Source: an uncultured Cohaesibacter sp.
GTDB lineage: Bacteria > Pseudomonadota > Alphaproteobacteria > Rhizobiales > Cohaesibacteraceae
Length of the DNA stretch: 64,000 bases
NCBI RefSeq assembly: GCF_963676485.1
Contig: NZ_OY781114.1
Span: 4,542,501-4,606,500 of the forward strand
Direction: 5' to 3'
Shown here: positions 1 through 64,000 of the stretch, one piece after another
How the letters are laid out: each line of letters begins with the position of its first letter
Position numbering within the stretch: position 1 is the stretch's first letter
Translations under genes and position numbers: made by a program
The notes under the pieces: generated by a model
What the model was told of the DNA's origin: nothing
What the model saw: the letters and a program-made list of their open reading frames with translations, nothing else
Database searches by the model: none

Positions 1-131
1 TAGTCACGACTTCCATGCAATGGAACGGGATCAAATCCGTTCGCGAACAAAAGATCGAAAAGGGATTGCCTGATCGTCGGGTCGTCATCCACGATGGCGA
101 TCCGGGCTCTCCTCTCCAAGAAATCCTCCAC
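1..131 (-). CDS. Response regulator, N-terminal fragment (runs off the window)
   Basis: The minus strand reads from a GTG at 131 into a receiver-domain start: Val-Glu-Asp-Phe-Leu-Glu, then the hallmark I-A-I-V-D-D-D-P-T acidic pocket of CheY-like domains. Only about 43 codons lie in the window, so the output domain is unseen. The GTG is chosen because an in-frame TAA lies two codons upstream and a GGGAGGA ribosome site sits at the right distance. A TTG five codons in is the only close alternative. It is divergent from a sugar-phosphate-type ABC transporter. In the AfuABC and PgtP families such transporters are often controlled by an adjacent two-component system, so this is probably the transporter's regulator. 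That role is inferred from position. Confidence 0.75.
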   Translation of the reverse strand, partial: MEDFLERRARIAIVDDDPTIRQSLFDLLFANGFDPVPLHGSRD

Positions 132-264
132 TTAACTTCCTCCCGAAGAATGGAATGATCTTATGGGCCTTGCGCTGTAAAGCAGGGCATTTTTCATCTT
201 GCCCCAAACTTTGAGTCTTGTCCTCAGTCATTTGGTTTCAACTTGGCCTGAGTTCCTGAACAAA

Positions 265-282
265 TGTAACATTGTTAACATT
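265..282. promoter_or_regulatory. Paired TAACATT direct repeat, candidate operator
   Basis: TAACATT occurs at 267-273 and again at 276-282, with start points nine bases apart, in the divergent region between the response-regulator start (131) and the binding-protein start (433). The block can also be read as AATGT and ACATT ends around a 10-base centre. Paired short repeats are typical of response-regulator binding sites. No promoter elements were assigned with confidence. Confidence 0.3.
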
Positions 283-432
283 AATCAGGCTAGAGACTGC
301 TTTTGTTAACCGGCCAATGCTCGCCCCTTGCCTGTTTATGCCTGTAGGCTCCAAGGCAAGTCCTTTTGAACCCGGGATGAGGAAAATGGTTCGAAAGGCA
401 AGAGAGTCACTTTTCTTGATCGGGAGGATCAT

Positions 433-1452
433 ATGAAAAACAAGATGCTGCTTGGCGCCGCAACCCTGACGCTTGCCCTTTACACTGGTGGAGCGCTTGC
501 TGCAGACAAGCTCAATGTCGTCTGTTCCAATGAGCAGGACTGGTGTGACCTGATGGCCAACAATTTCGAAGTGGCCACGGGAATCGACGTATCCATGGTG
601 CGCAAATCGACCGGTGAAACACTGGCGCAAGTCCGAGCCGAAGTCGGAAATCCAAAAATCGATGTCTGGTGGGGTGGCACCGGCGATCCACATCTGATCG
701 CGGCCGCTGAAGATCTCACCCAACCTTCCGGTGTTGAATCGAAAGATCTTCTGGGCTGGGCTGTCAACATGGCAGACATCTCTGACGGCAAAACCATTGG
801 CATTCACGCCGGAGCGCTCGGCATCGCCTACAATGCCGATGTACTCAAGGACAAGGGCATCAAGCCTCCCTCCTGCTGGCATGACCTCAAGGACGCAGCC
901 TATAAAGGCGAAATCCAGGTCGCCAACCCCAACAGCTCAGGCACTGCCTATACCGAGCTTGCCACCCTTGTTCAGCTGTTCGGCGAAGATGATGCCTTCA
1001 AGCTTCTGGCCGAAATCGGCGAGAATGTGAACCAATATACCAAGTCTGGCTCTGCTCCGTCCAAGGCGGCGGCACGCGGCGAGACCGGCATCTCCATCGG
1101 CTTTATGCATGACATGGTCAAACTGGCCAAAGCCGGCTTCCCACTGAAAATTGTTCCCCCCTGCGAAGGCACGGGCTATGAGGTTGGTGGTGTGAGCATC
1201 ATCAAGGGTGCGCGCCATCCTGAAGCGGCCAAGAAATGGGTCGAGTTCGTGCTGAGCGCGGAAGCGCAATCCCGCGGACCGGAAGTTGGCGTCTACAACG
1301 TTCCCTCCAACAGCAAGGCAACCGTGCCGCCAGAATCGCCGGCGCTCGAAACCATCAAGCTGATCGATTATGACTTCGCCACCTATGGGGCTTCAGACAC
1401 GCGCAAGCGCTTGCTGAACCGCTGGGACAAGGAAGTCAAACCAGCCAGTTAA
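433..1452 (+). CDS. afuA: Periplasmic sugar-phosphate-binding protein, AfuA-like
   Basis: A 339-residue periplasmic binding protein of the iron(III)/AfuA type. The start ATG follows GGGAGG at good spacing. Residues 1-23 form a signal peptide ending Ala-Leu-Ala-Ala. The family motif W-W-G-G-T-G-D-P-H is at 79-87. AfuA proteins were first called iron transporters but bind hexose phosphates. The His-Asp pair and the P-P-C-E-G-T-G-Y-E segment associated with phosphosugar binding are visible at 226-227 and 242-250. It starts an operon with a fused permease and an ATPase, and a HAD phosphatase gene follows. Substrate is inferred from family and neighbours; an iron or phosphonate ligand is the main alternative. 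Confidence 0.82.
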   Translation: MKNKMLLGAATLTLALYTGGALAADKLNVVCSNEQDWCDLMANNFEVATGIDVSMVRKSTGETLAQVRAEVGNPKIDVWWGGTGDPHLIAAAEDLTQPSGVESKDLLGWAVNMADISDGKTIGIHAGALGIAYNADVLKDKGIKPPSCWHDLKDAAYKGEIQVANPNSSGTAYTELATLVQLFGEDDAFKLLAEIGENVNQYTKSGSAPSKAAARGETGISIGFMHDMVKLAKAGFPLKIVPPCEGTGYEVGGVSIIKGARHPEAAKKWVEFVLSAEAQSRGPEVGVYNVPSNSKATVPPESPALETIKLIDYDFATYGASDTRKRLLNRWDKEVKPAS

Positions 1453-1486
1453 TAGCCTGATCAAGAGCCAAATGGTGACTGACAAT

Positions 1487-1512
1487 CAGGGTGCCGGTTT
1501 TTCGGCATCCTG
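1487..1512 (+). other. Intercistronic hairpin between afuA and afuB
   Basis: A 10-bp stem (CAGGGTGCCG with CGGCATCCTG, one G-T wobble) encloses a six-base loop, just after the binding-protein stop. The T run lies in the loop, not after the stem, so this looks less like a terminator than an mRNA-stabilising or partially attenuating hairpin. Such hairpins are common after binding-protein genes, whose product is needed in excess. Confidence 0.55.
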
Positions 1513-1555
1513 AGTTTGCAGATCGCGCGTTGCCACTTCAAAGAGGGAAAAAATA

Positions 1556-3733
1556 ATGTCACGCACAAACGGCCTCTGGCTGATTGTGGGCGCCATAGGC
1601 TATTGCCTATTGCCTTGGTACGGCCTCGAAGACTCATTCTGGTCCTTCGATTGGATCGGTTCCTTCTCCGATGCCTATACTGCCCCGGCTTTGTTGCAGG
1701 TTTTCCTGTATGGCAAGGCGTATCTGCTCGCACCGGTGCTTGCAATGCTTGTCGTCGCCGGACTGTTGCTCGTGCCCATGCCCTCTGTCTCCCGGGCAAA
1801 GGCCATGGGGCTAGCCGCCTTTCTCGGATTATTCCTGACCGCCTTGCAAGGCTTAAGCGTCGTGCGTTCTGGCCCGCGTTTCTTCTCCGGTTTGTTCGAA
1901 GCGCTGGGAGGTGCTGACGGCCAACTCGGCTTTGGCGCCGGTGCTCTGGTTGCATTGCTGGCGCTCCTGTTTGTGCTGACCACATCGATTTCCTCGATGG
2001 GCAAAGGCCGGGGTGATGCCTTCATCGTCGGCCTGATCGGTCTGATTATCACCCTTGTGGGCATTTTTGTCTTCTTCCCTGTGGTGCATGTCCTCATTCG
2101 TGCCTTCGAGATCGACGGTGGCAACTGGTCATTGACGGCCTTCTTTCCCCGCTTCTTCTCGGCCAAAATCTGGGGGCTTGGATGTCTCTTCGGCGGCTCC
2201 TGCGGGCCAGCCATCAACTCGGTCATTCTGGGTGTTCTGACCGGCGCGGGCACAACCCTTTTGGGCTTGGCCTTTGCCCTCATCTTCACAAGAACCGATT
2301 TCAAGGCCAAGAAGCTTTTGCGCGTTCTCACAATCATTCCCATCATCACGCCGCCATTTGTTATCGGGCTGGCGCTCATCCTCCTGTTCGGACGGGCCGG
2401 AAGCATCACTGAATTGATGTCTAATGTGCTCGGGGTTGAGCCCTCCCGCTGGATCTACGGTTTCGGCGGCATCTATCTCGCCCAGCTTCTCTCCTTTACG
2501 CCGATTGCCTTTCTGGTGCTGATCGGGGTGGTGGAAGGCATCAGTCCCTCCATGGAAGAGGCTTCACAGACCCTGAATGCGAACCGCTGGCAGACCTTCC
2601 GCTATGTCTCGCTGCCACTGATGCGCCCCGGTCTCGCCAATGCCTTCCTGCTCGGCTTCATCGAAAGCATTGCCGATTTTGGCAACCCGCTGGTTCTGGG
2701 TGGCAACTTCAATGTGCTGTCGACGGAAATCTACTTTGCTATCGTGGGGGCCGTTGCCGACCCGGCGAAGGCGGCCATTCTGGCCATCGCCCTTCTGACC
2801 CTGACGCTTTCGGCCTTTCTGGTTCAGCGCAAGTGGCTGGGCAAGAAATCCTATGCGACCGTCACCGGCAAGGCCGATTCCGGGCGCCATGCCGCGCTCA
2901 ACAAAGGTCTCAAATGGGCATGCTACGCCACTGTCCTGCCCTGGGCTGCCTTTACCGCAATCGTCTATTCGATGATCGTCTTCGGCAGCTTCGTGAAGCT
3001 TTGGGGCTATGATCACAGCTTCACCCTGCACCATTATATCAGAGGCTTCTCCATCGACTTCACCAACGGTATCCGCTGGACCGGAGTTGCCTGGGACAGT
3101 TATTTCACCACGCTGACCATCTCGACCATCGCCGCCCCCCTCACCGCGCTCGTCGGACTGGCAACCGCCTACCTTCTGGTTCGTCAGAAATTTGCAGGAA
3201 AAAGTGCCTTCGAATTCAGCACGATGCTCAGCTTTGCCATTCCGGGCACGGTGATCGGTGTCAGCTATATCATGGCGTTCAACTTTCCACCCATCGAGCT
3301 AACCGGCACGAGCATCATCCTGATCGTCGTCTTTGTCTTCCGCAACATGCCGGTTGGTGTGCGCGGCGGGATCGCGGCCATGTCCCAACTCGACAAGAGC
3401 CTTGATGAGGCCTCGATCACGCTTGGAGCCAACAGTTTCACGACGGTAAGGCGTGTGATTGCTCCGCTGTTGGGGCCAGCCATATTGGCTGCACTCACCT
3501 ACAGTTTCGTCCGTGCCATCACGTCGGTGAGTGCTGTGATCTTCCTTGTCAGTGCCAACCACAACATGGCCACCTCGTTCATTGTCGGGCGCGTCGAGAA
3601 TGGCGAATTCGGCTTGGCCATTGCCTATTCTGCCGTGCTCATCGTCACCATGCTGTTCGCAATCCTGCTGATGCAGCTCATCATAGGCCGGAGAAAACTG
3701 CGCCGGACCGATCGCGTCGAAGCCGCCGCCTGA
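1556..3733 (+). CDS. afuB: Fused ABC permease, AfuB-like
   Basis: A 725-residue inner-membrane protein containing two MetI-type permease units in one chain, as in AfuB and FbpB. It starts with four to five hydrophobic segments, then the first permease unit (roughly residues 170-430). Its EAA loop is visible around E-G-I-S-P-S-M-E-E-A-S-Q-T-L. The second unit (roughly 470-720) has its EAA loop at L-D-K-S-L-D-E-A-S-I-T-L-G-A. Each loop docks one ATPase subunit, so one chain serves an ATPase dimer. The ATG follows GAGGG. The gene lies 103 bases after the binding protein and 22 bases before the ATPase, in the same orientation. Confidence 0.85.
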   Translation: MSRTNGLWLIVGAIGYCLLPWYGLEDSFWSFDWIGSFSDAYTAPALLQVFLYGKAYLLAPVLAMLVVAGLLLVPMPSVSRAKAMGLAAFLGLFLTALQGLSVVRSGPRFFSGLFEALGGADGQLGFGAGALVALLALLFVLTTSISSMGKGRGDAFIVGLIGLIITLVGIFVFFPVVHVLIRAFEIDGGNWSLTAFFPRFFSAKIWGLGCLFGGSCGPAINSVILGVLTGAGTTLLGLAFALIFTRTDFKAKKLLRVLTIIPIITPPFVIGLALILLFGRAGSITELMSNVLGVEPSRWIYGFGGIYLAQLLSFTPIAFLVLIGVVEGISPSMEEASQTLNANRWQTFRYVSLPLMRPGLANAFLLGFIESIADFGNPLVLGGNFNVLSTEIYFAIVGAVADPAKAAILAIALLTLTLSAFLVQRKWLGKKSYATVTGKADSGRHAALNKGLKWACYATVLPWAAFTAIVYSMIVFGSFVKLWGYDHSFTLHHYIRGFSIDFTNGIRWTGVAWDSYFTTLTISTIAAPLTALVGLATAYLLVRQKFAGKSAFEFSTMLSFAIPGTVIGVSYIMAFNFPPIELTGTSIILIVVFVFRNMPVGVRGGIAAMSQLDKSLDEASITLGANSFTTVRRVIAPLLGPAILAALTYSFVRAITSVSAVIFLVSANHNMATSFIVGRVENGEFGLAIAYSAVLIVTMLFAILLMQLIIGRRKLRRTDRVEAAA

Positions 3734-3755
3734 GGACAGAATTCTGGAGAAAACC

Positions 3756-4826
3756 ATGGAACAGTTTCAAAAAGGCTCCGTACATTTCGACAATGTCGTC
3801 AAGAGATATGGGGCAGTCACAGCACTAAAGCAGCTCAATCTTTCCATTGATCCTGGTCAGTTGGTAACCCTGCTTGGACCAAGTGGCTGCGGCAAGACCA
3901 CGACCTTGCGCCTGATCGCGGGGCTCGAAAGTGCCTCTGAGGGCAAGATCATCATTGGCGGCGAGGATGTCACCCATCTGTCGGCAACCTATCGCAAGGT
4001 CTCGATGGTCTTCCAATCCTACGCCCTCTTCCCCCACATGACGGTGGCCGAGAATGTCGCCTATGGGTTGACGGTCAACGGCATGCCGAAAAAGCAGGCC
4101 ACGGAGAAAGCCGAACAGGGGCTGGAAATGGTTGGCCTTGCAGGATTTGGCGCGCGGCTGCCCAGCGAATTGTCTGGCGGTCAGCAACAACGTGTCGCGG
4201 TGGCCCGGGCCGTCGTTCTGGAGCCGGAAGTGTTGCTCCTTGATGAACCTCTATCGAACCTTGATGCCAAACTGCGCCGCCATGTGCGTGAAGAGATCCG
4301 GAAGATCCAACAGGAGCTTAATCTCACAGCGGTCTACGTGACCCACGATCAGGAAGAGGCCATGGCCGTCTCGGATCGCATCATCGTGATGAAAAATGCC
4401 GAGATCGCTCAGGAAGGCACACCGCACGATCTTTACGAGCGGCCCAATTCCGCCTTCATTGCCGATTTTATCGGGGATTCCAATCTTGTCGGTTGTGACA
4501 TCCTCTCAACCGATCAAGAAAGCACAGAGATCAGGCTGGGTAGCAAACAGATTCGTGTTCCGATCAGCACAAGCCTCAAGGGCCATGCGCAGGCTGTTCT
4601 GCGCCCGCACCATCTTCAGCTAGATCTGACAAACAGAGATGTTCCCTTCGAAGGCGAAGTGACCTATGCCGCTTATCTCGGCAATGAGATCCAATATACG
4701 GTTCAGGGGGATTTTGGCGAAATGTTCGTCATCAATCAGGCTGTGGGACAACCGATTACAGTCGGGCAGACGGTGGGCATCGGCATATCCGTTGAAGATC
4801 TAAGGCTTGTTCCAGATGACGAATGA
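3756..4826 (+). CDS. afuC: ABC transporter ATPase, AfuC-like
   Basis: A 356-residue cytoplasmic ATPase of the sugar/iron/spermidine (CUT1/FbpC-like) class. It shows Walker A G-P-S-G-C-G-K-T-T, the Q-loop region V-F-Q-S-Y-A-L-F, signature L-S-G-G-Q-Q-Q-R, Walker B V-L-L-L-D-E-P and the switch histidine in V-T-H-D-Q-E-E-A. A C-terminal TOBE-like regulatory portion follows from about residue 240 to the end. The start ATG has GGAG upstream and lies 22 bases after the permease stop. It energises the AfuB permease. All key residues are intact. Confidence 0.88.
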   Translation: MEQFQKGSVHFDNVVKRYGAVTALKQLNLSIDPGQLVTLLGPSGCGKTTTLRLIAGLESASEGKIIIGGEDVTHLSATYRKVSMVFQSYALFPHMTVAENVAYGLTVNGMPKKQATEKAEQGLEMVGLAGFGARLPSELSGGQQQRVAVARAVVLEPEVLLLDEPLSNLDAKLRRHVREEIRKIQQELNLTAVYVTHDQEEAMAVSDRIIVMKNAEIAQEGTPHDLYERPNSAFIADFIGDSNLVGCDILSTDQESTEIRLGSKQIRVPISTSLKGHAQAVLRPHHLQLDLTNRDVPFEGEVTYAAYLGNEIQYTVQGDFGEMFVINQAVGQPITVGQTVGIGISVEDLRLVPDDE

Positions 4827-4854
4827 ACCGGCGCCATGCCAACAATAGACCTTG

Positions 4855-4882
4855 CACCTGTTCTGGTCAGCCAGAACAGGTG
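4855..4882 (+). other. Perfect 12-bp hairpin after afuC
   Basis: CACCTGTTCTGG pairs perfectly with CCAGAACAGGTG around a TCAG loop. No T run follows, so it is an incomplete terminator at best. It falls between the ATPase and the phosphatase and also overlaps the upstream TTG that would extend the phosphatase. That argues for a phosphatase start downstream of the hairpin. Confidence 0.55.
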
Positions 4883-4908
4883 GCCCGATAGATACCCGAT
4901 CCTTTATC

Positions 4909-5646
4909 ATGAAAGCCGTTCCCATGCAGCCAAAGCCTAGCAATGCAGATCCCCTATCGGGCGACGTTTTTCAAAGACTTACAGCTTTCAAGGCGTCTGT
5001 TTTTGATCTCGATGGCACTCTGGTTCATTCAGAGCATGTCTGGGAAGAGGCAAAATTAACGGTGCTTGCAAGCTACGGCATCACACCGACAAAAGCCGTT
5101 CTGAACGCCCATGTCGGCAGAGGCCTTAGTGATTTTCTCGATGAAGTGTTTAGCCGCCCACTCTCAAGCGATGAGAAAACAGAAATTGGCAACCGGATCG
5201 GCGCAAGGGCGGATGTCCTGCTCCCCGAAATGCGCGTCCCCGTTAAGGGAGCTGCGGATCTCCTCAAAGATCTACATCAAGCAGGACAGAGGGTTGCCAT
5301 TTGCTCGTCCTCTCCGCGTCGACATATCGTTAGCGCCATGGACGCACTTGGCATCACCGAAATCATTGAAACCATTGTCTCGGGATCGGAACTGCCAAAG
5401 GGCAAACCACACCCCCTTCCCTATCTTACGACAGTACAAGCCCTTGATCTTGCCCCGCAAGATGTCTGTGCGTTCGAGGACTCTTTCCCTGGCGCCAAGT
5501 CTGCGCATGCGGCAGGTCTTACCGTCTTTGCAATCGGAGAGGGATGCTCTGGCTCGGCTTTTAGTTTTTGTGCCGGAGCGGCCGAGACGTTCTCAGATTT
5601 CCTTTTGCACCAAGGCTCTGTTACAGAAAATAGCGCATCTGCTTAA
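4909..5646 (+). CDS. HAD-family phosphatase (beta-PGM/YniC-like)
   Basis: A 245-residue HAD subfamily I hydrolase. Motif I is V-F-D-L-D-G-T (nucleophile Asp plus acid/base Asp), followed by a helical cap. Motif II is I-C-S-S-S, the motif III lysine lies in P-K-G-K-P-H, and motif IV is F-E-D-S-F-P-G. This subgroup contains sugar-phosphate phosphatases and beta-phosphoglucomutases. The start at 4909 is preferred over an in-frame TTG at 4852 because the latter lies inside a hairpin; a second ATG lies at 4924. Placed directly after the AfuABC-type operon, it probably dephosphorylates imported sugar phosphates. That role is inferred from context, not from a substrate signature. Confidence 0.75.
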   Translation: MKAVPMQPKPSNADPLSGDVFQRLTAFKASVFDLDGTLVHSEHVWEEAKLTVLASYGITPTKAVLNAHVGRGLSDFLDEVFSRPLSSDEKTEIGNRIGARADVLLPEMRVPVKGAADLLKDLHQAGQRVAICSSSPRRHIVSAMDALGITEIIETIVSGSELPKGKPHPLPYLTTVQALDLAPQDVCAFEDSFPGAKSAHAAGLTVFAIGEGCSGSAFSFCAGAAETFSDFLLHQGSVTENSASA

Positions 5647-6017
5647 GACTGACATTTTCACTAGGTGCAAGGAATGCATACTGGCTTCAAGTGGAGCTAT
5701 TTCTAGGGTGATGTGATCTTATGGAAGCACGGATTGTCGAACGAGCCTCTCGACGGCTCCTCTGTTTTTCAACAGAAACAACCAGACCTAGAGCGTAGCG
5801 TAGCATTATAGTCGCATCAGCTCATCGCGCGGTAGCGGGTGGCCTCGGGCTTTGCATGGCTCCGAACGAACGCGCGGGAATCCTGCTCAGAATTCCTACA
5901 GCGGATCCTCTTATCCGATATTGGCAACAGAGCCCACTTGTCTCAGGTCAATGAACCTGCCGCGCGAACCATGTATGTTTGTGCCGTCAGGAAACTAGGC
6001 GCAAGGGCGGAGATACG
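5647..6017. other. Intergenic stretch, weak terminator only
   Basis: No convincing gene is seen. Around 5740-5775 a short GAGCC/GGCTC stem is followed by TCTGTTTTT and could terminate the upstream operon. The right end carries the ribosome site GGAG for the next gene. Base composition becomes richer in G and C towards that gene. Confidence 0.4.
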
Positions 6018-7613
6018 ATGACCGCAAGACGAAAGATTCTTTACTTGGTGCTGGCCATTATCGCGGCTCTCGCGCTCGCCTTGGGGATTTTCGTGACCCG
6101 GCAGGCTTCGAAGGTCAGAGAGATCTTTGCGGCCAACGAGACGCTCAAGAGCGAAGGCTACTATCTCTCGGCATTCGAATTCGAGCTTTTGAGCGCAATG
6201 TATTTCATCGATCATGGGCAGTATCTGCGCGGCCTAAGCCGTCTCGACGCGATCCACGACAAATATGTTGATCGGCAGGGGCTGGTGAAGATCCCCGATT
6301 TTGAAAGTCCCGAAGAGAGGCTGGAATTCTATCTTAACCGGCAGAACCCTGAGACCGGAGCCTTCTATCCGAACGGCACGGACCCGCTCTTTGCTTATGT
6401 CGGCGTGACTGCGAACATGATTAATTTCATCAAGGTTCTGTCGCAGAATGCTGGCAGACCCTTCGCGCTGAAATATCCTCTGCGCTTCCTCGACGATATT
6501 TCGACGCCCGACAAGGTGACGGCGATGCTCGACGACGTTTCCCACGTCGGCTGGATCGGTTCGCATTTCAAGCCGCCCTTCGTCAGCGCTATCGAATTGA
6601 ACGACCTGATCGGGCAGGACGAGCATCTAGGCATCTACGGTTTCACCGACGCGTGGAAACACGCCTTCTACCAGTGGTTCTATGACAACCAGAACCCCGA
6701 CACCGGCTTGTGGGGTGCCCGCGACCGGGCGTCCGGCGCAATGCTCGGCGGCGGCGATGTCGGGGACAGTGGCAAGATCATCAAGATGTTCGTCGACATT
6801 GAAGGCAACGACATTCGTCCCAATGAATTCCCGCTACGCCATGTCGACCGGATATTCGCGACATCGATTGACCAGTTGGCCGATCCCATGCCGACCCGTC
6901 CCGACGAGCAGCACCGCTGGATCCTCGACAGGGACCGCGGATACCGCTTCCTGACCCGCTATCTGTGGCCCCGCCTCTCCACCGATGATCGGCAGCAGGC
7001 GCGGGCACTGATGGAGAATTTTGTCCGCGCCCGTTTCGAGCGCTATTTCGTCGCGTCGGATGGCGCGTTCAGCCTCTATCCCGATGCCGGTCATGCCGAT
7101 CTGGACGGCACCGGCGAGGCAATCGGAATGGCCGAGTATATCGGCGCGCTCGCGCCTGAAAAGCAGGCGCGTCTCTGGGGTGCGCCAGCGGAGACGGTCG
7201 TTGATCTCGGCAGGCAGGTCGTCCCGCTCCGGGCGCTGCGCGATCTTGACCTCATCGCTCGTCAGAAGGCCGTCAATTCGCTGCGATTTTACCGTGCCGA
7301 TCCCGGCGGGGATTTCGTTGGCAATGCCGCAGCCATCCTCTATCCGAACCAAACACCCGTTCTTGATCTCGTCGACCTTGGCCCCCGGCTGACGCACTGG
7401 CTGGAGACCACGCCGCAATCAATGGGCAACTGGGTCAACCGGGACGCGACGCTTGCGAAGCTGTCGGATGCTGGCATAGCCGCGGCGCCCGTTATCGGGG
7501 AAAATTCTCTGGACGAGATCGCCCGCCTACTGAAGGAAAACGGCAAGCTGTTCGTGGTCGGGTTCGACACGCTGCAGGTGCCCCGCTTCCGCGTTGTCTA
7601 CGAGGCGATGTAG
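6018..7613 (+). CDS. Membrane-anchored protein of unknown function, possible alpha/alpha toroid
   Basis: The 531-residue product starts at ATG 6018, with GGAG upstream; an in-frame codon at 5979 has no good ribosome site. Residues about 6-28 form one hydrophobic anchor after Arg-Arg-Lys, so the rest should lie in the periplasm. The body is rich in aromatic residues. It has two similar segments, R-Q-N-P-E-T-G-A-F-Y near residue 110 and N-Q-N-P-D-T-G-L-W-G near 220. These resemble the QW-type turns of alpha/alpha-barrel proteins such as prenyltransferase or cyclase folds. I do not recognise a specific family and see no catalytic signature. Codons look richer in G and C than in flanking genes, suggesting acquisition. 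Confidence 0.7.
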   Translation: MTARRKILYLVLAIIAALALALGIFVTRQASKVREIFAANETLKSEGYYLSAFEFELLSAMYFIDHGQYLRGLSRLDAIHDKYVDRQGLVKIPDFESPEERLEFYLNRQNPETGAFYPNGTDPLFAYVGVTANMINFIKVLSQNAGRPFALKYPLRFLDDISTPDKVTAMLDDVSHVGWIGSHFKPPFVSAIELNDLIGQDEHLGIYGFTDAWKHAFYQWFYDNQNPDTGLWGARDRASGAMLGGGDVGDSGKIIKMFVDIEGNDIRPNEFPLRHVDRIFATSIDQLADPMPTRPDEQHRWILDRDRGYRFLTRYLWPRLSTDDRQQARALMENFVRARFERYFVASDGAFSLYPDAGHADLDGTGEAIGMAEYIGALAPEKQARLWGAPAETVVDLGRQVVPLRALRDLDLIARQKAVNSLRFYRADPGGDFVGNAAAILYPNQTPVLDLVDLGPRLTHWLETTPQSMGNWVNRDATLAKLSDAGIAAAPVIGENSLDEIARLLKENGKLFVVGFDTLQVPRFRVVYEAM

Positions 7614-7683
7614 CGGTCAGGCGTGCCCACGAAGCATGACCTGCACCCCTAGCCCTGCTTGATAAAGTGCAGCCCGCCGAAGG

Positions 7684-7720
7684 CAGAGGCCACAGGTTCG
7701 AATTCTGCCTAGCACATCAA
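7684..7720 (+). other. tRNA-like T-arm and 3' end, probable integration relic
   Basis: The stretch contains CCACAGGTTCGAATTCTG followed by CCTAGCACATCA, which matches the layout of a tRNA T-arm, acceptor strand and CCA-like end. The T-stem has a mismatch, and no matching 5' acceptor strand is seen upstream, so it is not a functional tRNA. Displaced tRNA 3' ends of this kind are left by integrating elements. Confidence 0.4.
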
Positions 7721-8036
7721 TATCACATTGATATAACTGGCGTTTTCGGAAATCTCATATTTCTGTTGGACCAAGAAGATCGCTGGATCCCGCTCAATTG
7801 TTCTGCAATTCCGTACAAATCGCGTACAGCAAGCTGAATTGCCCCCGCCGAAACCGGTCCAATCCCACCAATCGCAAGGCGGCATCTGTGGCACAATATC
7901 CTTCCGCATTTCCGTCGTTCGAATGAAGCGCACATCTGTCATCGACCTGACGGCAGGAATTTAGACAGTCTTACGTCATAAGGTGATGGCTTCCGGCAAA
8001 CCTTGGGTGGTTCAGGCGGCTTGAATCGTTCGAAAG

Positions 8037-8345
8037 ATGGTCACAGAATGGGATAGTCTTGCATGCACGTCAAATGCTTGCTTCGCAACGAGACTTGGCA
8101 TCACTCAGGCCGAGATGGCAAAATTGACCGACATTGATCGACATGCATTGTACACGCGATCGGGTTTGTTCAAACTCGAAAAAGCTGTTCGCCCATTAAT
8201 GGGCATTCTCAACTTATCAAGCGAGATGACTGGATCTGATCAGCGAGTGGCTCTTTGGTTCAAACATCATCCAATTCCTAGTTAGGCCGGGAAATCTGCG
8301 TTTGATTTGGTGTCGGAGCGCAAATCTGACATAGTTGCTGGATTT
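8037..8345 (+). pseudogene. MbcA/ParS/Xre-type antitoxin gene with amber stop
   Basis: From ATG 8037 the frame encodes an HTH-like portion (R-L-G-I-T-Q-A-E-M-A-K-L-T) and then the start of the DUF2384 toxin-binding domain: R-P-L-M-G-I-L near residue 53 and A-L-W-F-K-H-H-P-I-P-S near 73. A TAG follows at 8283-8285. Reading through it, the frame continues A-G-K-S-A-F-D-L-V-S-E, exactly what this domain family has next, where a Leu or Phe would stand at the stop. The gene therefore seems inactivated by one nonsense change. No RES-domain or other toxin partner gene is seen beside it. Confidence 0.65.
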
Positions 8346-8788
8346 AGTAGAGCTAGTCTTCGTTGTCACTACTGTTTGCTTTTGGGGTTTCTCGATCGCT
8401 CCGCTTCGAATGATGGGCTACGGATAACCTACTTAACATCTTCGGTCCTTCCAATTCTCGCCGCAGTCTGAAATTGGTGCCAGGGAAATCTGGACTGGAA
8501 GTACGGAGCACTGTCGGTAGTTGGTTGCGCCATCTTATTGACGGGATACCTCTTGGGCTCCCACTCGGCAGTCTTCAATTGGCCAATAGTTATCGCTGTT
8601 TTTCTCGTCCTTGGAGCCAATCTGTTCGTACTCAATCGAGCTTCATAAGATCCCGCCAACCGGAATTCGTCAAGGCGGGCAGTAGTGTTAAGCAATAACC
8701 CTTGGCAAAACCAGTTTGATTTTAGCGTGTTTTTGGTCTTGTCAACGGAATCTGACATTCGCGCGAATTGCAGCCTTCGGTCAAAAGG

Positions 8789-9050
8789 GGCTCCGAGCAC
8801 TCTGGTGCAGCGCACTATCAATGGGAAATGATCATACAAGCGCGTGAATAGCAATGGCGGCCCAATCCCGACATTCATCGATGGGTAAGCGCTGCCGGAC
8901 GGCTTCTCTATTCCGTGCAATAGGCCAACCAGCTTGTTGGGGGCTGCTGGAGTGGTCGTTATGTGGATGTTCGCCGCAATGCTTGTCGCTCACAATTTTA
9001 GAGCCATCTAGAGGCTCCGAGCGGTCTGGTGCAGCGCATAGCCAATAGAA
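8789..9050 (+). repeat. Diverged direct repeat pair
   Basis: GGCTCCGAGC is followed by two differing bases and then TCTGGTGCAGCGCA, both at 8789 and at 9013. The match is 24 of 26 positions, and weaker similarity continues a few bases further. The copies are 224 bases apart in the same orientation. They probably mark an old partial duplication inside the eroded region. Confidence 0.55.
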
Positions 9051-9282
9051 AACGTGAACGTCTTTTGCTATGCGAATTCGGGCTTTTGATGACTGCTCCT
9101 CCAGACCAGCCATGCTTAAAGTGTTTCGCCGGAGTCGCACTGTTGCTTCCAGCTTTACGAAGTGTCTTGGAATTCGGAATATTCGGCAAGGTGGTGACAG
9201 CAAGTGCTGAATTGCCGTTGGGCATCAGCGTTTGGACTGCAACACGCCATCAGGATTGGCGAAAAGTTATAGGTCTTGCAGC

Positions 9283-10674
9283 TCAGCTCGACGAAGTGCG
9301 CTTGACTGATAAAGTCGCCAGCAGCCTCGGTTGAGAGTTCTCCAGGTTAAGTTCACCTCCGTGTAATGAGGCAATAGCACGTACAAGCCTCAGGCCAATC
9401 CCGGTTCCCTTGCTACTCCGACTTCGATCCAGGCGATAGAAACGTTCTGTCACCTTATCCAGCTCATTTGTAGGAATGCGAGGAACATTGTCACGAACGC
9501 TCAGAAAAACCATGTCATTCGCGTTCAGCAAAGAAAGATCTATGATGGCTCCGTTGGGAACATGTCGGAATGCATTCTCGATAAGATTGACGAGCGCCTG
9601 AACGAGTAATTCTTCGCTTACCTCGGCCACGACAATCGCAGAAGGCAACTCAAGTCTTAGTTCATGCCCCCTTTTTTCTGCCACCGGAAACAGCATCTCA
9701 TGCACCTTTTGCATCATTGCGTTGAGATCTGTCAGCTTTTTCACCAGAACCAGATTTCCCGTTTCCATCTGCGAAAGCTGCAGGATCGCATCAAAGCTGG
9801 TTGACAGCGATGTGAGGTCCACGAGAGCGGAGCGTATGGCATCACTAACATCATCTGGTAGATCTGACCGCAGAGCCTGTGCTTCAAGCTTGACGCGAAT
9901 GCGCGTCAAGGGAGAGCGGAGGTCATGCGCGATGTCGGCTGAAACCTGCGAAAGGCGCTCAACATTGGCTTGCAGCCTCTCGAGCATGGCGTTGATGTTG
10001 CGAGCAACAATTCCGATATCGTCTGTTTCGACACTCGGCCTTGCGACGCGAGCTGTAAGGTCTCCGGTCGCAACCATGGTCATGCTGGTATTGAGATCTT
10101 CAAGTCTTCTGGCATTTCTGCGTCCGATAGAGATGGCAAGCAAGATGGTCGCCAGCAGAGCCACGCCGAGCGACCAGGCGATCGATTGGACAAGCACCTC
10201 GCTACTGTCACTAATCCACTGGCTGCTCTTGGCAACGATGATCCAGCCCTCTGATGTCTTGATGCCGTGGGCATAATAGGTTCCTTCTTCAGGCGGTTGT
10301 ACGCTGTCTGACACGGTGAGGTCATTACCAATGGTGATTTGGCGTGGGCCTTCAAACATCTTGTTCAGCATCATATTGCCAATTGGCAATTGAGCGGCGT
10401 CTGGCTGGAAATAGTAGAGGGTAGCGTTCCTGTTGGCGATCGTGGTCAGATTTTTGATCTTTTCTGAGAAAGCCGGAGATCCAGACTGTTTGAGGTCCTC
10501 AGCAAATACGGTGACCTCCACACGCGCATCTTCCGAGAGGCGTGCCCGCAGTTCATCGGACATAAGCGAATATGCAATGAAGCCCGTGACCAGAGCGGAA
10601 AGTGCAAAGAGCGCTGACAAGGTGACAGCAAGTCTCATGGCCGAAGAAAGCGGAAGGGGCTGAATGGATCTCAT
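9283..10674 (-). CDS. Sensor histidine kinase
   Basis: A 463-residue membrane sensor kinase. Transmembrane segments lie near residues 13-35 and 163-183, enclosing a periplasmic sensor of about 125 residues. A HAMP linker (about 184-240) follows, then HisKA with phosphoacceptor His250 in A-D-I-A-H-D-L-R-S-P-L-T. The HATPase part has N-box N-L-I-E-N-A-F-R-H and G-box G-T-G-I-G-L-R-L-V. The start overlaps the response-regulator stop by four bases (10671-10674), so the pair is translationally coupled. It faces away from mprF, whose product changes membrane charge. Sensing of cationic peptides or pH is therefore plausible but not shown. Confidence 0.85.
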   Translation of the reverse strand: MRSIQPLPLSSAMRLAVTLSALFALSALVTGFIAYSLMSDELRARLSEDARVEVTVFAEDLKQSGSPAFSEKIKNLTTIANRNATLYYFQPDAAQLPIGNMMLNKMFEGPRQITIGNDLTVSDSVQPPEEGTYYAHGIKTSEGWIIVAKSSQWISDSSEVLVQSIAWSLGVALLATILLAISIGRRNARRLEDLNTSMTMVATGDLTARVARPSVETDDIGIVARNINAMLERLQANVERLSQVSADIAHDLRSPLTRIRVKLEAQALRSDLPDDVSDAIRSALVDLTSLSTSFDAILQLSQMETGNLVLVKKLTDLNAMMQKVHEMLFPVAEKRGHELRLELPSAIVVAEVSEELLVQALVNLIENAFRHVPNGAIIDLSLLNANDMVFLSVRDNVPRIPTNELDKVTERFYRLDRSRSSKGTGIGLRLVRAIASLHGGELNLENSQPRLLATLSVKRTSSS

Positions 10675-11342
10675 GGCTGCAACACATATCCGATACCATG
10701 CAGTGTCTGCAGCATTTGCTTGTCAAATGGCTTGTCAATTTTTGTTCGCAGACGGCTCATATGGGTTTCCACAACGCTGGTCTTTGGATAGAAATGAATG
10801 CCCCAGACCGCATCCTGAAGCATCAGCTTGGTCTGAATCCGGCCAGGCCGTTCCATGAAGTATTTAAGCATCATGAACTCTTTCGGCAGAAGCCCGATCT
10901 GGCTTCCTTCACGGCTGGCCATGCGAGAAATGAGATCAAGTTGCAGAGGCCCGACCGCCAATTCGGTTATTTCCTGTTGAAGTTTCGGGCGGCGAGAGAG
11001 AGCCGTGATCCGGGCTTGCAATTCAGCCAGAGCGAAGGGTTTGACCATATAGTCGTCCGCCCCGGCCGCTAACCCATCCACCTTGTCGTTGACGCTACCA
11101 AGCGCGGTCAGAAAGATGATCGGTGTTTCAATTTTTGCGGATCTCAAAGCCTTTACGATGGACAACCCATCAAGGCCAGGCATCATGCGATCAACGATCA
11201 TAAGATCATAGTCGGCTGCCAATGCCTGAGTCAGAGCATCCCGTCCGTCAGAGAAATGGCCAACCATATGTCCTTCCGCAAGTATGCTCTTGCGAAGATA
11301 GGCTCCTGTTTCCTGATCATCTTCAGCGATGAGAATCTTCAT
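10671..11342 (-). CDS. OmpR/PhoB-family response regulator
   Basis: A 223-residue regulator. The receiver domain (1-115) has acidic residues at positions 7-9, phosphorylatable Asp51 in L-M-I-V-D-R-M-M-P-G and the conserved lysine in Y-M-V-K-P-F. The C-terminal half (about 130-220) is a winged helix of the OmpR type, with the recognition-helix region T-S-V-V-E-T-H-M-S-R-L-R-T-K-I. It is the first gene of a two-gene operon with the histidine kinase. Perfect dyads lie just upstream of it (11440-11473), between it and the divergent mprF. They are natural candidates for its own binding sites. Confidence 0.87.
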   Translation of the reverse strand: MKILIAEDDQETGAYLRKSILAEGHMVGHFSDGRDALTQALAADYDLMIVDRMMPGLDGLSIVKALRSAKIETPIIFLTALGSVNDKVDGLAAGADDYMVKPFALAELQARITALSRRPKLQQEITELAVGPLQLDLISRMASREGSQIGLLPKEFMMLKYFMERPGRIQTKLMLQDAVWGIHFYPKTSVVETHMSRLRTKIDKPFDKQMLQTLHGIGYVLQP

Positions 11343-11439
11343 CTCGCGGGTTCCCCAGATAACTCAATTCGCTGTTTACCAGCAATTGTTCTAAATTCGG
11401 TTTTTTTGCCGCAAAGGCCTCCAATATCCTTGAGCAAGT

Positions 11440-11473
11440 CTTACAAATTTGTAAGAAGCTTACGAAGTAAGCT
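11440..11473. promoter_or_regulatory. Two adjacent perfect dyads between the two-component system and mprF
   Basis: CTTACAAATTTGTAAG (11440-11455) is a perfect 16-bp palindrome. Right next to it AGCTTAC-GAA-GTAAGCT (11457-11473) is a second perfect dyad sharing the CTTAC/GTAAG arms. Both lie in the divergent promoter region, about 100 bases from each start codon. A related site, TTACAAAAATGTAA, lies before the decayed ABC operon at 15382. The arrangement suggests cooperative binding of a dimeric regulator, most simply the adjacent OmpR-type protein. Confidence 0.6.
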
Positions 11474-11585
11474 GTCGCTAGCGCTCTTTAAGCAAGCGGC
11501 AATGAAAATCATGCAAATCAGACCGCACCACTGACCTTGTCGCAATTGGTCCTGACTTTGAGCCCTTACAAAATGGGAGTCCAAA

Positions 11586-14198
11586 TTGAACACCACTAAT
11601 GTCGATACTGTGGCCCAGTCTGAACGGATTTCCCTTGTAAGAAAGGCGGCTCCGATCATTCTTGCGCTGGTCTTGTTTGCGCTCGGTGCTTACGCACTTT
11701 ACCACTTGCTCAAGCCCGTAAAGGCGGCTGATGTGATTGCCCAGGTACGAACGACACCTTGGACAGCATTGCTCGCGGCCTTTGCTGCAACGGCTACAGG
11801 GTATGTTGCCTTGATCGGCTATGACTGGTCAGCACTGCGTTCTCTCGGCAAAAAGGTTCCGGCGAAAGCGATCGCTATCGGCGGATTTCTTGGTTACAGC
11901 TTTGGCAACACAATCGGCGTTAGCGTCATTTCTGGTGGTGCCGTACGCTATCGGATTTATGCCGCTTTCGGGTTGACTTTGTTCGAAATTGCCAGCGTCT
12001 CGACCTTCGCCGCGCTGGCTTTCGGTTTTGGCATTACGGTGATCGGTCTCGCCGCCTTGGCCATTCACCCTCACGCTCTTGTGAACATTTTGCCAATAGC
12101 TCCGGAAAGTCTGAGGATTTGGGCCGGAGTTGCAGCCGTTGGAGTGGCTCTTGCTCTACTGCTGATGTCCTTGAGCGGGAAAGGCTTGCGAATTGGGAAA
12201 TTCGAACTCGCCGCTCCGTCGCCGGGCGTGCTTTTCTCCCAACTTGCCTTCACTTTTGTTGATACATCCATGGCGGCGCTCACGCTCTATGTGTTGCTCC
12301 CGGGAGCCCGCCCCGATTTTCTGACTTTCCTGCCCGTCTTTGCGGCCGCTTCAATGGCGGGCGTTCTCAGCCATGTACCCGGCGGTGTGGGAGTCTTCGA
12401 AACTGTCGTCATAGCGGCCTTACCAAAAGGTGTGCCTCTTGATCAGGTTGCCGCCGCCCTGTTGCTCTACCGGCTGATCTACTATCTCGTTCCATTTGGC
12501 TTGGCGTTCGTCTTTGTCGCCATTAACGAAGCCCGTCTTGCTGGCGGCTTTTTTACCAAACTGTTCGGCAACGTCTCCGAACCTTTGCGGCCGGTCATGA
12601 AAGCAGCCAACGGCATGGCTCCGGCCCTGATCGGTCTTACCGCCTTCGGGATTGGTGCCTATCTGGTGCTTGTTGCTCTTATGCCTTCAGTGGGACCCGA
12701 TGAGCTGGACGCAGACGATTTGTTGGCGGCCATCTTATTGGAAGGCGGAGCTCTCCTTTCCGCCGTTCTGGGAGCATTGCTTATCATCCTGAGCCAAGGT
12801 CTTGCGCGAAGGATATCCGGCGCATACTGGCTCACCCTTGCGGCGTTGCTGGTGGCGTCGGGTGCTGCTGTGATGAACAAATTTGATTTGGAGAGTGTGC
12901 TCTTGCTCCTTGCGACCGCCATTGCTCTCTGGCCGTTCCGAAGTTTGTTTAACCGATCCGCAAAATTGACCCGCAGAGTGCTCAGTCCAGGCTGGTTTGC
13001 GCTCGCTGGAGGCATTGTTGTCAGCGCAGCAACGGTCTTCTTCTTCATGCATGAAGCAACGCCCTATAGCGCTAATCTTTGGACGGAATTCTCCAGCATT
13101 GCCAACACTTCGCGCGCTTTGCGCGCTGGTTTGGCAGGGTCGTCAATCTTCCTGTTTGCAACAGTTTGGCTCGCCATTCAGCCTGCTGCAATTCATACGA
13201 GAAGACCTGACAAGTCAGCCCTTCAAAAAGCGCAGGCTATCATCGATCGCCAGAATGACCCCAAGGCCTGCCTTGCCTTTACCGGCGATAAGGAGCTGTT
13301 CTTTAATGACGCTGATACCGCTTTCCTCATGTATGCGGTGCAAGGCAACAAATGGATCGCCTATTCGGATCCAATAGGCCCCAAGGATGCCATCGTGCCT
13401 CTCGTCTGGTCATTTTGGGAAGAAGCTTATGACAATGCCGCCCACCCGGTGATGTTCGAGGTGAGTGAAGCCTATCTTCCCCTCTGGATCGAAATGGGGT
13501 TCGCACTCCACAAGATCGGTGAAGAAGCCGTGATAAAGGTCCGAGAATTCACTCTCAATGGCAAGAAGTTCAAGTCCATGCGCGCAGCTCACAACAAGGC
13601 ACTCAAGGAAGGGTTTGAGCTAACCATCCATGAAGCGCCGCACACCAAGGCTTTCATGGATCAGCTGAAGTCGATTTCAGACGCCTGGATGGTTGATAAG
13701 CGGGGGGGTGAGAAGGGTTTTTCCCTTGGGCGGTTCGATCCAGACTATCTTCAGTATTTTGCCATTGCCACCATCAAACGCGATGGCGAGATTTTGGCCT
13801 TTGCCAATATTCTTCGGCCGGGAGACGGTTCACGCGTGTCGATTGACCTTATGCGCTACCCGCCGGAACAAGCGAGCGGCTTGATGGAATTCCTCTTTAT
13901 CGAGCTGATTGAATATTCCCGAGAAACGGGCGCAGAAGAATTCAGTCTCAGCCTTGCTCCGCTTTCAGGGATAGAAGTTCGCAAGGGCGCCCGTCTTTGG
14001 AACCGGTTCGGTGCCATCCTGTATCGGCACGGCCGATCCTTTTACAATTTTGAAGGCCTGCGCGCATTTAAACAGAAGTTTCAGCCAGAATGGCAACCCC
14101 GTTTCGTGGCCGTACCATCGGGAGTATCACCCATTGCCGCATTAAAAGATGTAACCCTGGTGATATCAGGTGGTCCCGGCAAATTGCTCTGGAAGTAA
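11586..14198 (+). CDS. mprF: Phosphatidylglycerol aminoacyltransferase/flippase (MprF/LpiA)
   Basis: An 870-residue integral membrane protein. The first 550 residues or so hold many hydrophobic helices of the flippase part, including the G-G-A-V-R-Y-R and H-V-P-G-G-V-G-V-F-E-T family motifs. The last 300 residues form the cytoplasmic DUF2156 aminoacyl transferase part, seen in F-T-G-D-K-E-L-F-F and S-L-S-L-A-P-L-S-G-I. It moves Lys or Ala from aminoacyl-tRNA to phosphatidylglycerol and flips the lipid, lowering the surface negative charge. The start is TTG at 11586, with GGGAG seven bases upstream. In many rhizobia the homologue lpiA is followed by acvB; no acvB is found here. Confidence 0.9.
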   Translation: MNTTNVDTVAQSERISLVRKAAPIILALVLFALGAYALYHLLKPVKAADVIAQVRTTPWTALLAAFAATATGYVALIGYDWSALRSLGKKVPAKAIAIGGFLGYSFGNTIGVSVISGGAVRYRIYAAFGLTLFEIASVSTFAALAFGFGITVIGLAALAIHPHALVNILPIAPESLRIWAGVAAVGVALALLLMSLSGKGLRIGKFELAAPSPGVLFSQLAFTFVDTSMAALTLYVLLPGARPDFLTFLPVFAAASMAGVLSHVPGGVGVFETVVIAALPKGVPLDQVAAALLLYRLIYYLVPFGLAFVFVAINEARLAGGFFTKLFGNVSEPLRPVMKAANGMAPALIGLTAFGIGAYLVLVALMPSVGPDELDADDLLAAILLEGGALLSAVLGALLIILSQGLARRISGAYWLTLAALLVASGAAVMNKFDLESVLLLLATAIALWPFRSLFNRSAKLTRRVLSPGWFALAGGIVVSAATVFFFMHEATPYSANLWTEFSSIANTSRALRAGLAGSSIFLFATVWLAIQPAAIHTRRPDKSALQKAQAIIDRQNDPKACLAFTGDKELFFNDADTAFLMYAVQGNKWIAYSDPIGPKDAIVPLVWSFWEEAYDNAAHPVMFEVSEAYLPLWIEMGFALHKIGEEAVIKVREFTLNGKKFKSMRAAHNKALKEGFELTIHEAPHTKAFMDQLKSISDAWMVDKRGGEKGFSLGRFDPDYLQYFAIATIKRDGEILAFANILRPGDGSRVSIDLMRYPPEQASGLMEFLFIELIEYSRETGAEEFSLSLAPLSGIEVRKGARLWNRFGAILYRHGRSFYNFEGLRAFKQKFQPEWQPRFVAVPSGVSPIAALKDVTLVISGGPGKLLWK

Positions 14199-14226
14199 AC
14201 GGTCAAAGGACAAGAGAAATTCAATC

Positions 14227-14254
14227 GGCCCCGCCCGTTCCTCGGGACGGGGCC
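14227..14254. terminator. Strong GC hairpin between mprF and the convergent ABC remnants
   Basis: GGCCCCGCCCG and CGGG-A-CGGGGCC form an 11-bp stem with one bulged A and a TTCCT loop, 28 bases after the mprF stop. No long T run follows on either strand. It probably acts as a two-way terminator between convergent transcription units. Confidence 0.6.
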
Positions 14255-14362
14255 ATAGTGTCCCGCGAAGACCCATTTAGATCCCGATCGCTCCCAAGTG
14301 CCATTGTCAAGGCTTTCTGCTCATGCGCTGGTCGCCTGCGGGAGTACCGGTTCTGTTACGCC

Positions 14363-14547
14363 TTAGTCGGCAGTTTCTGCACCGGCTGCGTCTTTCTGGA
14401 TTTCTACTTTGATCGACGTGCTGCCTTCCGATTTCAGTTCAACGGAGAAGGTATTGGCCGCAGCGTTCGTCACATAGATCGAATTGGGGTTTGCACGGAA
14501 ATGCCCCGGCAGGCCGCTATCCGTGTCTGGAGGGTGTTCTTTTCCAT
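14363..14547 (-). pseudogene. Remnant of the second gene of the decayed ABC operon
   Basis: An ATG at 14547 overlaps the ATPase stop (TGATG) and opens Met-Glu-Lys-Asn-Thr-Leu-Gln-Thr-Arg, a normal gene start, but this frame stops after 25 codons. A neighbouring frame continues with a protein-like tail (F-R-A-N-P-N-S-I-Y-V-T-N, then S-T-S-I-K-V-E-I-Q-K) to a stop at 14363. The simplest reading is a gene with its middle deleted and its ends joined out of frame. The family of the tail is not recognised. Confidence 0.5.
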
Positions 14548-15295
14548 CAGGCCGCTTCCTCTTTCGAGGCAAGTGGCGTCACAGACAGATAAAGCTCCTC
14601 AAGGGCAGTATCGTCGCCATAGCGCTCGGTGACCTTCTCCATGGCATCGTGGAAAATCAGCTGTCCGTGATTGAGAACACCGATTGAGGTGCATGTTTTG
14701 GCAATTTCTGAGATCAGATGAGTATTCATGAAAATGGTCATGTCCCATTCCCTGTTGAGCCGAAGGATCAGATCCCGCAGCATTTTCATCCCATGGGATC
14801 AAGGCCTGAAGACGGCTCATCAAGGAACAGGATGAAAGGATAGTGCAAAATGGCTTGGGCAAGGCCAACACGCTGGCGCATGCCTTTCGAGAAGGATCCG
14901 ACCCGACGCTCGGCGAGATCTTCGATCGACAGAAATTCCAGGACTTCTGAAATGCGCTTCTGTTCATTTTCCACCCCGGACAGGCGGGCAAAGAAGGTGA
15001 GGTTTTCGCGCGTGGTCAGCGTATCGTAGAGGCGTACATTCTCGGGTACGTAGCCAATCTCACTGCGGACGCCGAGCGGATCGGACAAAACATCGTGTCC
15101 AGCAACCTTTGCAGACCCCGATTTTGGTTTTGCAAGTGTTGTAAGCATATGGATGGTGTTGATTTTGCCCGCTCCGTTATGACCAAGAAAGCCGAAAATC
15201 TCACTATCTTCAATCGTCAGAGTGAGGTCTTTCAAAGCGTCAAAATCGCCAAATTGCTGGCAGAGGCCTCTCGTCTCGATGGCAGCTTGTATCAT
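14547..15295 (-). pseudogene. ABC-2 type transporter ATPase, frameshifted and P-loop defective
   Basis: The ATPase starts at ATG 15295 behind AGGGAA and reads well through F-G-F-L-G-H-N-G-A-G-K, the C-loop F-S-K-G-M-R-Q-R-V and Walker B F-L-D-E-P-S-S-G-L-D-P-M-G. It then hits TGA at about 14786. The next frame resumes at once with M-K-M-L-R-D-L-I and carries the switch region M-N-T-H-L-I-S-E-I to a stop at 14547. One missing base near 14787 therefore splits the gene. In addition the P-loop reads G-A-G-K-I-N where Thr-Thr is expected, losing the Mg-binding hydroxyl. Two independent lesions point to a dead gene rather than a sequencing error. Confidence 0.75.
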
Positions 15296-15381
15296 GATGC
15301 ATTCCCTGTTTCTGGGAGCTGCCCCATTGCCGCAATACATCAAAGCTAGCGATCAAATTCCGGGTTGATTGTGCCGGGACC

Positions 15382-15395
15382 TTACAAAAATGTAA
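15382..15395. promoter_or_regulatory. TTACA-N4-TGTAA dyad upstream of the decayed ABC operon
   Basis: TTACAAAAATGTAA lies about 87 bases upstream of the ATPase start. It shares its arms with the perfect palindrome at 11440-11455. This suggests the ABC operon once belonged to the same regulon as mprF and the two-component system. Confidence 0.45.
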
Positions 15396-15594
15396 AAACT
15401 GAATTTTGAAAAAGAGCTCGGCATCTGTCCAGAGTAGGTTCGTCGGTGACACGGCCCCCACACGTCGTGGCAATGAAGTCGATGTCTGCTTTAATCGATA
15501 TCTTCAGAGAATTCGCACCTGCACCAAATGTCAGCAATCCGCTTCATCAGCTACTATTGGCCGAGGATTCCTCGGCAACGTACTGAGAAATGAT

Positions 15595-16101
15595 ATGGCG
15601 ACATTCTTTAGCGACTACTTTGACGTGTCGGAGGACGTGATGACGGACTTCGGGGTGTTTAACGTGTCGCTGGTCAATGACCTACCCCTCTTCATCGACC
15701 CCTTTCTTCTGTTTCACTCAGAGAAGGAGGAATACAAAAAACTGCACGCCGAGATGATCCAATATGTGGCCTTCCTGCGCGATCACGCGGGGCAGGCCAT
15801 AGCCAATGAAGACCTACTCAAAGCTTGGTATTGCTTCCCAGAAATCAAGCAAAACTGGTTGGGCTTCTCTGTCTCCGGCAACAGCGGAAGCGGTCTCGGG
15901 ATGAAGTTCGCGCGCGCGCTCAGTACCAATCTTGGTCGACTGTTCAGCGATTTCGGCCACGAGAAAATAACTGAAGGCAGCCATTTGGAGAAGGTTTGCC
16001 TCATCAGCTCCGGTGTCGGCCGCGACAATATCAGTGATTTCACGACTAACCTTATTATCGACCATCTATGCCGCTACACAGAGCAGTTTGCCGAGGCGCA
16101 C
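15595..16101 (+). pseudogene. Truncated gene of a large defence-island-type protein
   Basis: From ATG 15595 the product reads M-A-T-F-F-S-D-Y-F, V-S-L-V-N-D-L-P-L-F-I-D-P-F-L-L-F, then W-L-G-F-S-V-S-G-N-S-G-S-G-L-G and G-R-D-N-I-S-D-F-T-T-N-L. I recall this N-terminus from longer uncharacterised proteins found near phage-defence genes; their biochemical role is unknown to me. Sense ends after about 169 residues, at A-E-A-H-L. Beyond 16101 the open frame runs to 16305 but only reads the antisense of a restriction-gene remnant. The gene is therefore cut by a rearrangement junction. An upstream in-frame extension to 15406 has no family-like sequence. Confidence 0.6.
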
Positions 16102-16269
16102 CTACGGAAAGACCCCGATATCTGTCTGGTATTCTCGCACAGCCAGACCGAGCCCTGCATTGAAATCAATTGCCTTATTGTCCTGCACGCTCCATCCGGC
16201 TGCGGCCAGACGTTTGTCGATCGCATCACGTGCGATCTACTCTGGTGTTTGGTTCAAATTAGAAGGCAT
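16102..16269 (-). pseudogene. N-terminal remnant of a type I restriction HsdR-like subunit
   Basis: On the minus strand ATG 16269 opens M-P-S-N-L-N-Q-T-P-E, then TAG, then I-A-R-D-A-I-D-K-R-L-A-A-A-G-W-S-V-Q-D, followed by N-A-G-L-G-L-A-V-R-E-Y. This is the typical start of HsdR-type or DEAD-box restriction subunits (T-P-E-E-x-A-R-x-x-I-D, then A-G-W-x-V-Q-D, then G-x-A-V-R-E). The TAG stands where a Glu codon is expected. The frame ends at 16102, where the opposite-strand defence gene loses its sense. Only about 55 codons survive, so it is non-functional. Confidence 0.65.
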
Positions 16270-16504
16270 ATGATTTCTCAGAAGCAATTATTATGCACGA
16301 TGTAACAATTTATGCGATTAAGTCACGTTAAACGCAACGCCAACTCATGCTTTTGAACTAACAGTTTACACTGTTCTGCCAATATATGGGAAAAGGTGAT
16401 GAACTTCGAGATAGACAAGGAACTGAAATAGTTTGACGCTGGCTTCAGTTGACTTGCCAATCTCTAGTGTTCGCTGGGGAATTGGTCGGCACATTTATCG
16501 AGTC

Positions 16505-18334
16505 TTATCTGCTTCTTGTGCCTTGTGGCCTTTCTTGCTGATCCGTCTGGTTTGCGAATTGATCAGCATTGTTTACGACCAAGGCAGCCTTTCGGCGGAA
16601 TTTGTCATAGTCCGATGGGTGCATATAGTCGCGGGCTGATCTCACAATGCCTGCAATCTGCTCATAGGCCTTGTTCCACCTGCTTTCGGCCGTTTGAGCC
16701 CGTTGCTCTGCCTTCTTGGCTTTATCTTTCACGGCTCTATTGATCGTCGCATTGACTGCCCGACCAACTCTGGAAGCAAGTCTTTTGTCTAGCTTCATCC
16801 TTACCTCAAGACCCTTGACCCTTTCGGGATTTGCTCCGTTGAGCGCAATAAAACCGTCATTGGGTTTGTCTGCATCAAAGTCAAACAAACCTTCCGCCGC
16901 GGTAAAAACTGCGGCCGACCCCACAATTGCGGCATTTTCAGCCTGCTTTGTCCGTTTTAGAATGTTGACCAAGGGCATGACCGCCCCCAGTGCAGTTTTC
17001 GGAGCAAGCCGGATTCGTGAGAGTAGTGTATCCGCTGTTTGTTTATCAGTATTTTCTGCTACCCGGAATTCGTTGCCTTCCCGACTATGATCGACCGTTC
17101 CGCATTCCTCAGACACCCATTCGATTGCCGCCAATTGCGCGTCCAGCTTATTCTTCAGAGGTCTGAAAGCTGCCCTAAGGGCCTTTGTAGCATCAATGGC
17201 CGCTTTTGGTGATGTCTTGATCGCAGCCAGAAGGGGCTTTGCTTTATCGGAATCGGCATCCTTGGCTACTTTAGATGGCTCTTCCGCGTTCGTCAGATCC
17301 GCAACAATAGTGCCTTCGGCGATCCCTTTCGTTGCGGTCAAACGCGCATCTGCCTCTTGTTTTGCTTCCTGCGCTTCGCACAGCATGTCATCTGATGCTA
17401 CGGAGGCATCTTCAATCAGTATTTCCGCTCTCACTTCGGCGTCATTCGCAATCTGCGTTGCCTCGTCCAGCTTCTGACTCGCCTTAAGGAAACGCTCTTC
17501 GGCATCGACTTCTTTCTGCCTTATTGCTTCAGCGCGTTTCGCGCGATGTTCGGCTGGCGAAACATGTTCCCTGTCTTCGGGAGCTGGGTTATCAAGCTCC
17601 TTGGCCTTGCGTCTTGCTTCAGCTCGACGCTCGCCACGGACAAGACCAATTGTTGAGAAGAACTCACCGGCCGCATTCTGTGCCCACTCATAGTTTCGAA
17701 TATATGGATTGGTACTAGGCTGTATCATGACCTGTTTGCCCCTACGTCCGGACTCTTTAATCGACTTGACCAACACCAACGCATGAAAATGCGGCACTTC
17801 CTCATCCATGTCCAATCTCAGATACCGCAATTGACCCGGAAAGTGGTCTTTGAAGAATTTTAGGCCATGCCGCTCAAAGGCGGCGACTTTCTTTCTGCTG
17901 AGCAGGAGCCTTTCTTTCACACCGTTCTTACTAGTACGATGAGCGACGTATGGATTTGGATCATTCTCCTCCGCAATAAAATATTCTGCATTTGCGGTCA
18001 GTAGAACTTCACGCAACGGCCCTCCTTTCGACGCGCGGAATGGATCGCACAAGCCCTCCTTTTGGCGACGCTTTTTGTCTGCCTTTCTATTTAATCGATC
18101 CAATGCTTCAAGTTCACGGTCCAAATTGAGCTTGGACATTACCCTGATTTCTTCACGCACCCCCTTGGCAAAATTTTCATTGCCAATTTCACGATACCAT
18201 TTTGTATGATTAGTGCGGTCTGGGTCGCAGTGATCAAGGTCACCGCCTGCTCGATTGGCATGCATCTGCATGCGACCAAGACAACCGGGTGTCAGTTCCT
18301 CACACCTCAGCACGATGGGATGGTCTTTGTCCAT
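16505..18334 (-). CDS. MobV/Pre-type relaxase
   Basis: A 609-residue mobilisation protein. Motif I is seen at residues 23-41 (M-Q-M-H-A-N-R, G-G-D-L-D-H, D-P-D-R-T). The metal-binding motif D-E-E-V-P-H-F-H, with His182 and His184, lies at 177-184; both match Pre/Mob relaxases that nick oriT. From about 240 the chain is highly charged and helical, probably coiled coil. ATG 18334 is preceded by GGAG. The upstream sequence carries perfect inverted repeats at 18468-18505, the expected place for its oriT. No coupling protein or type IV secretion genes are present, so the element could at most be mobilised by a helper. Confidence 0.75.
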   Translation of the reverse strand: MDKDHPIVLRCEELTPGCLGRMQMHANRAGGDLDHCDPDRTNHTKWYREIGNENFAKGVREEIRVMSKLNLDRELEALDRLNRKADKKRRQKEGLCDPFRASKGGPLREVLLTANAEYFIAEENDPNPYVAHRTSKNGVKERLLLSRKKVAAFERHGLKFFKDHFPGQLRYLRLDMDEEVPHFHALVLVKSIKESGRRGKQVMIQPSTNPYIRNYEWAQNAAGEFFSTIGLVRGERRAEARRKAKELDNPAPEDREHVSPAEHRAKRAEAIRQKEVDAEERFLKASQKLDEATQIANDAEVRAEILIEDASVASDDMLCEAQEAKQEADARLTATKGIAEGTIVADLTNAEEPSKVAKDADSDKAKPLLAAIKTSPKAAIDATKALRAAFRPLKNKLDAQLAAIEWVSEECGTVDHSREGNEFRVAENTDKQTADTLLSRIRLAPKTALGAVMPLVNILKRTKQAENAAIVGSAAVFTAAEGLFDFDADKPNDGFIALNGANPERVKGLEVRMKLDKRLASRVGRAVNATINRAVKDKAKKAEQRAQTAESRWNKAYEQIAGIVRSARDYMHPSDYDKFRRKAALVVNNADQFANQTDQQERPQGTRSR

Positions 18335-18423
18335 ATGTCATCTCTCCACGTTTTTTTCACATGGAGGGAGATGGGGTCATCGCAAAATCTCGCTTGACCA
18401 AAAATGCATAAGACGAAAATGAT

Positions 18424-18527
18424 GCTGTCTAGACAGCGCTTTATTTTTGTTCCTTTCTACTCACTAAGCAAGTGACAGGGCCCTGACGGTCTGACTGTCA
18501 CTTGCCGTTCGCGAGGGTGAGCCCTCG
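18424..18527. other. Candidate oriT: nested dyads upstream of the relaxase
   Basis: Three dyads sit 90-190 bases upstream of the relaxase start. GCTGTCTAGACAGC (18424-18437) is a perfect palindrome. GCAAGTGACAG (18468-18478) pairs perfectly with CTGTCACTTGC (18495-18505) over a 16-base spacer. CGAGGG-TGAG-CCCTCG (18512-18527) is a small hairpin. An inverted repeat next to a relaxase gene is the usual layout of an origin of transfer. The nick site cannot be placed from sequence alone. Confidence 0.5.
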
Positions 18528-18985
18528 ACCCCGACGCCGATGATATCGCCGCATGAAAAACGCTCCGCCTTCTCAAACTCTTCAGGGGCCATCAGCCGGA
18601 CCAGAGGGGGCTATCGCGCCCACCCTCTTGGAACTCCCTCTCGTCTCCGACGGGCCGGTCTGGCGACTGGTAGACGATCCTCTCTGCCAGACCAACTCCG
18701 GCCAAGGGAGCGATTGCCATGCCCACCTTGGATCCCCTTGGCGGCCTTCAGCCGGACGCGAGACAACCTCTTGGCGGCGGTTTTCTCGCGGCTCTTTCCC
18801 TTAAACTGCAAGCTCCCTGATCCCTTGCTGATCCCACCAATCAGCATGAATTCAGAAGCATCTGACAGATGGCAACCGGCTTGTGCGCAGCGGGTCTGGT
18901 GACGCCGCGCCCGATCCAGTTCCCCAGAAAGAGAAACCAGAAAAGGCAGGTGTCAAAATCCCTTCAACCAAGGTCGGAGATATTG
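18528..18985. other. GC-rich stretch without a supported gene
   Basis: Open frames on both strands here are GC-driven and show no family-like sequence. The stretch separates the oriT-like dyads from the rightward genes. Its right end carries the ribosome site of the PemK-like gene. It may hold the promoter for the rightward genes. Confidence 0.4.
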
Positions 18986-19552
18986 ATGACCAGCGAAAAT
19001 ATTCCATCCACGACGCACACCAGCAACTGGCAAGACTCTGTCAGCTGTGGCGACATTGTTGCCTTTGAGATGCCTTCAGATCATCGCGACAAGGATCGAC
19101 AATCACCCAATGAGGCATTGCCATGGCTCATCGTTGACGAGGCAATCTATATCGGCACCCGTTATCTGACCCTCGCACGGGGGTATGCCATCGGGACAAC
19201 TTTTAACCACGGAGCCCAAATCCGCGTCGAACATTCTGCCGCCTTTGGTGCTGCAGGTCTCTCACAGCCGATAGTCTACAATCTGCGTGGCCTTGTGATC
19301 GTCTCTGTCAACCATGAAGGCTTTGCACCCAACAAGGATGGAACACCAGTCCTTGGTCGGTTGGTTGGTGACGAGCTCGATCAGTTTGAACGCCTTAGAG
19401 CTCGTATCCATGCCATCAACGTTGAGTGTGCAGAAGGAGGAGCCGATCTGCTCAAACTGCAAGCCCTGCTTGCCAAGAGATCTGGTCGCAAAATGTCAGG
19501 GATGATCATCCCTGCCCCGATTGCCATCCCAACACCCGATCCCCAGCAGTAG
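18986..19552 (+). CDS. PemK/MazF-like protein of a mobile element
   Basis: A 188-residue soluble protein from ATG 18986, with GGAG in front; an in-frame extension to 18869 lacks a ribosome site. It opens its domain with C-G-D-I-V-A-F-E-M-P near residue 20 and L-P-W-L-I-V-D-E-A near 45. This resembles the G-D-I-V then P-A-L-V-V pattern of PemK/MazF-fold proteins. It later has V-L-G-R-L-V-G-D-E-L and a helical R-L-R-A-R-I-H-A segment, as I recall from rhizobial growth-inhibitor-like proteins. Toxin activity is not established. No clear antitoxin gene precedes it; the acidic 134-aa protein downstream is the only close candidate. Confidence 0.5.
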   Translation: MTSENIPSTTHTSNWQDSVSCGDIVAFEMPSDHRDKDRQSPNEALPWLIVDEAIYIGTRYLTLARGYAIGTTFNHGAQIRVEHSAAFGAAGLSQPIVYNLRGLVIVSVNHEGFAPNKDGTPVLGRLVGDELDQFERLRARIHAINVECAEGGADLLKLQALLAKRSGRKMSGMIIPAPIAIPTPDPQQ

Positions 19553-19636
19553 TCACAGAGTGCTTTGAGATTTGTCCGACCAGCCCCGGTGTCGGCCGGA
19601 CAAATCATGCCCCCTATCAGTACGAAAGGAAGATAC

Positions 19637-20041
19637 ATGCCCCTTATTCCCGAAACCTATCGCCACAATATTTCACTGCTTGTCGATCAGCGCTCGACCG
19701 ATGCCAGCCGCATCCTCGATATTGGAGCCGATGCAATCTGCGCAGCTCGAAGGGCGTTATCCTCTTTGCCCGATATTGCCGTCGGCGATATTCTCGATGA
19801 CATCAGGCCATTACATGCCCTGATCGATGCTGTCAGCAATCGCGGTATCCTTGATCCGCAATTTGACGAGCTCGTCGACGATTTGCTTGAAGCACTACCT
19901 ATCCTCGACGAGGCCGATCCTTTGGCTTCATCCTACGCCAGTGCCCGCGCCGATCTGCAAGAGGCACAGTATTTTGCCAATCGATTTCTGGATATCATTC
20001 ACGCTGAGAAGCGACGGGCACAATCGTTCAGAGAGATGTAA
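19637..20041 (+). CDS. Small acidic hypothetical protein
   Basis: A 134-residue protein from ATG 19637 behind AAAGGAAG. It is soluble, mostly helical and acidic in the middle (L-V-D-D-L-L-E-A-L-P-I-L-D-E-A-D), without cysteines forming a motif or membrane segments. I do not recognise its family. It follows the PemK-like gene in the same direction after 84 bases, so the two could be co-transcribed. Confidence 0.55.
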   Translation: MPLIPETYRHNISLLVDQRSTDASRILDIGADAICAARRALSSLPDIAVGDILDDIRPLHALIDAVSNRGILDPQFDELVDDLLEALPILDEADPLASSYASARADLQEAQYFANRFLDIIHAEKRRAQSFREM

Positions 20042-20064
20042 ATCAAGTAAAACGCACCGAACAA

Positions 20065-20092
20065 CCTCGCCATCCATGACGCGATGGCGAGG
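20065..20092 (+). terminator. Perfect 10-bp hairpin after the small acidic gene
   Basis: CCTCGCCATC pairs perfectly with GATGGCGAGG over an eight-base loop, 24 bases after the stop. No T run follows, so termination may be partial. Confidence 0.45.
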
Positions 20093-20525
20093 CCAATGAG
20101 ACAGCGTCGGCGGAAAAGCTGATAGATGCGAAAAAACGGCAGAAACCGAGAATAAAACCTCATGAAATCAGTTAGATAACTTTATTGTCAATTTCATTTG
20201 GGTTTGTGAAATTTTTGCCCTATGCAAAACCGCACATATTGCGCCTACCGCCAACGGCTTCAGCAACGCAAATACTGCACATCGGGACTGACAGGATTTC
20301 TGAACACCTCGATTATATCAGGAAAACGAGGTGATCAAACAGCTTTTCCGCACAGATCGCGGTCTTGAGAGCGCTTTTCTCGCGAAATTGACGCATTCTG
20401 GTTTGGGTCCAGCTCTCAGCTTTTCTACTTCCCTTTCAGTTCACGCAAACGCAAAGAGCCGTCGGTTGGCATTCAACCGGGCGGTGAAACGATGGAATTC
20501 GCCGAGAAAGCAGACAGGAGCCGTC
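20093..20525. other. AT-rich promoter region of the integrase unit
   Basis: No gene is supported. The stretch is AT-rich and contains an AATTTCA/TGAAATT inverted repeat (20190-20213) with a ten-base centre, then the leader of the small integrase companion. It is a plausible site for integrase-arm or repressor binding. Confidence 0.35.
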
Positions 20526-20711
20526 ATGAAAACCGCAGCGACATTTAAGCAGGCAGACATAAAGCGAGCCATCCGCGGCGCGCAATCAGCTGGTGTCGCC
20601 ATAGCGGCAATCTCTATCACCGTCTTCGGCGAGATCACCCTGCAGATCAAAGACCCAGATCAACCGGGACTGAGAGACGCAAACGACTGGGACAACATAC
20701 TGGAAAAATGA
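20526..20711 (+). CDS. Small protein coupled to the integrase
   Basis: A 61-residue protein from ATG 20526 behind AGGAG. It begins M-K-T-A-A-T-F-K-Q-A-D-I-K-R-A-I-R-G and ends in an acidic, Trp-containing tail, N-D-W-D-N-I-L-E-K. Short proteins of this pattern (a helix with F-K-Q-x-D-x-x-R-A, a strand pair, then an acidic tail) commonly precede tyrosine integrases in alphaproteobacterial prophages and islands. The stop overlaps the integrase start by four bases (ATGA), so translation is coupled. Its function is unknown; an excisionase-like or integrase-assisting role is a guess. Confidence 0.65.
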   Translation: MKTAATFKQADIKRAIRGAQSAGVAIAAISITVFGEITLQIKDPDQPGLRDANDWDNILEK

Positions 20712-21727
20712 AACGTAACCCTTATCCCGGCGTCACCAGGGTCACGGACCGCCACGGCAAGATCCGATGGCGTTTCAGACTCAAGGGATGCAGCTCCTGC
20801 TATATCCGAGGAACATATGGTTCGAAAGAATTCGAGGCCTCCTATCAAGCAGCCACGCTCAACAAGCCATTCGAGATCCCCAAAGCCACAGTCAAGTCTG
20901 GCACCTTTGATTGGCTCATCACTCAATATATGAGAACCAAAACCTTCCATGACCTTGCGCCAATTACAAAACGCAATCTCAGTGGTGAGATGGAGCGTTT
21001 TCGCCAGGAACACGGACACCGCAGCGTAGCGGGTCTCAAGAAAAAGCATGTTGAGGCACTGATGGAGGCGAAGCGTGAGACTCCTGCTGCGGCCAACAAG
21101 CTCAAAAAGCTCATCGGGCGCCTATGCCGCTATGCCATCAATGATTTTGGCTATGTGATGACGGATCCCACCCAGGGCGTCAAACCTTATAAGATGAATG
21201 CAGATGGCTACCATACATGGACAGATGCCGAAATCGCTCAATTCCTGGCCCACCACGGTGAGGGCTCTTTGCCAGCAATCGTCTTGCATCTTATTCTTTA
21301 CACTGGTGCTGCCCGACAGGACGTCAACCGGATGGGCTGGCACAGCATTTACGAAAACAGGATCCGCTATAGTCGGGGAAAAACAGGCGGATTGGTGGAC
21401 CTTCCACTTCATGCCAAACTCGAAGAGTTTCTAGTCAACATTCCAAGCCATCAGAAAACCTTCATCACCCAAACCAAATCTGCTGATGAAAGTTATACGA
21501 CTGAATCGTTCGGCAATTGGTTTGGGAAACAATGCAAGGAAGCCGGCGTTCCTGGAACAGCTCATGGATTGCGCAAAGCCGGTGCAACAAAGCTGGCAGA
21601 GGCCGGAGGCACCGAGTTTGAGGTTATGACGTTCCTCGGGCACAGAAGCCCTGAGGAAGCCCGCAAATATGTAAGGGCAGCGAACAGGAAATTGATGGCC
21701 GACAATGCAATGGCAAAGCTGAAATGA
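20708..21727 (+). CDS. int: Tyrosine site-specific integrase
   Basis: A 339-residue recombinase. An N-terminal arm-binding part (1-60) and a core-binding helical part (62-160) precede the catalytic domain. Catalytic residues are visible: Arg203 in Y-T-G-A-A-R-Q-D, His286 and Arg289 in H-G-L-R-K, His312 in L-G-H-R-S, and nucleophile Tyr321 in A-R-K-Y-V-R. All are intact, so the enzyme may be active. It ends 73 bases from the 3' end of tRNA-Glu, which is the probable attachment site. Confidence 0.9.
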   Translation: MKRNPYPGVTRVTDRHGKIRWRFRLKGCSSCYIRGTYGSKEFEASYQAATLNKPFEIPKATVKSGTFDWLITQYMRTKTFHDLAPITKRNLSGEMERFRQEHGHRSVAGLKKKHVEALMEAKRETPAAANKLKKLIGRLCRYAINDFGYVMTDPTQGVKPYKMNADGYHTWTDAEIAQFLAHHGEGSLPAIVLHLILYTGAARQDVNRMGWHSIYENRIRYSRGKTGGLVDLPLHAKLEEFLVNIPSHQKTFITQTKSADESYTTESFGNWFGKQCKEAGVPGTAHGLRKAGATKLAEAGGTEFEVMTFLGHRSPEEARKYVRAANRKLMADNAMAKLK

Positions 21728-21751
21728 TGTCCAACCTAGGCACCCTGGTTG

Positions 21752-21795
21752 GACAAAAGCCCTCGCAACAGCCTGAGCTGCAAGGGCTTTTTGTC
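21752..21795. terminator. Two-way terminator between int and tRNA-Glu
   Basis: GACAAAAGCCCT and AGGGCTTTTTGTC form the outer stem, with an inner CAGC/GCTG stem. A T run ends the + strand stem and, read from the other side, an equivalent run follows for the leftward tRNA transcript. An overlapping GTCCAACC/GGTTGGAC dyad (21729-21754) precedes it. Confidence 0.75.
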
Positions 21796-21800
21796 GAAAG

Positions 21801-21875
21801 TGGTACGCCCTACGGGACTCGAACCCGTGTTACCGCCGTGAAAGGGCGGCGTCCTAACCGCTAGACGAAGGGCGC
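21801..21875 (-). tRNA. tRNA-Glu (UUC)
   Basis: The minus strand folds as a complete 75-base tRNA. The acceptor GCGCCCT pairs with AGGGCGT, the anticodon stem CCGCC/GGCGG carries loop CTTTCAC with anticodon TTC, the T-arm is ACGGGTTCGAGTCCCGT, and CCA is encoded. Its 3' end faces the integrase, so the tRNA gene is the likely attachment target and has been restored by the element's own end. Confidence 0.93.
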
Positions 21876-22021
21876 TCATCAATCGGTGAGGCGGTTTATA
21901 AAAAGCTTTGTGTTAAAGCGCAAGCCTGAAAACTCGCTTTTTGATCTTTTTTTCATTTCTATGACAGTTTGTCCAAAGGCTTTTTATTTCTTCTTGCCCT
22001 ATGAGGGGCATAAGGCGTATT

Positions 22022-22040
22022 TAGTTGCTTAATCGAACTA
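22022..22040. promoter_or_regulatory. Candidate operator of the MarR-GNAT gene
   Basis: TAGTT and AACTA form an inverted repeat across nine bases in an AT-rich region, about 32 bases before the ATG of the MarR-type gene. MarR proteins often bind dyads overlapping their own promoter. The arms are short. Confidence 0.3.
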
Positions 22041-22071
22041 TTAAATGCAGATAACACAACGGTGAACCACA

Positions 22072-23022
22072 ATGTATGTCAGGGACAATCTCGTAAATGA
22101 TATCCGAACATCCTCGAGGCAACTCGTGCGTCAATGGGGTGTTTTGGCCAAACATGTAGCGGGAACTGACTACTCTCTTAGCGCTGTGCATGCCGTGCTT
22201 GAAATCGGACTTAAAGACGGGATCAAATCAAAAGATCTGGCCCATGCCCTTATTCTTGAAAAGTCAACCATCAGCCGCCTTGTCAAAAGTCTGGTTGAAC
22301 AGGGACTGGTCACCAAGCTGAATGATGAAGCCGATCGCCGACAACAGGGCCTTTCCTTAAGCGAGAAAGGCAAGGCTCTCTTTGATGCCATCAATCTTTA
22401 TTCCAATGAACAGGTGCGCGACGCGCTCGGGTCAATCGACAGGCAAAATATTTCCAAGATTGTTGAAGGGCTGAAGCTTTATGCAACTGCTCTGGGGCAT
22501 GCAGCGTCACCGCAAGCGCATGGTCAAGAAAGCGTCGCAATCAAGACCGGATATAGCGCTGGCCTCATAGGTCAGATCTCTTCACTCCATTCGCAATTCT
22601 ATTTTAATTTGGTCGGCTTTGGCGCTGTTTTCGAAGCAATTGTAGCAAGCGGCTTGAGTGACTTTGTCCAGCGGTTGGAAAAACCGTGCAATGAAGTCTG
22701 GTATGTCGAGGAGAATGGCCAGTTTCTCGCCAGCCTTGCGCTGGATGGAGAAGACTTGGGCGATGGCATCGCACATTTGCGCTGGTTCATTGTCGACGAG
22801 AGCCTGCGTGGCAAGGGCGTTGGCCGACAGCTTTTCAGCCGCGCGGTGGCCTTTGCTGACAAGGCCGGTTTTAGAGAAACCCACCTCTCAACATTCAAAG
22901 GCCTTGATGCTGCGCGGCATATTTATGAGTCACACGGCTTCACGCTTGTTGAAGAAAAACCGGACACCAACTGGGGCAAAGAAGTCATCGAGCAACAATT
23001 TGTGCGTAAGCGCCCCGAATAA
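22072..23022 (+). CDS. MarR-type regulator fused to GNAT acetyltransferase
   Basis: A 316-residue two-domain protein. Residues 1-145 form a MarR winged helix, with the recognition region K-S-T-I-S-R-L-V-K-S-L-V and wing D-R-R-Q-Q-G-L-S-L. Residues about 165-312 form a GNAT N-acetyltransferase with acetyl-CoA loop motif R-G-K-G-V-G-R-Q-L-F and a C-terminal A-R-H-I-Y-E-S-H-G-F. This fusion is widespread; the acetylated substrate is generally unknown. It lies beyond the tRNA, outside the integrated element, and converges on recJ. Confidence 0.85.
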   Translation: MYVRDNLVNDIRTSSRQLVRQWGVLAKHVAGTDYSLSAVHAVLEIGLKDGIKSKDLAHALILEKSTISRLVKSLVEQGLVTKLNDEADRRQQGLSLSEKGKALFDAINLYSNEQVRDALGSIDRQNISKIVEGLKLYATALGHAASPQAHGQESVAIKTGYSAGLIGQISSLHSQFYFNLVGFGAVFEAIVASGLSDFVQRLEKPCNEVWYVEENGQFLASLALDGEDLGDGIAHLRWFIVDESLRGKGVGRQLFSRAVAFADKAGFRETHLSTFKGLDAARHIYESHGFTLVEEKPDTNWGKEVIEQQFVRKRPE

Positions 23023-23031
23023 TTCTTTGCT

Positions 23032-23057
23032 AAAAGCCTCAGCTTTATGAGCCTTTT
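23032..23057 (+). terminator. Hairpin with T run after the MarR-GNAT gene
   Basis: AAAAG-C-CTCA and TGAG-C-CTTTT pair with a single C-C mismatch around a six-base loop, followed by ATTT. It overlaps the last codons of the convergent recJ. Confidence 0.4.
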
Positions 23058-24871
23058 ATTTCTGCGGCATCGATGATGCGCAGCTGAACGGACGGGCGCC
23101 CCTGCCAATAGTCAAGGGATAGACTGCCTGCAACATGAAGACTGCTGCCTCTATTCTCCAATAAAAGCTTACCGATTGGTTCCTCTGCAGCTCTGAAGCA
23201 GATTGCCTTGAGCTTGCCACCAGAACTATTGGAGAGAGTGCACCGCACATGTCCCCCCTGCCCGACAACATCGGCAAAGGCAATTTTATGAGACGGAAAC
23301 ACAAAGATCGGTTCTGGGTTGCCTGCGCCATAAGGCCCCGCCTTCTCAAGTGTCCTGACCAATTCTTCTGTAGCGCCGGTTGCCGTCAGGGCCGCATCAA
23401 TCTTGAGCTCATCATTGGCGCGGGCCTGTTCCACCTGAGCGCTCAGGCGTTCATGGAGAAAATGGCGGAACGCATCTATCTTATCGGTTTCGATTGTCAG
23501 CCCTGCCGCCATAGCATGTCCACCACCCTTGACGAGCAATCCCTCCTTATGGGCAGCTCTTACGGCTGCTCCCAGATCCGATCCTGCGATGGATCGGCCA
23601 GAGCCGGTGCCCGTCTTGTCAGTGCCAATGGCAATGGCAAAGGTTGGCCGTCTGAAGCGTTCCTTGAGGCGTGAGGCGAGCAGCCCCACAATACCGGCGT
23701 GCCAATCAGAGCTAGAGGTAACCAGTCCGGCGCCTTCGGGATTTTCCAGAAGCTGTCTCTCGGCCTGCGTAATGGCGTCTTCAAGCATGATCTGCTCAAG
23801 TGCCTGACGCTCCTTGTTCAGCCGTTCCAATTCAGAAGCGATATGTTCGGCCTGGGACTGATCGTTGGACGTGAGCAGCTTTGCTCCAAGCGCAGCATCT
23901 CCGATGCGACCACCTGCGTTAATGCGCGGGCCGAGCATGAAGCCCAGATGATAGGGGCTGACGGGCCCTGAAACGCGGGACACCGCTAGCAACGCATTCA
24001 GACCGAGATTGCGATTGGCTCGAATGACCATAAGCCCCTTGACGACGAAGGCTCTGTTCAAACCGATCAGGGGCACGACATCACATACGGTCCCGAGCGC
24101 AACCAGATCCAGCCAGCCAAGAAGATCAGGTGCGGTACAGGCTGCTTTGTAAAATCCACTCTGGCGCAACGCTCTGTTGACGGCCACAAGGGTCATGAAT
24201 GTAACGCCAACCGCAGCCAGATGGCCCAACTGGCTCAGATCATCCTGCCTATTCGGATTGACCAAAGCCACGCAAACAGGAAGCTCCTCACCAACCTGAT
24301 GGTGGTCTATAACAACGACATCCGTCTTACGCTCATGCGCTCGTTGTAGTGCGTCAAACGAAGTGGAGCCACAGTCCAGCGTCAGGATCAGGGTGTGCCC
24401 CTGCTCTATCAACTGATCCATTGCATCCGGGTTCGGGCCGTAGCCTTCGAAAATACGATCGGGAATATATATGGTGGCTTCGCAGCCACAATGGCGCAGG
24501 AAAAGGGCCATCAGCGCGCTGGAGGTCGCTCCATCGACGTCATAATCGCCAAAGATCGCGATCTTTTCCCTGTTTTGAATGGCACGGACTATCCTGTCTG
24601 CCGCTTTGTCCATATCCGTCATGGACGAAGGGTCCGGCATCAGGTGCTTTATACTGGGGTCAAGATAGTGCGTCGCGCTTTCGATTTCCTGTCCACGCGC
24701 GACCATAACGCGCGCCACGATGTCTGGAATATCCTCAGCTTGTGCGATGGCGCTGGCGAGCTCGACGCCTCTCAAATCCAAGCTTTCTACCCACCGACGT
24801 TCTTTTGCGGATTTATCAACGCCCAAATAGCTCTTGTTGGTTTGAAAGTCGGATAGCATTTGCTGGATCAA
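23045..24871 (-). CDS. recJ: Single-stranded-DNA exonuclease RecJ
   Basis: A 608-residue DHH-family 5'-3' exonuclease used in recombination and repair. Motif I I-F-G-D-Y-D-V-D-G-A lies near residue 95, the D-H-H motif of V-V-V-I-D-H-H near 190, and the DHHA1 part with K-G-G-G-H-A-M-A-A-G near 450, followed by an OB-fold-like end. All metal ligands appear intact. The start is either TTG 24871 or ATG 24859 four codons later; neither has a strong ribosome site. A terminator separates it from glpX, so it probably has its own promoter. Confidence 0.9.
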   Translation of the reverse strand: MIQQMLSDFQTNKSYLGVDKSAKERRWVESLDLRGVELASAIAQAEDIPDIVARVMVARGQEIESATHYLDPSIKHLMPDPSSMTDMDKAADRIVRAIQNREKIAIFGDYDVDGATSSALMALFLRHCGCEATIYIPDRIFEGYGPNPDAMDQLIEQGHTLILTLDCGSTSFDALQRAHERKTDVVVIDHHQVGEELPVCVALVNPNRQDDLSQLGHLAAVGVTFMTLVAVNRALRQSGFYKAACTAPDLLGWLDLVALGTVCDVVPLIGLNRAFVVKGLMVIRANRNLGLNALLAVSRVSGPVSPYHLGFMLGPRINAGGRIGDAALGAKLLTSNDQSQAEHIASELERLNKERQALEQIMLEDAITQAERQLLENPEGAGLVTSSSDWHAGIVGLLASRLKERFRRPTFAIAIGTDKTGTGSGRSIAGSDLGAAVRAAHKEGLLVKGGGHAMAAGLTIETDKIDAFRHFLHERLSAQVEQARANDELKIDAALTATGATEELVRTLEKAGPYGAGNPEPIFVFPSHKIAFADVVGQGGHVRCTLSNSSGGKLKAICFRAAEEPIGKLLLENRGSSLHVAGSLSLDYWQGRPSVQLRIIDAAEIKGS

Positions 24872-24936
24872 GTCTCTTGGTTGCGGGAATCAGTTTTCGA
24901 CAGTCAATTTAGCATGTTCCCCTATAGGGACCACGA

Positions 24937-24965
24937 AAAAGGCGGGGTTTCATACCCCGCCTTTT
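24937..24965 (-). terminator. Terminator downstream of glpX
   Basis: AAAAGGCGGGG pairs perfectly with CCCCGCCTTTT around TTTCATA. On the minus strand it is followed by TTTTTCG, a standard intrinsic terminator 29 bases after the glpX stop. Confidence 0.85.
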
Positions 24966-24993
24966 CAAATCCGAATTTCCAGATCTCTTTGGA

Positions 24994-25983
24994 TCAATCC
25001 AGATGGAATTTATCAAATTCGCGATGCTCTGTTTCAACCCACCGCACGGTGCCGGTAGAAGACCGCATCACAACCGTCTGCGTTTTGATGACTTCCCTGC
25101 CGAATTTCACACCGGAAAGCATGTTGCCATCGGTCACACCCGTTGCGGCGAAGGTTACGTCGCCGCCAGCCAGCTCGATCATCTCGAACTTTTTGGACGG
25201 ATCTTCAATGCCCATGCGAATGGCACGCTGGAGCTGCTCATCGTTATTGATGACCAGACGCCCCTGCATCTGGCCGCCGATGCAGCGTAGCGCGGATGCA
25301 GCCAGCACCCCTTCGGGAGCGCCGCCAATGCCCATGTAAATATCCATGCCGGATTCATCGGGATCGGTAATATGAATGATGCCCTGCACGTCGCCATCGC
25401 CGATCAGACGAATGGCTGCGCCGGTTTCGCGTACATCTTCAATCAGCTTGGCGTGGCGAGGACGGTCAAGAATGCAAACATTGAGGTCAGCAACATCCAC
25501 GCCCTTGGCTTTTGCCAACGCATTGAGGTTGTCCGCCGGAGAGCGATCCAGATCAACAAGGCCCTTTGGATATCCCGGACCGATGGCAATCTTGTCCATA
25601 TAAACGTCAGGAGCATTCAGCAGGCTCCCTTCATCCGCGATGGAAATAACTGCAAGAGAATTCGGCTGGTTCTTGGCGCACAGGGTCGTCCCTTCCAAAG
25701 GGTCCAGCGCGATATCGACAATCGGGCCCTGTTTGTTGCCGACCTCTTCGCCGATATAGAGCATCGGCGCTTCATCGCGCTCGCCCTCACCGATCACAAC
25801 ACGTCCGTTGATTGGGAGCTGGTTCAGTTCGCGACGCATGGCATCAACGGCTGCCTGGTCAGCAGCCTTTTCGTTGCCCTTACCTCTCAGGCGAGCTGCG
25901 GAAACAGCTGCGCGTTCAACAACGCGAACAATTTCCAGGGTTAGGATACGGTCAAGTACCGCTGCTTCTCTGATCTCACTCAT
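24994..25983 (-). CDS. glpX: Class II fructose-1,6-bisphosphatase
   Basis: A 329-residue GlpX enzyme that hydrolyses fructose 1,6-bisphosphate to fructose 6-phosphate in gluconeogenesis. Visible motifs are the metal site G-E-G-E-R-D-E-A-P-M near residue 60, the core D-P-L-E-G-T-T near 93, and G-I-G-G-A-P-E-G near 220. The length is typical. The ATG follows GGGGAA. It lies 90 bases after hom, a conserved order in Hyphomicrobiales, and feeds the same sugar-phosphate pool that the glycogen genes draw on. Confidence 0.93.
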   Translation of the reverse strand: MSEIREAAVLDRILTLEIVRVVERAAVSAARLRGKGNEKAADQAAVDAMRRELNQLPINGRVVIGEGERDEAPMLYIGEEVGNKQGPIVDIALDPLEGTTLCAKNQPNSLAVISIADEGSLLNAPDVYMDKIAIGPGYPKGLVDLDRSPADNLNALAKAKGVDVADLNVCILDRPRHAKLIEDVRETGAAIRLIGDGDVQGIIHITDPDESGMDIYMGIGGAPEGVLAASALRCIGGQMQGRLVINNDEQLQRAIRMGIEDPSKKFEMIELAGGDVTFAATGVTDGNMLSGVKFGREVIKTQTVVMRSSTGTVRWVETEHREFDKFHLD

Positions 25984-26073
25984 TAAAAATTCCCCTTTTG
26001 CCCACTCGGAGCGATATGTTCAATGAAATCGGCATTCATGTCATAAAGCCATAGAATTGAAATTATTCCAAAA

Positions 26074-27402
26074 TTACAATCTCTCAATTCTGATTACTTG
26101 TGGAGCTGCAACCACATGTCCGTCGCTCACAATCGTTTCGATCGCAGTGCGAATAGCCAGTTCTGTTGTCTCGTATGTGATGAGAACAACATCTTGATGG
26201 CTCGTATCCGCTGAATTCATTTCACTTTTCTGTTCTACTTTATATTTTGCTTTTCTTTGAACTATACTTTCGAGTGAAATGCTTTGTTCAGCCATCCGAT
26301 TTGCGATGGACGCAAAAACGCCCGGCTGGTCGCTGACCTTGAGCCGAATGTAATAGCCACCTTCATGAGCCCGCATGCGGGCGCGCTTGTAAGGCTGCAG
26401 AACGGACGCCGGTCGACCAAGCGGCTTGACCTCAAGGCCACGGGCGATATCCACGATGTCCGCGATCACAGCAGAGGCGGTTGCATCGCCGCCAGCCCCT
26501 GGCCCGGACAAGGTGATGGCTCCGATGGCATCTCCCTCAATAGCAACCGCATTGGTGACACCATCGATCTGTGCAATAGCAGAATCCTGTGGCACCATGG
26601 TTGGGTGCACCCGCTGTTCGATGCCCGTGTCGGTCTTTTGCGCCACGCCCAGAAGCTTGATGCGGTAGCCGAGTTCCTCTGCGGCGGCGATATCAGCTGG
26701 CGTTATGGTTGTGATGCCTTCAAGGAAAATGGAGTCAGCCTCGATCTCATGACCAAAAGCAAGACTGGCAAGGATGGCGAGCTTATGGGCCGTATCGTTG
26801 CCCTCGACATCGAATGTCGGATCGGCTTCGGCATAACCCAGACGTTGGGCATCCTTGAGGCATTCGTCAAAGGAGAGCCCCTCATCTTCCATGCGCGTGA
26901 GGATATAGTTGCAGGTGCCATTCAAAATGCCGTAAACGCGCGTAATGTTATTGCTGGTCAGGCCTTCGCGGATTGCCTTGATGACCGGAATGCCGCCTGC
27001 GACAGCGGCTTCAAAGTTAATGGAGACATTATGCTCTTCGGCGAGCCGAGCCAACTCGTTGCCATGTCTGGCTAACAGCGCCTTGTTGGCTGTGATGACA
27101 TGCTTACCTGCCTTTACGGCAGCTCTGACAGCATCTTCTGCGGGGCCGCTATCGCCCCCGATCAATTCGACAAAAACATCGATTTTATCGCTCGTGGCCA
27201 TTTCAACCGGATCTGTGTACCAATCGAAGCCAGTCAGGTCGATGCCACGATCCTTGTTTTTGTTTTTTGCGGAAATTGCTTTAACACGGAGAGCACGACC
27301 GGATTTGATAGCCAGTTCATTTTCCATGGAGACGAGACGTTTAAGCGCCGAAATGCCTACGGTGCCGAGACCAGCAAGGCCGAGCTTGAGGGGATCGCTC
27401 AT
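26074..27402 (-). CDS. hom: Homoserine dehydrogenase
   Basis: A 442-residue NAD(P)-dependent enzyme that reduces aspartate semialdehyde to homoserine for Thr and Met synthesis. The Rossmann motif G-L-A-G-L-G-T-V-G is at residues 8-16. The catalytic region has A-A-V-A-G-G-I-P-V-I-K and the dimer part has the lysine-containing K-D-A-Q-R-L-G-Y-A-E-A-D-P. From about 355 to the end an ACT domain is present (S-D-Q-P-G-V-F-A-S-I), usually giving threonine feedback control. It is the middle gene of alaC-hom-glpX. Confidence 0.93.
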   Translation of the reverse strand: MSDPLKLGLAGLGTVGISALKRLVSMENELAIKSGRALRVKAISAKNKNKDRGIDLTGFDWYTDPVEMATSDKIDVFVELIGGDSGPAEDAVRAAVKAGKHVITANKALLARHGNELARLAEEHNVSINFEAAVAGGIPVIKAIREGLTSNNITRVYGILNGTCNYILTRMEDEGLSFDECLKDAQRLGYAEADPTFDVEGNDTAHKLAILASLAFGHEIEADSIFLEGITTITPADIAAAEELGYRIKLLGVAQKTDTGIEQRVHPTMVPQDSAIAQIDGVTNAVAIEGDAIGAITLSGPGAGGDATASAVIADIVDIARGLEVKPLGRPASVLQPYKRARMRAHEGGYYIRLKVSDQPGVFASIANRMAEQSISLESIVQRKAKYKVEQKSEMNSADTSHQDVVLITYETTELAIRTAIETIVSDGHVVAAPQVIRIERL

Positions 27403-27625
27403 TTAATTTGTAGTCCGATAAGTCGAGTTTGTTGTGCTTGCTATTTTGTCAGATTAATTTCCTGAAGAAAAAAATTCATGAAATTCAAGAGCAAAACGGC
27501 TGTTGTTTAGAATAAATACGCAAGCCAACGACCATCCGCAAGAGCAATCTGGGTTTTGCCAGAATTGTGTGCATTCGCGGATGGCATTTTTGTTTTCGTC
27601 TACAAACCGCTCTGAGATTTTATAC

Positions 27626-28801
27626 TCAGGCAGACGCCATGAAACGGCGGATGTTACGCGCAGCCTGTCGGATGCGCTGCTCATTTTCTACAAAGGCAAG
27701 GCGAACATAGTCGTCCCCATATTCACCGAACCCGACACCGGGCGCAACGGCAACATGGGCTTCCTCGACAAGCCGCTTGGCAAATTCCAAAGATCCAATA
27801 TCGCGGAATGGCTCAGGCACTTTCACCCAGGCAAACATGGTCGCATCCGGGCTTGGAATCGGCCAGCCAGCACGGGTAAAGCTCTCCACCATCACATCGC
27901 GGCGATATTTGTAGGTGTCACGCGCTTCCTTGATGCAGTCCTCAGCGCCATTCAATGCCGCAGCGGCTGCGACCTGAATGGGCGTAAAGGCGCCATAGTC
28001 AAGGTAAGACTTAACGCGTGTCAGCGCGCGGATCATACGCTCGTTGCCAACAGCAAAGCCCATGCGCCAGCCCGGCATGGAAAATGTCTTGGACAGTGAG
28101 GTGAACTCGACCGCGATATCCTTTGCGCCCTCCACTTCAAGAATGGACGGTGGCAGGTCATCACCAAAATAGATCTCTGCATAGGCCAGATCACTCAGAA
28201 CCATGATGTCATGCTCCTTGGCGATTTTGACCACTTCCTTATAGAAATTGAGATCAACCGTATAAGCCGTCGGGTTGGACGGATAATTGACGATGAGTGC
28301 AATCGGCTTCGGAATCGAATGCCGCACAGCGCGATCAATCGAGCGGAAAAACTCTTCGTTCGGTTCAGCTGGCATGGAGCGCACGACGCCACCAGACATG
28401 ATGAAACCGAAGGAATGGATCGGATAGGTCGGGTTTGGCACAAGCACGACATCGCCGGGGCTCGTGATGGCCTGAGCCATGTTGGCAAAGCCTTCCTTGG
28501 AGCCGAGCGTGGCTACAATTTCGGTTTCGGGATTGAGTTTCACCCCAAACCTGCGCTCGTAATAGGCGGCCTGTGCGCGCCGGAGACCGGGAATGCCGCG
28601 GGACGTCGAATAACGATGCGTGCGCGGATCCAGAACCGTTTCGGTCAGCTTTTCCACGATATGCTTTGGTGTCGGCAAATCCGGGTTACCCATGCCCAAG
28701 TCGATGATATCCGCGCCCGCCGCTCGCGCCTTCGCCTTAATCCGGTTGACCGGTTCAAAGACATAAGGAGGGAGACGGCGTATTTTATGGAACTCATCCA
28801 T
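27626..28801 (-). CDS. alaC: Alanine/LL-DAP-type aminotransferase (AlaC)
   Basis: A 391-residue class I aminotransferase, PLP-dependent. It shows the N-terminal G-M-G-N-P-D-L-P-T-P motif, N-Y-P-S-N-P-T-A for substrate carboxylate binding, and the PLP lysine in S-L-S-K-T-F-S-M-P-G-W-R. Alphaproteobacterial members are often labelled LL-diaminopimelate aminotransferase but match AlaC-type glutamate-pyruvate transaminases. The conserved position upstream of hom fits the AlaC-like group. The ATG is preceded by AGGAG. The exact keto acid is not evident from sequence. Confidence 0.87.
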   Translation of the reverse strand: MDEFHKIRRLPPYVFEPVNRIKAKARAAGADIIDLGMGNPDLPTPKHIVEKLTETVLDPRTHRYSTSRGIPGLRRAQAAYYERRFGVKLNPETEIVATLGSKEGFANMAQAITSPGDVVLVPNPTYPIHSFGFIMSGGVVRSMPAEPNEEFFRSIDRAVRHSIPKPIALIVNYPSNPTAYTVDLNFYKEVVKIAKEHDIMVLSDLAYAEIYFGDDLPPSILEVEGAKDIAVEFTSLSKTFSMPGWRMGFAVGNERMIRALTRVKSYLDYGAFTPIQVAAAAALNGAEDCIKEARDTYKYRRDVMVESFTRAGWPIPSPDATMFAWVKVPEPFRDIGSLEFAKRLVEEAHVAVAPGVGFGEYGDDYVRLAFVENEQRIRQAARNIRRFMASA

Positions 28802-29033
28802 AGTTAGGCTCCTTGATATTAGGACAGGGACAGAATTTAAGGCTTAGCCTTGTAAAGTGTTGCAGAAAATGGCGCTAACCGGATTGGTTTGCCAGATCTA
28901 ATTCAGTTTTTGCACATGGGAATTAGTCAATAAGATGGCCGCAGGGATCGCGACGACTGACTTCAGAGCGGGTTCCGGCCTTTTTGATCTCACTTTGTGG
29001 AGAGTCAAAACAGCCCTGTTTCGCGGGAAAATG

Positions 29034-29405
29034 CTATTGTTGCGCTCGCTCATTAAGTTTCAGGAGTTCTGCTTCCAGATTCCTTCGTTCCTCAGGCGTC
29101 AGCAATGCAGGGTCTTTGTCCTTCAGATTGGAAATCGTAGGATAGTCTGTTGAATCGGGCGTGTCATTAAGGAGATCGAGAGAATAGCCCAACTGGGTCG
29201 GAGCGAAAGGAACGCGCTTGATTGTAGAAGCTTGCGCATCGGAAATGACACCGGAAGAATCGTCTGCTTCAACGGCAGCCGATTGACTGGCGGTCGCTTC
29301 GCTTTCTGTCAGATCAGCCCCGGCCAAATCGGAGTGGGTCGCAGAACAGCCTGCCAAAAACAAAACGAGAGAAGCGCTAAGAGCGAAGGCAAGTTTCTCA
29401 TTCAT
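29034..29405 (-). CDS. Small lipoprotein
   Basis: A 123-residue secreted lipoprotein. The signal peptide ends in the lipobox L-A-G-C, so Cys20 is the expected acylation site, followed by a Ser/Thr/Glu/Ala-rich linker and a helical, acidic end (T-P-E-E-R-R-N-L-E-A-E-L). The start ATG 29405 has AGGA nine bases upstream; an ATG three codons earlier overlaps that ribosome site. The family is not recognised. It is transcribed toward alaC from the divergent region shared with phaC. Confidence 0.7.
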   Translation of the reverse strand: MNEKLAFALSASLVLFLAGCSATHSDLAGADLTESEATASQSAAVEADDSSGVISDAQASTIKRVPFAPTQLGYSLDLLNDTPDSTDYPTISNLKDKDPALLTPEERRNLEAELLKLNERAQQ

Positions 29406-29815
29406 CGGTTTCATTCCTGTCAGACGCGCAAACGCTTTATGGATCTGTATATCCAGGGAAAAAGATACAGACTGTGAAGGAAGCCAATCATGCTTCCTTG
29501 ATGCATGAGATCAGCATGATCTTTTTGATAAAACAACCAACAGAATCACCCTGCTCCGAATTGTCGCATAGTTCATGGATATTTATGCCGATTCCTTATG
29601 AATTCAAGGGCTCCCGCGCATTTCCGCTCGACATCCATCGCGACCATGGTCCGATCAGCATGCTTTACTATAATGCCAATGGCCTTGTTAATATGTAGTT
29701 GCCCCTGTTGCCTGAGGCAGACAAGTGACTATTTTTGCTTTTCAGATTCTTGGAAGATATGAGCTAAAGAGCGGAACTTTCCGCTTTTGTGGCTGGTTTG
29801 GAACGGCAATTTCAT
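29406..29815. other. Divergent promoter region between the lipoprotein gene and phaC
   Basis: No gene is supported; a short rightward frame (29474-29698) lacks family resemblance. The right end contains a perfect hairpin (29770-29785) in the phaC leader. Confidence 0.4.
29770..29785 (+). other. Leader hairpin directly before phaC
   Basis: AGCGGAA-CT-TTCCGCT is a perfect 7-bp stem followed by TTT, ending 31 bases before the phaC ATG. It could act as an early terminator or sequester the leader. It also makes the GTG at 29789 an unlikely start. Confidence 0.45.
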
Positions 29816-31690
29816 ATGGTTGATGAAAAAGACAACGAGAAAGACACGCATGGTCCGGATGAAACCGGCAAGACCAGTCGCGCGTCCACATCGACCAATG
29901 ACAGACCGGATGACGGACATTTCTCAATCAATGATCCGGAAACCTTTGCGACCAACATAGCCAAAGTAGTGGAACAGGCTGGCAAGGTTGCTTCCGCTTA
30001 CCTCAATCAGCGCAGAAATGGCATGGATGCGCACACCGTCGACTATGTAAACCAGATGGCGCGCACCTTCGGGGAAGTGGCGCATTACTGGTCATCAGAT
30101 CCGGCGCGCGCAATGGAGGCACAAACGCGACTTTGGGGACGTTGCCTTGATCTCTGGGGAGCATCCAGCCGCAGAATGATGGGCGAAGAGGTCGAGGACG
30201 TCGCCTTTGCGGATGAAAGTGATTTGCGCTTCAAAGATCCCGAATGGCAAAGCAGCCCATTCTTCTCCTTTGTCAAACAGCTCTATCTCATCGCTTCGCA
30301 ATGGGCCAATGAAATGGTCAGTGACGCAGCGACAATCGACGAACACACGCGTCACAAGGCGCAATTCTATGTCAACCAGATCTTCAATGCGCTGTCGCCC
30401 TCCAACTATGCCATGACCAACCCTGCCCTTTTGCGCGAGACGTTGGAAAGTGACGGAGAAAACCTGATCCGAGGCATGCAGATGCTCGCCGAAGACATTC
30501 AGGCAGGAGGTGGCAATCTGCTTATCCGGCAAACGGATACGTCTGTTTTCGGCTTGGGAGAGAATATCGCCATCACGCCGGGCGAAGTGGTTGCCCAGAA
30601 TGATATTTGCCAGCTCATTCAATATGAAGCCCAAACAGAGAAAGTGCTGAAGACGCCGCTGCTCATTGTAGCGCCTTGGATCAATAAATATTACATCCTT
30701 GATCTTAATGAGCGCAAAAGCTTCATCAAATGGTGCGTGGAACAAGGGCATACGGTGTTTGCTGTTTCGTGGGTCAACCCTGATGAAACTCTCAAGGACA
30801 AGACCTTCAGCGACTATATGAAGAAGGGCGTTATCAGTTCCATTGAAACGATCCGGCAGATAACCGGCGAAGAGCGCATCAACACTGTTGGCTATTGCGT
30901 TGGCGGCACCCTGCTCTCAGCAGCTGCGGCTTATCTCGCCGCCACGAAGCAGGACTGGATCAACACTATCACCCTATTCGCCGCTCAGGTGGATTTCACC
31001 GAAGCGGGCGATCTCAAGGTGTTTGTAGACGAGGAGCAGCTTGCCGAACTTGAAAGGGTCATGGATGCGCAGGGCTATCTTGATGGAAAGTCGATGGGCA
31101 ATGTCTTCAATATGCTGCGGCCAAATGATCTGATCTGGCCCTATTTCGTCAATAACTATATGCGCGGGTTGGAACCATTCCCCTTTGACCTCCTGTTCTG
31201 GAATCAGGATAGCACGCGCATGACGGCGGCTTGTCACTCTTACTATCTGCGCAAATGCTTTCTGGAAAATGCGTTGGCTGAAGGAACCATGGAGCTGGAT
31301 GGTGTAAGGCTTCATCTCTCAGCAATCCAGACGCCGGTCTATTGCCTCGCCATGAAGGAAGACCACATCGCCCCTGCCCGCTCTGTATTCAAAGGCTGCA
31401 AACTGTTTGGTGGACCCATGGAATTCATACTGGGAGGTTCCGGGCATATCGCGGGCGTCGTCAATCCACCAGAGCGCGGTAAATATCAATTCTGGCGTGG
31501 TGCCCCGCCTGAGGGCGCTTTAAGTGACTGGCTTGAGGCAGCGCAAGAAACCAAGGGGTCATGGTGGCCGGATTGGTATCAATGGACCATTTCCCAAGGG
31601 GCAACGCGCGTTGAGGCGCGGCCTATCGGCTCGGCGCAATTCCCCCCAATAGAAGATGCACCGGGAAGCTACGCAAAGCAGACCTATTGA
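29816..31690 (+). CDS. phaC: Class I polyhydroxyalkanoate synthase
   Basis: A 624-residue polymerase that joins 3-hydroxyacyl-CoA into PHA granules. The lipase-like box G-Y-C-V-G-G places catalytic Cys near residue 361. The usual class I N-terminal domain, W-K-C-like aromatic segments and the late His motif G-S-G-H-I-A-G-V-V-N-P-P are visible. ATG 29816 is preferred over an in-frame GTG nine codons upstream, which sits against a hairpin. The N-terminus has about 40 extra polar, low-complexity residues. No phaAB or phasin gene is adjacent, as is common in Hyphomicrobiales. Confidence 0.92.
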   Translation: MVDEKDNEKDTHGPDETGKTSRASTSTNDRPDDGHFSINDPETFATNIAKVVEQAGKVASAYLNQRRNGMDAHTVDYVNQMARTFGEVAHYWSSDPARAMEAQTRLWGRCLDLWGASSRRMMGEEVEDVAFADESDLRFKDPEWQSSPFFSFVKQLYLIASQWANEMVSDAATIDEHTRHKAQFYVNQIFNALSPSNYAMTNPALLRETLESDGENLIRGMQMLAEDIQAGGGNLLIRQTDTSVFGLGENIAITPGEVVAQNDICQLIQYEAQTEKVLKTPLLIVAPWINKYYILDLNERKSFIKWCVEQGHTVFAVSWVNPDETLKDKTFSDYMKKGVISSIETIRQITGEERINTVGYCVGGTLLSAAAAYLAATKQDWINTITLFAAQVDFTEAGDLKVFVDEEQLAELERVMDAQGYLDGKSMGNVFNMLRPNDLIWPYFVNNYMRGLEPFPFDLLFWNQDSTRMTAACHSYYLRKCFLENALAEGTMELDGVRLHLSAIQTPVYCLAMKEDHIAPARSVFKGCKLFGGPMEFILGGSGHIAGVVNPPERGKYQFWRGAPPEGALSDWLEAAQETKGSWWPDWYQWTISQGATRVEARPIGSAQFPPIEDAPGSYAKQTY

Positions 31691-32327
31691 TTGCGAGGCA
31701 CCTTTGTTTCCAATGAAACAGTCCAGTGACAGCTATGCGCTGCGACCTGGGGTTGGCCATTTCTCAGGCGCGTCAAGCACTCAGCTCACAAAGCGAGCTC
31801 CAATCTGCGCATGACCTTTCATAGTCCTCAGCGGTTTTGAACCATCAGTTACGAAGACCGTCTGCGTGCAAGGCAAGACGATCTGCGTGGGTCCATGATG
31901 TTTCGCCCTGCCTTAATGTGTAAAGGCAAGAGGATTGCATGCTATTCTTGAACCATACACTCCTTGTGCCCGATCTCTTGAAATCTTGAGGGCTTTTTGC
32001 CGCACAAGACCAAACGTTGCTGCGTATAAGTCAATATTTTCAGGTTTGGAACGTTTGTATTTAATACACGGTCGCCAAGAAACAATTGAGCAGAATCTAC
32101 GGAAAAGTGACCGGAAAACGAAAAAATCGTCCGTTTCCAGCTTTTATGCGCTTGACGCATTCCCCCATACCATTTACGCACAGCCATAGTTCTGTGACAT
32201 GAATTCTCGGCATCTGTTTTATATAATAGAATAGGTGATCGGGATTTTTGCGCCCCTTTTTGCGAGAGTTGAGCTATAATTGTCTGTATAAATCAGGTTT
32301 CACAGCCATTTATTACGCAATAGTTCA
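31691..32327. other. Non-coding stretch upstream of the glutamate synthase locus
   Basis: No gene is supported on either strand. Near 32219-32235 an AT-rich TATATAATAGAATAG stretch could be a -10 region for the rightward transcript, but no convincing -35 stands at the right distance. The long leader could carry nitrogen-responsive control, which is not visible as a clear site. Confidence 0.35.
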
Positions 32328-32489
32328 ATGGCGCAGGCACCTTCCAAGGTGCAATGCAAAACGGAACCGTCGAGCGGTATGCTCGTCGTCATTACGGATC
32401 ACTGCATTGGTCCGGTTTCGGATAAAGACGACGATCTCGCACTTTGGTCCATTCTTTGGACCGGACTTGGAGGTCGCGCCCTTAAATAG
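32328..32489 (+). CDS. Possible 53-aa leader peptide overlapping the gltB start
   Basis: A short frame from ATG 32328 encodes 53 residues with a balanced, protein-like composition. It begins M-A-Q-A-P-S-K-V-Q-C-K-T-E, has V-I-T-D-H-C-I-G-P-V in the middle and ends L-W-T-G-L-G-G-R-A-L-K. Its TAG shares a base with the first GTG of gltB (TAGTG), a typical coupling overlap. Against it, no good ribosome site precedes the ATG; an inner ATG at 32379 has only GAGCGG. Hairpins GCACCTT/AAGGTGC, CGAGC/GCTCG and GGTCCA/TGGACC lie within it, so the segment may instead be a structured leader. Confidence 0.3.
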   Translation: MAQAPSKVQCKTEPSSGMLVVITDHCIGPVSDKDDDLALWSILWTGLGGRALK

Positions 32490-35400
32490 TGAGGATAAGC
32501 GGTTTGGAACAGTCTCAGAATCAATTCGGCCTGTATGACCATAGCTTTGAGAAAAGCAGCTGCGGTGTTGGCTTTTTGACTTACAAATCCGGTGTTCAAA
32601 CCCATGATGTTCTTGTAAAGGCGAACGAAGCCTTATGCACCGTTCCCCATCGTGGCGGCATGAGCGCTGAAGGCGTCGGCGATGGCGCCGGGGTTTGCGT
32701 TGATTTGTCTCTGTCTTTCTTCCGCAAGATCACCGGCCTTCCTACTCTGGAACTGGGCCAATTCGGCGTTGCCAACTTCTTCCTGCCGGAATTGAAAAAG
32801 AACTGGGATGCAGCAGACAAACTGATCAAGGAAAGCCTTGAGAAGAATGGCTTGCGCATCGTTCTTGTCCGCGACGCGCCGGTCAACAACTCTGTCATTC
32901 GTCCGGCTGCCCTCAAATACATGCTCACCGTGCATCAGGTCGTTTTCATTAAAGATGAAACGATGGACGCCAAAACCTTCGATCGCAAGATCCATGATGC
33001 GCTGATGGCGATTGAGTCAGTTGCCTATCTGGACCCTGACCTCAAGGGGCTGTATCCGCTCTCCATGTCTGCGCATACGCAGGTCTACAAGGGCCGCCTC
33101 AACTCAAACGAGGTCATTCCCTATTTCTATGATTTGACCGATGAAGATCACAAGATCCATTCGCTGTTCTTCCATACGCGCTTTTCGACCAATACCGAGC
33201 CGCAGCCTTCCATGGCGCAGCCGTTCCGTTTGATGGCGCATAACGGCGAGCTCAACACGGATAAGAAAAACCGTCTTTCTGAAGCGACCATCGCTCAGAT
33301 GAAGAACCAGCAGATCTATTCTCCTCCCGGACAATCGGACTCTGCGCGTCTTGACCAGACGCTGGAAAGACGCCTGATAGAGGACGATCTCGATCTGATC
33401 ACGGCGGTTGTGGCCATGATGCCGCCAGCTTGGGAAAATGACAGTCGGTTCCCTGAAGATGTTCGCGTCATGCTTGAATATTTCTCTCTTTATGAAGAGA
33501 AGAACGATGGCCCTGCCGCTCTGATCTTCGGCAACGGCTCAGTCGTTGGCGCTCGGCTGGACCGTTTGGGCCTGCGCCCCTTGCGGTCTGTCGAAACAGA
33601 TGAATATCTTTGCGTGATGTCTGAAGCCGGTCAGGTTGATTTCGAGCCTGAGAGCATCCTGCGGCGTGGACGCATCGAGGCTGGTGGCATGCTCTATTAT
33701 GATCATGAGACCAAGCAATCCTACACCTCCGATGAAGCCCTGAAGATTCTGGCCTCCAAGCGCGACTATCGTTCGTTGCTCGAAAGCGCACGCAAAAATC
33801 TCGATGATCTGCCACGCACGGACGGCAAGACCAAGGTTGCAGAATCCTTTACCGATGTGCAGCGCTCGGTTGCCTATGGTCTCAATCAGGAAAGCTTCAA
33901 GTTCTTGCTCGACCCGATGATGCAGACCGGCAAGGAAAAGATTTCGGCGATGGGCTACGGCGTAGCCATCAACGCCCTGACCGATCAGGAAGGGGGTATG
34001 TCGAAATACTTCTCCCAGCGCTTTGCTCAGGTTACCAACCCGCCGCTTGACAGCTTGCGTGAAGCCGACGGCATGACCTTGCGCGTCGCGCTGGGCGCCA
34101 AGCCGCACTTCAACAAAGGCGAAACCAAGCAGTTGGTGATCCCTACGCCTGTGCTTTCCCCTGATGACCTGTCTGCCATTCGTGCGCAGAGTGATGTGGA
34201 AATCACCGAAATTGAAATGACCTTCATCGTTGACCACAAGGCCGACGAAAAGAAAGCGCAGGATGATCTGATCGCTGCTGTCGATGCTGTGTGCGACCAG
34301 GTTGAAGCGGCAGCCCGCGAAAAAGGTGGCATCGTCATTCTGTCTGACGCGATGGTCGACGAGAAAAAGGCCGCCATTCCGTTGCCTTTGATGATTTCCG
34401 CAGCGAACCAGCGCCTCATTGAACAGGGTGTTCGCTTCCGTGTCTCTCTTGTTGCGGAAAGCGGCCAGATCGCTTCGGCCCATCAGATTGCAACGGCTCT
34501 GGGCTTTGGGGCCTCCGCTGTGATGCCCATCGTGGTAGAAGCGCGCGCCATGGAATTCGCCAAAGGTGATCTTGATGCTGCCAAAGCAAACATCAAGCAG
34601 TTCATCTCAGCGGCCAACAAGTCTCTCATGAAAACCATGGGTAAGGTCGGACTATGTACCGCTGAAAGCTACATTGGCGGTGAATTCTTCGAGCCGAACT
34701 TCCTTGACACGGACGAGCCTATCCTCAAGCGCTACTTCCCCAACATGAAAAACACGGTTGGTGGTGTGGACTTCGCCTCTGTTGCGAAAAGCGTTGTCGA
34801 CTGGCATATCCGTGCTTGCGAAGTGAAGACCGAAGATGATATTCCGCTGCTTGGCCTCTTCAAAGAGCGCTCTGAAGGTGCGGGCCATACCTACGGCACG
34901 CTCGCTGTTCGCGGTTTTGTCGAAATGACCGAAGAGCCGATCCAGTCGGATTTGTCTGCCCCTGAGAAAGGGGATGCAAATGTTGACGACCTGCGTCTTC
35001 TGCCGGTTGAAAAGCTCAAGGACGCCTATGGCAAAAGCTCGGATTCCTACCGCAATACCAGCTTTGGGCGCCGTACGCCGGAAGAAATCGACGCATTCAA
35101 GATTACGCCAAACTACCGCAAGTTCGCGCTGGAACTGGCCAAGGAACGTGAGGCGCGCCCTGCCGCTTTGCGCGATGTTCTTTGCTTCCCGACGGACATC
35201 AGCTGGGCGACCACGGCTGAAGAATTCCAGCATGAGCTGTTCCGCCACGACCTTATTGGCAACAACAATTTCTATGTTCGTGGCCTGCGGGTGCATCACA
35301 ATAAAGACGATAGCTTTACGGCCTTTTTTGCAAGCAAATACAGCCACGAAAGGCTGGTTGCCCTGTCTGTTGCGCTGAAAAAGCAGTTTGGCGGTGAATT

Positions 35401-37984
35401 GCTCAGCGTGGAGACCGACGGCGAGCATATTCACATCACAGCCAAGGGATTGGCCTATAACTATCTTGCAAACCACAAGCGCCCCAACGGCAAGTTGGCT
35501 CTGAACAAGGTTCAGCCTGCCCATGAGATCACGGCGATGCTGGCTTCTGGTGCCATGTCGCACGGTGCTCTGGTGGCCCCGGCTCACGAGGCCGTTGCTC
35601 ATGGAGCAAACATGGTTGGTGCCTTTTCCAACTCAGGTGAAGGTGGCGAGCATTATTCGCGCTATGGCACGATCCGCTCTTCGAGCATCAAACAGCTTGC
35701 ATCCGGTCGTTTCGGCGTCTGGACCGGCTATCTGGCAGATCCAACGCTGGAAGAGATCGAAATCAAGATCGCTCAGGGTGCAAAGCCGGGTGAAGGTGGC
35801 CAGTTGCCCGGTAAGAAAGTGACTGTCGAGATCGCCGCTGCCCGTGGTGGTACGCCAGGGGTCGAGCTCATCTCGCCTCCTCCGCATCATGACACCTACT
35901 CCATTGAGGATTTGGCACAGCTCATCCATGACGCCAAAGCAGCGCGTGTCCGGGTTATCGTCAAGCTGGTATCGTCTGAAGGCATTGGCACCATCGCTGT
36001 CGGCGTCGCCAAGGCCGGTGCCGACGTCATCAATATCGCCGGCAACACCGGTGGTACGGGTGCTGCCGCTGTGACGTCCCTTAAAAACACGGGCCGTGCG
36101 GCTGAAATCGGCCTTGCAGAAGTGCATCAGGCGCTCTGCGTCAACGGCCTGCGCGACAAGGTAATCTTGCGTTGCTCCGGCGCGCATCAGACGGCAACCG
36201 ACGTGGTTAAATCCTGTCTTCTGGGCGGTGACAGCTTCGAGTTCGGCACGACCGCTCTGATGATGCTCAAATGCGTTATGGCGAAAAACTGTAACGTCAA
36301 ATGCCCTGCCGGTTTGACGACGAACTCGGAAGTGTTCGATGGTGATCCGCGCGCGCTTGGCCAGTATCTGATGAATATTGCCCATGAATGCCGCGAAATT
36401 CTTGCCAATCTTGGCTTCAAGAGCATGCGCGAAGCGCGTGGTCGGTCCGACTATCTGCACCTGATCAAGCATCCAAGCGCGATTGGTCAGATGGATCTTC
36501 GCAAGATGCTGCAGGAAGTCAAAGAAGTTCATATCAAGGAACCGGTTTATCTGGAGGCGCATTTCGAGATTGACGACATGCTCTTGAAGGAATTCAAGAA
36601 CAAAGCCGTTCAGCGTCACCACCGGAAAGCCCACCTTATTGTCGAGAAGAAGCTGGACAACCGCAACAAGACGGTTGGCGGACAGCTGGCGATCGATATT
36701 GAGCGTATGCTGCAGCATGAGATTTCCGAAAAGCATGTGAAATCGATGCCGATGGTTTATACCGATGATCGCGGCCGCAACATGCTCAAGCCGGAAACGC
36801 TGGAGATCCATACGCACGGGTCGGCAGGTCAGTCTTATGCTGCCTTCTGTAACTCAGGCATGGTGTTCCACCATATTGGTACCTGCAACGATGGTGTCGG
36901 CAAGGGTGCATCCGGCGGCAATATCGCCATCCATACTCCGGGTGGTGGATCGGAAGAAAACTATCTGATCGGCAACTTCGCGCTCTTTGGCGCTTCCGGA
37001 GGATCGTTGTTTGTTGAAGGCGGCGCAGGCGACCGGTTCGGCGTTCGTAACTCCGGGGCAACGGCTGTTGTCGAAGGGGTTGGCGATTTTTGCGGTGAAT
37101 ATATGACCAATGGCGCCATCATGAACCTTGGCGGTTTTGGCAAAGGCTTCTGCAACGGCATGTCCGGTGGTGTCGCCTATCAGTATGATCCATATGATCA
37201 GCTGCCATCTCTTTACAGCCATGACTCGGTCAAGCTGCATCGTCTTGACGGCGACAGTGACCGCGCCAAGCTGCACCAGATCGCAGTGAAGCGCCTGCTT
37301 CGCCATCATGTCAAGTTTACCGGGTCGGAAAAAGCCAAGTTCCTGCTCGAGAATTTCGACAGCGAAATGGCCAACTTCAAGTTTGCCACGCCACTGGCGC
37401 TTGAAACCTACCAGAATTACGAAGCCATTCTGAAGGCCAAGCCGCGCAAGGAACTGACCGAAGAACTCGCAAATGCGCTGGTCTCCTACCAGATCCGCAA
37501 GTTCAAGCTGGCCTATCGTGATGGCACGGTGATTGCCAACGGCATCATTCCGCAGCAGGGTGAAACCGACACCAAGCTGATGTATGAGCTGATCAACAAC
37601 TTCACCGTCATCAACATGGCGCAACAGATTGTCAAAGGTCGGTATCGGGGTGAGGAAATCAGTGCGGAAACGCTTAATAGTGGCGTTCGCAAACTGATCC
37701 TTACGGAAGACTTCTCCCTGATGACAAAACTGTCCGGCATCGCGCGGAAGGCTCTGGAAGATTATTCCGATCTGGAACTGGCCGTGCTGGTTTCTGACAA
37801 GCGCATGCAGGACTATAAAACGGCACTGTCCAACCGAAATGTCCGCCTGATGGATTCCATTGGAACCTACGGCTGGATCCTGCTTCAGGATCGGTTGAAC
37901 CGCAATGCCATGGGCGAGTTGCCGGATTTCGAAAGCTTGTTTGCTGCGACTTCCAGCCAGGAACTGGTCAAGCAGGTGCCTTGA
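32489..37984 (+). CDS. gltB: Glutamate synthase large subunit, extended variant
   Basis: An 1831-residue glutamate synthase, about 300 residues longer than the usual 1480-1550. Order: a short propeptide with the N-terminal nucleophile Cys25 (S-S-C-G-V-G-F); the glutaminase domain to about 430; the central domain; an extra segment at about 900-1008; the FMN domain from about 1010 (G-A-M-S-H-G-A-L, then K-P-G-E-G-G-Q-L-P-G); 3Fe-4S cysteines 1262, 1268 and 1272; the GXGXG beta-helix about 1440-1640; and a C-terminal extension of about 175 residues. The cysteine spacing is C-x5-C-x3-C, whereas the usual is C-x5-C-x4-C. The start is GTG 32489, or TTG 32504 which has AGGA in front. It makes glutamate from glutamine and 2-oxoglutarate. 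No gltD follows; a diflavin reductase does. Confidence 0.9.
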   Translation: MRISGLEQSQNQFGLYDHSFEKSSCGVGFLTYKSGVQTHDVLVKANEALCTVPHRGGMSAEGVGDGAGVCVDLSLSFFRKITGLPTLELGQFGVANFFLPELKKNWDAADKLIKESLEKNGLRIVLVRDAPVNNSVIRPAALKYMLTVHQVVFIKDETMDAKTFDRKIHDALMAIESVAYLDPDLKGLYPLSMSAHTQVYKGRLNSNEVIPYFYDLTDEDHKIHSLFFHTRFSTNTEPQPSMAQPFRLMAHNGELNTDKKNRLSEATIAQMKNQQIYSPPGQSDSARLDQTLERRLIEDDLDLITAVVAMMPPAWENDSRFPEDVRVMLEYFSLYEEKNDGPAALIFGNGSVVGARLDRLGLRPLRSVETDEYLCVMSEAGQVDFEPESILRRGRIEAGGMLYYDHETKQSYTSDEALKILASKRDYRSLLESARKNLDDLPRTDGKTKVAESFTDVQRSVAYGLNQESFKFLLDPMMQTGKEKISAMGYGVAINALTDQEGGMSKYFSQRFAQVTNPPLDSLREADGMTLRVALGAKPHFNKGETKQLVIPTPVLSPDDLSAIRAQSDVEITEIEMTFIVDHKADEKKAQDDLIAAVDAVCDQVEAAAREKGGIVILSDAMVDEKKAAIPLPLMISAANQRLIEQGVRFRVSLVAESGQIASAHQIATALGFGASAVMPIVVEARAMEFAKGDLDAAKANIKQFISAANKSLMKTMGKVGLCTAESYIGGEFFEPNFLDTDEPILKRYFPNMKNTVGGVDFASVAKSVVDWHIRACEVKTEDDIPLLGLFKERSEGAGHTYGTLAVRGFVEMTEEPIQSDLSAPEKGDANVDDLRLLPVEKLKDAYGKSSDSYRNTSFGRRTPEEIDAFKITPNYRKFALELAKEREARPAALRDVLCFPTDISWATTAEEFQHELFRHDLIGNNNFYVRGLRVHHNKDDSFTAFFASKYSHERLVALSVALKKQFGGELLSVETDGEHIHITAKGLAYNYLANHKRPNGKLALNKVQPAHEITAMLASGAMSHGALVAPAHEAVAHGANMVGAFSNSGEGGEHYSRYGTIRSSSIKQLASGRFGVWTGYLADPTLEEIEIKIAQGAKPGEGGQLPGKKVTVEIAAARGGTPGVELISPPPHHDTYSIEDLAQLIHDAKAARVRVIVKLVSSEGIGTIAVGVAKAGADVINIAGNTGGTGAAAVTSLKNTGRAAEIGLAEVHQALCVNGLRDKVILRCSGAHQTATDVVKSCLLGGDSFEFGTTALMMLKCVMAKNCNVKCPAGLTTNSEVFDGDPRALGQYLMNIAHECREILANLGFKSMREARGRSDYLHLIKHPSAIGQMDLRKMLQEVKEVHIKEPVYLEAHFEIDDMLLKEFKNKAVQRHHRKAHLIVEKKLDNRNKTVGGQLAIDIERMLQHEISEKHVKSMPMVYTDDRGRNMLKPETLEIHTHGSAGQSYAAFCNSGMVFHHIGTCNDGVGKGASGGNIAIHTPGGGSEENYLIGNFALFGASGGSLFVEGGAGDRFGVRNSGATAVVEGVGDFCGEYMTNGAIMNLGGFGKGFCNGMSGGVAYQYDPYDQLPSLYSHDSVKLHRLDGDSDRAKLHQIAVKRLLRHHVKFTGSEKAKFLLENFDSEMANFKFATPLALETYQNYEAILKAKPRKELTEELANALVSYQIRKFKLAYRDGTVIANGIIPQQGETDTKLMYELINNFTVINMAQQIVKGRYRGEEISAETLNSGVRKLILTEDFSLMTKLSGIARKALEDYSDLELAVLVSDKRMQDYKTALSNRNVRLMDSIGTYGWILLQDRLNRNAMGELPDFESLFAATSSQELVKQVP

Positions 37985-38042
37985 GCACCTGCTTTCCAAG
38001 ACGTCCTTTCGATATCAATTTCAATTGACGGATCAATGAGAG

Positions 38043-39797
38043 ATGACCATACCTTTCCTTCCTGATGACTCCCCATTCTCTGAAGACCAGAAATCCTGGT
38101 TGGCCGGCTTCTATGCGGGACTGCACACCCAGATGCTTGTCGGCAAGAAGTCCTCTACGTCTGAATCCCAGTCAACGATCACCGCCCACATCCTTTTCGG
38201 CACCCAGACGGGGAACTCGGAAGGTTTGGCTGAAGACTTTGCGGCCACGCTCAAGGCCGAAGGCGTCAACGCTGTTGTGGCTTCTCTTGATGATGTGGAA
38301 GTGCCCGCGCTGGTCGAGATGAATTATGTCTTCCTGATCACCTCCACCTATGGTGAAGGGGAAATGCCCGACAATGCGCAACTCTTCTGGGATGCCCTCA
38401 AGGCAGCGGATGCCCCTCGCCTCGAACATATGCATTTCTCGGTTCTGGCGTTGGGCGATACTGCTTATGACGGCTTCTGCGAAGCCGGCAAGCAGTTTGA
38501 TCTGCGCTTTGAACAACTGGGCGCCAAACGCCTCGCTGGCCGGGTTGATTGCGATGTCGACTTTGAAGAAAGCGCCGATGGCTGGATGGCTGCTGCGCGT
38601 GAAGAACTCGCAAAGCATAAACCGGAAGATGCCGGAGGCCCGATCCCACACAGCGCCGCGGCGGCTGCCAAGCCTGCCAAGTCCAAATGGACGCGCAAGA
38701 ACCCGTTTGAGGCTCCGGTCGCTGTCAATCATCTGCTTTCCGGCGAAGGCTCGGCCAAGGAAATCCGCCACTATGAGTTTGATCTTTCCAACGATGGGCC
38801 AAACTATGTGGCAGGCGATGCGCTAAATATCATCCCGACCAACGACCCTGCCCTCGTCGCCGAATGGCTGGACTATATGGGAGTATCAGGGGACACCGCT
38901 GTTTCCGGCAAAGATCAGTCCCTTGAGGAGTTGCTCTTCAGTCAGCTGGAAATTTCAACGCCTTCAAGCGAATTCATCAAGGCGATTGCCGCGCGTACGG
39001 ATGATGAGCATCTCCAGCATATCGTGGACTTCAGTGACAAGGAGGCCATGGAAGCCTATTTGTGGTCCAAGGATGCGCTGGACATTGCACGCCTGCACCC
39101 AAAGGCACGCTTCTCGGTTGATGAGCTGATCAGACTCTTCAAGCCATTGCAGCATCGCGCCTATTCCATTTCGTCCAGTTCCAAGATGTTCGAGGATAGT
39201 GTGCATTTGACGATTGCATCCGTGCGCTATGAAAGCCATGGGCGCAAGCATGGCGGCGTTGCCTCCTGCTTCCTAGCTGATCGTGTGGGCAACGAAAAAT
39301 CAAAGGTTTTTGTTTCACCCAACAAGAGCTTCAGGGTGCCAGAGAGCAATGATGTACCAATGATCATGGTTGGTCCGGGCACCGGCATCGCGCCGTTCCG
39401 CGCGTTCCTTCAGGAGCGTCAGGCAATTGGAGCCAAGGGCTATAACTGGCTGTTCTTTGGCGACCAGCATGAAAAGTCCGACTTCATCTATAAAGATGAA
39501 TTGTCCAAGATGCAGTCCGATGGCATTCTGAACCGCCTCGATCTGGCTTTCTCACGCGATCAGGCTGAGAAGATCTATGTCCAGACCCGCATGAAAGAGC
39601 ATGCCAAGGACCTGTTCGCAGCGCTTGAAGAAGGCGGCCATTTCTATGTCTGTGGCGATGCAACCCGCATGGCCAAAGACGTGGACCGCGCTTTGCACGA
39701 AGTGATCTCCGAGCAAGCAGGGCTTAGCGAAGATGGGGCCATGGACTATGTCAACCTGATGAAAAAGGAAAAGCGCTACGTTCGCGACGTCTATTGA
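38043..39797 (+). CDS. CysJ-like diflavin reductase (FMN/FAD/NADPH)
   Basis: A 584-residue flavoprotein. A short helix (S-E-D-Q-K-S-W-L-A-G-F) precedes the flavodoxin domain with FMN loop G-T-Q-T-G-N-S-E at 53-60. The FAD domain carries R-A-Y-S-I-S-S-S at about 372, and the NADPH domain has G-P-G-T-G-I-A-P-F-R near 444, C-G-D-A near 540 and terminal aromatic Tyr. This matches the sulfite reductase alpha subunit architecture. However, no cysI hemoprotein gene is in the window. The gene starts 58 bases after gltB in the same direction and shares its terminator. It may therefore deliver NADPH electrons to GltB; a stand-alone sulfite or nitrite reductase role is the alternative. Confidence 0.87.
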   Translation: MTIPFLPDDSPFSEDQKSWLAGFYAGLHTQMLVGKKSSTSESQSTITAHILFGTQTGNSEGLAEDFAATLKAEGVNAVVASLDDVEVPALVEMNYVFLITSTYGEGEMPDNAQLFWDALKAADAPRLEHMHFSVLALGDTAYDGFCEAGKQFDLRFEQLGAKRLAGRVDCDVDFEESADGWMAAAREELAKHKPEDAGGPIPHSAAAAAKPAKSKWTRKNPFEAPVAVNHLLSGEGSAKEIRHYEFDLSNDGPNYVAGDALNIIPTNDPALVAEWLDYMGVSGDTAVSGKDQSLEELLFSQLEISTPSSEFIKAIAARTDDEHLQHIVDFSDKEAMEAYLWSKDALDIARLHPKARFSVDELIRLFKPLQHRAYSISSSSKMFEDSVHLTIASVRYESHGRKHGGVASCFLADRVGNEKSKVFVSPNKSFRVPESNDVPMIMVGPGTGIAPFRAFLQERQAIGAKGYNWLFFGDQHEKSDFIYKDELSKMQSDGILNRLDLAFSRDQAEKIYVQTRMKEHAKDLFAALEEGGHFYVCGDATRMAKDVDRALHEVISEQAGLSEDGAMDYVNLMKKEKRYVRDVY

Positions 39798-39825
39798 TCG
39801 CCAGCGATACGCGATAGCCAACAAG

Positions 39826-39855
39826 AAGCCAGCTTTTAAAGCTGGCTTTTTTATT
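39826..39855 (+). terminator. Terminator of the gltB-diflavin unit
   Basis: AAGCCAGCTTT and AAAGCTGGCTT form a perfect stem followed by a TTTTTT run, about 30 bases after the diflavin stop. The gltB-to-terminator span contains no other terminator, supporting one transcript. Confidence 0.88.
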
Positions 39856-39988
39856 GCTCCATTTCGCAGGGCTATGAAGAGCTAGTACAGGTGATCAATT
39901 TTATTTCCAGCAATTTCGGACTATAATCAAGCTGTTGGGTCATAAGCGGATTGCGGACTATTGGCCATTGATCAGGGGGGACAGGTTG

Positions 39989-40297
39989 ATGAAAAAGGCT
40001 CGGTTATTTTCTTCTATCATGATGGCGGTTGGCATCATGGTCATATCACCATTGCTTGACAGCCCTTTCGGGACCAGTAGGGCCGCAGCACAAGGGTATC
40101 AAAACATGACCTGCGGTGAGCTTTGGTATGCGCGGAATGCTATTTTCGCTCGTCAGGGCTATTGCTTCAAAACAGCACGAGCACGTCAGGTTTTCGGACC
40201 AAGATGCTATGCGCCATGGGGGCGATTAACGGCGGGGCAGCAGAGGCGTGTTGACACTATCATATATTGGGAACGGCGCTATGGCTGCCGGCGGTAG
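39989..40297 (+). CDS. Secreted YARHG-domain protein
   Basis: A 102-residue secreted protein from ATG 39989, behind GGGGACAGG. The N-terminus is Lys-rich then hydrophobic, a signal peptide with probable cleavage near A-A-A-Q. The mature part is a YARHG domain: C-G-E-L-W-Y-A-R-N-A-I-F-A-R-Q-G-Y-C-F, then F-G-P-R-C-Y and a terminal Arg-rich tail. Four cysteines could form two disulfides. YARHG domains are periplasmic or surface modules of unknown function. It lies alone between two terminators. Confidence 0.75.
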   Translation: MKKARLFSSIMMAVGIMVISPLLDSPFGTSRAAAQGYQNMTCGELWYARNAIFARQGYCFKTARARQVFGPRCYAPWGRLTAGQQRRVDTIIYWERRYGCRR

Positions 40298-40334
40298 GAA
40301 CTTCCCATAGGCAAATCAGAACTGACATCAAAAC

Positions 40335-40359
40335 AGCCTGTCAGATAGTCTGGCAGGCT
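40335..40359. terminator. Two-way hairpin between the YARHG gene and malQ
   Basis: AGCCTGTCAGA pairs with TCTGGCAGGCT, one G-T wobble, with a TAG loop. TGTTTTGAT follows on the minus strand and ATTCTATT on the plus strand. It separates convergent genes. Confidence 0.65.
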
Positions 40360-40390
40360 ATTCTATTGCTGAGTTTGGACAAGGCGGGTT

Positions 40391-42466
40391 TCACGCCTCG
40401 TTGAGGTTCCGTCCACTTTCTCGCATCATGCGAGCGACTTCATCGAAGGAATCGTCCTTAGGCATATCTTCGAGTTCCAACGAGCATTTTCTGCGCCAAT
40501 TTGGGTGCTGATCGACGGTTCCGGGCAGGTTCTGGGCTTCCTCTTCAGCCAGAATGTCGTCCAGCTGCACAGCAAGCATCGCCACAGGAGAATGCGCCAA
40601 AGAGCCATGGATCGTCGTGAAGAGATGCTCAAAGCTCAAATCACCATGCGTTGTCTCATCAGGATCGAGCTTGGCAAGGGCTGCGACATCCCGTGCGCGG
40701 CATTCCAACGCTTGGGTTGATGGATGGTTCCCCCCCCTTATCCGATCCCGCCATTTGATGTCGCATCCAGAGATGAACCCCTTAAGGGTTGGCGTATCGT
40801 GGGTGCTGAAGCTGGCAAGGCTGAATTCTCTCAGTTCATTGGGGTGCTTGAAGCGGCCATCGGGCCATTTTTCATATTGCAACACGGAGTAGCCATAAAT
40901 GCCATGGGCCTGTACCGCATCCCGAAACCCATTTGGCACCAGCCCGAGATCTTCGCCAATCACTGCCGTGTTCGAGGCATCGGCTTCAATGGAGAGTATG
41001 GATAGGAAGGTATCCAGAGGCTGGGTCACATAAGCACCGGGGATGCCGCCATCGGGAATCCAGAAGCTCCGGTTCAACCCCAGCACATGGTCGATGCGGA
41101 GCACGCCGGCATATTGCATCGCTGAGCGGTATATATTGCGAAGAGACTTGTATTTGTTGGCTGCAAGCTTTTTGGGCGCATAGGCAACAAGGCCCCAATT
41201 CTGCCCATCTGGCCCCAACTGATCCGGTGGAGCCCCCAGCGAAATGCCTTGAGCCACGCTGTCATGTTCGCACCAGCTTTCTCCCCCGCCTCGGCGGGCA
41301 CCAACAGCCAGATCGAGATACAGCCCCAGACCACCATTGCCACTGGCCCGCTTCTGGGTTTGATCCAGCTGGACGCTGGCTATCCACTGAAGCCAGACAT
41401 GGAAGTCGATCCGGGCAGCATAGCGTTCTCTTGCCTCTTGAATGGCATCTTCATGGCGATCCCTGAATGGCACCGGCCAGCAGTGCCATTCAGGGCCAAA
41501 ATGGTCTGAAAGGGCTTCATAGAGCGCAAAGCGCTCAAGATAAGCCCCTTTTGCCGCTCTAAAGGCAGCCAAGGCATCTCGACTGGCCTGATCGGCATTT
41601 TCAAGAAAAAGCGTGTATAGATCGCGCAAAGCAGCATTGTGGCATATGCGGTGGGATTGATACTCAACCTGCTCACTTGCCCTCAGCTCGGTCCATTGCG
41701 TTTCCACCGCCTGCATCAGAGAATGGAGAGCGGGCACATCCGGCATACCAGAGAACTGATCGAGCGCGATATGCTGGGTGTTCAAAAAGCCCCTATGTGT
41801 GGGAGAATAGGGGCTCATGGCATATTGATCTGAAAAGCCCAGGGCATGAACGGGGTTTATGCCAACAAAACTGCCCCCCAGAGACTGCACATATTCCGAG
41901 AAGCGCGCCAGATCTTCAAAATCGCCAATGCCCGAATTGCGCTGCGACCGGAAACCATAGAGCGGTGCGTTAATACCCCATACGCGGCTCTTGCCCGTCA
42001 ACTGCTCAACAGACGGTGCCTTGAGAGGAGCCGTTATGATCGTTACGACTTCAACCCGTCCTCCCACTTCGCAAATCAGCTCATGGATGCCCGATGGCAA
42101 GGGCGGCAGGGATATGTGAGTGTCAGCAATGCCACGCAACTGGGCATCAGGAATACTATTTCTAACCTCGGATGAAAGCGCTTCATCCAGATCAATATGC
42201 CAGCGAGCGCCAAGGCCGAAGTTGCATTGATAGTCAAAGCCGGTACCGGTAATCAATTCGCGGGGGAACCATCGGTCCTGTTCAGCAACGACATAGGCCT
42301 CCAAGGCTTCACCAAGCATCGCGTCATTGTCCAGATGCACACCATTGGCACGCAACAGCGCCAGCTGAGTTTCTACTGACGTCTGGATCAAATTCCCGTC
42401 AAAATCATTGTAAGCAGTGTGAATTCCGAAATAATCAGCAAGAGCGTTCAGCTTGTCTTGATTCAT
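40391..42466 (-). CDS. malQ: 4-alpha-glucanotransferase (amylomaltase)
   Basis: A 691-residue GH77 enzyme that transfers maltooligosaccharide segments. The family region Y-G-F-R-S-Q-R-N-S-G-I-G-D-F-E-D-L starts near residue 165. The nucleophile region V-L-R-I-D-H-V-L-G-L-N-R, acid/base I-G-E-D-L-G-L-V-P and transition-state Asp region S-T-H-D-T-P-T are present. An N-terminal extension of about 130 residues is typical of long bacterial MalQ. Its start overlaps the glgX stop by four bases, so it is the last gene of the glycogen operon and recycles the short chains released by GlgX. Confidence 0.9.
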   Translation of the reverse strand: MNQDKLNALADYFGIHTAYNDFDGNLIQTSVETQLALLRANGVHLDNDAMLGEALEAYVVAEQDRWFPRELITGTGFDYQCNFGLGARWHIDLDEALSSEVRNSIPDAQLRGIADTHISLPPLPSGIHELICEVGGRVEVVTIITAPLKAPSVEQLTGKSRVWGINAPLYGFRSQRNSGIGDFEDLARFSEYVQSLGGSFVGINPVHALGFSDQYAMSPYSPTHRGFLNTQHIALDQFSGMPDVPALHSLMQAVETQWTELRASEQVEYQSHRICHNAALRDLYTLFLENADQASRDALAAFRAAKGAYLERFALYEALSDHFGPEWHCWPVPFRDRHEDAIQEARERYAARIDFHVWLQWIASVQLDQTQKRASGNGGLGLYLDLAVGARRGGGESWCEHDSVAQGISLGAPPDQLGPDGQNWGLVAYAPKKLAANKYKSLRNIYRSAMQYAGVLRIDHVLGLNRSFWIPDGGIPGAYVTQPLDTFLSILSIEADASNTAVIGEDLGLVPNGFRDAVQAHGIYGYSVLQYEKWPDGRFKHPNELREFSLASFSTHDTPTLKGFISGCDIKWRDRIRGGNHPSTQALECRARDVAALAKLDPDETTHGDLSFEHLFTTIHGSLAHSPVAMLAVQLDDILAEEEAQNLPGTVDQHPNWRRKCSLELEDMPKDDSFDEVARMMRESGRNLNEA

Positions 42467-44562
42467 TTGTTTGCAGTATCCGGTTCTAGTATCAGGGCAA
42501 CGACGGAGGAACCCGAGATTTCAGTGGAATCCTGCTGTGTTTCCAAACTCGGGTGTTGGTTCTGTTGTGAAGTATCCAAAGCCCTGACCCAATGGAATCC
42601 ATCTGGACAGGCGGGCAAAACGACGGTGGCAGCCACGTTGCTACGATTGAAAATTATAAATACAACATCATTGTCTTTTTCATAGGGCGGGGCTTCTGCC
42701 GAACAGCGCAAGGTGAGGCAGAAACTGGAGAGGCTGGGGTCTCGCCATTTGAGAGAAAAACCGCCAAAATCTGTCCATTCCACATCGCGCAAATCATCTT
42801 GTTGGCGTTTGGCGCCATGAAGGAAGCGATCTTGGCGCAAGGCCTTGTGGTTGCGCCTAAAGGCACTCAGATAACGCACGAACTCCATGAGTTCATTGTC
42901 GGCATTGGCCCAATCGACCCAGCCGATTTCATTGTCCTGACAATAGGCGTTGTTGTTGCCCTTCTGGCTATTGGCGATCTCATCGCCGGCCAGCAACATC
43001 GGACTGCCCTGACTGAGAAACAGCGTGGCCAGAAAATTACGTTGGCGGCGTTTTCTACGCGCAAGGATGACAGGGTCTTTGGTATCGCCTTCAGCGCCGC
43101 AATTGTCGCTATAGTTGGCACCATGCCCATCCATATTGCTTTCGCCATTCGCATCATTATGGCGATTGTTGTAGCGCGTAATATCAGCGAGCGTAAATCC
43201 ATCGTGCGCCGAGATGAAATTGACCGAAGACCATGCGCGGCGCCCTGCCCGATCAAATTTATCCGCAGAGCCGAGCAATCGGGACGCAAGATCCGGCGTT
43301 GTCTGCGGATCACCTTTCCAGTATCGGCGTGTGGTATCGCGGTAGCTGTCGTTCCATTCGGAAAATTCGGGCGGAAAGCCACCAAGACGATAGCCGCCGG
43401 GGCCAATATCCCATGGTTCGGCAATCAGGCGCACGGTGGAGAGAATGGGATCCTGCCGGATTGCATCTAGAAAACCGCCATAAAGATCAAAACCATAGTC
43501 TTCTCGGGCAACCGTCGTTGCCAAATCAAAGCGGAACCCATCAACCCCCATACAAAGAACCCAATAGCGCAGGGAATCCAGAACCATGCGCAGCACATAG
43601 GGATGGGAGACATTCACGGTATTGCCGCAGCCGGTATCATTGACATAATAGCGTGGCTGACCGGCAATCAGGCGATAGTAAGTCGCGTTGTCGAGGCCGC
43701 GGAAGCAAATTGTAGGACCATTCTGGTCACCTTCGGCGGTGTGGTTGAACACAACGTCGAGATAAACCTGAATACCGGCAGCCTTGAGCTTCTGAACCAT
43801 TGCACGAAAACCGACAATGCCATCAGGCCCCAGATAGCGGGGTTCGAGGGCGAAGAAGCCAATCGAGTTATAGCCCCAATAATTGACCAGATTCTTGTCG
43901 AGCAGAAACTCGTCATCAATGAAATGATGGACCGGCATCAACTCAACAGCGCGCACATTGATCGAGAGCAGATGATCAATCATGGCGTCGCTGGCGAGCC
44001 CTTCATAGGTGCCGCGCAGATTTTCAGGCACATCAGGGTGCAGCTTGGTGAGCCCCTTGGCGTGGGCTTCATAAATCAGATCGCGCCCATCCATGACAGG
44101 CGCTTCGGTTTGCAGAAAGTCATTCAATGCCGGATCCGAGACAACGGACCTAGGGACACAAGAGGCGCTATCTGCGGCACCAAATGTCAAGTCTCCGCCG
44201 CTGGCCCCCTTCTGATACCCAAACAGGGTGGCCGACGGGGTCCATTTCCCAAAAATCTCACGCGTATAAGGGTCTAGCAACAGTTTATTGGAATTGAAAC
44301 GATGCCCTTGCTCAGGCGCATAGATGCCATGGGCGCGAAAACCATACAGCGTTCCCGGCTTCAAACCGTGTAAATAGCCATGCCAAACAGGGCCCGTTCT
44401 TTCAGGCATAGATATCCGGTCGATTTCTTTCTTCCCGTCTTCAGAAAACAGGCAAAGATCAATCTGACTAGCATTTGCAGAAAACACAGCAAAGTTGGTG
44501 CCTTCTCCATCATAGAAGGCACCAAGTCTATATGGTGTTCCGTTGGATATCTTGTATTTCAT
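42463..44562 (-). CDS. glgX: Glycogen debranching enzyme
   Basis: A 699-residue GH13 isoamylase-type enzyme that cleaves alpha-1,6 branches. An N-terminal CBM48-like module is followed by catalytic motifs D-V-V-F-N-H-T, G-F-R-F-D-L-A-T (nucleophile Asp), L-I-A-E-P-W-D (acid/base Glu) and F-I-S-A-H-D-G-F (third Asp). ATG 44562 is preferred to a TTG one codon upstream; AGGA lies in front. It follows glgA by about 30 bases and overlaps malQ. Confidence 0.92.
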   Translation of the reverse strand: MKYKISNGTPYRLGAFYDGEGTNFAVFSANASQIDLCLFSEDGKKEIDRISMPERTGPVWHGYLHGLKPGTLYGFRAHGIYAPEQGHRFNSNKLLLDPYTREIFGKWTPSATLFGYQKGASGGDLTFGAADSASCVPRSVVSDPALNDFLQTEAPVMDGRDLIYEAHAKGLTKLHPDVPENLRGTYEGLASDAMIDHLLSINVRAVELMPVHHFIDDEFLLDKNLVNYWGYNSIGFFALEPRYLGPDGIVGFRAMVQKLKAAGIQVYLDVVFNHTAEGDQNGPTICFRGLDNATYYRLIAGQPRYYVNDTGCGNTVNVSHPYVLRMVLDSLRYWVLCMGVDGFRFDLATTVAREDYGFDLYGGFLDAIRQDPILSTVRLIAEPWDIGPGGYRLGGFPPEFSEWNDSYRDTTRRYWKGDPQTTPDLASRLLGSADKFDRAGRRAWSSVNFISAHDGFTLADITRYNNRHNDANGESNMDGHGANYSDNCGAEGDTKDPVILARRKRRQRNFLATLFLSQGSPMLLAGDEIANSQKGNNNAYCQDNEIGWVDWANADNELMEFVRYLSAFRRNHKALRQDRFLHGAKRQQDDLRDVEWTDFGGFSLKWRDPSLSSFCLTLRCSAEAPPYEKDNDVVFIIFNRSNVAATVVLPACPDGFHWVRALDTSQQNQHPSLETQQDSTEISGSSVVALILEPDTANK

Positions 44563-44591
44563 CAATGATCGGTCCTACTGGGCACAGTCAT

Positions 44592-46025
44592 TCACATCAG
44601 CGCCTTGTAAAGGTCAGCGTAAAGTTCGGCTGATTGATTCCAGCCAACCTCTTGCGCCATGGCACGACGCATCATTGTTTTCCATTTCTTGGTCTCGGAA
44701 AACAGGTCACATGTGCGATGAATGGCCAACTCAAGTGCTTCGACTGTGGTTGGGGCAAACTGGATGCCTGTAGCGCATTTCGATGCTACCGCAGCGGCAT
44801 TTGCGTCAATAACGGTATCTGCAAGACCGCCAGTATGCGCCACGACAGGGATCGTGCCATAGCGCAATGCATAAAGTTGCGTCAACCCGCAGGGTTCAAA
44901 CCGAGATGGAACGAGGATCGCATCTGCGCCGCCCTGAATTCTGTGTGCCAGATCTTCGCTATACCCGATTTCAACGGCAACATGCTCCGGCGTATCATTG
45001 GATGCTTGAAGACAGGCTTCTTCCAATCTCTTGTCGCCCGCACCGAGCACAATAAGGCGTGCCCCACGCTCGAGAATGGTTGGGATCACCTCCAGCAACA
45101 GATCCACGCCTTTCTGGGTTGTCAGGCGGGAAACAATGCCGAAAAGAGGCGCATCTGGATTGCTCGTCAAGCCATATTGCTCTTCCAGCCATTGCCGGTT
45201 CGCAGCTTTGCGTTTTAGGCTCTTTTCGCTGTAGGTCTTTAACAGACTGGGATCTTCCTGTGGGTCCCAAACGCCAATGTCGATACCATTCAAAATGCCA
45301 ACGAGATCGCTCTTTCGGCTTTTCAGAAGACCTTCCAGGCCCATCCCGAATTCTGGTGTCAGCAACTCATGGGCATATGTCGGGCTTACTGTCGTGATCT
45401 TGTCAGCAAAGGCCAATCCCCCTTTCAGGAAACCGGCATGCCCCCAATATTCAAACCCATCCGGATTGAACATATCTCCCGACAAGCCCAGCGTTTGCAC
45501 GACGCTGCCATCAAACAGGCCCTGAAACGCGATATTGTGAATGGTGATCACCGACGGAGGAGCTTGCCGACCGGATTGCTTCATATAAACCGGAACAAGG
45601 CCCGCTTGCCAATCATGGGCGTGTACAACATCCGGCTTCCAGCCGCCAATGCCGTCCAGCCCGATCTTGGCACCAATAAGCGAAAGGGCCCCGAAACGAA
45701 TGGCGTTATCTTCCCAGTCGAAGCCCTCTTCATCGAGATAGATGGTGCCTTTTCTGTCGTATAAATGCGGCGCTTCCAGCAGCAGAAGATTAAGCCCTTT
45801 GGCCCGCACGGCGATAACGCGTGCGGGGCCTCCAAACAGGTCTTCCAGTTCCAAGAGAACATCACCATGCTGTATCCAGCCGTTCAAATCAGGATAGGCC
45901 GGCAAAAGAATTTTGATCGTGTGATCAAGCTGCTCAAGAGCCTTTGGCACAGAGCCGATCACATCAGCCAGACCGCCGGTTTTCACGAAAGGTGAGCATT
46001 CGGAAGCAACAAATAATACGTTCAT
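44592..46025 (-). CDS. glgA: Glycogen synthase (ADP-glucose)
   Basis: A 477-residue GT5 glucosyltransferase. The ADP-glucose binding motif K-T-G-G-L-A-D-V is at residues 15-22. The C-terminal catalytic motif E-P-C-G-L-T-Q-L-Y-A-L-R-Y-G is near 380. The length is typical. Its ATG directly follows the glgC stop (TAGATG), so translation is coupled and GlgC and GlgA should be made together. Confidence 0.94.
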   Translation of the reverse strand: MNVLFVASECSPFVKTGGLADVIGSVPKALEQLDHTIKILLPAYPDLNGWIQHGDVLLELEDLFGGPARVIAVRAKGLNLLLLEAPHLYDRKGTIYLDEEGFDWEDNAIRFGALSLIGAKIGLDGIGGWKPDVVHAHDWQAGLVPVYMKQSGRQAPPSVITIHNIAFQGLFDGSVVQTLGLSGDMFNPDGFEYWGHAGFLKGGLAFADKITTVSPTYAHELLTPEFGMGLEGLLKSRKSDLVGILNGIDIGVWDPQEDPSLLKTYSEKSLKRKAANRQWLEEQYGLTSNPDAPLFGIVSRLTTQKGVDLLLEVIPTILERGARLIVLGAGDKRLEEACLQASNDTPEHVAVEIGYSEDLAHRIQGGADAILVPSRFEPCGLTQLYALRYGTIPVVAHTGGLADTVIDANAAAVASKCATGIQFAPTTVEALELAIHRTCDLFSETKKWKTMMRRAMAQEVGWNQSAELYADLYKALM

Positions 46026-47291
46026 CTATAGGTCCAATCTATCAATCATGGACTGGGTGATCAGGCAAATTCCGTTGTCGGTGCGGCGGAACCGCTTGGC
46101 ATCCAGCTCCGGATCTTCACCGACGACAAGCCCTGCCGGGATCTTGACGTCACGATCCACAACAACATCCTTGAGCTGCGCCTTCCGATTGATCTCGGCA
46201 TATGGCAGAGCAACAACACCGCTCATCTTGGAGAAGGAGTGTGCCTTCACTCCCGTGAAGAGCAGGCAGCGATTGAGGGACGAACCGGAAATGATGCAGC
46301 CACCGGAGACCATGGAGGAAACAGCCTGACCGCGACGGCCCTCTTCGTCATGGATGAATTTGGCAGGAGGGGTCAGTTCCTGATGGGTCCAGATTGGCCA
46401 ATCATTGTCATAGATATCCAACTCGGGAATGAAATCCGTCAGGTCGATATTGGCTTCCCAGAAAGCGTCGATGGTTCCCACGTCGCGCCAATATGGTTTG
46501 GTTTCCAATCCGGACCGAATGCAAGAGCGGCTGAAGGGGTGCGCGATCGCCTTACCTCCTTTAACCAGCTTCGGGATAATATCCTTGCCAAAATCATGGT
46601 GCGTATCTGGATCGTTGGCTTCCTCACGCAGAATCTCATACAGGAACTTCGCTTCAAACACATAGATGCCCATGGACGCCAAAGCGCGTTCCGGGTCATT
46701 CGGCATCGCTGGTGGATTTTCCGGCTTTTCCATGAACTCAAGAATGCGGTCATTCTTGTCAACTTTCATGACACCAAAAGCCTTGGCCTCTTCAAGCGGA
46801 ACCTCAATAGAGCCGACGGTCACATCTGCCCCCGTCTCCACATGCTGGCGCACCATCAAGGCATAGTCCTGCTTGTAAATATGGTCGCCTGCGAGGATCA
46901 CGATATATTTGGGGCCGTAGCTCTCCAGAATATCGATATTCTGATAGATGGCATCCGATGTGCCCTGATACCACGCTTCGTCATTCATCCGCTGGGATGC
47001 AGGCAGGATGTCGAGAAATTCGTTACGTTCTTCACGCAGGAAGCTCCAGCCTCTTTGCAAGTGGCGGATCAGGCTATGCGCCTTATACTGGGTCGCAATG
47101 CCGATCCGGCGAATGCCCGAGTTCACAGCGTTGGAGAGAGCAAAGTCGATAATGCGGCTTTTGCCACCAAAATACATGGCTGGCTTTGACCGTTTATCGG
47201 TGAGTTCCTGCAGTCGGCTACCCTTGCCGCCAGCCAGAATAAACGCCATTGATTGATTAGCAAGTTTCGATGTTTCACGATCGAGTTTCAT
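46026..47291 (-). CDS. glgC: Glucose-1-phosphate adenylyltransferase
   Basis: A 421-residue enzyme forming ADP-glucose, the committed step of glycogen synthesis. The pyrophosphorylase motif G-G-K-G-S-R-L is near residue 21, with [15 protein letters not shown] just after it and L-A-G-D-H-I-Y-K near 135. The C-terminal left-handed beta-helix has the repeats I-I-S-G-S-S-L-N and [12 protein letters not shown]. The ATG follows GGGGAGAG. It lies 47 bases after glgB. Confidence 0.95.
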
Positions 47292-47338
47292 AAATTGCTC
47301 TCCCCACTTTCGATTATTGACACGCTTTCAAGTCAGTC

Positions 47339-49543
47339 TCAGGCTTGCTCCAATTGAAAATAGAGCGTTGAAAGTGGCGGCAGAGTCAGAGCGAGAGAAA
47401 CATCGCGTCCATGAGATGCGACATTGTCAGTCTCGGCGGCCCCTAGATTGCCACGCCCCCCGCCTGCATAAAGGCTTGAGTCCGTATTCAGTATTTCTAC
47501 CCATCGACCCGCATTGGGCACCCCAAGGCGGTAGCTTTGACGCTCAACTGGCGTCATATTGCAAACCACAAGAACCGGAGCATCGCCCTCATCGCCACGA
47601 CGGATCCAGGCGAAGACGGAATTTTCCGCCGAATGGCATTCGATCCACTCAAATCCTTTTGGATTGCAGTCATTTTTATGCAGCGCCGGAACGTCGCGAT
47701 ATACGCGGTTCAGGTCGCGTACGAGCGATTGGACGCCACGCTGGAAATCATACTGCAGCAGATGCCAGTCCAGACTTTCATTATGGTTCCACTCTTCTCC
47801 TTGCGCAAATTCGCCGCCCATAAACAGCAGCTTCTTGCCCGGATGCGCCCACATGAAGCCGAAATAAGCCCTGAGGTTGGCAAACTGGTCGGCAGGATAG
47901 CCCGGCATGCGGCTGAGCAGAGAGCCTTTGCCATGAACCACTTCGTCATGGCTAAGCGGAAGAATGTAATTTTCGGAATAGGCATAGTGCATACCGAAGG
48001 TCATATCATGATGATGATATTTGCGATGCACAGCCTCATGGGACATATAGCGCAATGTATCATTCATCCAGCCCATGTTCCACTTGTAGCCAAAGCCCAA
48101 GCCGCCATGGTTTGTCGGGGCGCTGACGCCCGGAAATGCTGTCGACTCCTCAGCAATTGTCATGATGCCGGGGGCTTCGCGATAGGAGGTGATATTGGTG
48201 TTACGCAGAAAATCGATGGCTTCGTAATTTTCGCGGCCGCCATCCTTGTTGGGTATCCATTCCCCGTCCTTGCGCGAATAATCCCGATACAGCATCGAGG
48301 CAACAGCATCCACACGCAGGCCATCAATATGATGTTCCTTGAACCAGTAAAGCGCGTTGGCAGACAGGAAGTTGGATACTTCGCGGCGCCCATAGTTATA
48401 GACCAGCGTGTTCCAGTCCGGATGGAAGCCTTCTCGGCGGTCTTCATGCTCATAAAGAGCCGTTCCGTCAAAACGGGCGAGCCCGTGCGCATCTTCAGGG
48501 AAATGTCCGGGCACCCAGTCAATCAGCACGCCAATACCAGCAGCGTGGAAAGCTTCCACCAAGGCACGGAATTCTTCCAGCGTGCCATGCCGAATGGTTG
48601 GCGCAAAAAGACCAACCGGCTGATACCCCCATGAACCATCGAAGGGGAATTCGGAAATCGGCATCATTTCAACGTGGGTGAAGCCCATATCCTTGACATA
48701 GGGAACCAGTTGCTCGGCCAGTTCCACATAGGACAAAGGCCGGTTGCCCTCGTCTTTTACGCGGCGCCAAGACCCCAGATGCACCTCATAGATGGAAATC
48801 GGCTTGTCGATTTTGGTCGCTTGCTCGCGGGTTTGCATCCATTCGTCGTCTTGCCATTCATGGCCATCCAGCTTGCGTATGATCGACGCTGTGCGCGGCG
48901 CATGTTCCGAGCCGAAGCCAACGGGATCAGCTTTTAGAGGCAGCAATTGGCCCTGACGGTTGAGCAGTTCATATTTATATGCCTGCCCCTCGCCCACTTG
49001 CGGAATGAAGATCTCCCAAACACCGGTCACCCCGCGCGGACGCATGGCGTGGCGTCGTCCGTCCCAATTGTTCCAGTTGCCAACAACAGAAGCGCGTCGG
49101 GCGTTGGGAGCCCAAACGGCAAAATGTGTCCCTTCCACTCCTTCGTGGGTGGTCACATGTGCACCGAGAACCTTCCAGAGCGACTGGTGGGTCCCTTCCC
49201 CAAGAAGATATTCATCCAGCTCGCCAATGACGGGGCCGAAACGATAGGGATCTTCCTGTATCCAGACATGATCCCCCACGCGGGCACGGATCTTATAGGC
49301 AAACCATTCTTTTGTGCCTGCGATCGGTTTGGCGAACAGATCAGGGGCGACATCATCTCGCTCCAGTTCCTCTATCAGTGCGCCAGTTTCGTGGTCGATA
49401 ATTTCAACTTCGCATGCACCAGGGATAAAGACTCGAACAACAAGCTGATCCTCCCATTCCTGCAGCCCCAAAACCGAAAATGGATTGCTATGGAAACCAT
49501 TCTGAATGGCCTGAGCGTCTCGTTTTGAAGTATATGTCGTCAT
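47339..49543 (-). CDS. glgB: 1,4-alpha-glucan branching enzyme
   Basis: A 734-residue GH13 enzyme that introduces alpha-1,6 branches. The long N-terminus (two beta modules, about 1-225) is of the E. coli type. Catalytic motifs are D-W-V-P-G-H-F-P, D-G-L-R-V-D-A-V-A (nucleophile), T-I-A-E-E-S-T (acid/base) and L-S-H-D-E-V-V-H-G. The ATG is preceded by GGGGGAG. It follows glgP after 211 bases containing a strong hairpin, so it may start the biosynthetic transcript from its own promoter. Confidence 0.94.
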   Translation of the reverse strand: MTTYTSKRDAQAIQNGFHSNPFSVLGLQEWEDQLVVRVFIPGACEVEIIDHETGALIEELERDDVAPDLFAKPIAGTKEWFAYKIRARVGDHVWIQEDPYRFGPVIGELDEYLLGEGTHQSLWKVLGAHVTTHEGVEGTHFAVWAPNARRASVVGNWNNWDGRRHAMRPRGVTGVWEIFIPQVGEGQAYKYELLNRQGQLLPLKADPVGFGSEHAPRTASIIRKLDGHEWQDDEWMQTREQATKIDKPISIYEVHLGSWRRVKDEGNRPLSYVELAEQLVPYVKDMGFTHVEMMPISEFPFDGSWGYQPVGLFAPTIRHGTLEEFRALVEAFHAAGIGVLIDWVPGHFPEDAHGLARFDGTALYEHEDRREGFHPDWNTLVYNYGRREVSNFLSANALYWFKEHHIDGLRVDAVASMLYRDYSRKDGEWIPNKDGGRENYEAIDFLRNTNITSYREAPGIMTIAEESTAFPGVSAPTNHGGLGFGYKWNMGWMNDTLRYMSHEAVHRKYHHHDMTFGMHYAYSENYILPLSHDEVVHGKGSLLSRMPGYPADQFANLRAYFGFMWAHPGKKLLFMGGEFAQGEEWNHNESLDWHLLQYDFQRGVQSLVRDLNRVYRDVPALHKNDCNPKGFEWIECHSAENSVFAWIRRGDEGDAPVLVVCNMTPVERQSYRLGVPNAGRWVEILNTDSSLYAGGGRGNLGAAETDNVASHGRDVSLALTLPPLSTLYFQLEQA

Positions 49544-49709
49544 CGCCCTGCTCCCCCTTTGTTACTTTTACGCTAGAGCATGTGATCCGCAAATGGAACT
49601 GCCAGATGGGTAGTATCCCTTTGTTTTTTTAAACCCAGAATTTCATACAGCCAATTTGTAGCAGCCATTGATATTCATTAAAAAATCGGATTCTCTAATC
49701 TTCCTATGT

Positions 49710-49740
49710 CCGATGGCGAAGGCTCAAATTTCGCCATCGG
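49710..49740. terminator. Perfect 11-bp hairpin between glgP and glgB
   Basis: CCGATGGCGAA and TTCGCCATCGG pair perfectly over a nine-base loop, 15 bases after the glgP stop. No T run follows directly on the minus strand. Partial termination or mRNA processing is likely, separating breakdown from synthesis expression. Confidence 0.55.
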
Positions 49741-49754
49741 TTCGCTTCTATTGG

Positions 49755-52142
49755 TTAGCGCTCATAAAGAGATTTGGCGCCCCAGATATCTTTTGCATAG
49801 CCCCGGATTGTGCGATCCGATGAGAACCAGCCCATATTGGCGGTGTTCAAAATCGTCTTACGTGTCCATTCTTTGGTGTCGAGATAGGCCTTATCCACCT
49901 TGCGTTGAGTTTCGAAATAGTCATCGAAATCGCAGGTTACGAGGAAATAGTCGCTCTCATACATCATCTGAACAATCGAACCATAACGATGCGGCTCATC
50001 TGGCGAGAACACGCCGCTGGCAATCTGGTTCAGCACACGATAGAGACGCGGGCTGGCCTCGATGGCCCGACGCGAATATTCCGGCTGTTTTCGGCGTTCT
50101 TCCACTTCTTCGGTTGTCAAACCGAAGAGAAAGAAGTTTTCTGCACCAACATGGTCGCGAATTTCAACATTCGCTCCGTCGAGCGTCCCGATTGTCAGAG
50201 CGCCGTTCAGGGCAAATTTCATATTCCCCGTGCCCGAGGCTTCCTTGCCGGCGGTAGAGATCTGTTCAGACAAATCTGCAGCCGGCATCAGGATTTCAGC
50301 CATGGACACATTGTAGTTTTCCGGGAATACGATCTGCAAATAGTCCTTCGTGGCAGGATCTGCGTTGATGACACTGGCCACATCATTGATCAGGTGAATG
50401 ATCTTTTTGGCCACCTCATAGCCCGGAGCGGCCTTGCCCCCAAAGACCTTGATGCGTGGTGTCCAGTCCTTGTTCGGATTTTCCTTGATCTCGTTCCAAT
50501 AGGCAACAGCTTCGATCAGGTTCATCAGCTGGCGTTTATATTCGTGAATACGCTTGACCTGAATGTCGAGCATCGCGTTGGGATCGATCTGGATGTCCCG
50601 GATATCAGACAGCCAGTTGATGAAACGCTTCTTATTTTCAAGCTTGGCCTTATGGAACTCTTCCTGGAAGGCTGCATCGTCAGCGTAGGCTGTCAGGCGC
50701 TCAAGCTGCTCCAGATCATCAGGCCATTCGATGCCGATGGTCGAATTGATCAGGTTCCTGAGCGGTTTGTTGCAGTCATAGAGCCAGCGACGTGGCGTAA
50801 TGCCGTTTGTCTCATTGATGATGCGCTTGGGGTAGACCTTATGCAGATCGCCAAACACGGTTTCCTTGACGAGTTCCGTGTGCAGTGCCGAGACGCCATT
50901 GACATGGGTGGCCATAATGAAGGCCAATTCACCCATATTGACGTTGCCATCCTTGATGATCCGGATATCAGAGCCGGTATCTTTAAGGTGCTGATCCTGA
51001 ATAATTTCAATGATGCGATGATGGCGCGGCAGAATGCGTGCAAACAGATGCTCGGGCCAGCGCTCCAGCGCTTCAGGCAAAAGCGTATGGTTGGTATAGC
51101 CAAGGCACTTGCGAGCAATATCGATGGATTCATAAATATCGATGCCATGAATATCGGTGAGCAGACGCACAAGTTCCGGCCCGGCAATCGCCGGGTGGGT
51201 ATCATTGAGCTGGATCGCAGCTTTCTTGGGCAGATCACGCAGGTCGTCATTTGTAGACCGATAACGCCGGATGAGATCCTGAATCGACGCAGAGGTGAAG
51301 AAATATTCCTGCTTCAGACGCAGCTCTTTACCCGTATCTGTCGTATCGTCCGGATACAACACACGCGAAATGGTCCGTGCCAGGGCCTCAGGCGCACTCG
51401 CGGCAAGGAAGTCACCGCGGTTGAAACTTTCAAGATCGAATGCGCGGGTTGGTTTGGCAGACCAGAGACGCAAGGTGTTGCACCAGCGCGCCTGCCAGCC
51501 AAGAGCCGGAGCGTCATAAGCCTGTGCCTTGACTGTCTCGGCAGGATACCAGACAGCGCGCCCATCCGTTTCGCTCACATGGCCGCCGAATGCGATGATA
51601 TAGGCAACCTCGGGCCGCTCGAATTCCCAGACGTTACGTTGGGCAAGCCAGCCTTCGGCGGTTTCCACCTGAGCCCCATTTTCAAAATGCTGCTCGAACA
51701 GACCATGTTCATAGCGAATGCCATACCCATGAGCTGGAATGCCCAATGTGGCCAGAGAATCGAGGAAGCAAGCTGCCAAGCGCCCCAAGCCGCCGTTGCC
51801 GAGCGCAGCATCCGGCTCATTGGCAACGATTGCATCATAATCCTGCCCGAACTCACGCATTGTTTCGCGCGCGACGTCTTCAAAGCCCAGATTGATGGCA
51901 ACGTCTTCGATCAGGCGGCCAATGAGAAATTCCATAGACAGGTAGTAAACGCGTTTGGCGTTGCTGTCATAGGTTTTCCGCGTGCTATCAAACCATGGAT
52001 CAACGACGATGTCGCGCAGAGCCAATGACAAGGACATACGCCAATCATAGGGCGTTGCATGCCCCTGATCCTTCCCCAGAGAATATTTGAGATGCCGGAG
52101 AACTTCTTGCTTCAGCTTGATTTGGAAAATCTTCGTGTTCAT
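49755..52142 (-). CDS. glgP: Glycogen phosphorylase
   Basis: A 795-residue GT35 phosphorylase releasing glucose 1-phosphate. The PLP-lysine region E-A-S-G-T-G-N-M-K-F-A-L-N-G-A is near residue 650. Active-site segments G-N-G-G-L-G-R-L-A-A near 115 and N-D-T-H-P-A near 325 are present. It lies first in the glycogen cluster, with a long upstream region that should hold its promoter. Its ribosome site is weak. Its product can go back to GlgC or to glycolysis. Confidence 0.95.
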   Translation of the reverse strand: MNTKIFQIKLKQEVLRHLKYSLGKDQGHATPYDWRMSLSLALRDIVVDPWFDSTRKTYDSNAKRVYYLSMEFLIGRLIEDVAINLGFEDVARETMREFGQDYDAIVANEPDAALGNGGLGRLAACFLDSLATLGIPAHGYGIRYEHGLFEQHFENGAQVETAEGWLAQRNVWEFERPEVAYIIAFGGHVSETDGRAVWYPAETVKAQAYDAPALGWQARWCNTLRLWSAKPTRAFDLESFNRGDFLAASAPEALARTISRVLYPDDTTDTGKELRLKQEYFFTSASIQDLIRRYRSTNDDLRDLPKKAAIQLNDTHPAIAGPELVRLLTDIHGIDIYESIDIARKCLGYTNHTLLPEALERWPEHLFARILPRHHRIIEIIQDQHLKDTGSDIRIIKDGNVNMGELAFIMATHVNGVSALHTELVKETVFGDLHKVYPKRIINETNGITPRRWLYDCNKPLRNLINSTIGIEWPDDLEQLERLTAYADDAAFQEEFHKAKLENKKRFINWLSDIRDIQIDPNAMLDIQVKRIHEYKRQLMNLIEAVAYWNEIKENPNKDWTPRIKVFGGKAAPGYEVAKKIIHLINDVASVINADPATKDYLQIVFPENYNVSMAEILMPAADLSEQISTAGKEASGTGNMKFALNGALTIGTLDGANVEIRDHVGAENFFLFGLTTEEVEERRKQPEYSRRAIEASPRLYRVLNQIASGVFSPDEPHRYGSIVQMMYESDYFLVTCDFDDYFETQRKVDKAYLDTKEWTRKTILNTANMGWFSSDRTIRGYAKDIWGAKSLYER

Positions 52143-52867
52143 GAGCCCGAACGTCCAGTTGTTATAATAGCCATTGGCGGTACCGGAGGATTGCCTCCAG
52201 ATGACAGTATGCAGTCATGATAACTTATTGCGCAGTTATGCTTTAAAAATCGCAAACTTGTGCTTTCATACGCGTGTGTTATGTCACAAAATTATACAGA
52301 TGCCTTGTTTTCCACGGTAGGTACCGTCAAACTTGGAACCACGACAAACAATCGTCGAACGCTTCTGCATAAAAGACAAGCATCGTGGTTGAAACCAGGC
52401 AAAAATGGCAATATTTATGCAAATGCCTTCACTTTTTGCGCATCCAATGAGCAGACAGACTAGCAGTTTTCCCCAATCATGGTGTCTCTTTCTGCTATTC
52501 TTGCGGGTGTAACACTCCGCAGGAAGCCTTCAAGTCCCCATCTGGGGTACAACGTCCACTTTTATTAGCAAGTTATAACACCCTGACACGGGTGATTCGC
52601 CAGCCCCAATGTCAAAAATCTTTTCGGGCACGAAAGAATCCCGTCTCTTCCTCGACTTCCACGATCCATGCCTGCCTTATGTGAGCGCAAAGGCGCTATC
52701 CTCGCTTCACGTACTACGCAAAAATGTGTTTCGGATTTTCCCGGAGCGTATATCGGAACTTTCATTCTTTGCACTCCGACCGAACTGCGGCACGCAACGC
52801 CCCTTGCCAACAAAAAAGCGCGGCCAGAGCCGCGCTTTCTTTATATTGATCGCTTGATCTTACAGGA
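52143..52867. other. Non-coding region upstream of glgP, with the ABC-operon terminator at its right end
   Basis: No gene is supported; frames here show no family-like sequence. Features seen are an AACCACGA/TCGTGGTT pair (52337-52344 and 52383-52390) and a CACCC/GGGTG hairpin near 52580, both possibly part of a structured leader or small RNA. The terminator at 52815-52838 belongs to the operon on the right. Confidence 0.4.
52815..52838 (-). terminator. Terminator of the dipeptide-type ABC operon
   Basis: AAAGCGCGGC pairs perfectly with GCCGCGCTTT over a four-base loop and is followed on the minus strand by a TTT run. It lies 30 bases after the ATPase stop. Confidence 0.9.
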
Positions 52868-54577
52868 TCAGGCTGCTTTCACATTGCTCAGCTTTGGCAT
52901 CAATTCGAGTAGATGCTTGGAATATTCATGCTGAGGATTTTCAAACAGCTGTTCAGTTTCTGCAACTTCAAGCAATTGACCATGACGCATCACGCCGACC
53001 TTGTCACACATCTGACGAATGACCGGCAGGTCATGGCTGATGAAGAGCATCGTCAGCCCCAATTCCGCCTGCAAATCTTTCAGCAGGTTGAGGATTTGGG
53101 CCTGAATGGACACATCCAATGCAGATGTGGGCTCGTCACAGATCAGGAAGCGTGGACGTGTCGCCAAAGCGCGCGCGATGGAAATACGCTGACGCTGACC
53201 GCCCGAGAATTCATGCGGATATTTGAGTGCAGCCTTGTCACCCAAGCCAACATGATCAAGCAAATCTCGCACGATCGTTTCAGTCTCGGCGCGTGAACTG
53301 GCCAAACCATGAAAGCGTATCGGTTCGGCGATAATATCCAGCACCTTCTTGCGCGGATTAAGCGAAGAAAACGGATCCTGAAAGATCATCTGCATCTGGC
53401 GGCGGAAATAGTCGCGTTTTTTCTCGGTCGTGATCTGGGTCAGATCCGTGCCTGCAAAATAGATGCTGCCTTCTGCGGGCGTGTAAAGACCGGAAATCAT
53501 CCGGGCGATGGTTGATTTACCGCTCCCACTCTCGCCAACCAGTCCGAAAATTTCGCCGGAATCAATCTCGAAGCTGGCGTCCTTTACTGCATCGAAATAT
53601 TCCCGCTTGCTCTTGAACACAGAGTTCTTGGTCAAGAAGCGCATATAGAGATTCTCGATATGAAGCAGAGGGCCGGTATAGTGTTCGCCAAAATCGCGCG
53701 CCTGCCCAAGCCAATGGTTGGCTATATCGAGGCTTTTTTTGGTGTCTCCAGCAGATTCGATATATTCAACCAGCGGGAAACGATCCAGACGCTTGTCAGG
53801 ACGTGGCACGGCACTGATCAGGCTTTGGGTGTAAGGATGGTCAGGATCTCCAAGGATCTTGGAGGTTGCCCCCTCTTCCACCAGATTGCCGCGATACATG
53901 ACGGCGACGCGATCGGTTACATCCGCAATCACACCCATGTCATGGGTAATGATCATCATGCCCACATTCTTCTCAATGCAAAGCTTCTTGATCAGCTCAA
54001 GAATCTGGGCCTGAATGGAGACGTCCAGCGCCGTTGTTGGCTCGTCGGCAATGATAACTTCCGGTTCGGCGCAAAGAGCCAGAGCAATAACCACGCGCTG
54101 GCGCATGCCACCAGAGAATTGATGCGGATATTGCTTCACGCGATGGTCTGGATCCGGAATGCCAACCTGACCAAGCAAATCAACGGCCCGCTTCTTGGCT
54201 TCTTCTTCATTCAGATCGAGATGCAGCAGGATGGTTTCCACCAATTGCCTCTCGATGGTCTGCAACGGATCGAGCGAGGTCAGCGGATCCTGAAAAATCA
54301 TGCCAATGCGCTTGCCGCGCAGCTTGCGCTTTGCATTCTCGTTCAGATTATCAATCCGCTCGCCCTGAAGATAAACCTCACCTGCCGCCATGCGTCCGGG
54401 AGGCTCCAGAAGGCCGATCACAGCATTGCCGATGGTCGACTTGCCGGCACCGGATTCCCCGACGACCCCAAGCACTTCACCGGGATTGACATGCAGGGAG
54501 ACCTTGTCCACGGCAACCATCGTTCCGCGACGGCTCGGGAATTCGATACGAAGATCTTTTACTTCCAAAAGAGTCAT
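52868..54577 (-). CDS. Fused double ATPase of a dipeptide-type ABC transporter (DppD-DppF)
   Basis: A 569-residue protein with two complete ATPase domains. The first has Walker [10 protein letters not shown] at 40-48, signature F-S-G-G-M-R-Q-R and Walker B V-I-I-A-D-E-P. The second (about 310-569) has [17 protein letters not shown] and F-L-I-C-D-E-P. Each is followed by the peptide-transporter C-terminal motif. The fused form is common in GsiA-like systems. The ATG follows GAGGTGG. All catalytic residues look intact. It is the last gene of the operon. Confidence 0.9.
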
Positions 54578-54594
54578 AGTTGATCCACCTCGCC

Positions 54595-55542
54595 TTATCG
54601 CAGTTTCGGATTGAGCGCATCACGCAGCCAATCACCAAGAAGGTTGACGGCAAGGACGAGCAGGATGAGTGCAACACCGGGGAAGATTGTAATCCACCAC
54701 TCTCCGGAGAAGAGATAGTCGTTACCGATGCGGATCAATGTACCCAGCGATGGTGTGGTTGGCGGAACGCCAACACCCAAAAAGCTCAGTGTCGCTTCGG
54801 TAATGATTGCAAGCGCCAGATGGATGGTGCCGATAACGAGAACCGGGCCTGTTACGTTGGGCAGGATATGACGGAACAGGATCGTGCCCGGACGAATACC
54901 GATAACACGTGCGGCCTGCACATATTCCTTGCCCTTTTCCACCATGGTTGCGCCGCGAACGGTCCGGGCATATTGCACCCAACCGGAAATACCGATGGCA
55001 AAAATCAACACATAGATGGCCAATTCATCATGCAGCTCGCGCGGGAAGATACCACGAGCAACACCATCGACCAGCAAGGCGATCAGAATTGCCGGAAAAG
55101 ACAGCTGAACATCGGCAATACGCATGATGAGCGTGTCGGTGCGGCCACCAACATAGCCACTCACCAAGCCGAGACCAACGCCCAGAATGACCGAGAATGC
55201 AACGGACGCAAAGCCCACCAAAAGCGAGATGCGGGCACCATAAAGAATGGTGGACAGGATATCACGCCCCTGATCGTCTGTGCCGAGCAAGAAGCGCATG
55301 TCGCCGTCAAACTCATTCCAGGCAGGGGGCAGGTTAGAATCCATGATGTCAATCGATGCAAGATCGAAAGGATTGTGCGGAGCAATCCATGGAGCGAATG
55401 TGGCTGCCAGAATGATGAGAATGGTCACCAAAGCAGACAGGATGACGATAGGCGAATGGGAGAAGCTGTACCAAAGGTCGCCGTCAAAAAACCGTTTCAG
55501 GGCTTGTTTCATTGGAAGAATTCCTGATTTACCATTGGACAT
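54595..55542 (-). CDS. ABC permease, DppC-like
   Basis: A 315-residue inner-membrane permease. The N-terminal hydrophobic segment and short periplasmic stretch (F-L-L-G-T-D-D-Q-G-R-D-I-L-S) are typical of DppC/OppC. The ATPase-docking loop appears around V-Q-A-A-R-V-I-G-I-R-P-G-T-I. Its start is three bases after the DppB-like stop. A second ATG ten codons in is possible. Confidence 0.9.
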   Translation of the reverse strand: MSNGKSGILPMKQALKRFFDGDLWYSFSHSPIVILSALVTILIILAATFAPWIAPHNPFDLASIDIMDSNLPPAWNEFDGDMRFLLGTDDQGRDILSTILYGARISLLVGFASVAFSVILGVGLGLVSGYVGGRTDTLIMRIADVQLSFPAILIALLVDGVARGIFPRELHDELAIYVLIFAIGISGWVQYARTVRGATMVEKGKEYVQAARVIGIRPGTILFRHILPNVTGPVLVIGTIHLALAIITEATLSFLGVGVPPTTPSLGTLIRIGNDYLFSGEWWITIFPGVALILLVLAVNLLGDWLRDALNPKLR

Positions 55543-55545
55543 CTC

Positions 55546-56520
55546 TCATCGACCGCTCGATACACGCAAGCGTGGATCAACGAGGAAATACAAAACGTCG
55601 ACGATCAGGTTGATCATCACGAAGAACAAGGCAATCATCACCAGATAGGCAGCCATGATCGGAATATCGACGTCACCGATGGCCTGAATGAACAGGAGCC
55701 CCATGCCCGGCCACTGAAACACACTTTCGGTGATGATTGCGAATGCAATGATCGAGCCGATCTGCAGTCCAGTGATCGTGATCACCGGAACAAGCGTATT
55801 CTTCAGGGCGTGGCGGTAGTTGACCGAGCGATTGGGCAAGCCACGCGCTTTGGCAAATTTGACAAAATCAGTACGCAGGACTTCGAGCATTTCAGCGCGA
55901 ACCAGTCGCATGATCAAGGTCATCTGAAAGAGGGCCAGAGTGAATGCAGGCATGATAATGGATTTGAGACCTGACTCGGTAAGCAGCCCGGTGGACCACC
56001 ATCCAAAATGAATAACATCCCCCCGTCCGAAGGTTGGCAATATGCGCCAAACCACGCCGAACAGCAAAATCATGAGAATGCCGATAAGGAAGGTCGGAAG
56101 AGACACGCCGATCAAAGATCCTGTCATGATAATCTTTGATACGATGCTATCTCTATGCAGTGCGGTATAGACCCCCAAGGGGATACCAAGCAGCAGGGAC
56201 ATCAATGCTGAAATGAAGGACAGCTCCAGAGTTGCTGGCATACGCTCTGCAATCAGGTCACTGACCGGTTGCTTGTGGTGATAGGAAAGACCAAAGTCCC
56301 CCTGCACCGCCTTGCCGACGAAGCGTCCGAATTGCACCATGAATGGATCATTGAGTCCAAGCTGTTCTCGCAATTGTTCGCGCTCGGCAAATGTCGTGTC
56401 CTGACCAACCATATTGCTGATCGGATCGCCGACATAGTTGAAAAGCGCAAAGGCGACGAATGCCACGGTCAGCATAACTAACACACTTTGTAGCAGCCGT
56501 TTCACGATGAATGAAATCAC
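55546..56520 (-). CDS. ABC permease, DppB-like
   Basis: A 324-residue permease. The start is taken as GTG 56520 (V-I-S-F-I-V-K-R-L-L-Q), preceded by GGGAGC; an in-frame extension to 56583 has no membrane-protein character and runs into an intercistronic hairpin. It shows the DppB signature L-G-L-N-D-P-F-M-V-Q-F and docking loop R-A-E-M-L-E-V-L-R-T-D-F-V-K-F-A-K-A-R-G. Confidence 0.9.
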   Translation of the reverse strand: MISFIVKRLLQSVLVMLTVAFVAFALFNYVGDPISNMVGQDTTFAEREQLREQLGLNDPFMVQFGRFVGKAVQGDFGLSYHHKQPVSDLIAERMPATLELSFISALMSLLLGIPLGVYTALHRDSIVSKIIMTGSLIGVSLPTFLIGILMILLFGVVWRILPTFGRGDVIHFGWWSTGLLTESGLKSIIMPAFTLALFQMTLIMRLVRAEMLEVLRTDFVKFAKARGLPNRSVNYRHALKNTLVPVITITGLQIGSIIAFAIITESVFQWPGMGLLFIQAIGDVDIPIMAAYLVMIALFFVMINLIVDVLYFLVDPRLRVSSGR

Positions 56521-56574
56521 GGAATTTGCTCCCTGAGATCTTGTTATTTGCCTGAAGATCATCTCCAAGCAAAA

Positions 56575-56598
56575 CCCGGGCATTAAATGATGCCCGGG
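56575..56598 (-). other. Intercistronic hairpin between the binding protein and DppB-like permease
   Basis: CCCGGGCAT pairs perfectly with ATGCCCGGG over six bases, 17 bases beyond the binding-protein stop. It is followed on the minus strand by TTTTGCTTGG, so it may terminate part of the transcripts and stabilise the binding-protein mRNA. Confidence 0.65.
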
Positions 56599-56615
56599 AG
56601 ATGTTGTTGTTATTG

Positions 56616-58214
56616 TTATTCAGGAAGAACAACGTTGCGGAAATCGAGAACGTTGTCGGCGCGCTGCGGGATAGAGACGCCTTCGCGAACACCCCAGGAG
56701 AGAGGCTGCTGGTGCAGAGGCAGATAGCCGACTTCGTCTTTGACGGTCTGGAAAGCTTCGTCAATCATGGCCTGACGTTTTACAGGATCGGTTTCTTTGC
56801 CGATTTCGTCCGTCAGTTCATCAACGCGCGCATTGGAATAATGCCCCAGGTTGAACATGCCTTTCTGAGCGTCTTTATCGACAGAATGCAACAGGTTCAG
56901 GATGGCATTGTGCGCATCAATAGACCCCGGGGTCCAACCGAGCAGATAGAAGCTGGTGTCAAATCCGCCGGTCGCCAGAATCTTGGCGAAATATTTGGAT
57001 TTTGGCTGAGCGTTGAGATCAACCTTTACGCCAACTTTTGCCAGCATGGAAGCAACAGCCTGACAGACTTTTTCGTCATTGACATACCGGTCGTTCGGGC
57101 AATCCATGCCAACTTCAAAGCCATCAGGATATCCGGCTTCTGCAAGCAGCTTCTTGGAGAGTTTCGGATCATAGCTGTATGGTTTGGCGATATCCGCATT
57201 GTAACCGTTGATCTGCGGCGCAATCAGGGTACCGGCTGGCGTGGAAGACCCGCGCATGATTTTTTTCTTGATCGCGTCAAGATTGATCGCATGTGCAAAG
57301 GCCGCACGTACCTTCTGATCTTTGAACGGGTTTTTGCCCTTGATGTTGGAATAGAGCAGCTCATCGCGCGCCTGATCCATACCAAGGAAGATCGTGCGAG
57401 CTTCCGGACCGGTCAGCGGAGCGACGCCCTCTGCTTCATCAAGCCGTTTCCAGTCCTGAACGGCGACCGGATAAACCAGATCCATTTCGCCGGAGATCAG
57501 AGCCGCAACGCGGGTGGAAGCCTGCGTAATTGGAGTAAACTCGACTTCCTGAACGTTGGATTTGATATCTTTCCAGTAGTCATCGAAACGAACCAGTTTG
57601 GTTTTTACGTCTGGCTGACGCTCAACAACCATGAACGGACCGGTGCCGTTTTCATTGAGGTTGGCATAGTTGTTGGTGTTGGTATCGCTTGGGCTGGTTG
57701 CTTCAAGCGTATCATGTTCTTCACTCCACTCTTTATCCATGATGTAGAGGAAGGTGAGATCCTGCATCAAGACGGCATTCGGCTGAGCGGTGAATGCTTC
57801 GATGGTGTAGTCGTCAATCTTGGTCATGGAAGCGATTTGGCCAGCACGACCGCGCAAGTCGGAGCCTTCGGTCTGGGCACGTTTCCAAGAAAAGATCACG
57901 TCATCTGCCGTGAAGTCGTTGCCATTGTGGAACTTGACGCCTTTCCGAAGATGGAAAATCCACTTGTTTGGTTCCGGGTTATCCCAAGATGTTGCCAGAG
58001 CCGGGATCAGCTTGAGGTTTTCATCATAGGCGGTCAGAGCTTCATAGAAGTTGCCCTGGAAACCAAGGGTAAAAGTCTCATTGAGGCTATAGGGGTCCAA
58101 AGAGCCCATGTCGCCCTGAAAGGCATATTTAAAAGTCTGAGCTTGCGAAGGAGCGGCGATCGCCAAAGCCCCGATAGCCGCCGCTACCAATAGTGATTTT
58201 CTCATTAATGTCAT
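56616..58214 (-). CDS. Periplasmic solute-binding protein, DppA/family 5
   Basis: A 532-residue family 5 binding protein. ATG 58214 is preceded by AGGGAAC; the longer frame to 58316 is intergenic in character. The signal peptide (M-R-K-S-L-L-V-A-A-A-I-G-A-L-A) ends near S-Q-A-Q. Family marks include the Y-E-A-L-T-A-Y-D start and W-I-F-H-L-R-K-G-V-K-F-H-N-G. Members bind di- or oligopeptides, glutathione or acylated amino acids. Between an ArgE-like deacylase and dipeptide-type permeases, a small acyl-amino acid or peptide ligand is likely. Confidence 0.9.
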   Translation of the reverse strand: MTLMRKSLLVAAAIGALAIAAPSQAQTFKYAFQGDMGSLDPYSLNETFTLGFQGNFYEALTAYDENLKLIPALATSWDNPEPNKWIFHLRKGVKFHNGNDFTADDVIFSWKRAQTEGSDLRGRAGQIASMTKIDDYTIEAFTAQPNAVLMQDLTFLYIMDKEWSEEHDTLEATSPSDTNTNNYANLNENGTGPFMVVERQPDVKTKLVRFDDYWKDIKSNVQEVEFTPITQASTRVAALISGEMDLVYPVAVQDWKRLDEAEGVAPLTGPEARTIFLGMDQARDELLYSNIKGKNPFKDQKVRAAFAHAINLDAIKKKIMRGSSTPAGTLIAPQINGYNADIAKPYSYDPKLSKKLLAEAGYPDGFEVGMDCPNDRYVNDEKVCQAVASMLAKVGVKVDLNAQPKSKYFAKILATGGFDTSFYLLGWTPGSIDAHNAILNLLHSVDKDAQKGMFNLGHYSNARVDELTDEIGKETDPVKRQAMIDEAFQTVKDEVGYLPLHQQPLSWGVREGVSIPQRADNVLDFRNVVLPE

Positions 58215-58332
58215 TTGCTGTTCCCTTTTTGATACAAGATAACGAATTCTGCTCGGTTGATTGCAGTTTGTTACGCGATCACATTTTACACAAGGCCAAA
58301 TGCCACTTTTGTACAAATGACCTTGCTGTGAT

Positions 58333-59490
58333 TCAGTTGTTTGTCTGGAGCGCGATCAGCTTGGTGACAAAATCCACCGCCTTGTCGACTTCAGAAACTT
58401 TTATAAATTCATTGGCTTTATGGGCTTGATTGATTGAGCCCGGTCCGCAGACGATGGTCGAGATACCAGCTTCCTGGAACTGACCACCCTCGGTGCCGTA
58501 AGGCACGACGCTCCCGATATTCTGTCCGGTCAAATGACGGCAGATTGCTTCAGCTGCGCCCTCTTGTTCTGGAGACAAAGGCGGTGCCGATGCGATTACT
58601 TCGGTGACAATGTCACATCCCGGAGCGACCTTGCGCATTTCTTCGAGCAATTCAGCGCAATAGGCATCAAAGCGTTCTTTGATATCGCTGATTTTATCCC
58701 ACGGCATATCGCGCACATCCCAATAGAATGAGCATTCGCGGGAAACGATATTTGCTGCGGTGCCGCCTTCGATCATCCCCACATGAACCGTCGTGTAGGG
58801 AGGCTCGAAACCACTGTCCGGGAAGCTATGCTCCTTATAATGGTTCAACTGACCTTCAAGGAAGCAAACCAGCTTCGCTGCAGTCATGACAGCACTTACG
58901 CCAAGATGGATCTTGGAAGAATGGGCTTCCTGTCCTGTGACTGTCGTTTTGTAGACATTGATTCCCTTATGGGCATTGACCATCTTCATGAGCGTTGGTT
59001 CACCCACAATGGCTGCAGCAGGTTTAGGAACCTGTTTGACGATTTCCTCGATCATGGATGGTGCGCCGACGCAGCCAATTTCCTCATCATAGGAAAGCGC
59101 AAGAATGATTGGTTTCTTGAGATCAGCCTTGACCATTTCAGGCACGAGCGACAGGTTGATAGCCGAAAAACTCTTCATGTCAGCGACGCCACGCCCATAA
59201 AGATAGCCGTCTTTCTCCACCACAGTGAAAGGATCGGTATCCCATGGCTGCCCCTCTACAGGGACGCAGTCCGAATGACCGCTGAGAATGATGCCACCTT
59301 CAACATTGGGCCCGATAACCGCAAAAAGGTTGGCTTTGGTCTTGTCGTCATTGAAAACAAGGGTGCTTTCGATATCGAAGCCAGCCAAATAGTCTTTTAC
59401 AAAATTGACAAGGTCGAGATTTGACTTTGCTGAGTTGGTGTCAAACGACACCAGTTTGGAAATAAACTCGATTGCTTTTTTTTGTGTCAC
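58333..59490 (-). CDS. argE: ArgE-like M20 deacylase (acetylornithine deacetylase family)
   Basis: A 385-residue zinc amidohydrolase. Metal ligands are visible in L-S-G-H-S-D-C-V-P, Y-G-R-G-V-A-D-M-K and the catalytic D-E-E-I-G. A dimerisation domain with G-T-A-A-N-I-V-S follows. The start is GTG 59490 behind AGGA. It belongs to the ArgE/DapE family. As the first gene before a dipeptide-type ABC transporter, it may cleave imported N-acyl amino acids or peptides rather than serve arginine synthesis. True ArgE activity remains possible. Confidence 0.82.
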   Translation of the reverse strand: MTQKKAIEFISKLVSFDTNSAKSNLDLVNFVKDYLAGFDIESTLVFNDDKTKANLFAVIGPNVEGGIILSGHSDCVPVEGQPWDTDPFTVVEKDGYLYGRGVADMKSFSAINLSLVPEMVKADLKKPIILALSYDEEIGCVGAPSMIEEIVKQVPKPAAAIVGEPTLMKMVNAHKGINVYKTTVTGQEAHSSKIHLGVSAVMTAAKLVCFLEGQLNHYKEHSFPDSGFEPPYTTVHVGMIEGGTAANIVSRECSFYWDVRDMPWDKISDIKERFDAYCAELLEEMRKVAPGCDIVTEVIASAPPLSPEQEGAAEAICRHLTGQNIGSVVPYGTEGGQFQEAGISTIVCGPGSINQAHKANEFIKVSEVDKAVDFVTKLIALQTNN

Positions 59491-59512
59491 TTCAATTGTC
59501 CTGTGGCGCTCG

Positions 59513-59532
59513 GTATATTGTTATTATTATAC
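59513..59532. promoter_or_regulatory. GTATA-N10-TATAC dyad, candidate LysR operator
   Basis: A perfect five-base inverted repeat across ten AT-rich bases stands 23 bases before the argE start, in the divergent region shared with the LysR gene. LysR regulators bind such interrupted dyads, but five-base arms may be chance. Confidence 0.3.
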
Positions 59533-59645
59533 ATATGGATAGGCAGCAGCAGCATAATGTCAAATCGAATTTTTTTTGTCTTCTATGCGTAGATACTATA
59601 CCATGTCAATAATTACATGCGCTTTTTACGAAAAATGGTCCCCCC

Positions 59646-60551
59646 ATGCGATTACGACAAATTGAAGCCTTTAGAGCCACAATGAACACCGGCACCATCA
59701 CCGGCGCAGCAAACATGATGGCGGTAACACAACCCTCCGTTAGTCGTCTGATCGCAGATCTTGAGATCGGCTTGGGATTTCGGTTGTTTGAAAGAAAGGG
59801 CAGCCGCCTTCAACCGACCGAAGAAGCCTTGCGCTTTTATCAGGAAGTTGAAAGGACCTTTGCGGGCATTGATCAACTAGAAGCTGTGGCGGAGCGCATC
59901 AGGCAAGAACAGATGGGCCTGCTCAACGTCTTTTCAACTCCCGCTCTTGCTACATCCCTGATGCCAAAAGTGCTCAAAAACTTTCACAAATTATATCCAG
60001 ATACGAAAGTGCGTCTCGAAGTGCGCATGCCTATGGACATCTTTACACAACTTCAATCCGGTGCGGGAGACGTGGCCGTTTCCAATCACGCGGCAGAATT
60101 GCCTGGTATCATTCAGGAACCTTTGTATGACGCGGCTTTCGTTTGCGTCTTGCCAAAGGATCACCGGTTGGTGAAGAAGGATGTCATATCCCACGGCGAT
60201 CTGGATGGCGAAACCATGATCGGGCTTTCCGCCGAAGGTCCACTCAACTGGAACAAGATTTACAAGAATTTTCGGGAAAAGGGCATCGAGAATTACAACT
60301 GGATCTCAACTCAGCATGCGGAAGCAGGCTATGCGCTTGTTGCCGAGGGCATGGCGGTTGGCGTGCTGGAGCCTTTTTCCGCGAAACGCTGGGTGGGAAA
60401 TGGTGTCGTGGTGCGCCCGCTCCGACCCAAGATCTGTTTTTCCTTCTCGATTTGCTTTTCTGCAAACAAGGCCAGATCATCAGTTGCGCAGGATTTCGCC
60501 AAGCTGGTTCGTCAACAGCTAGCAGAAGAGCCGCCGCTCTATCAGGACTGA
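59646..60551 (+). CDS. LysR-family regulator
   Basis: A 301-residue LysR protein. The N-terminal helix-turn-helix contains R-L-R-Q-I-E-A-F-R-A, then A-A-N-M-M-A-V-T-Q-P-S-V-S-R-L-I-A-D-L-E and F-E-R-K-G-S-R-L. The effector domain runs from about 90. It is divergent from argE and the ABC operon, the classic position for their activator, with the transported compound or its product as probable effector. The ribosome site is weak. Confidence 0.88.
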   Translation: MRLRQIEAFRATMNTGTITGAANMMAVTQPSVSRLIADLEIGLGFRLFERKGSRLQPTEEALRFYQEVERTFAGIDQLEAVAERIRQEQMGLLNVFSTPALATSLMPKVLKNFHKLYPDTKVRLEVRMPMDIFTQLQSGAGDVAVSNHAAELPGIIQEPLYDAAFVCVLPKDHRLVKKDVISHGDLDGETMIGLSAEGPLNWNKIYKNFREKGIENYNWISTQHAEAGYALVAEGMAVGVLEPFSAKRWVGNGVVVRPLRPKICFSFSICFSANKARSSVAQDFAKLVRQQLAEEPPLYQD

Positions 60552-60580
60552 TCTGTATGGCGAGAAGGAGCAAGCGAGCG

Positions 60581-60622
60581 GCCCCTCCCCGCGCAGGCGA
60601 GCAAGGGGCAGCTATTCTTTTT
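60581..60622 (+). terminator. Terminator after the LysR gene
   Basis: GCCCCT (60581-60586) pairs with AGGGGC (60604-60609), followed by AGCTATTCTTTTT. It separates the LysR gene from convergent lplA. Confidence 0.5.
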
Positions 60623-60637
60623 CAAATCAAGCTCAAA

Positions 60638-61687
60638 TCACGGGATTTGGTTCAGCCATTCTTCCGTGCTGAATTTTTCGGCCACGAGCTTTTCCGCTGC
60701 TGCATATTCTTCAGCTGTAATGTTGCCTTCGGCTCCGCCATTGAGGGACATGAAGGTTTTCTTCATATGGTCGATCACAGCCCGTCTTTCCATGCCGGTC
60801 TGGCTCTTGACCGGATCGACGCGTTTCGCAGCACTCGCAGTGCCTTTGTCCGACAGCTTTTCACGCCCGATGCGCAACACCTGCATCATCTTTGAGGCAT
60901 CCATGTCGTAAGCCATGGTGACATGATGCAGGACCGTGTTGCGCTGATAGCGCTTTTGCGCTGCGCCCCCAATCTTGCCCTTTGAGCTGGTGATGTCGTT
61001 GAGCGGTTTGTAAAAGGCGTCAATCCCGACTTCATTGAGCGCTTTGAGAACCCAGTTATCAAGAAACGCGTAGGAATCGGCAAAACTCATATCCGCAACA
61101 AGGTCTGTGGGCGCATAAAGGGAATAGGTAATTGCGGTCCCCTTCTCCACAAACATGGCACCACCACCCGTCACGCGGCGAATGACTTCAACGCCATGCT
61201 CTTTGGTTGCCTCAAGGTCGACTTCGTTTCTCAAAGACTGAAATTTGCCGATAATGATCGCGGCCCGATCCCATTCCCAAAAGCGGAGCGTTGGGGCGCG
61301 ACGACCTGAGGCAACTTCTTGAGCCAACACATCATCAAGCGCCAGATGCATGGCCGGCGGAACCGCTCCGGTATCGATGATCTGCCATTCATAGTCGCGC
61401 CATGTTTTGCTAACCCCGAGAGCACGGCGTACGGCGATGGCAACGGATTCTGGCGTAAAGCCGATCATGGCGACATCGCTATCGAGTTTGGCCGTGATCG
61501 CACTCGCCATCTCATCAACCGATGCGCTCGCTGATACGCCATCAAGAGCCGCGCAGATATCGTCAAGAGCTTCGGCAGGTTCGAGGAAAAAGTCACCGGC
61601 AATCTGAACATTGCTCAAAGCACCATCTTTGACCTCAACGTCGGCAACGACCAGTTTCCCCCCATGTACTTTATATTCGCCGTGCAT
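60638..61687 (-). CDS. lplA: Lipoate-protein ligase A, with accessory domain first
   Basis: A 349-residue enzyme attaching lipoate to E2 or GcvH proteins. Residues 1-85 resemble the small accessory domain that is C-terminal in E. coli LplA. The catalytic domain (about 100-330) shows R-R-V-T-G-G-G-A-M-F and the catalytic-lysine segment S-S-K-G-K-I-G-G-A-A-Q-K-R. The accessory-first order is known from other bacteria. ATG 61687 has AGGAGAA in front; a TTG one codon earlier is less likely. No other lipoate gene is nearby. Confidence 0.87.
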   Translation of the reverse strand: MHGEYKVHGGKLVVADVEVKDGALSNVQIAGDFFLEPAEALDDICAALDGVSASASVDEMASAITAKLDSDVAMIGFTPESVAIAVRRALGVSKTWRDYEWQIIDTGAVPPAMHLALDDVLAQEVASGRRAPTLRFWEWDRAAIIIGKFQSLRNEVDLEATKEHGVEVIRRVTGGGAMFVEKGTAITYSLYAPTDLVADMSFADSYAFLDNWVLKALNEVGIDAFYKPLNDITSSKGKIGGAAQKRYQRNTVLHHVTMAYDMDASKMMQVLRIGREKLSDKGTASAAKRVDPVKSQTGMERRAVIDHMKKTFMSLNGGAEGNITAEEYAAAEKLVAEKFSTEEWLNQIP

Positions 61688-61893
61688 CAATTTTCTCCTG
61701 TAAAGCTCTGAATCCCATGCCGATAAAGCGCGAGCAACCTAAGCTGAAATGGGAATCCGGGCAAGAAATTTCAGCCGATGCGCATCAAAACCATTCCGCG
61801 CCCTCTGCATAGGAGCTGCCCAGTTTACAGAATTTTGGGTATAGGCGGAATTTTTGGCTGCCCTTCATTGAAATATCACAGCCTTCGCATTAA

Positions 61894-61909
61894 ATGTAGC
61901 ACGCTACAT
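61894..61909. promoter_or_regulatory. MarR operator, perfect dyad
   Basis: ATGTAGC-AC-GCTACAT is a perfect 7-2-7 inverted repeat, 18 bases before the marR-type start codon and overlapping the likely promoter. Size and placement fit a MarR dimer repressing its own operon. Confidence 0.65.
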
Positions 61910-61926
61910 AAATTATGGAGAGTGCA

Positions 61927-62394
61927 ATGACCGAGTTTGCTGGCGTCGGTTTAATCCTTAAGCAGATAAACGACAAGCTTGGCCAATATATGAATAATGA
62001 GCTTCAGCCGTTCGGGCTGACCATGACGCAATCAAAGTTCTTGCGCTTTCTCAATAGCCGCAAAGGCATGGACACGTCCCAAAAGGACATCGAAGACTAT
62101 TTCGACATTGCCCACTCGACCGTCATTGGCGTTTTAAAACGCCTTGAGCAAAAAGAACTGATTGGCTTTGTCGATGATCCCAAAGACCGACGCAAGAAAC
62201 TGGTCATCCTCCTGCCTGCCGAACAGGAAATCCACGAACAGGTGAAAAGAGCCAAAAAGCGGATTGACGAACAGATGCTAAAAGGCATGACGCAAGATCA
62301 GATTGAAGCGCTAGAGCAGACCCTAAAGCAGCTTCACAACAATATTCTGGATCTGACGCATAACAACAATAAAAACGGATCGTGCGAGATATGA
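61927..62394 (+). CDS. MarR-family repressor
   Basis: A 155-residue MarR protein. ATG 61927 (M-T-E-F-A-G-V) is preceded by GGAGAG; an ATG four codons upstream overlaps that site. The winged helix has the recognition segment D-I-A-H-S-T-V-I-G-V-L-K-R-L and wing D-P-K-D-R-R-K-K-L-V. A perfect dyad lies just upstream. Its stop overlaps the start of the MATE transporter gene (ATGA), so it most likely controls that efflux pump and itself. Confidence 0.9.
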   Translation: MTEFAGVGLILKQINDKLGQYMNNELQPFGLTMTQSKFLRFLNSRKGMDTSQKDIEDYFDIAHSTVIGVLKRLEQKELIGFVDDPKDRRKKLVILLPAEQEIHEQVKRAKKRIDEQMLKGMTQDQIEALEQTLKQLHNNILDLTHNNNKNGSCEI

Positions 62395-63791
62395 AACCAC
62401 AAGACCTATCCAAAGAGAATTATCTATTCGAGAGGATGCCTGTCCCCCGGGCCATTCTCATGAACGCATTGCCTACTATTGCCGGCATGGTTGTCATACT
62501 TGTATATAATATCGCAGACACCTTCTTTGTCGGGCAGACCAACGACCCATTCCAGGTGGCTGCTGTGTCGCTGGCAACACCCGTCTTCTTGCTATTCATG
62601 GCAACGGGCAACCTGATCGGAATTGGTGGTACGTCTGTCATTTCAAGAGCGCTCGGGGAAAAGCGCCCCGAATTTGCCAACAATGTCAGTTCCTTCTGTT
62701 TCTATGCAGCATGGCTGGTGGGGATCATCTTCGCGATGGTCTTCCTATTTTTCATGCCCCAGATTTTGCAAGCCATCGGGGTGAGCGGCAACACCATAGA
62801 GCCAACGCGTGATTATCTCACTTATGTCGCTCCGAGTGCGCCTTTTGTGATCATGAGCGTTGCTTTTGGCAATATCGTCCGTTCTGCGGGCAAAGCCAAA
62901 GAAGCGATGTTCGGCATGATGCTGGGCACGGGCCTTAACATCATTCTCGACCCGATTTTCATTCTCTATTTCGACATGGGGGTTGGTGGCGCTGCCATTG
63001 CAACGCTGATTGGCAACATTGCTTCGGCCTACTATTTCTGGCGTCTGGTTTCGGGCGGGAAAACGTCGCTTTCCATAAGCTTTTCCGATTTCCGCATTCG
63101 CGGCGTTATTCTGCCGGTCATCTCCATCGGCATTCCGGCCGCACTCAACAATGCTCTGATGAGCACCTCGATCATCATACTCAACAATGTTCTGTCGAGC
63201 TATGGCGACATCGCGGTGGCTGCGATGGGGGTTGCGACCAAGGTCACCCTGATTGCGGTGCTACTGCAAATCGGACTTGGCGTCAGCATCCAGCCGTTGC
63301 TGGGCTATAGCTTTGGCGCCAAGAACGCTGAACGCTTTCGCTCCATCCTGCAGACAACGATCATTTATGCCTTGGTTATGGGATCTGTTTTGACCCTCCT
63401 TAGCTGGCTTGGCTCTGGCTATATCGTAAATGCTTTCATCGAAGATCAGGCGGTCTATGATCAGGGCGTACGCTTTGTCAAAGCCCTGTTGCTGACGGGC
63501 CCAATCATCGGCATCATGTTTGTTTATATCAATACCCTGCAGGCCATGGGGGCAGCCAAGGAATCCCTGATCCTGTCAATCAGCCGTCAGGGCTTCATCT
63601 TCATTCCGATGATTTTCATTCTGAACCATTTCTTCGGTCTCTCTGGCGTTGTTTATGCGCAGCCTGTTGCGGACGTCATGGCAATTCTGATTTCAATTGC
63701 TCTGGTCTATCCGCATCTGGCCAAATATTTGCCCAAAGGGGATGCGACGAGTAAATCCGACGCGGACTATGAAAGTCAGCCGGCGCACTAG
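62391..63791 (+). CDS. MATE-family efflux transporter
   Basis: A 466-residue membrane protein with about 12 hydrophobic helices in two similar halves. It carries the MATE motifs N-I-A-D-T-F-F-V-G-Q and A-A-V-S-L-A-T-P near the start of the first half and V-A-A-M-G-V-A-T-K-V in the second. It is closest to MepA-like cation-driven drug exporters. ATG 62391 shares the ATGA overlap with marR; a GTG three codons earlier is possible. Substrate is unknown. Confidence 0.9.
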   Translation: MKPQDLSKENYLFERMPVPRAILMNALPTIAGMVVILVYNIADTFFVGQTNDPFQVAAVSLATPVFLLFMATGNLIGIGGTSVISRALGEKRPEFANNVSSFCFYAAWLVGIIFAMVFLFFMPQILQAIGVSGNTIEPTRDYLTYVAPSAPFVIMSVAFGNIVRSAGKAKEAMFGMMLGTGLNIILDPIFILYFDMGVGGAAIATLIGNIASAYYFWRLVSGGKTSLSISFSDFRIRGVILPVISIGIPAALNNALMSTSIIILNNVLSSYGDIAVAAMGVATKVTLIAVLLQIGLGVSIQPLLGYSFGAKNAERFRSILQTTIIYALVMGSVLTLLSWLGSGYIVNAFIEDQAVYDQGVRFVKALLLTGPIIGIMFVYINTLQAMGAAKESLILSISRQGFIFIPMIFILNHFFGLSGVVYAQPVADVMAILISIALVYPHLAKYLPKGDATSKSDADYESQPAH

Positions 63792-63820
63792 CTCCGGTTT
63801 AAAGATGAAGCGCAAACAAT

Positions 63821-63857
63821 AAAGCCCCCATGGAGTTTCCTTATCCATGGGGGCTTT
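63821..63857. terminator. Two-way terminator after the MATE gene
   Basis: AAAGCCCCCATGG and CCATGGGGGCTTT form a perfect 13-bp stem. The + side is followed by GCTTTTTC, and the minus side ends in TTTATTG, serving the convergent aminotransferase gene. Confidence 0.9.
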
Positions 63858-63903
63858 GCTTTTTCCTCAGAGGCTTCTTGCCTGATCTAACGCAGGTACA
63901 GTC

Positions 63904-64000
63904 TCAGCCTTTGCTGTTGGCTTTGAGCGCCCGGAAGATGCGATCAATCAGCTCGTTCAGGATTTGCGGTGAGGTCGCATAGTTGAACCGCACAAATTGT
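63904..64000 (-). CDS. C-terminal end of a PatB/MalY-type aminotransferase (runs off the window)
   Basis: The last 31 codons on the minus strand read Q-F-V-R-F-N-Y-A-T-S, then I-L-N-E-L-I-D-R-I and a lysine-rich end. The F-V-R-x-N-x-A-T-S pattern before a final helix is typical of PatB/MalY class II aminotransferases (cystathionine beta-lyase type). Too little is present to assign a substrate. Confidence 0.6.
   Translation of the reverse strand, partial: QFVRFNYATSPQILNELIDRIFRALKANSKG

Follow-up and report, generated by a model that had tools for sequence, protein, structure and literature searches.

Glutamate synthase is one of the principal routes by which nitrogen enters metabolism when ammonium is scarce. 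In Azospirillum brasilense and E. coli its large subunit, GltB, is paired with GltD, which holds two [4Fe-4S] clusters, and NADPH is the donor; the ferredoxin-dependent enzyme of cyanobacteria and chloroplasts is a large subunit without GltD, and has a ferredoxin-binding loop in its FMN domain. A section of a 2021 review sets out two kinds of input, one of the GltD type (from NADPH or NADH, and fused too in eukaryotes) and one from ferredoxin; 'diflavin' appears nowhere in the text of that review (PMC8097209). A diflavin module does take over the electron supply of another nitrogen-assimilation enzyme in NasN, named as a diflavin nitrate reductase of mycobacteria in PMC11001197, although NasN is a nitrate reductase and a single chain. 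Here we describe a two-gene locus in which a long-form glutamate synthase large subunit (GltB-L) is followed by a reductase resembling CysJ, the flavoprotein of assimilatory sulfite reductase. We put at roughly 80% the probability that the two constitute a two-component NADPH-dependent glutamate synthase in which a diflavin protein replaces GltD. None of the open-access titles and abstract openings that we found describes this pair, which is no proof of novelty.

The window, the whole 64,000-nucleotide stretch analysed, comes from an uncultured Cohaesibacter sp. and carries gltB-L on the + strand at 32489..37984 (1,831 amino acids counted from a GTG at 32489); a TTG at 32504, with AGGA 8 nt upstream, is a possible alternative start, and similarity to relatives begins near residue 6. 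After a gap of 58 bp, a 584-residue open reading frame on the same strand (38043..39797) encodes the FMN/FAD NADPH reductase. By Pfam, the first protein carries the four large-subunit domains shared with the GltB/GltD enzyme (GATase_2, Glu_syn_central, Glu_synthase and GXGXG) and the second has Flavodoxin_1, FAD_binding_1 and NAD_binding_1, in the FMN/FAD/NADPH order of CysJ, bearing out an earlier, sequence-only reading of a GltB followed 58 bases on by a CysJ-like reductase. A perfect 10-bp inverted repeat, read from the sequence and with no good T-run, spans the gltB-L stop codon (37970..37994, + strand). As to the single strong terminator claimed in the same reading, an intrinsic terminator-like hairpin with a T-run can be read from the sequence at 39826..39852 (+ strand); a pattern scanner did not list it. 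An Rfam scan of the whole window at gathering scores returned one tRNA only, and no regulatory RNA.

Alignment with ordinary GltB shows that GltB-L keeps the glutaminase and 2-oxoglutarate/FMN synthase motifs. Once a short propeptide is removed, Cys25 (codon 32561..32563, + strand) should become the N-terminal nucleophile of the glutaminase domain, and CGVGF, aligned with ordinary GltB, is present in 43 of 46 long-form proteins, the remaining three being without an N-terminus. The three cluster cysteines are also shared, but their [3Fe-4S] ligand motif, C1262-x5-C1268-x3-C1272 (36272..36304, + strand), is one residue short of the ordinary C-x5-C-x4-C; the C-x5-C-x3-C form occurs in 30/30, 27/27 and 46/46 long-form proteins, the last being a pooled, overlapping set. 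The protein is indeed extended, as had been claimed, with two extra segments relative to the solved chains 7mfm, 6s6s and 1ea0. The first (34895..35503, + strand; residues about 803-1005) separates the central domain from the FMN domain, belongs to no known family and occupies the place of about 50 residues in those chains; the second, a C-terminal extension (residues about 1641-1831; 37409..37981, + strand), is predicted to be helical, has no family over cut-off and brings the length after position 1635 to about 196 residues, against 20-49 in the solved chains. A model of the insert (residues 850-1008) reached a pLDDT of 81.5, with 56-73 over its first 50 residues; no fold in the PDB matched it at E<=0.001, and the best E of the insert against PDB sequence profiles was 0.33. 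For the synthase half AlphaFold gave a poor model (pLDDT 64), which does not bear inferences on docking; the 50 Foldseek matches listed for it were GltB/Fd-GltS and other barrel proteins, among them flavocytochrome b2, IPP isomerase and IMPDH. Against the large-subunit model NF008730, GltB-L scored 1013.2 bits, under the 1047 cut-off, and a relative (L057) 1095.2, over it.

In a GltB tree built with one match per row, the truncated row L187 being left out, the long form sits on a long branch apart from 24 ordinary GltBs, and falls outside a group with two cyanobacterial members, possibly of the ferredoxin type. Compared with cyanobacterial rows that are possibly of that type, the long form has no extra residues at the position of the ferredoxin loop; unlike the ferredoxin-dependent enzyme, its loci encode a dedicated NADPH reductase next door. 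The long branch, several FMN-domain residues that differ from ordinary GltB in the alignment, and one genome (G533) in which GltB-L directly adjoins a gltB-gltD pair would suit a protein that is no glutamate synthase and aminates another 2-oxo acid. We hold this to be very improbable in view of the retained motifs; among the matches listed, down to near 1e-110, ordinary GltB appears in only one (G094) of 23 close long-form genomes, and in Pantoea-type genomes (arcB, gltB-L, reductase, sspB, sspA, rpsI, rplM) the pair holds the site that gltBD occupies in E. coli, between arcB-yhcC and sspB. Two Pantoea-type genomes have no GltD at E<=1e-60. GltB-L is the only protein found in the window's genome with both glutaminase and synthase parts, and thus presumably a housekeeping enzyme there. 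No PF00208 glutamate dehydrogenase exceeded the cut-off in that genome; a PF00208 protein near 180 bits occurs in six genomes of the genus, where GltB-L therefore need not be the sole entry of ammonium.

The reductase has the same three domains as CysJ, and could be an ordinary CysJ that works for a CysI sulfite reductase and adjoins gltB-L by accident: it passes PRK06214 (NF004859, sulfite reductase subunit alpha) at 445.7 bits against a curated cut-off of 432, its nearest solved sequences are CysJ (410.9 bits to structure 6efv), and 20 of 23 close-range long-form genomes carry a NIR_SIR protein. We give this reading next to no credence. The protein lies under both cysJ equivalog cut-offs (605.5 against 668.15 bits for TIGR01931, 505.5 against 838 for NF008197), and in the reductase tree 46 GltB-linked reductases stand on one side of a branch with 24 others opposite (SH-aLRT 98); for the latter, all four neighbours scanned were of CysI type and one scanned row is fused to a molybdopterin reductase. 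Of the six genomes of the phylum with GltB-L, four also encode another diflavin protein, in one case within a 1,419-aa frame; the window's genome has no second FAD_binding_1 protein. Three of the 23 close genomes, the window's included, have no match to the NIR_SIR sulfite/nitrite reductase domain (PF01077), and for the window's genome a CysJ role in sulfite reduction is rejected on that ground; with NIR_SIR present in the other 20, the cysI test is undecided in those relatives.

The pairing with GltB-L is constant. The sequence-only reading had asked whether GltB homologues with the extra segments co-occur with this reductase, and the reductase follows GltB-L in 62/62 of the long-form loci inspected, of which one or more entered the count twice, the opposite of an unconserved neighbourhood. 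The pair recurs in 23/23 close relatives (the reductase seen in part), in 7/7 distant genomes, in 27/27 long-form loci among 80 kept from a contig search (L070 among them being the contig of L031) and in 5/5 plasmid regions opened from nine plasmid records found. Among 398 genomes of the phylum, six encode the GltB-L C-terminus and exactly the same six have a reductase at or above 886 bits, the next score being 721. Distances in the two proteins correlate (r=0.945 over 42 loci; 0 of 2,000 permutations as high), and in 7/46 loci the gltB-L stop and a possible start of the reductase share a 4-nt overlap. This conserved pairing is far beyond chance. Paired loci span Pseudomonadota and Actinomycetota, on chromosomes and plasmids, and the pair appears to have spread widely by horizontal transfer; 13 matches in phage records, at 30.9-34.4% identity over at most 78% of the query, are not the long form. 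In plasmid annotations the large subunit appears as 'glutamate synthase-related protein' or gltB, and its neighbour as a sulfite reductase alpha or flavoprotein subunit or as cysJ, labels that would change if our reading is true. The PRK06214 name itself implies a partner that was not found in the window's genome.

The absence of gltD and cysI, claimed for the window, extends to the genome: besides the missing NIR_SIR domain, no protein passes the GltD cut-off of TIGR01317 (best 260.6 bits against 447.7). GltD exceeds the cut-off in 2/30 long-form genomes against 13/13 ordinary-form genomes, so that GltB-L and gltD come close to excluding one another in a count made outside Actinomycetota and with some incomplete GltD-less genomes (G005, 64%; G019, 87%); G094 and G533 keep gltD besides GltB-L. 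The best GltD-like proteins in the window's genome are the NfnB-type L005 and two larger proteins; judged by sequence alone, the GltD-like L005, L006 and L007 are possible donors. L005 passes TIGR01316, whose model name is NADPH-dependent glutamate synthase. That it is a GltD which had been overlooked was rejected: it adjoins an NfnA-like gene, and the review identifies the Pyrococcus sulfide dehydrogenase, of this kind, as NfnI (PMC8097209). Diflavin reductases feed haem oxygenases elsewhere, and a HemS-like haem gene comes next after the pair in 7/47 loci. GltB-L might be fed by ferredoxin or by a GltD-like protein encoded elsewhere, such as L005, the reductase recharging the carrier or serving the HemS-like protein. 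This is improbable: 8 of 22 GltD-less close genomes (one 64% complete) have no L005-type match at E<=1e-60, and HemS was not detected in 40/47 loci, the invariant partner being GltB-L.

In a two-component diflavin enzyme, NADPH would reduce the FAD of the reductase and electrons would move on to its flavodoxin-type FMN, from which they would pass singly to the [3Fe-4S] cluster and then to the FMN of GltB-L; the latter would reduce 2-iminoglutarate to glutamate, with ammonia released from glutamine in the N-terminal domain. The reductase probably docks on a face made up of the extra segments and the altered cluster motif. Complex formation, direct electron transfer along this path and the docking role are what we infer from sequence. 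A diflavin protein without iron-sulphur clusters would thus stand in for GltD and its two [4Fe-4S] clusters, which would bring the iron demand of a protomer from 11 atoms down to about 3. The sequence-only proposal of a third way for electrons to reach glutamate synthase is supported, having survived the gltD and cysI searches in the window's genome and the comparison of neighbourhoods across loci; to that reading our analysis adds the shorter spacing in the cluster motif, the broad horizontal distribution and a link to iron.

In four of six actinobacterial loci the Cys codon is preceded, at 108-167 bp, by IdeR/DtxR-type iron boxes; haem- or iron-uptake-like genes adjoin the operon in some other loci; together these point to iron. 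Neither the window operon nor the four Pantoea-type promoters showed an iron-type box, Fur-type boxes outside Actinomycetota are weak (2/36 loci at p<=0.02), and there was no Irr-type box at 12 of 14. [4Fe-4S] clusters are oxidant-sensitive, and GltD could instead have been exchanged for a diflavin protein to cope with oxygen, nitric oxide or superoxide; the iron boxes and neighbours speak against this purpose, which we consider unlikely. It concerns purpose only and is compatible with the two-component diflavin mechanism. Iron sparing we regard as the purpose with fair but limited confidence, and a flavin-fed, probably iron-sparing glutamate synthase is the best reading of the sequences. With slightly less assurance, a little better than even, we propose that this [4Fe-4S]-free NADPH enzyme acts in some lineages as an isozyme for iron starvation and is a horizontally spreading two-gene cassette that has displaced gltBD in Cohaesibacter, Pantoea and others. 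If true, it would be an example of an essential, iron-rich step rebuilt so as to use less iron, an amino-acid counterpart of flavodoxin replacing ferredoxin. In Caulobacter, ordinary gltB (-2.5) and gltD (-2.3) are listed among the genes lowered by iron limitation (PMC3751524). In G094, which keeps ordinary gltBD, a HemS-type haem gene lies directly behind the pair. Recurrent neighbours beyond the pair in 31 loci, named by eye, were ABC-ATPase-like ORFs (7), HemS-like genes (5), a dehydrogenase-like family (3) and pairs.

On the forward strand of the window, a gltB-like ORF of 1831 codons (gltB-L, 32489-37984) is followed after 58 bp by an ORF of 584 codons for a diflavin reductase (38043-39797). 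Pfam confirms all four glutamate synthase large-subunit domains in the first product and flavodoxin, FAD_binding_1 and NAD_binding_1 domains in the second, in agreement with the sequence-only reading. By NCBIfam, GltB-L falls under the large-subunit cut-off (1013.2 bits against 1047), while the reductase falls under both cysJ cut-offs and slightly exceeds that of PRK06214, 'sulfite reductase subunit alpha'. A perfect 10-bp inverted repeat (37970-37994), centred on the gltB-L stop codon and 5' of the reductase gene, could adjust the relative amounts of the two proteins made. The same operon is present in a second genome of the genus (G009).

The proposal that the reductase replaces GltD as electron donor had noted that the window contains neither gltD nor cysI, and both absences extend to the whole genome (5.08 Mb in two contigs, the window's own being 4.87 Mb; 96.72% complete): PF01077 (sulfite/nitrite reductase) finds no match there, the single PF00667 match is the reductase of the pair, and the best match to TIGR01317 (GltD) reaches 260.6 bits against a cut-off of 447.7. 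GltD-like proteins are nevertheless still present, which counts against the proposal. The best TIGR01317 match, L005 (G000:C1:1264823-1269181), exceeds the cut-off of TIGR01316, whose title is 'NADPH-dependent glutamate synthase', and the ORF just before it carries a PF10418 Fe-S domain; judged by sequence, this is a putative NfnAB arrangement. An NfnA-like and an NfnB-like ORF are followed here by one that, by eye, resembles a 2-oxoacid oxidoreductase, and NCBI's TIGR01316 would label the NfnB-like L005 a glutamate synthase. A review equates Pyrococcus sulfide dehydrogenase with NfnI (PMC8097209). A further Glu_synthase-domain protein of the genome, L002 (553 aa; G000:C1:3669179-3673135), lacks a visible glutaminase motif; it has the ordinary C-x5-C-x4-C motif and, by eye, a membrane anchor. 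No glutamate dehydrogenase (PF00208) in the genome exceeds the cut-off, and one weak match falls in a 1623-aa frame, probably the large catabolic NAD enzyme; elsewhere in the genus, PF00208 proteins scoring about 180 bits occur in six genomes.

The pair is conserved well beyond the genus. Among the window genome and 100 relatives, 99/101 have a GltB match and 23 encode the long form (18 in the genus, the window genome included, one elsewhere in the family and four in other families); in 23/23 the next ORF is the reductase, seen in part, with the loci ending inside it. A profile of the C-terminal extension found the long form in 3/385 class genomes and 6/398 phylum genomes, the window genome included in each, with the reductase next in all seven new genomes. 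A genome scan gave at least 27 long-form loci among the 80 listed, all 27 with an adjacent reductase; these long-form loci include ones from Cohaesibacter, Pseudovibrio, Labrenzia, Rhizobium, Agrobacterium, Paracoccus, Yoonia (on a plasmid), Methylobacillus, Methylococcaceae, Hydrogenovibrio, Pantoea, Rhodococcus, Mycolicibacterium, Herbiconiux and Curtobacterium. Nine plasmid records carry the long form; in four of the five examined the annotation of the next gene is cysJ or names a sulfite reductase subunit (alpha or flavoprotein), and the fifth, unannotated, encodes both proteins. Pairing thus holds at 62/62 loci, a total in which at least one contig is counted twice (L070/L031), and the conserved neighbourhood on which the earlier proposal depended is borne out. 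Across the 398 phylum genomes, a reductase profile scores at least 886 bits in exactly the six with GltB-L and at most 721 bits in the others. Counting against the proposal, 20 of the 23 close long-form genomes encode a NIR_SIR protein. The reductase of a Methylobacillus draft is present as two pieces; at this locus (L072, M. glycogenes) both genes are interrupted, through either sequencing error or decay. Pieces of gltB-like sequence, which may be host DNA, also occur in short 'phage' records that lack annotation (Listeria, Staphylococcus, Salmonella, Escherichia).

GltB-L and GltD are nearly mutually exclusive. Searched at E<=1e-60, GltD exceeds the cut-off in 1/23 close and 1/7 distant long-form genomes, that is, 2/30 (a set in which G005 is 64% and G019 87% complete) versus 13/13 ordinary genomes; the close long-form and the ordinary genomes together make up 36. 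The two that retain gltD, G094 and G533, count against strict exclusion; G094 carries an ordinary GltB too, and G533 has arcB and yhcC followed, on the other strand, by gltB, gltD, gltB-L and the reductase gene. On contig C1 of G533 one strand carries the ordinary gltB-gltD (L187) and the long-form pair (L057) in tandem. In four Pantoea-type genomes (two Pantoea, with G630 and G811, near those two in the reductase tree) the pair lies beside arcB, adjoining sspB-sspA-rpsI-rplM, where the corresponding site of E. coli K-12 includes yhcC, gltB and gltD; at the same threshold GltD was not found in G630 or G811. We read these loci as in-place replacements of gltBD by the pair; G533 may represent an intermediate state.

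Alignment shows that the long form keeps Cys25 and the glutaminase motifs HRGG, RFSTNT and HNGELNT, together with the synthase motifs ASGRFGV and QGAKPGEGGQLP, all of which we take to be catalytic. Its cluster motif is C-x5-C-x3-C in 30/30 and 27/27 proteins, whereas the same scan of ordinary loci gave C-x5-C-x4-C wherever the pattern matched. In a tree of a chosen GltB subset (43 rows requested, one incomplete row left out), the 18 long and 24 ordinary forms are separated by a branch with support of 100. The GltB-L insert is predicted to form a small alpha/beta domain (pLDDT 81.5), its model finding no PDB fold match, and the C-terminal extension is predicted to be helical. A quick tree likewise separates 46 GltB-linked reductases (47 minus the interrupted L072) from 24 others (support 98); among the latter with a scanned neighbour, four lie beside a CysI-type protein; one row shows a fusion with a molybdopterin reductase. 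The pairwise distances for GltB-L and for the reductase correlate at 0.945 over 42 loci (47 minus L072 and four with incomplete genes), the highest of 2000 permutations not exceeding 0.24, although shared descent on its own raises such a value. At 7/46 loci (three without a call), the gltB-L stop and a possible start of the reductase gene share 4 nt.

Diflavin reductases oxidize NADPH by two electrons and deliver them singly, by flavins alone, and the transfer from CysJ to CysI is a precedent for the step from FMN to partner. The reductase would do GltD's job with flavins only, its FMN probably passing electrons directly to the [3Fe-4S] cluster of GltB-L. NasN is a further precedent for diflavin electron supply (PMC11001197).

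Several observations connect the pair with iron. We searched the 480 bp before the Cys25 codon, the expected glutaminase nucleophile, for a 19-bp IdeR/DtxR-type box. Six actinobacterial loci scored 16, 16, 15, 14, 12 and 9 of 19, the top five above all 60 block-shuffles; at p<=0.02, no locus beat its shuffles among the 36 remaining long ones or the 33 scorable ordinary ones (57 given). Sites of at least 14 number five over the whole actinobacterial loci (104 kb), four of which lie 108-167 bp upstream of the Cys codon, and one in 588 kb elsewhere. The promoter score was never equalled by other 480-bp windows of L080, L088, L093 or L099 and was equalled once in L153; L081 has no site. Because L080 and L099 are close relatives, the boxes represent about three actinobacterial lineages. 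The same search found none in the window operon or the four Pantoea-type promoters, and evidence for Fur is weak; as sole glutamate synthase, GltB-L would be expected to be expressed constitutively.

HemS/TonB-type queries matched 0/56 ordinary gltB loci, a set of different taxonomy, and a HemS-like gene lies directly 3' of the reductase gene at 7/47 long-form loci (L059, L079, L080, L088, L091, L095, L152; two of the 47 stretches are from one genome, and 46 have at least 1 kb downstream). Of three such proteins checked with Pfam, two match HemS and one has no match; the gene is perhaps an operon member sharing the reductase. A TonB receptor-like gene lies near the pair at L054 (in part), L072 and L152. 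In two published studies, Caulobacter ordinary gltB (-2.5) and gltD (-2.3) are among the genes lowered by iron limitation (PMC3751524), and the iron-sparing RNA IsrR of S. aureus has gltB2 among its putative targets (PMC9410917); iron sparing at glutamate synthase is therefore, on these accounts, a known need.
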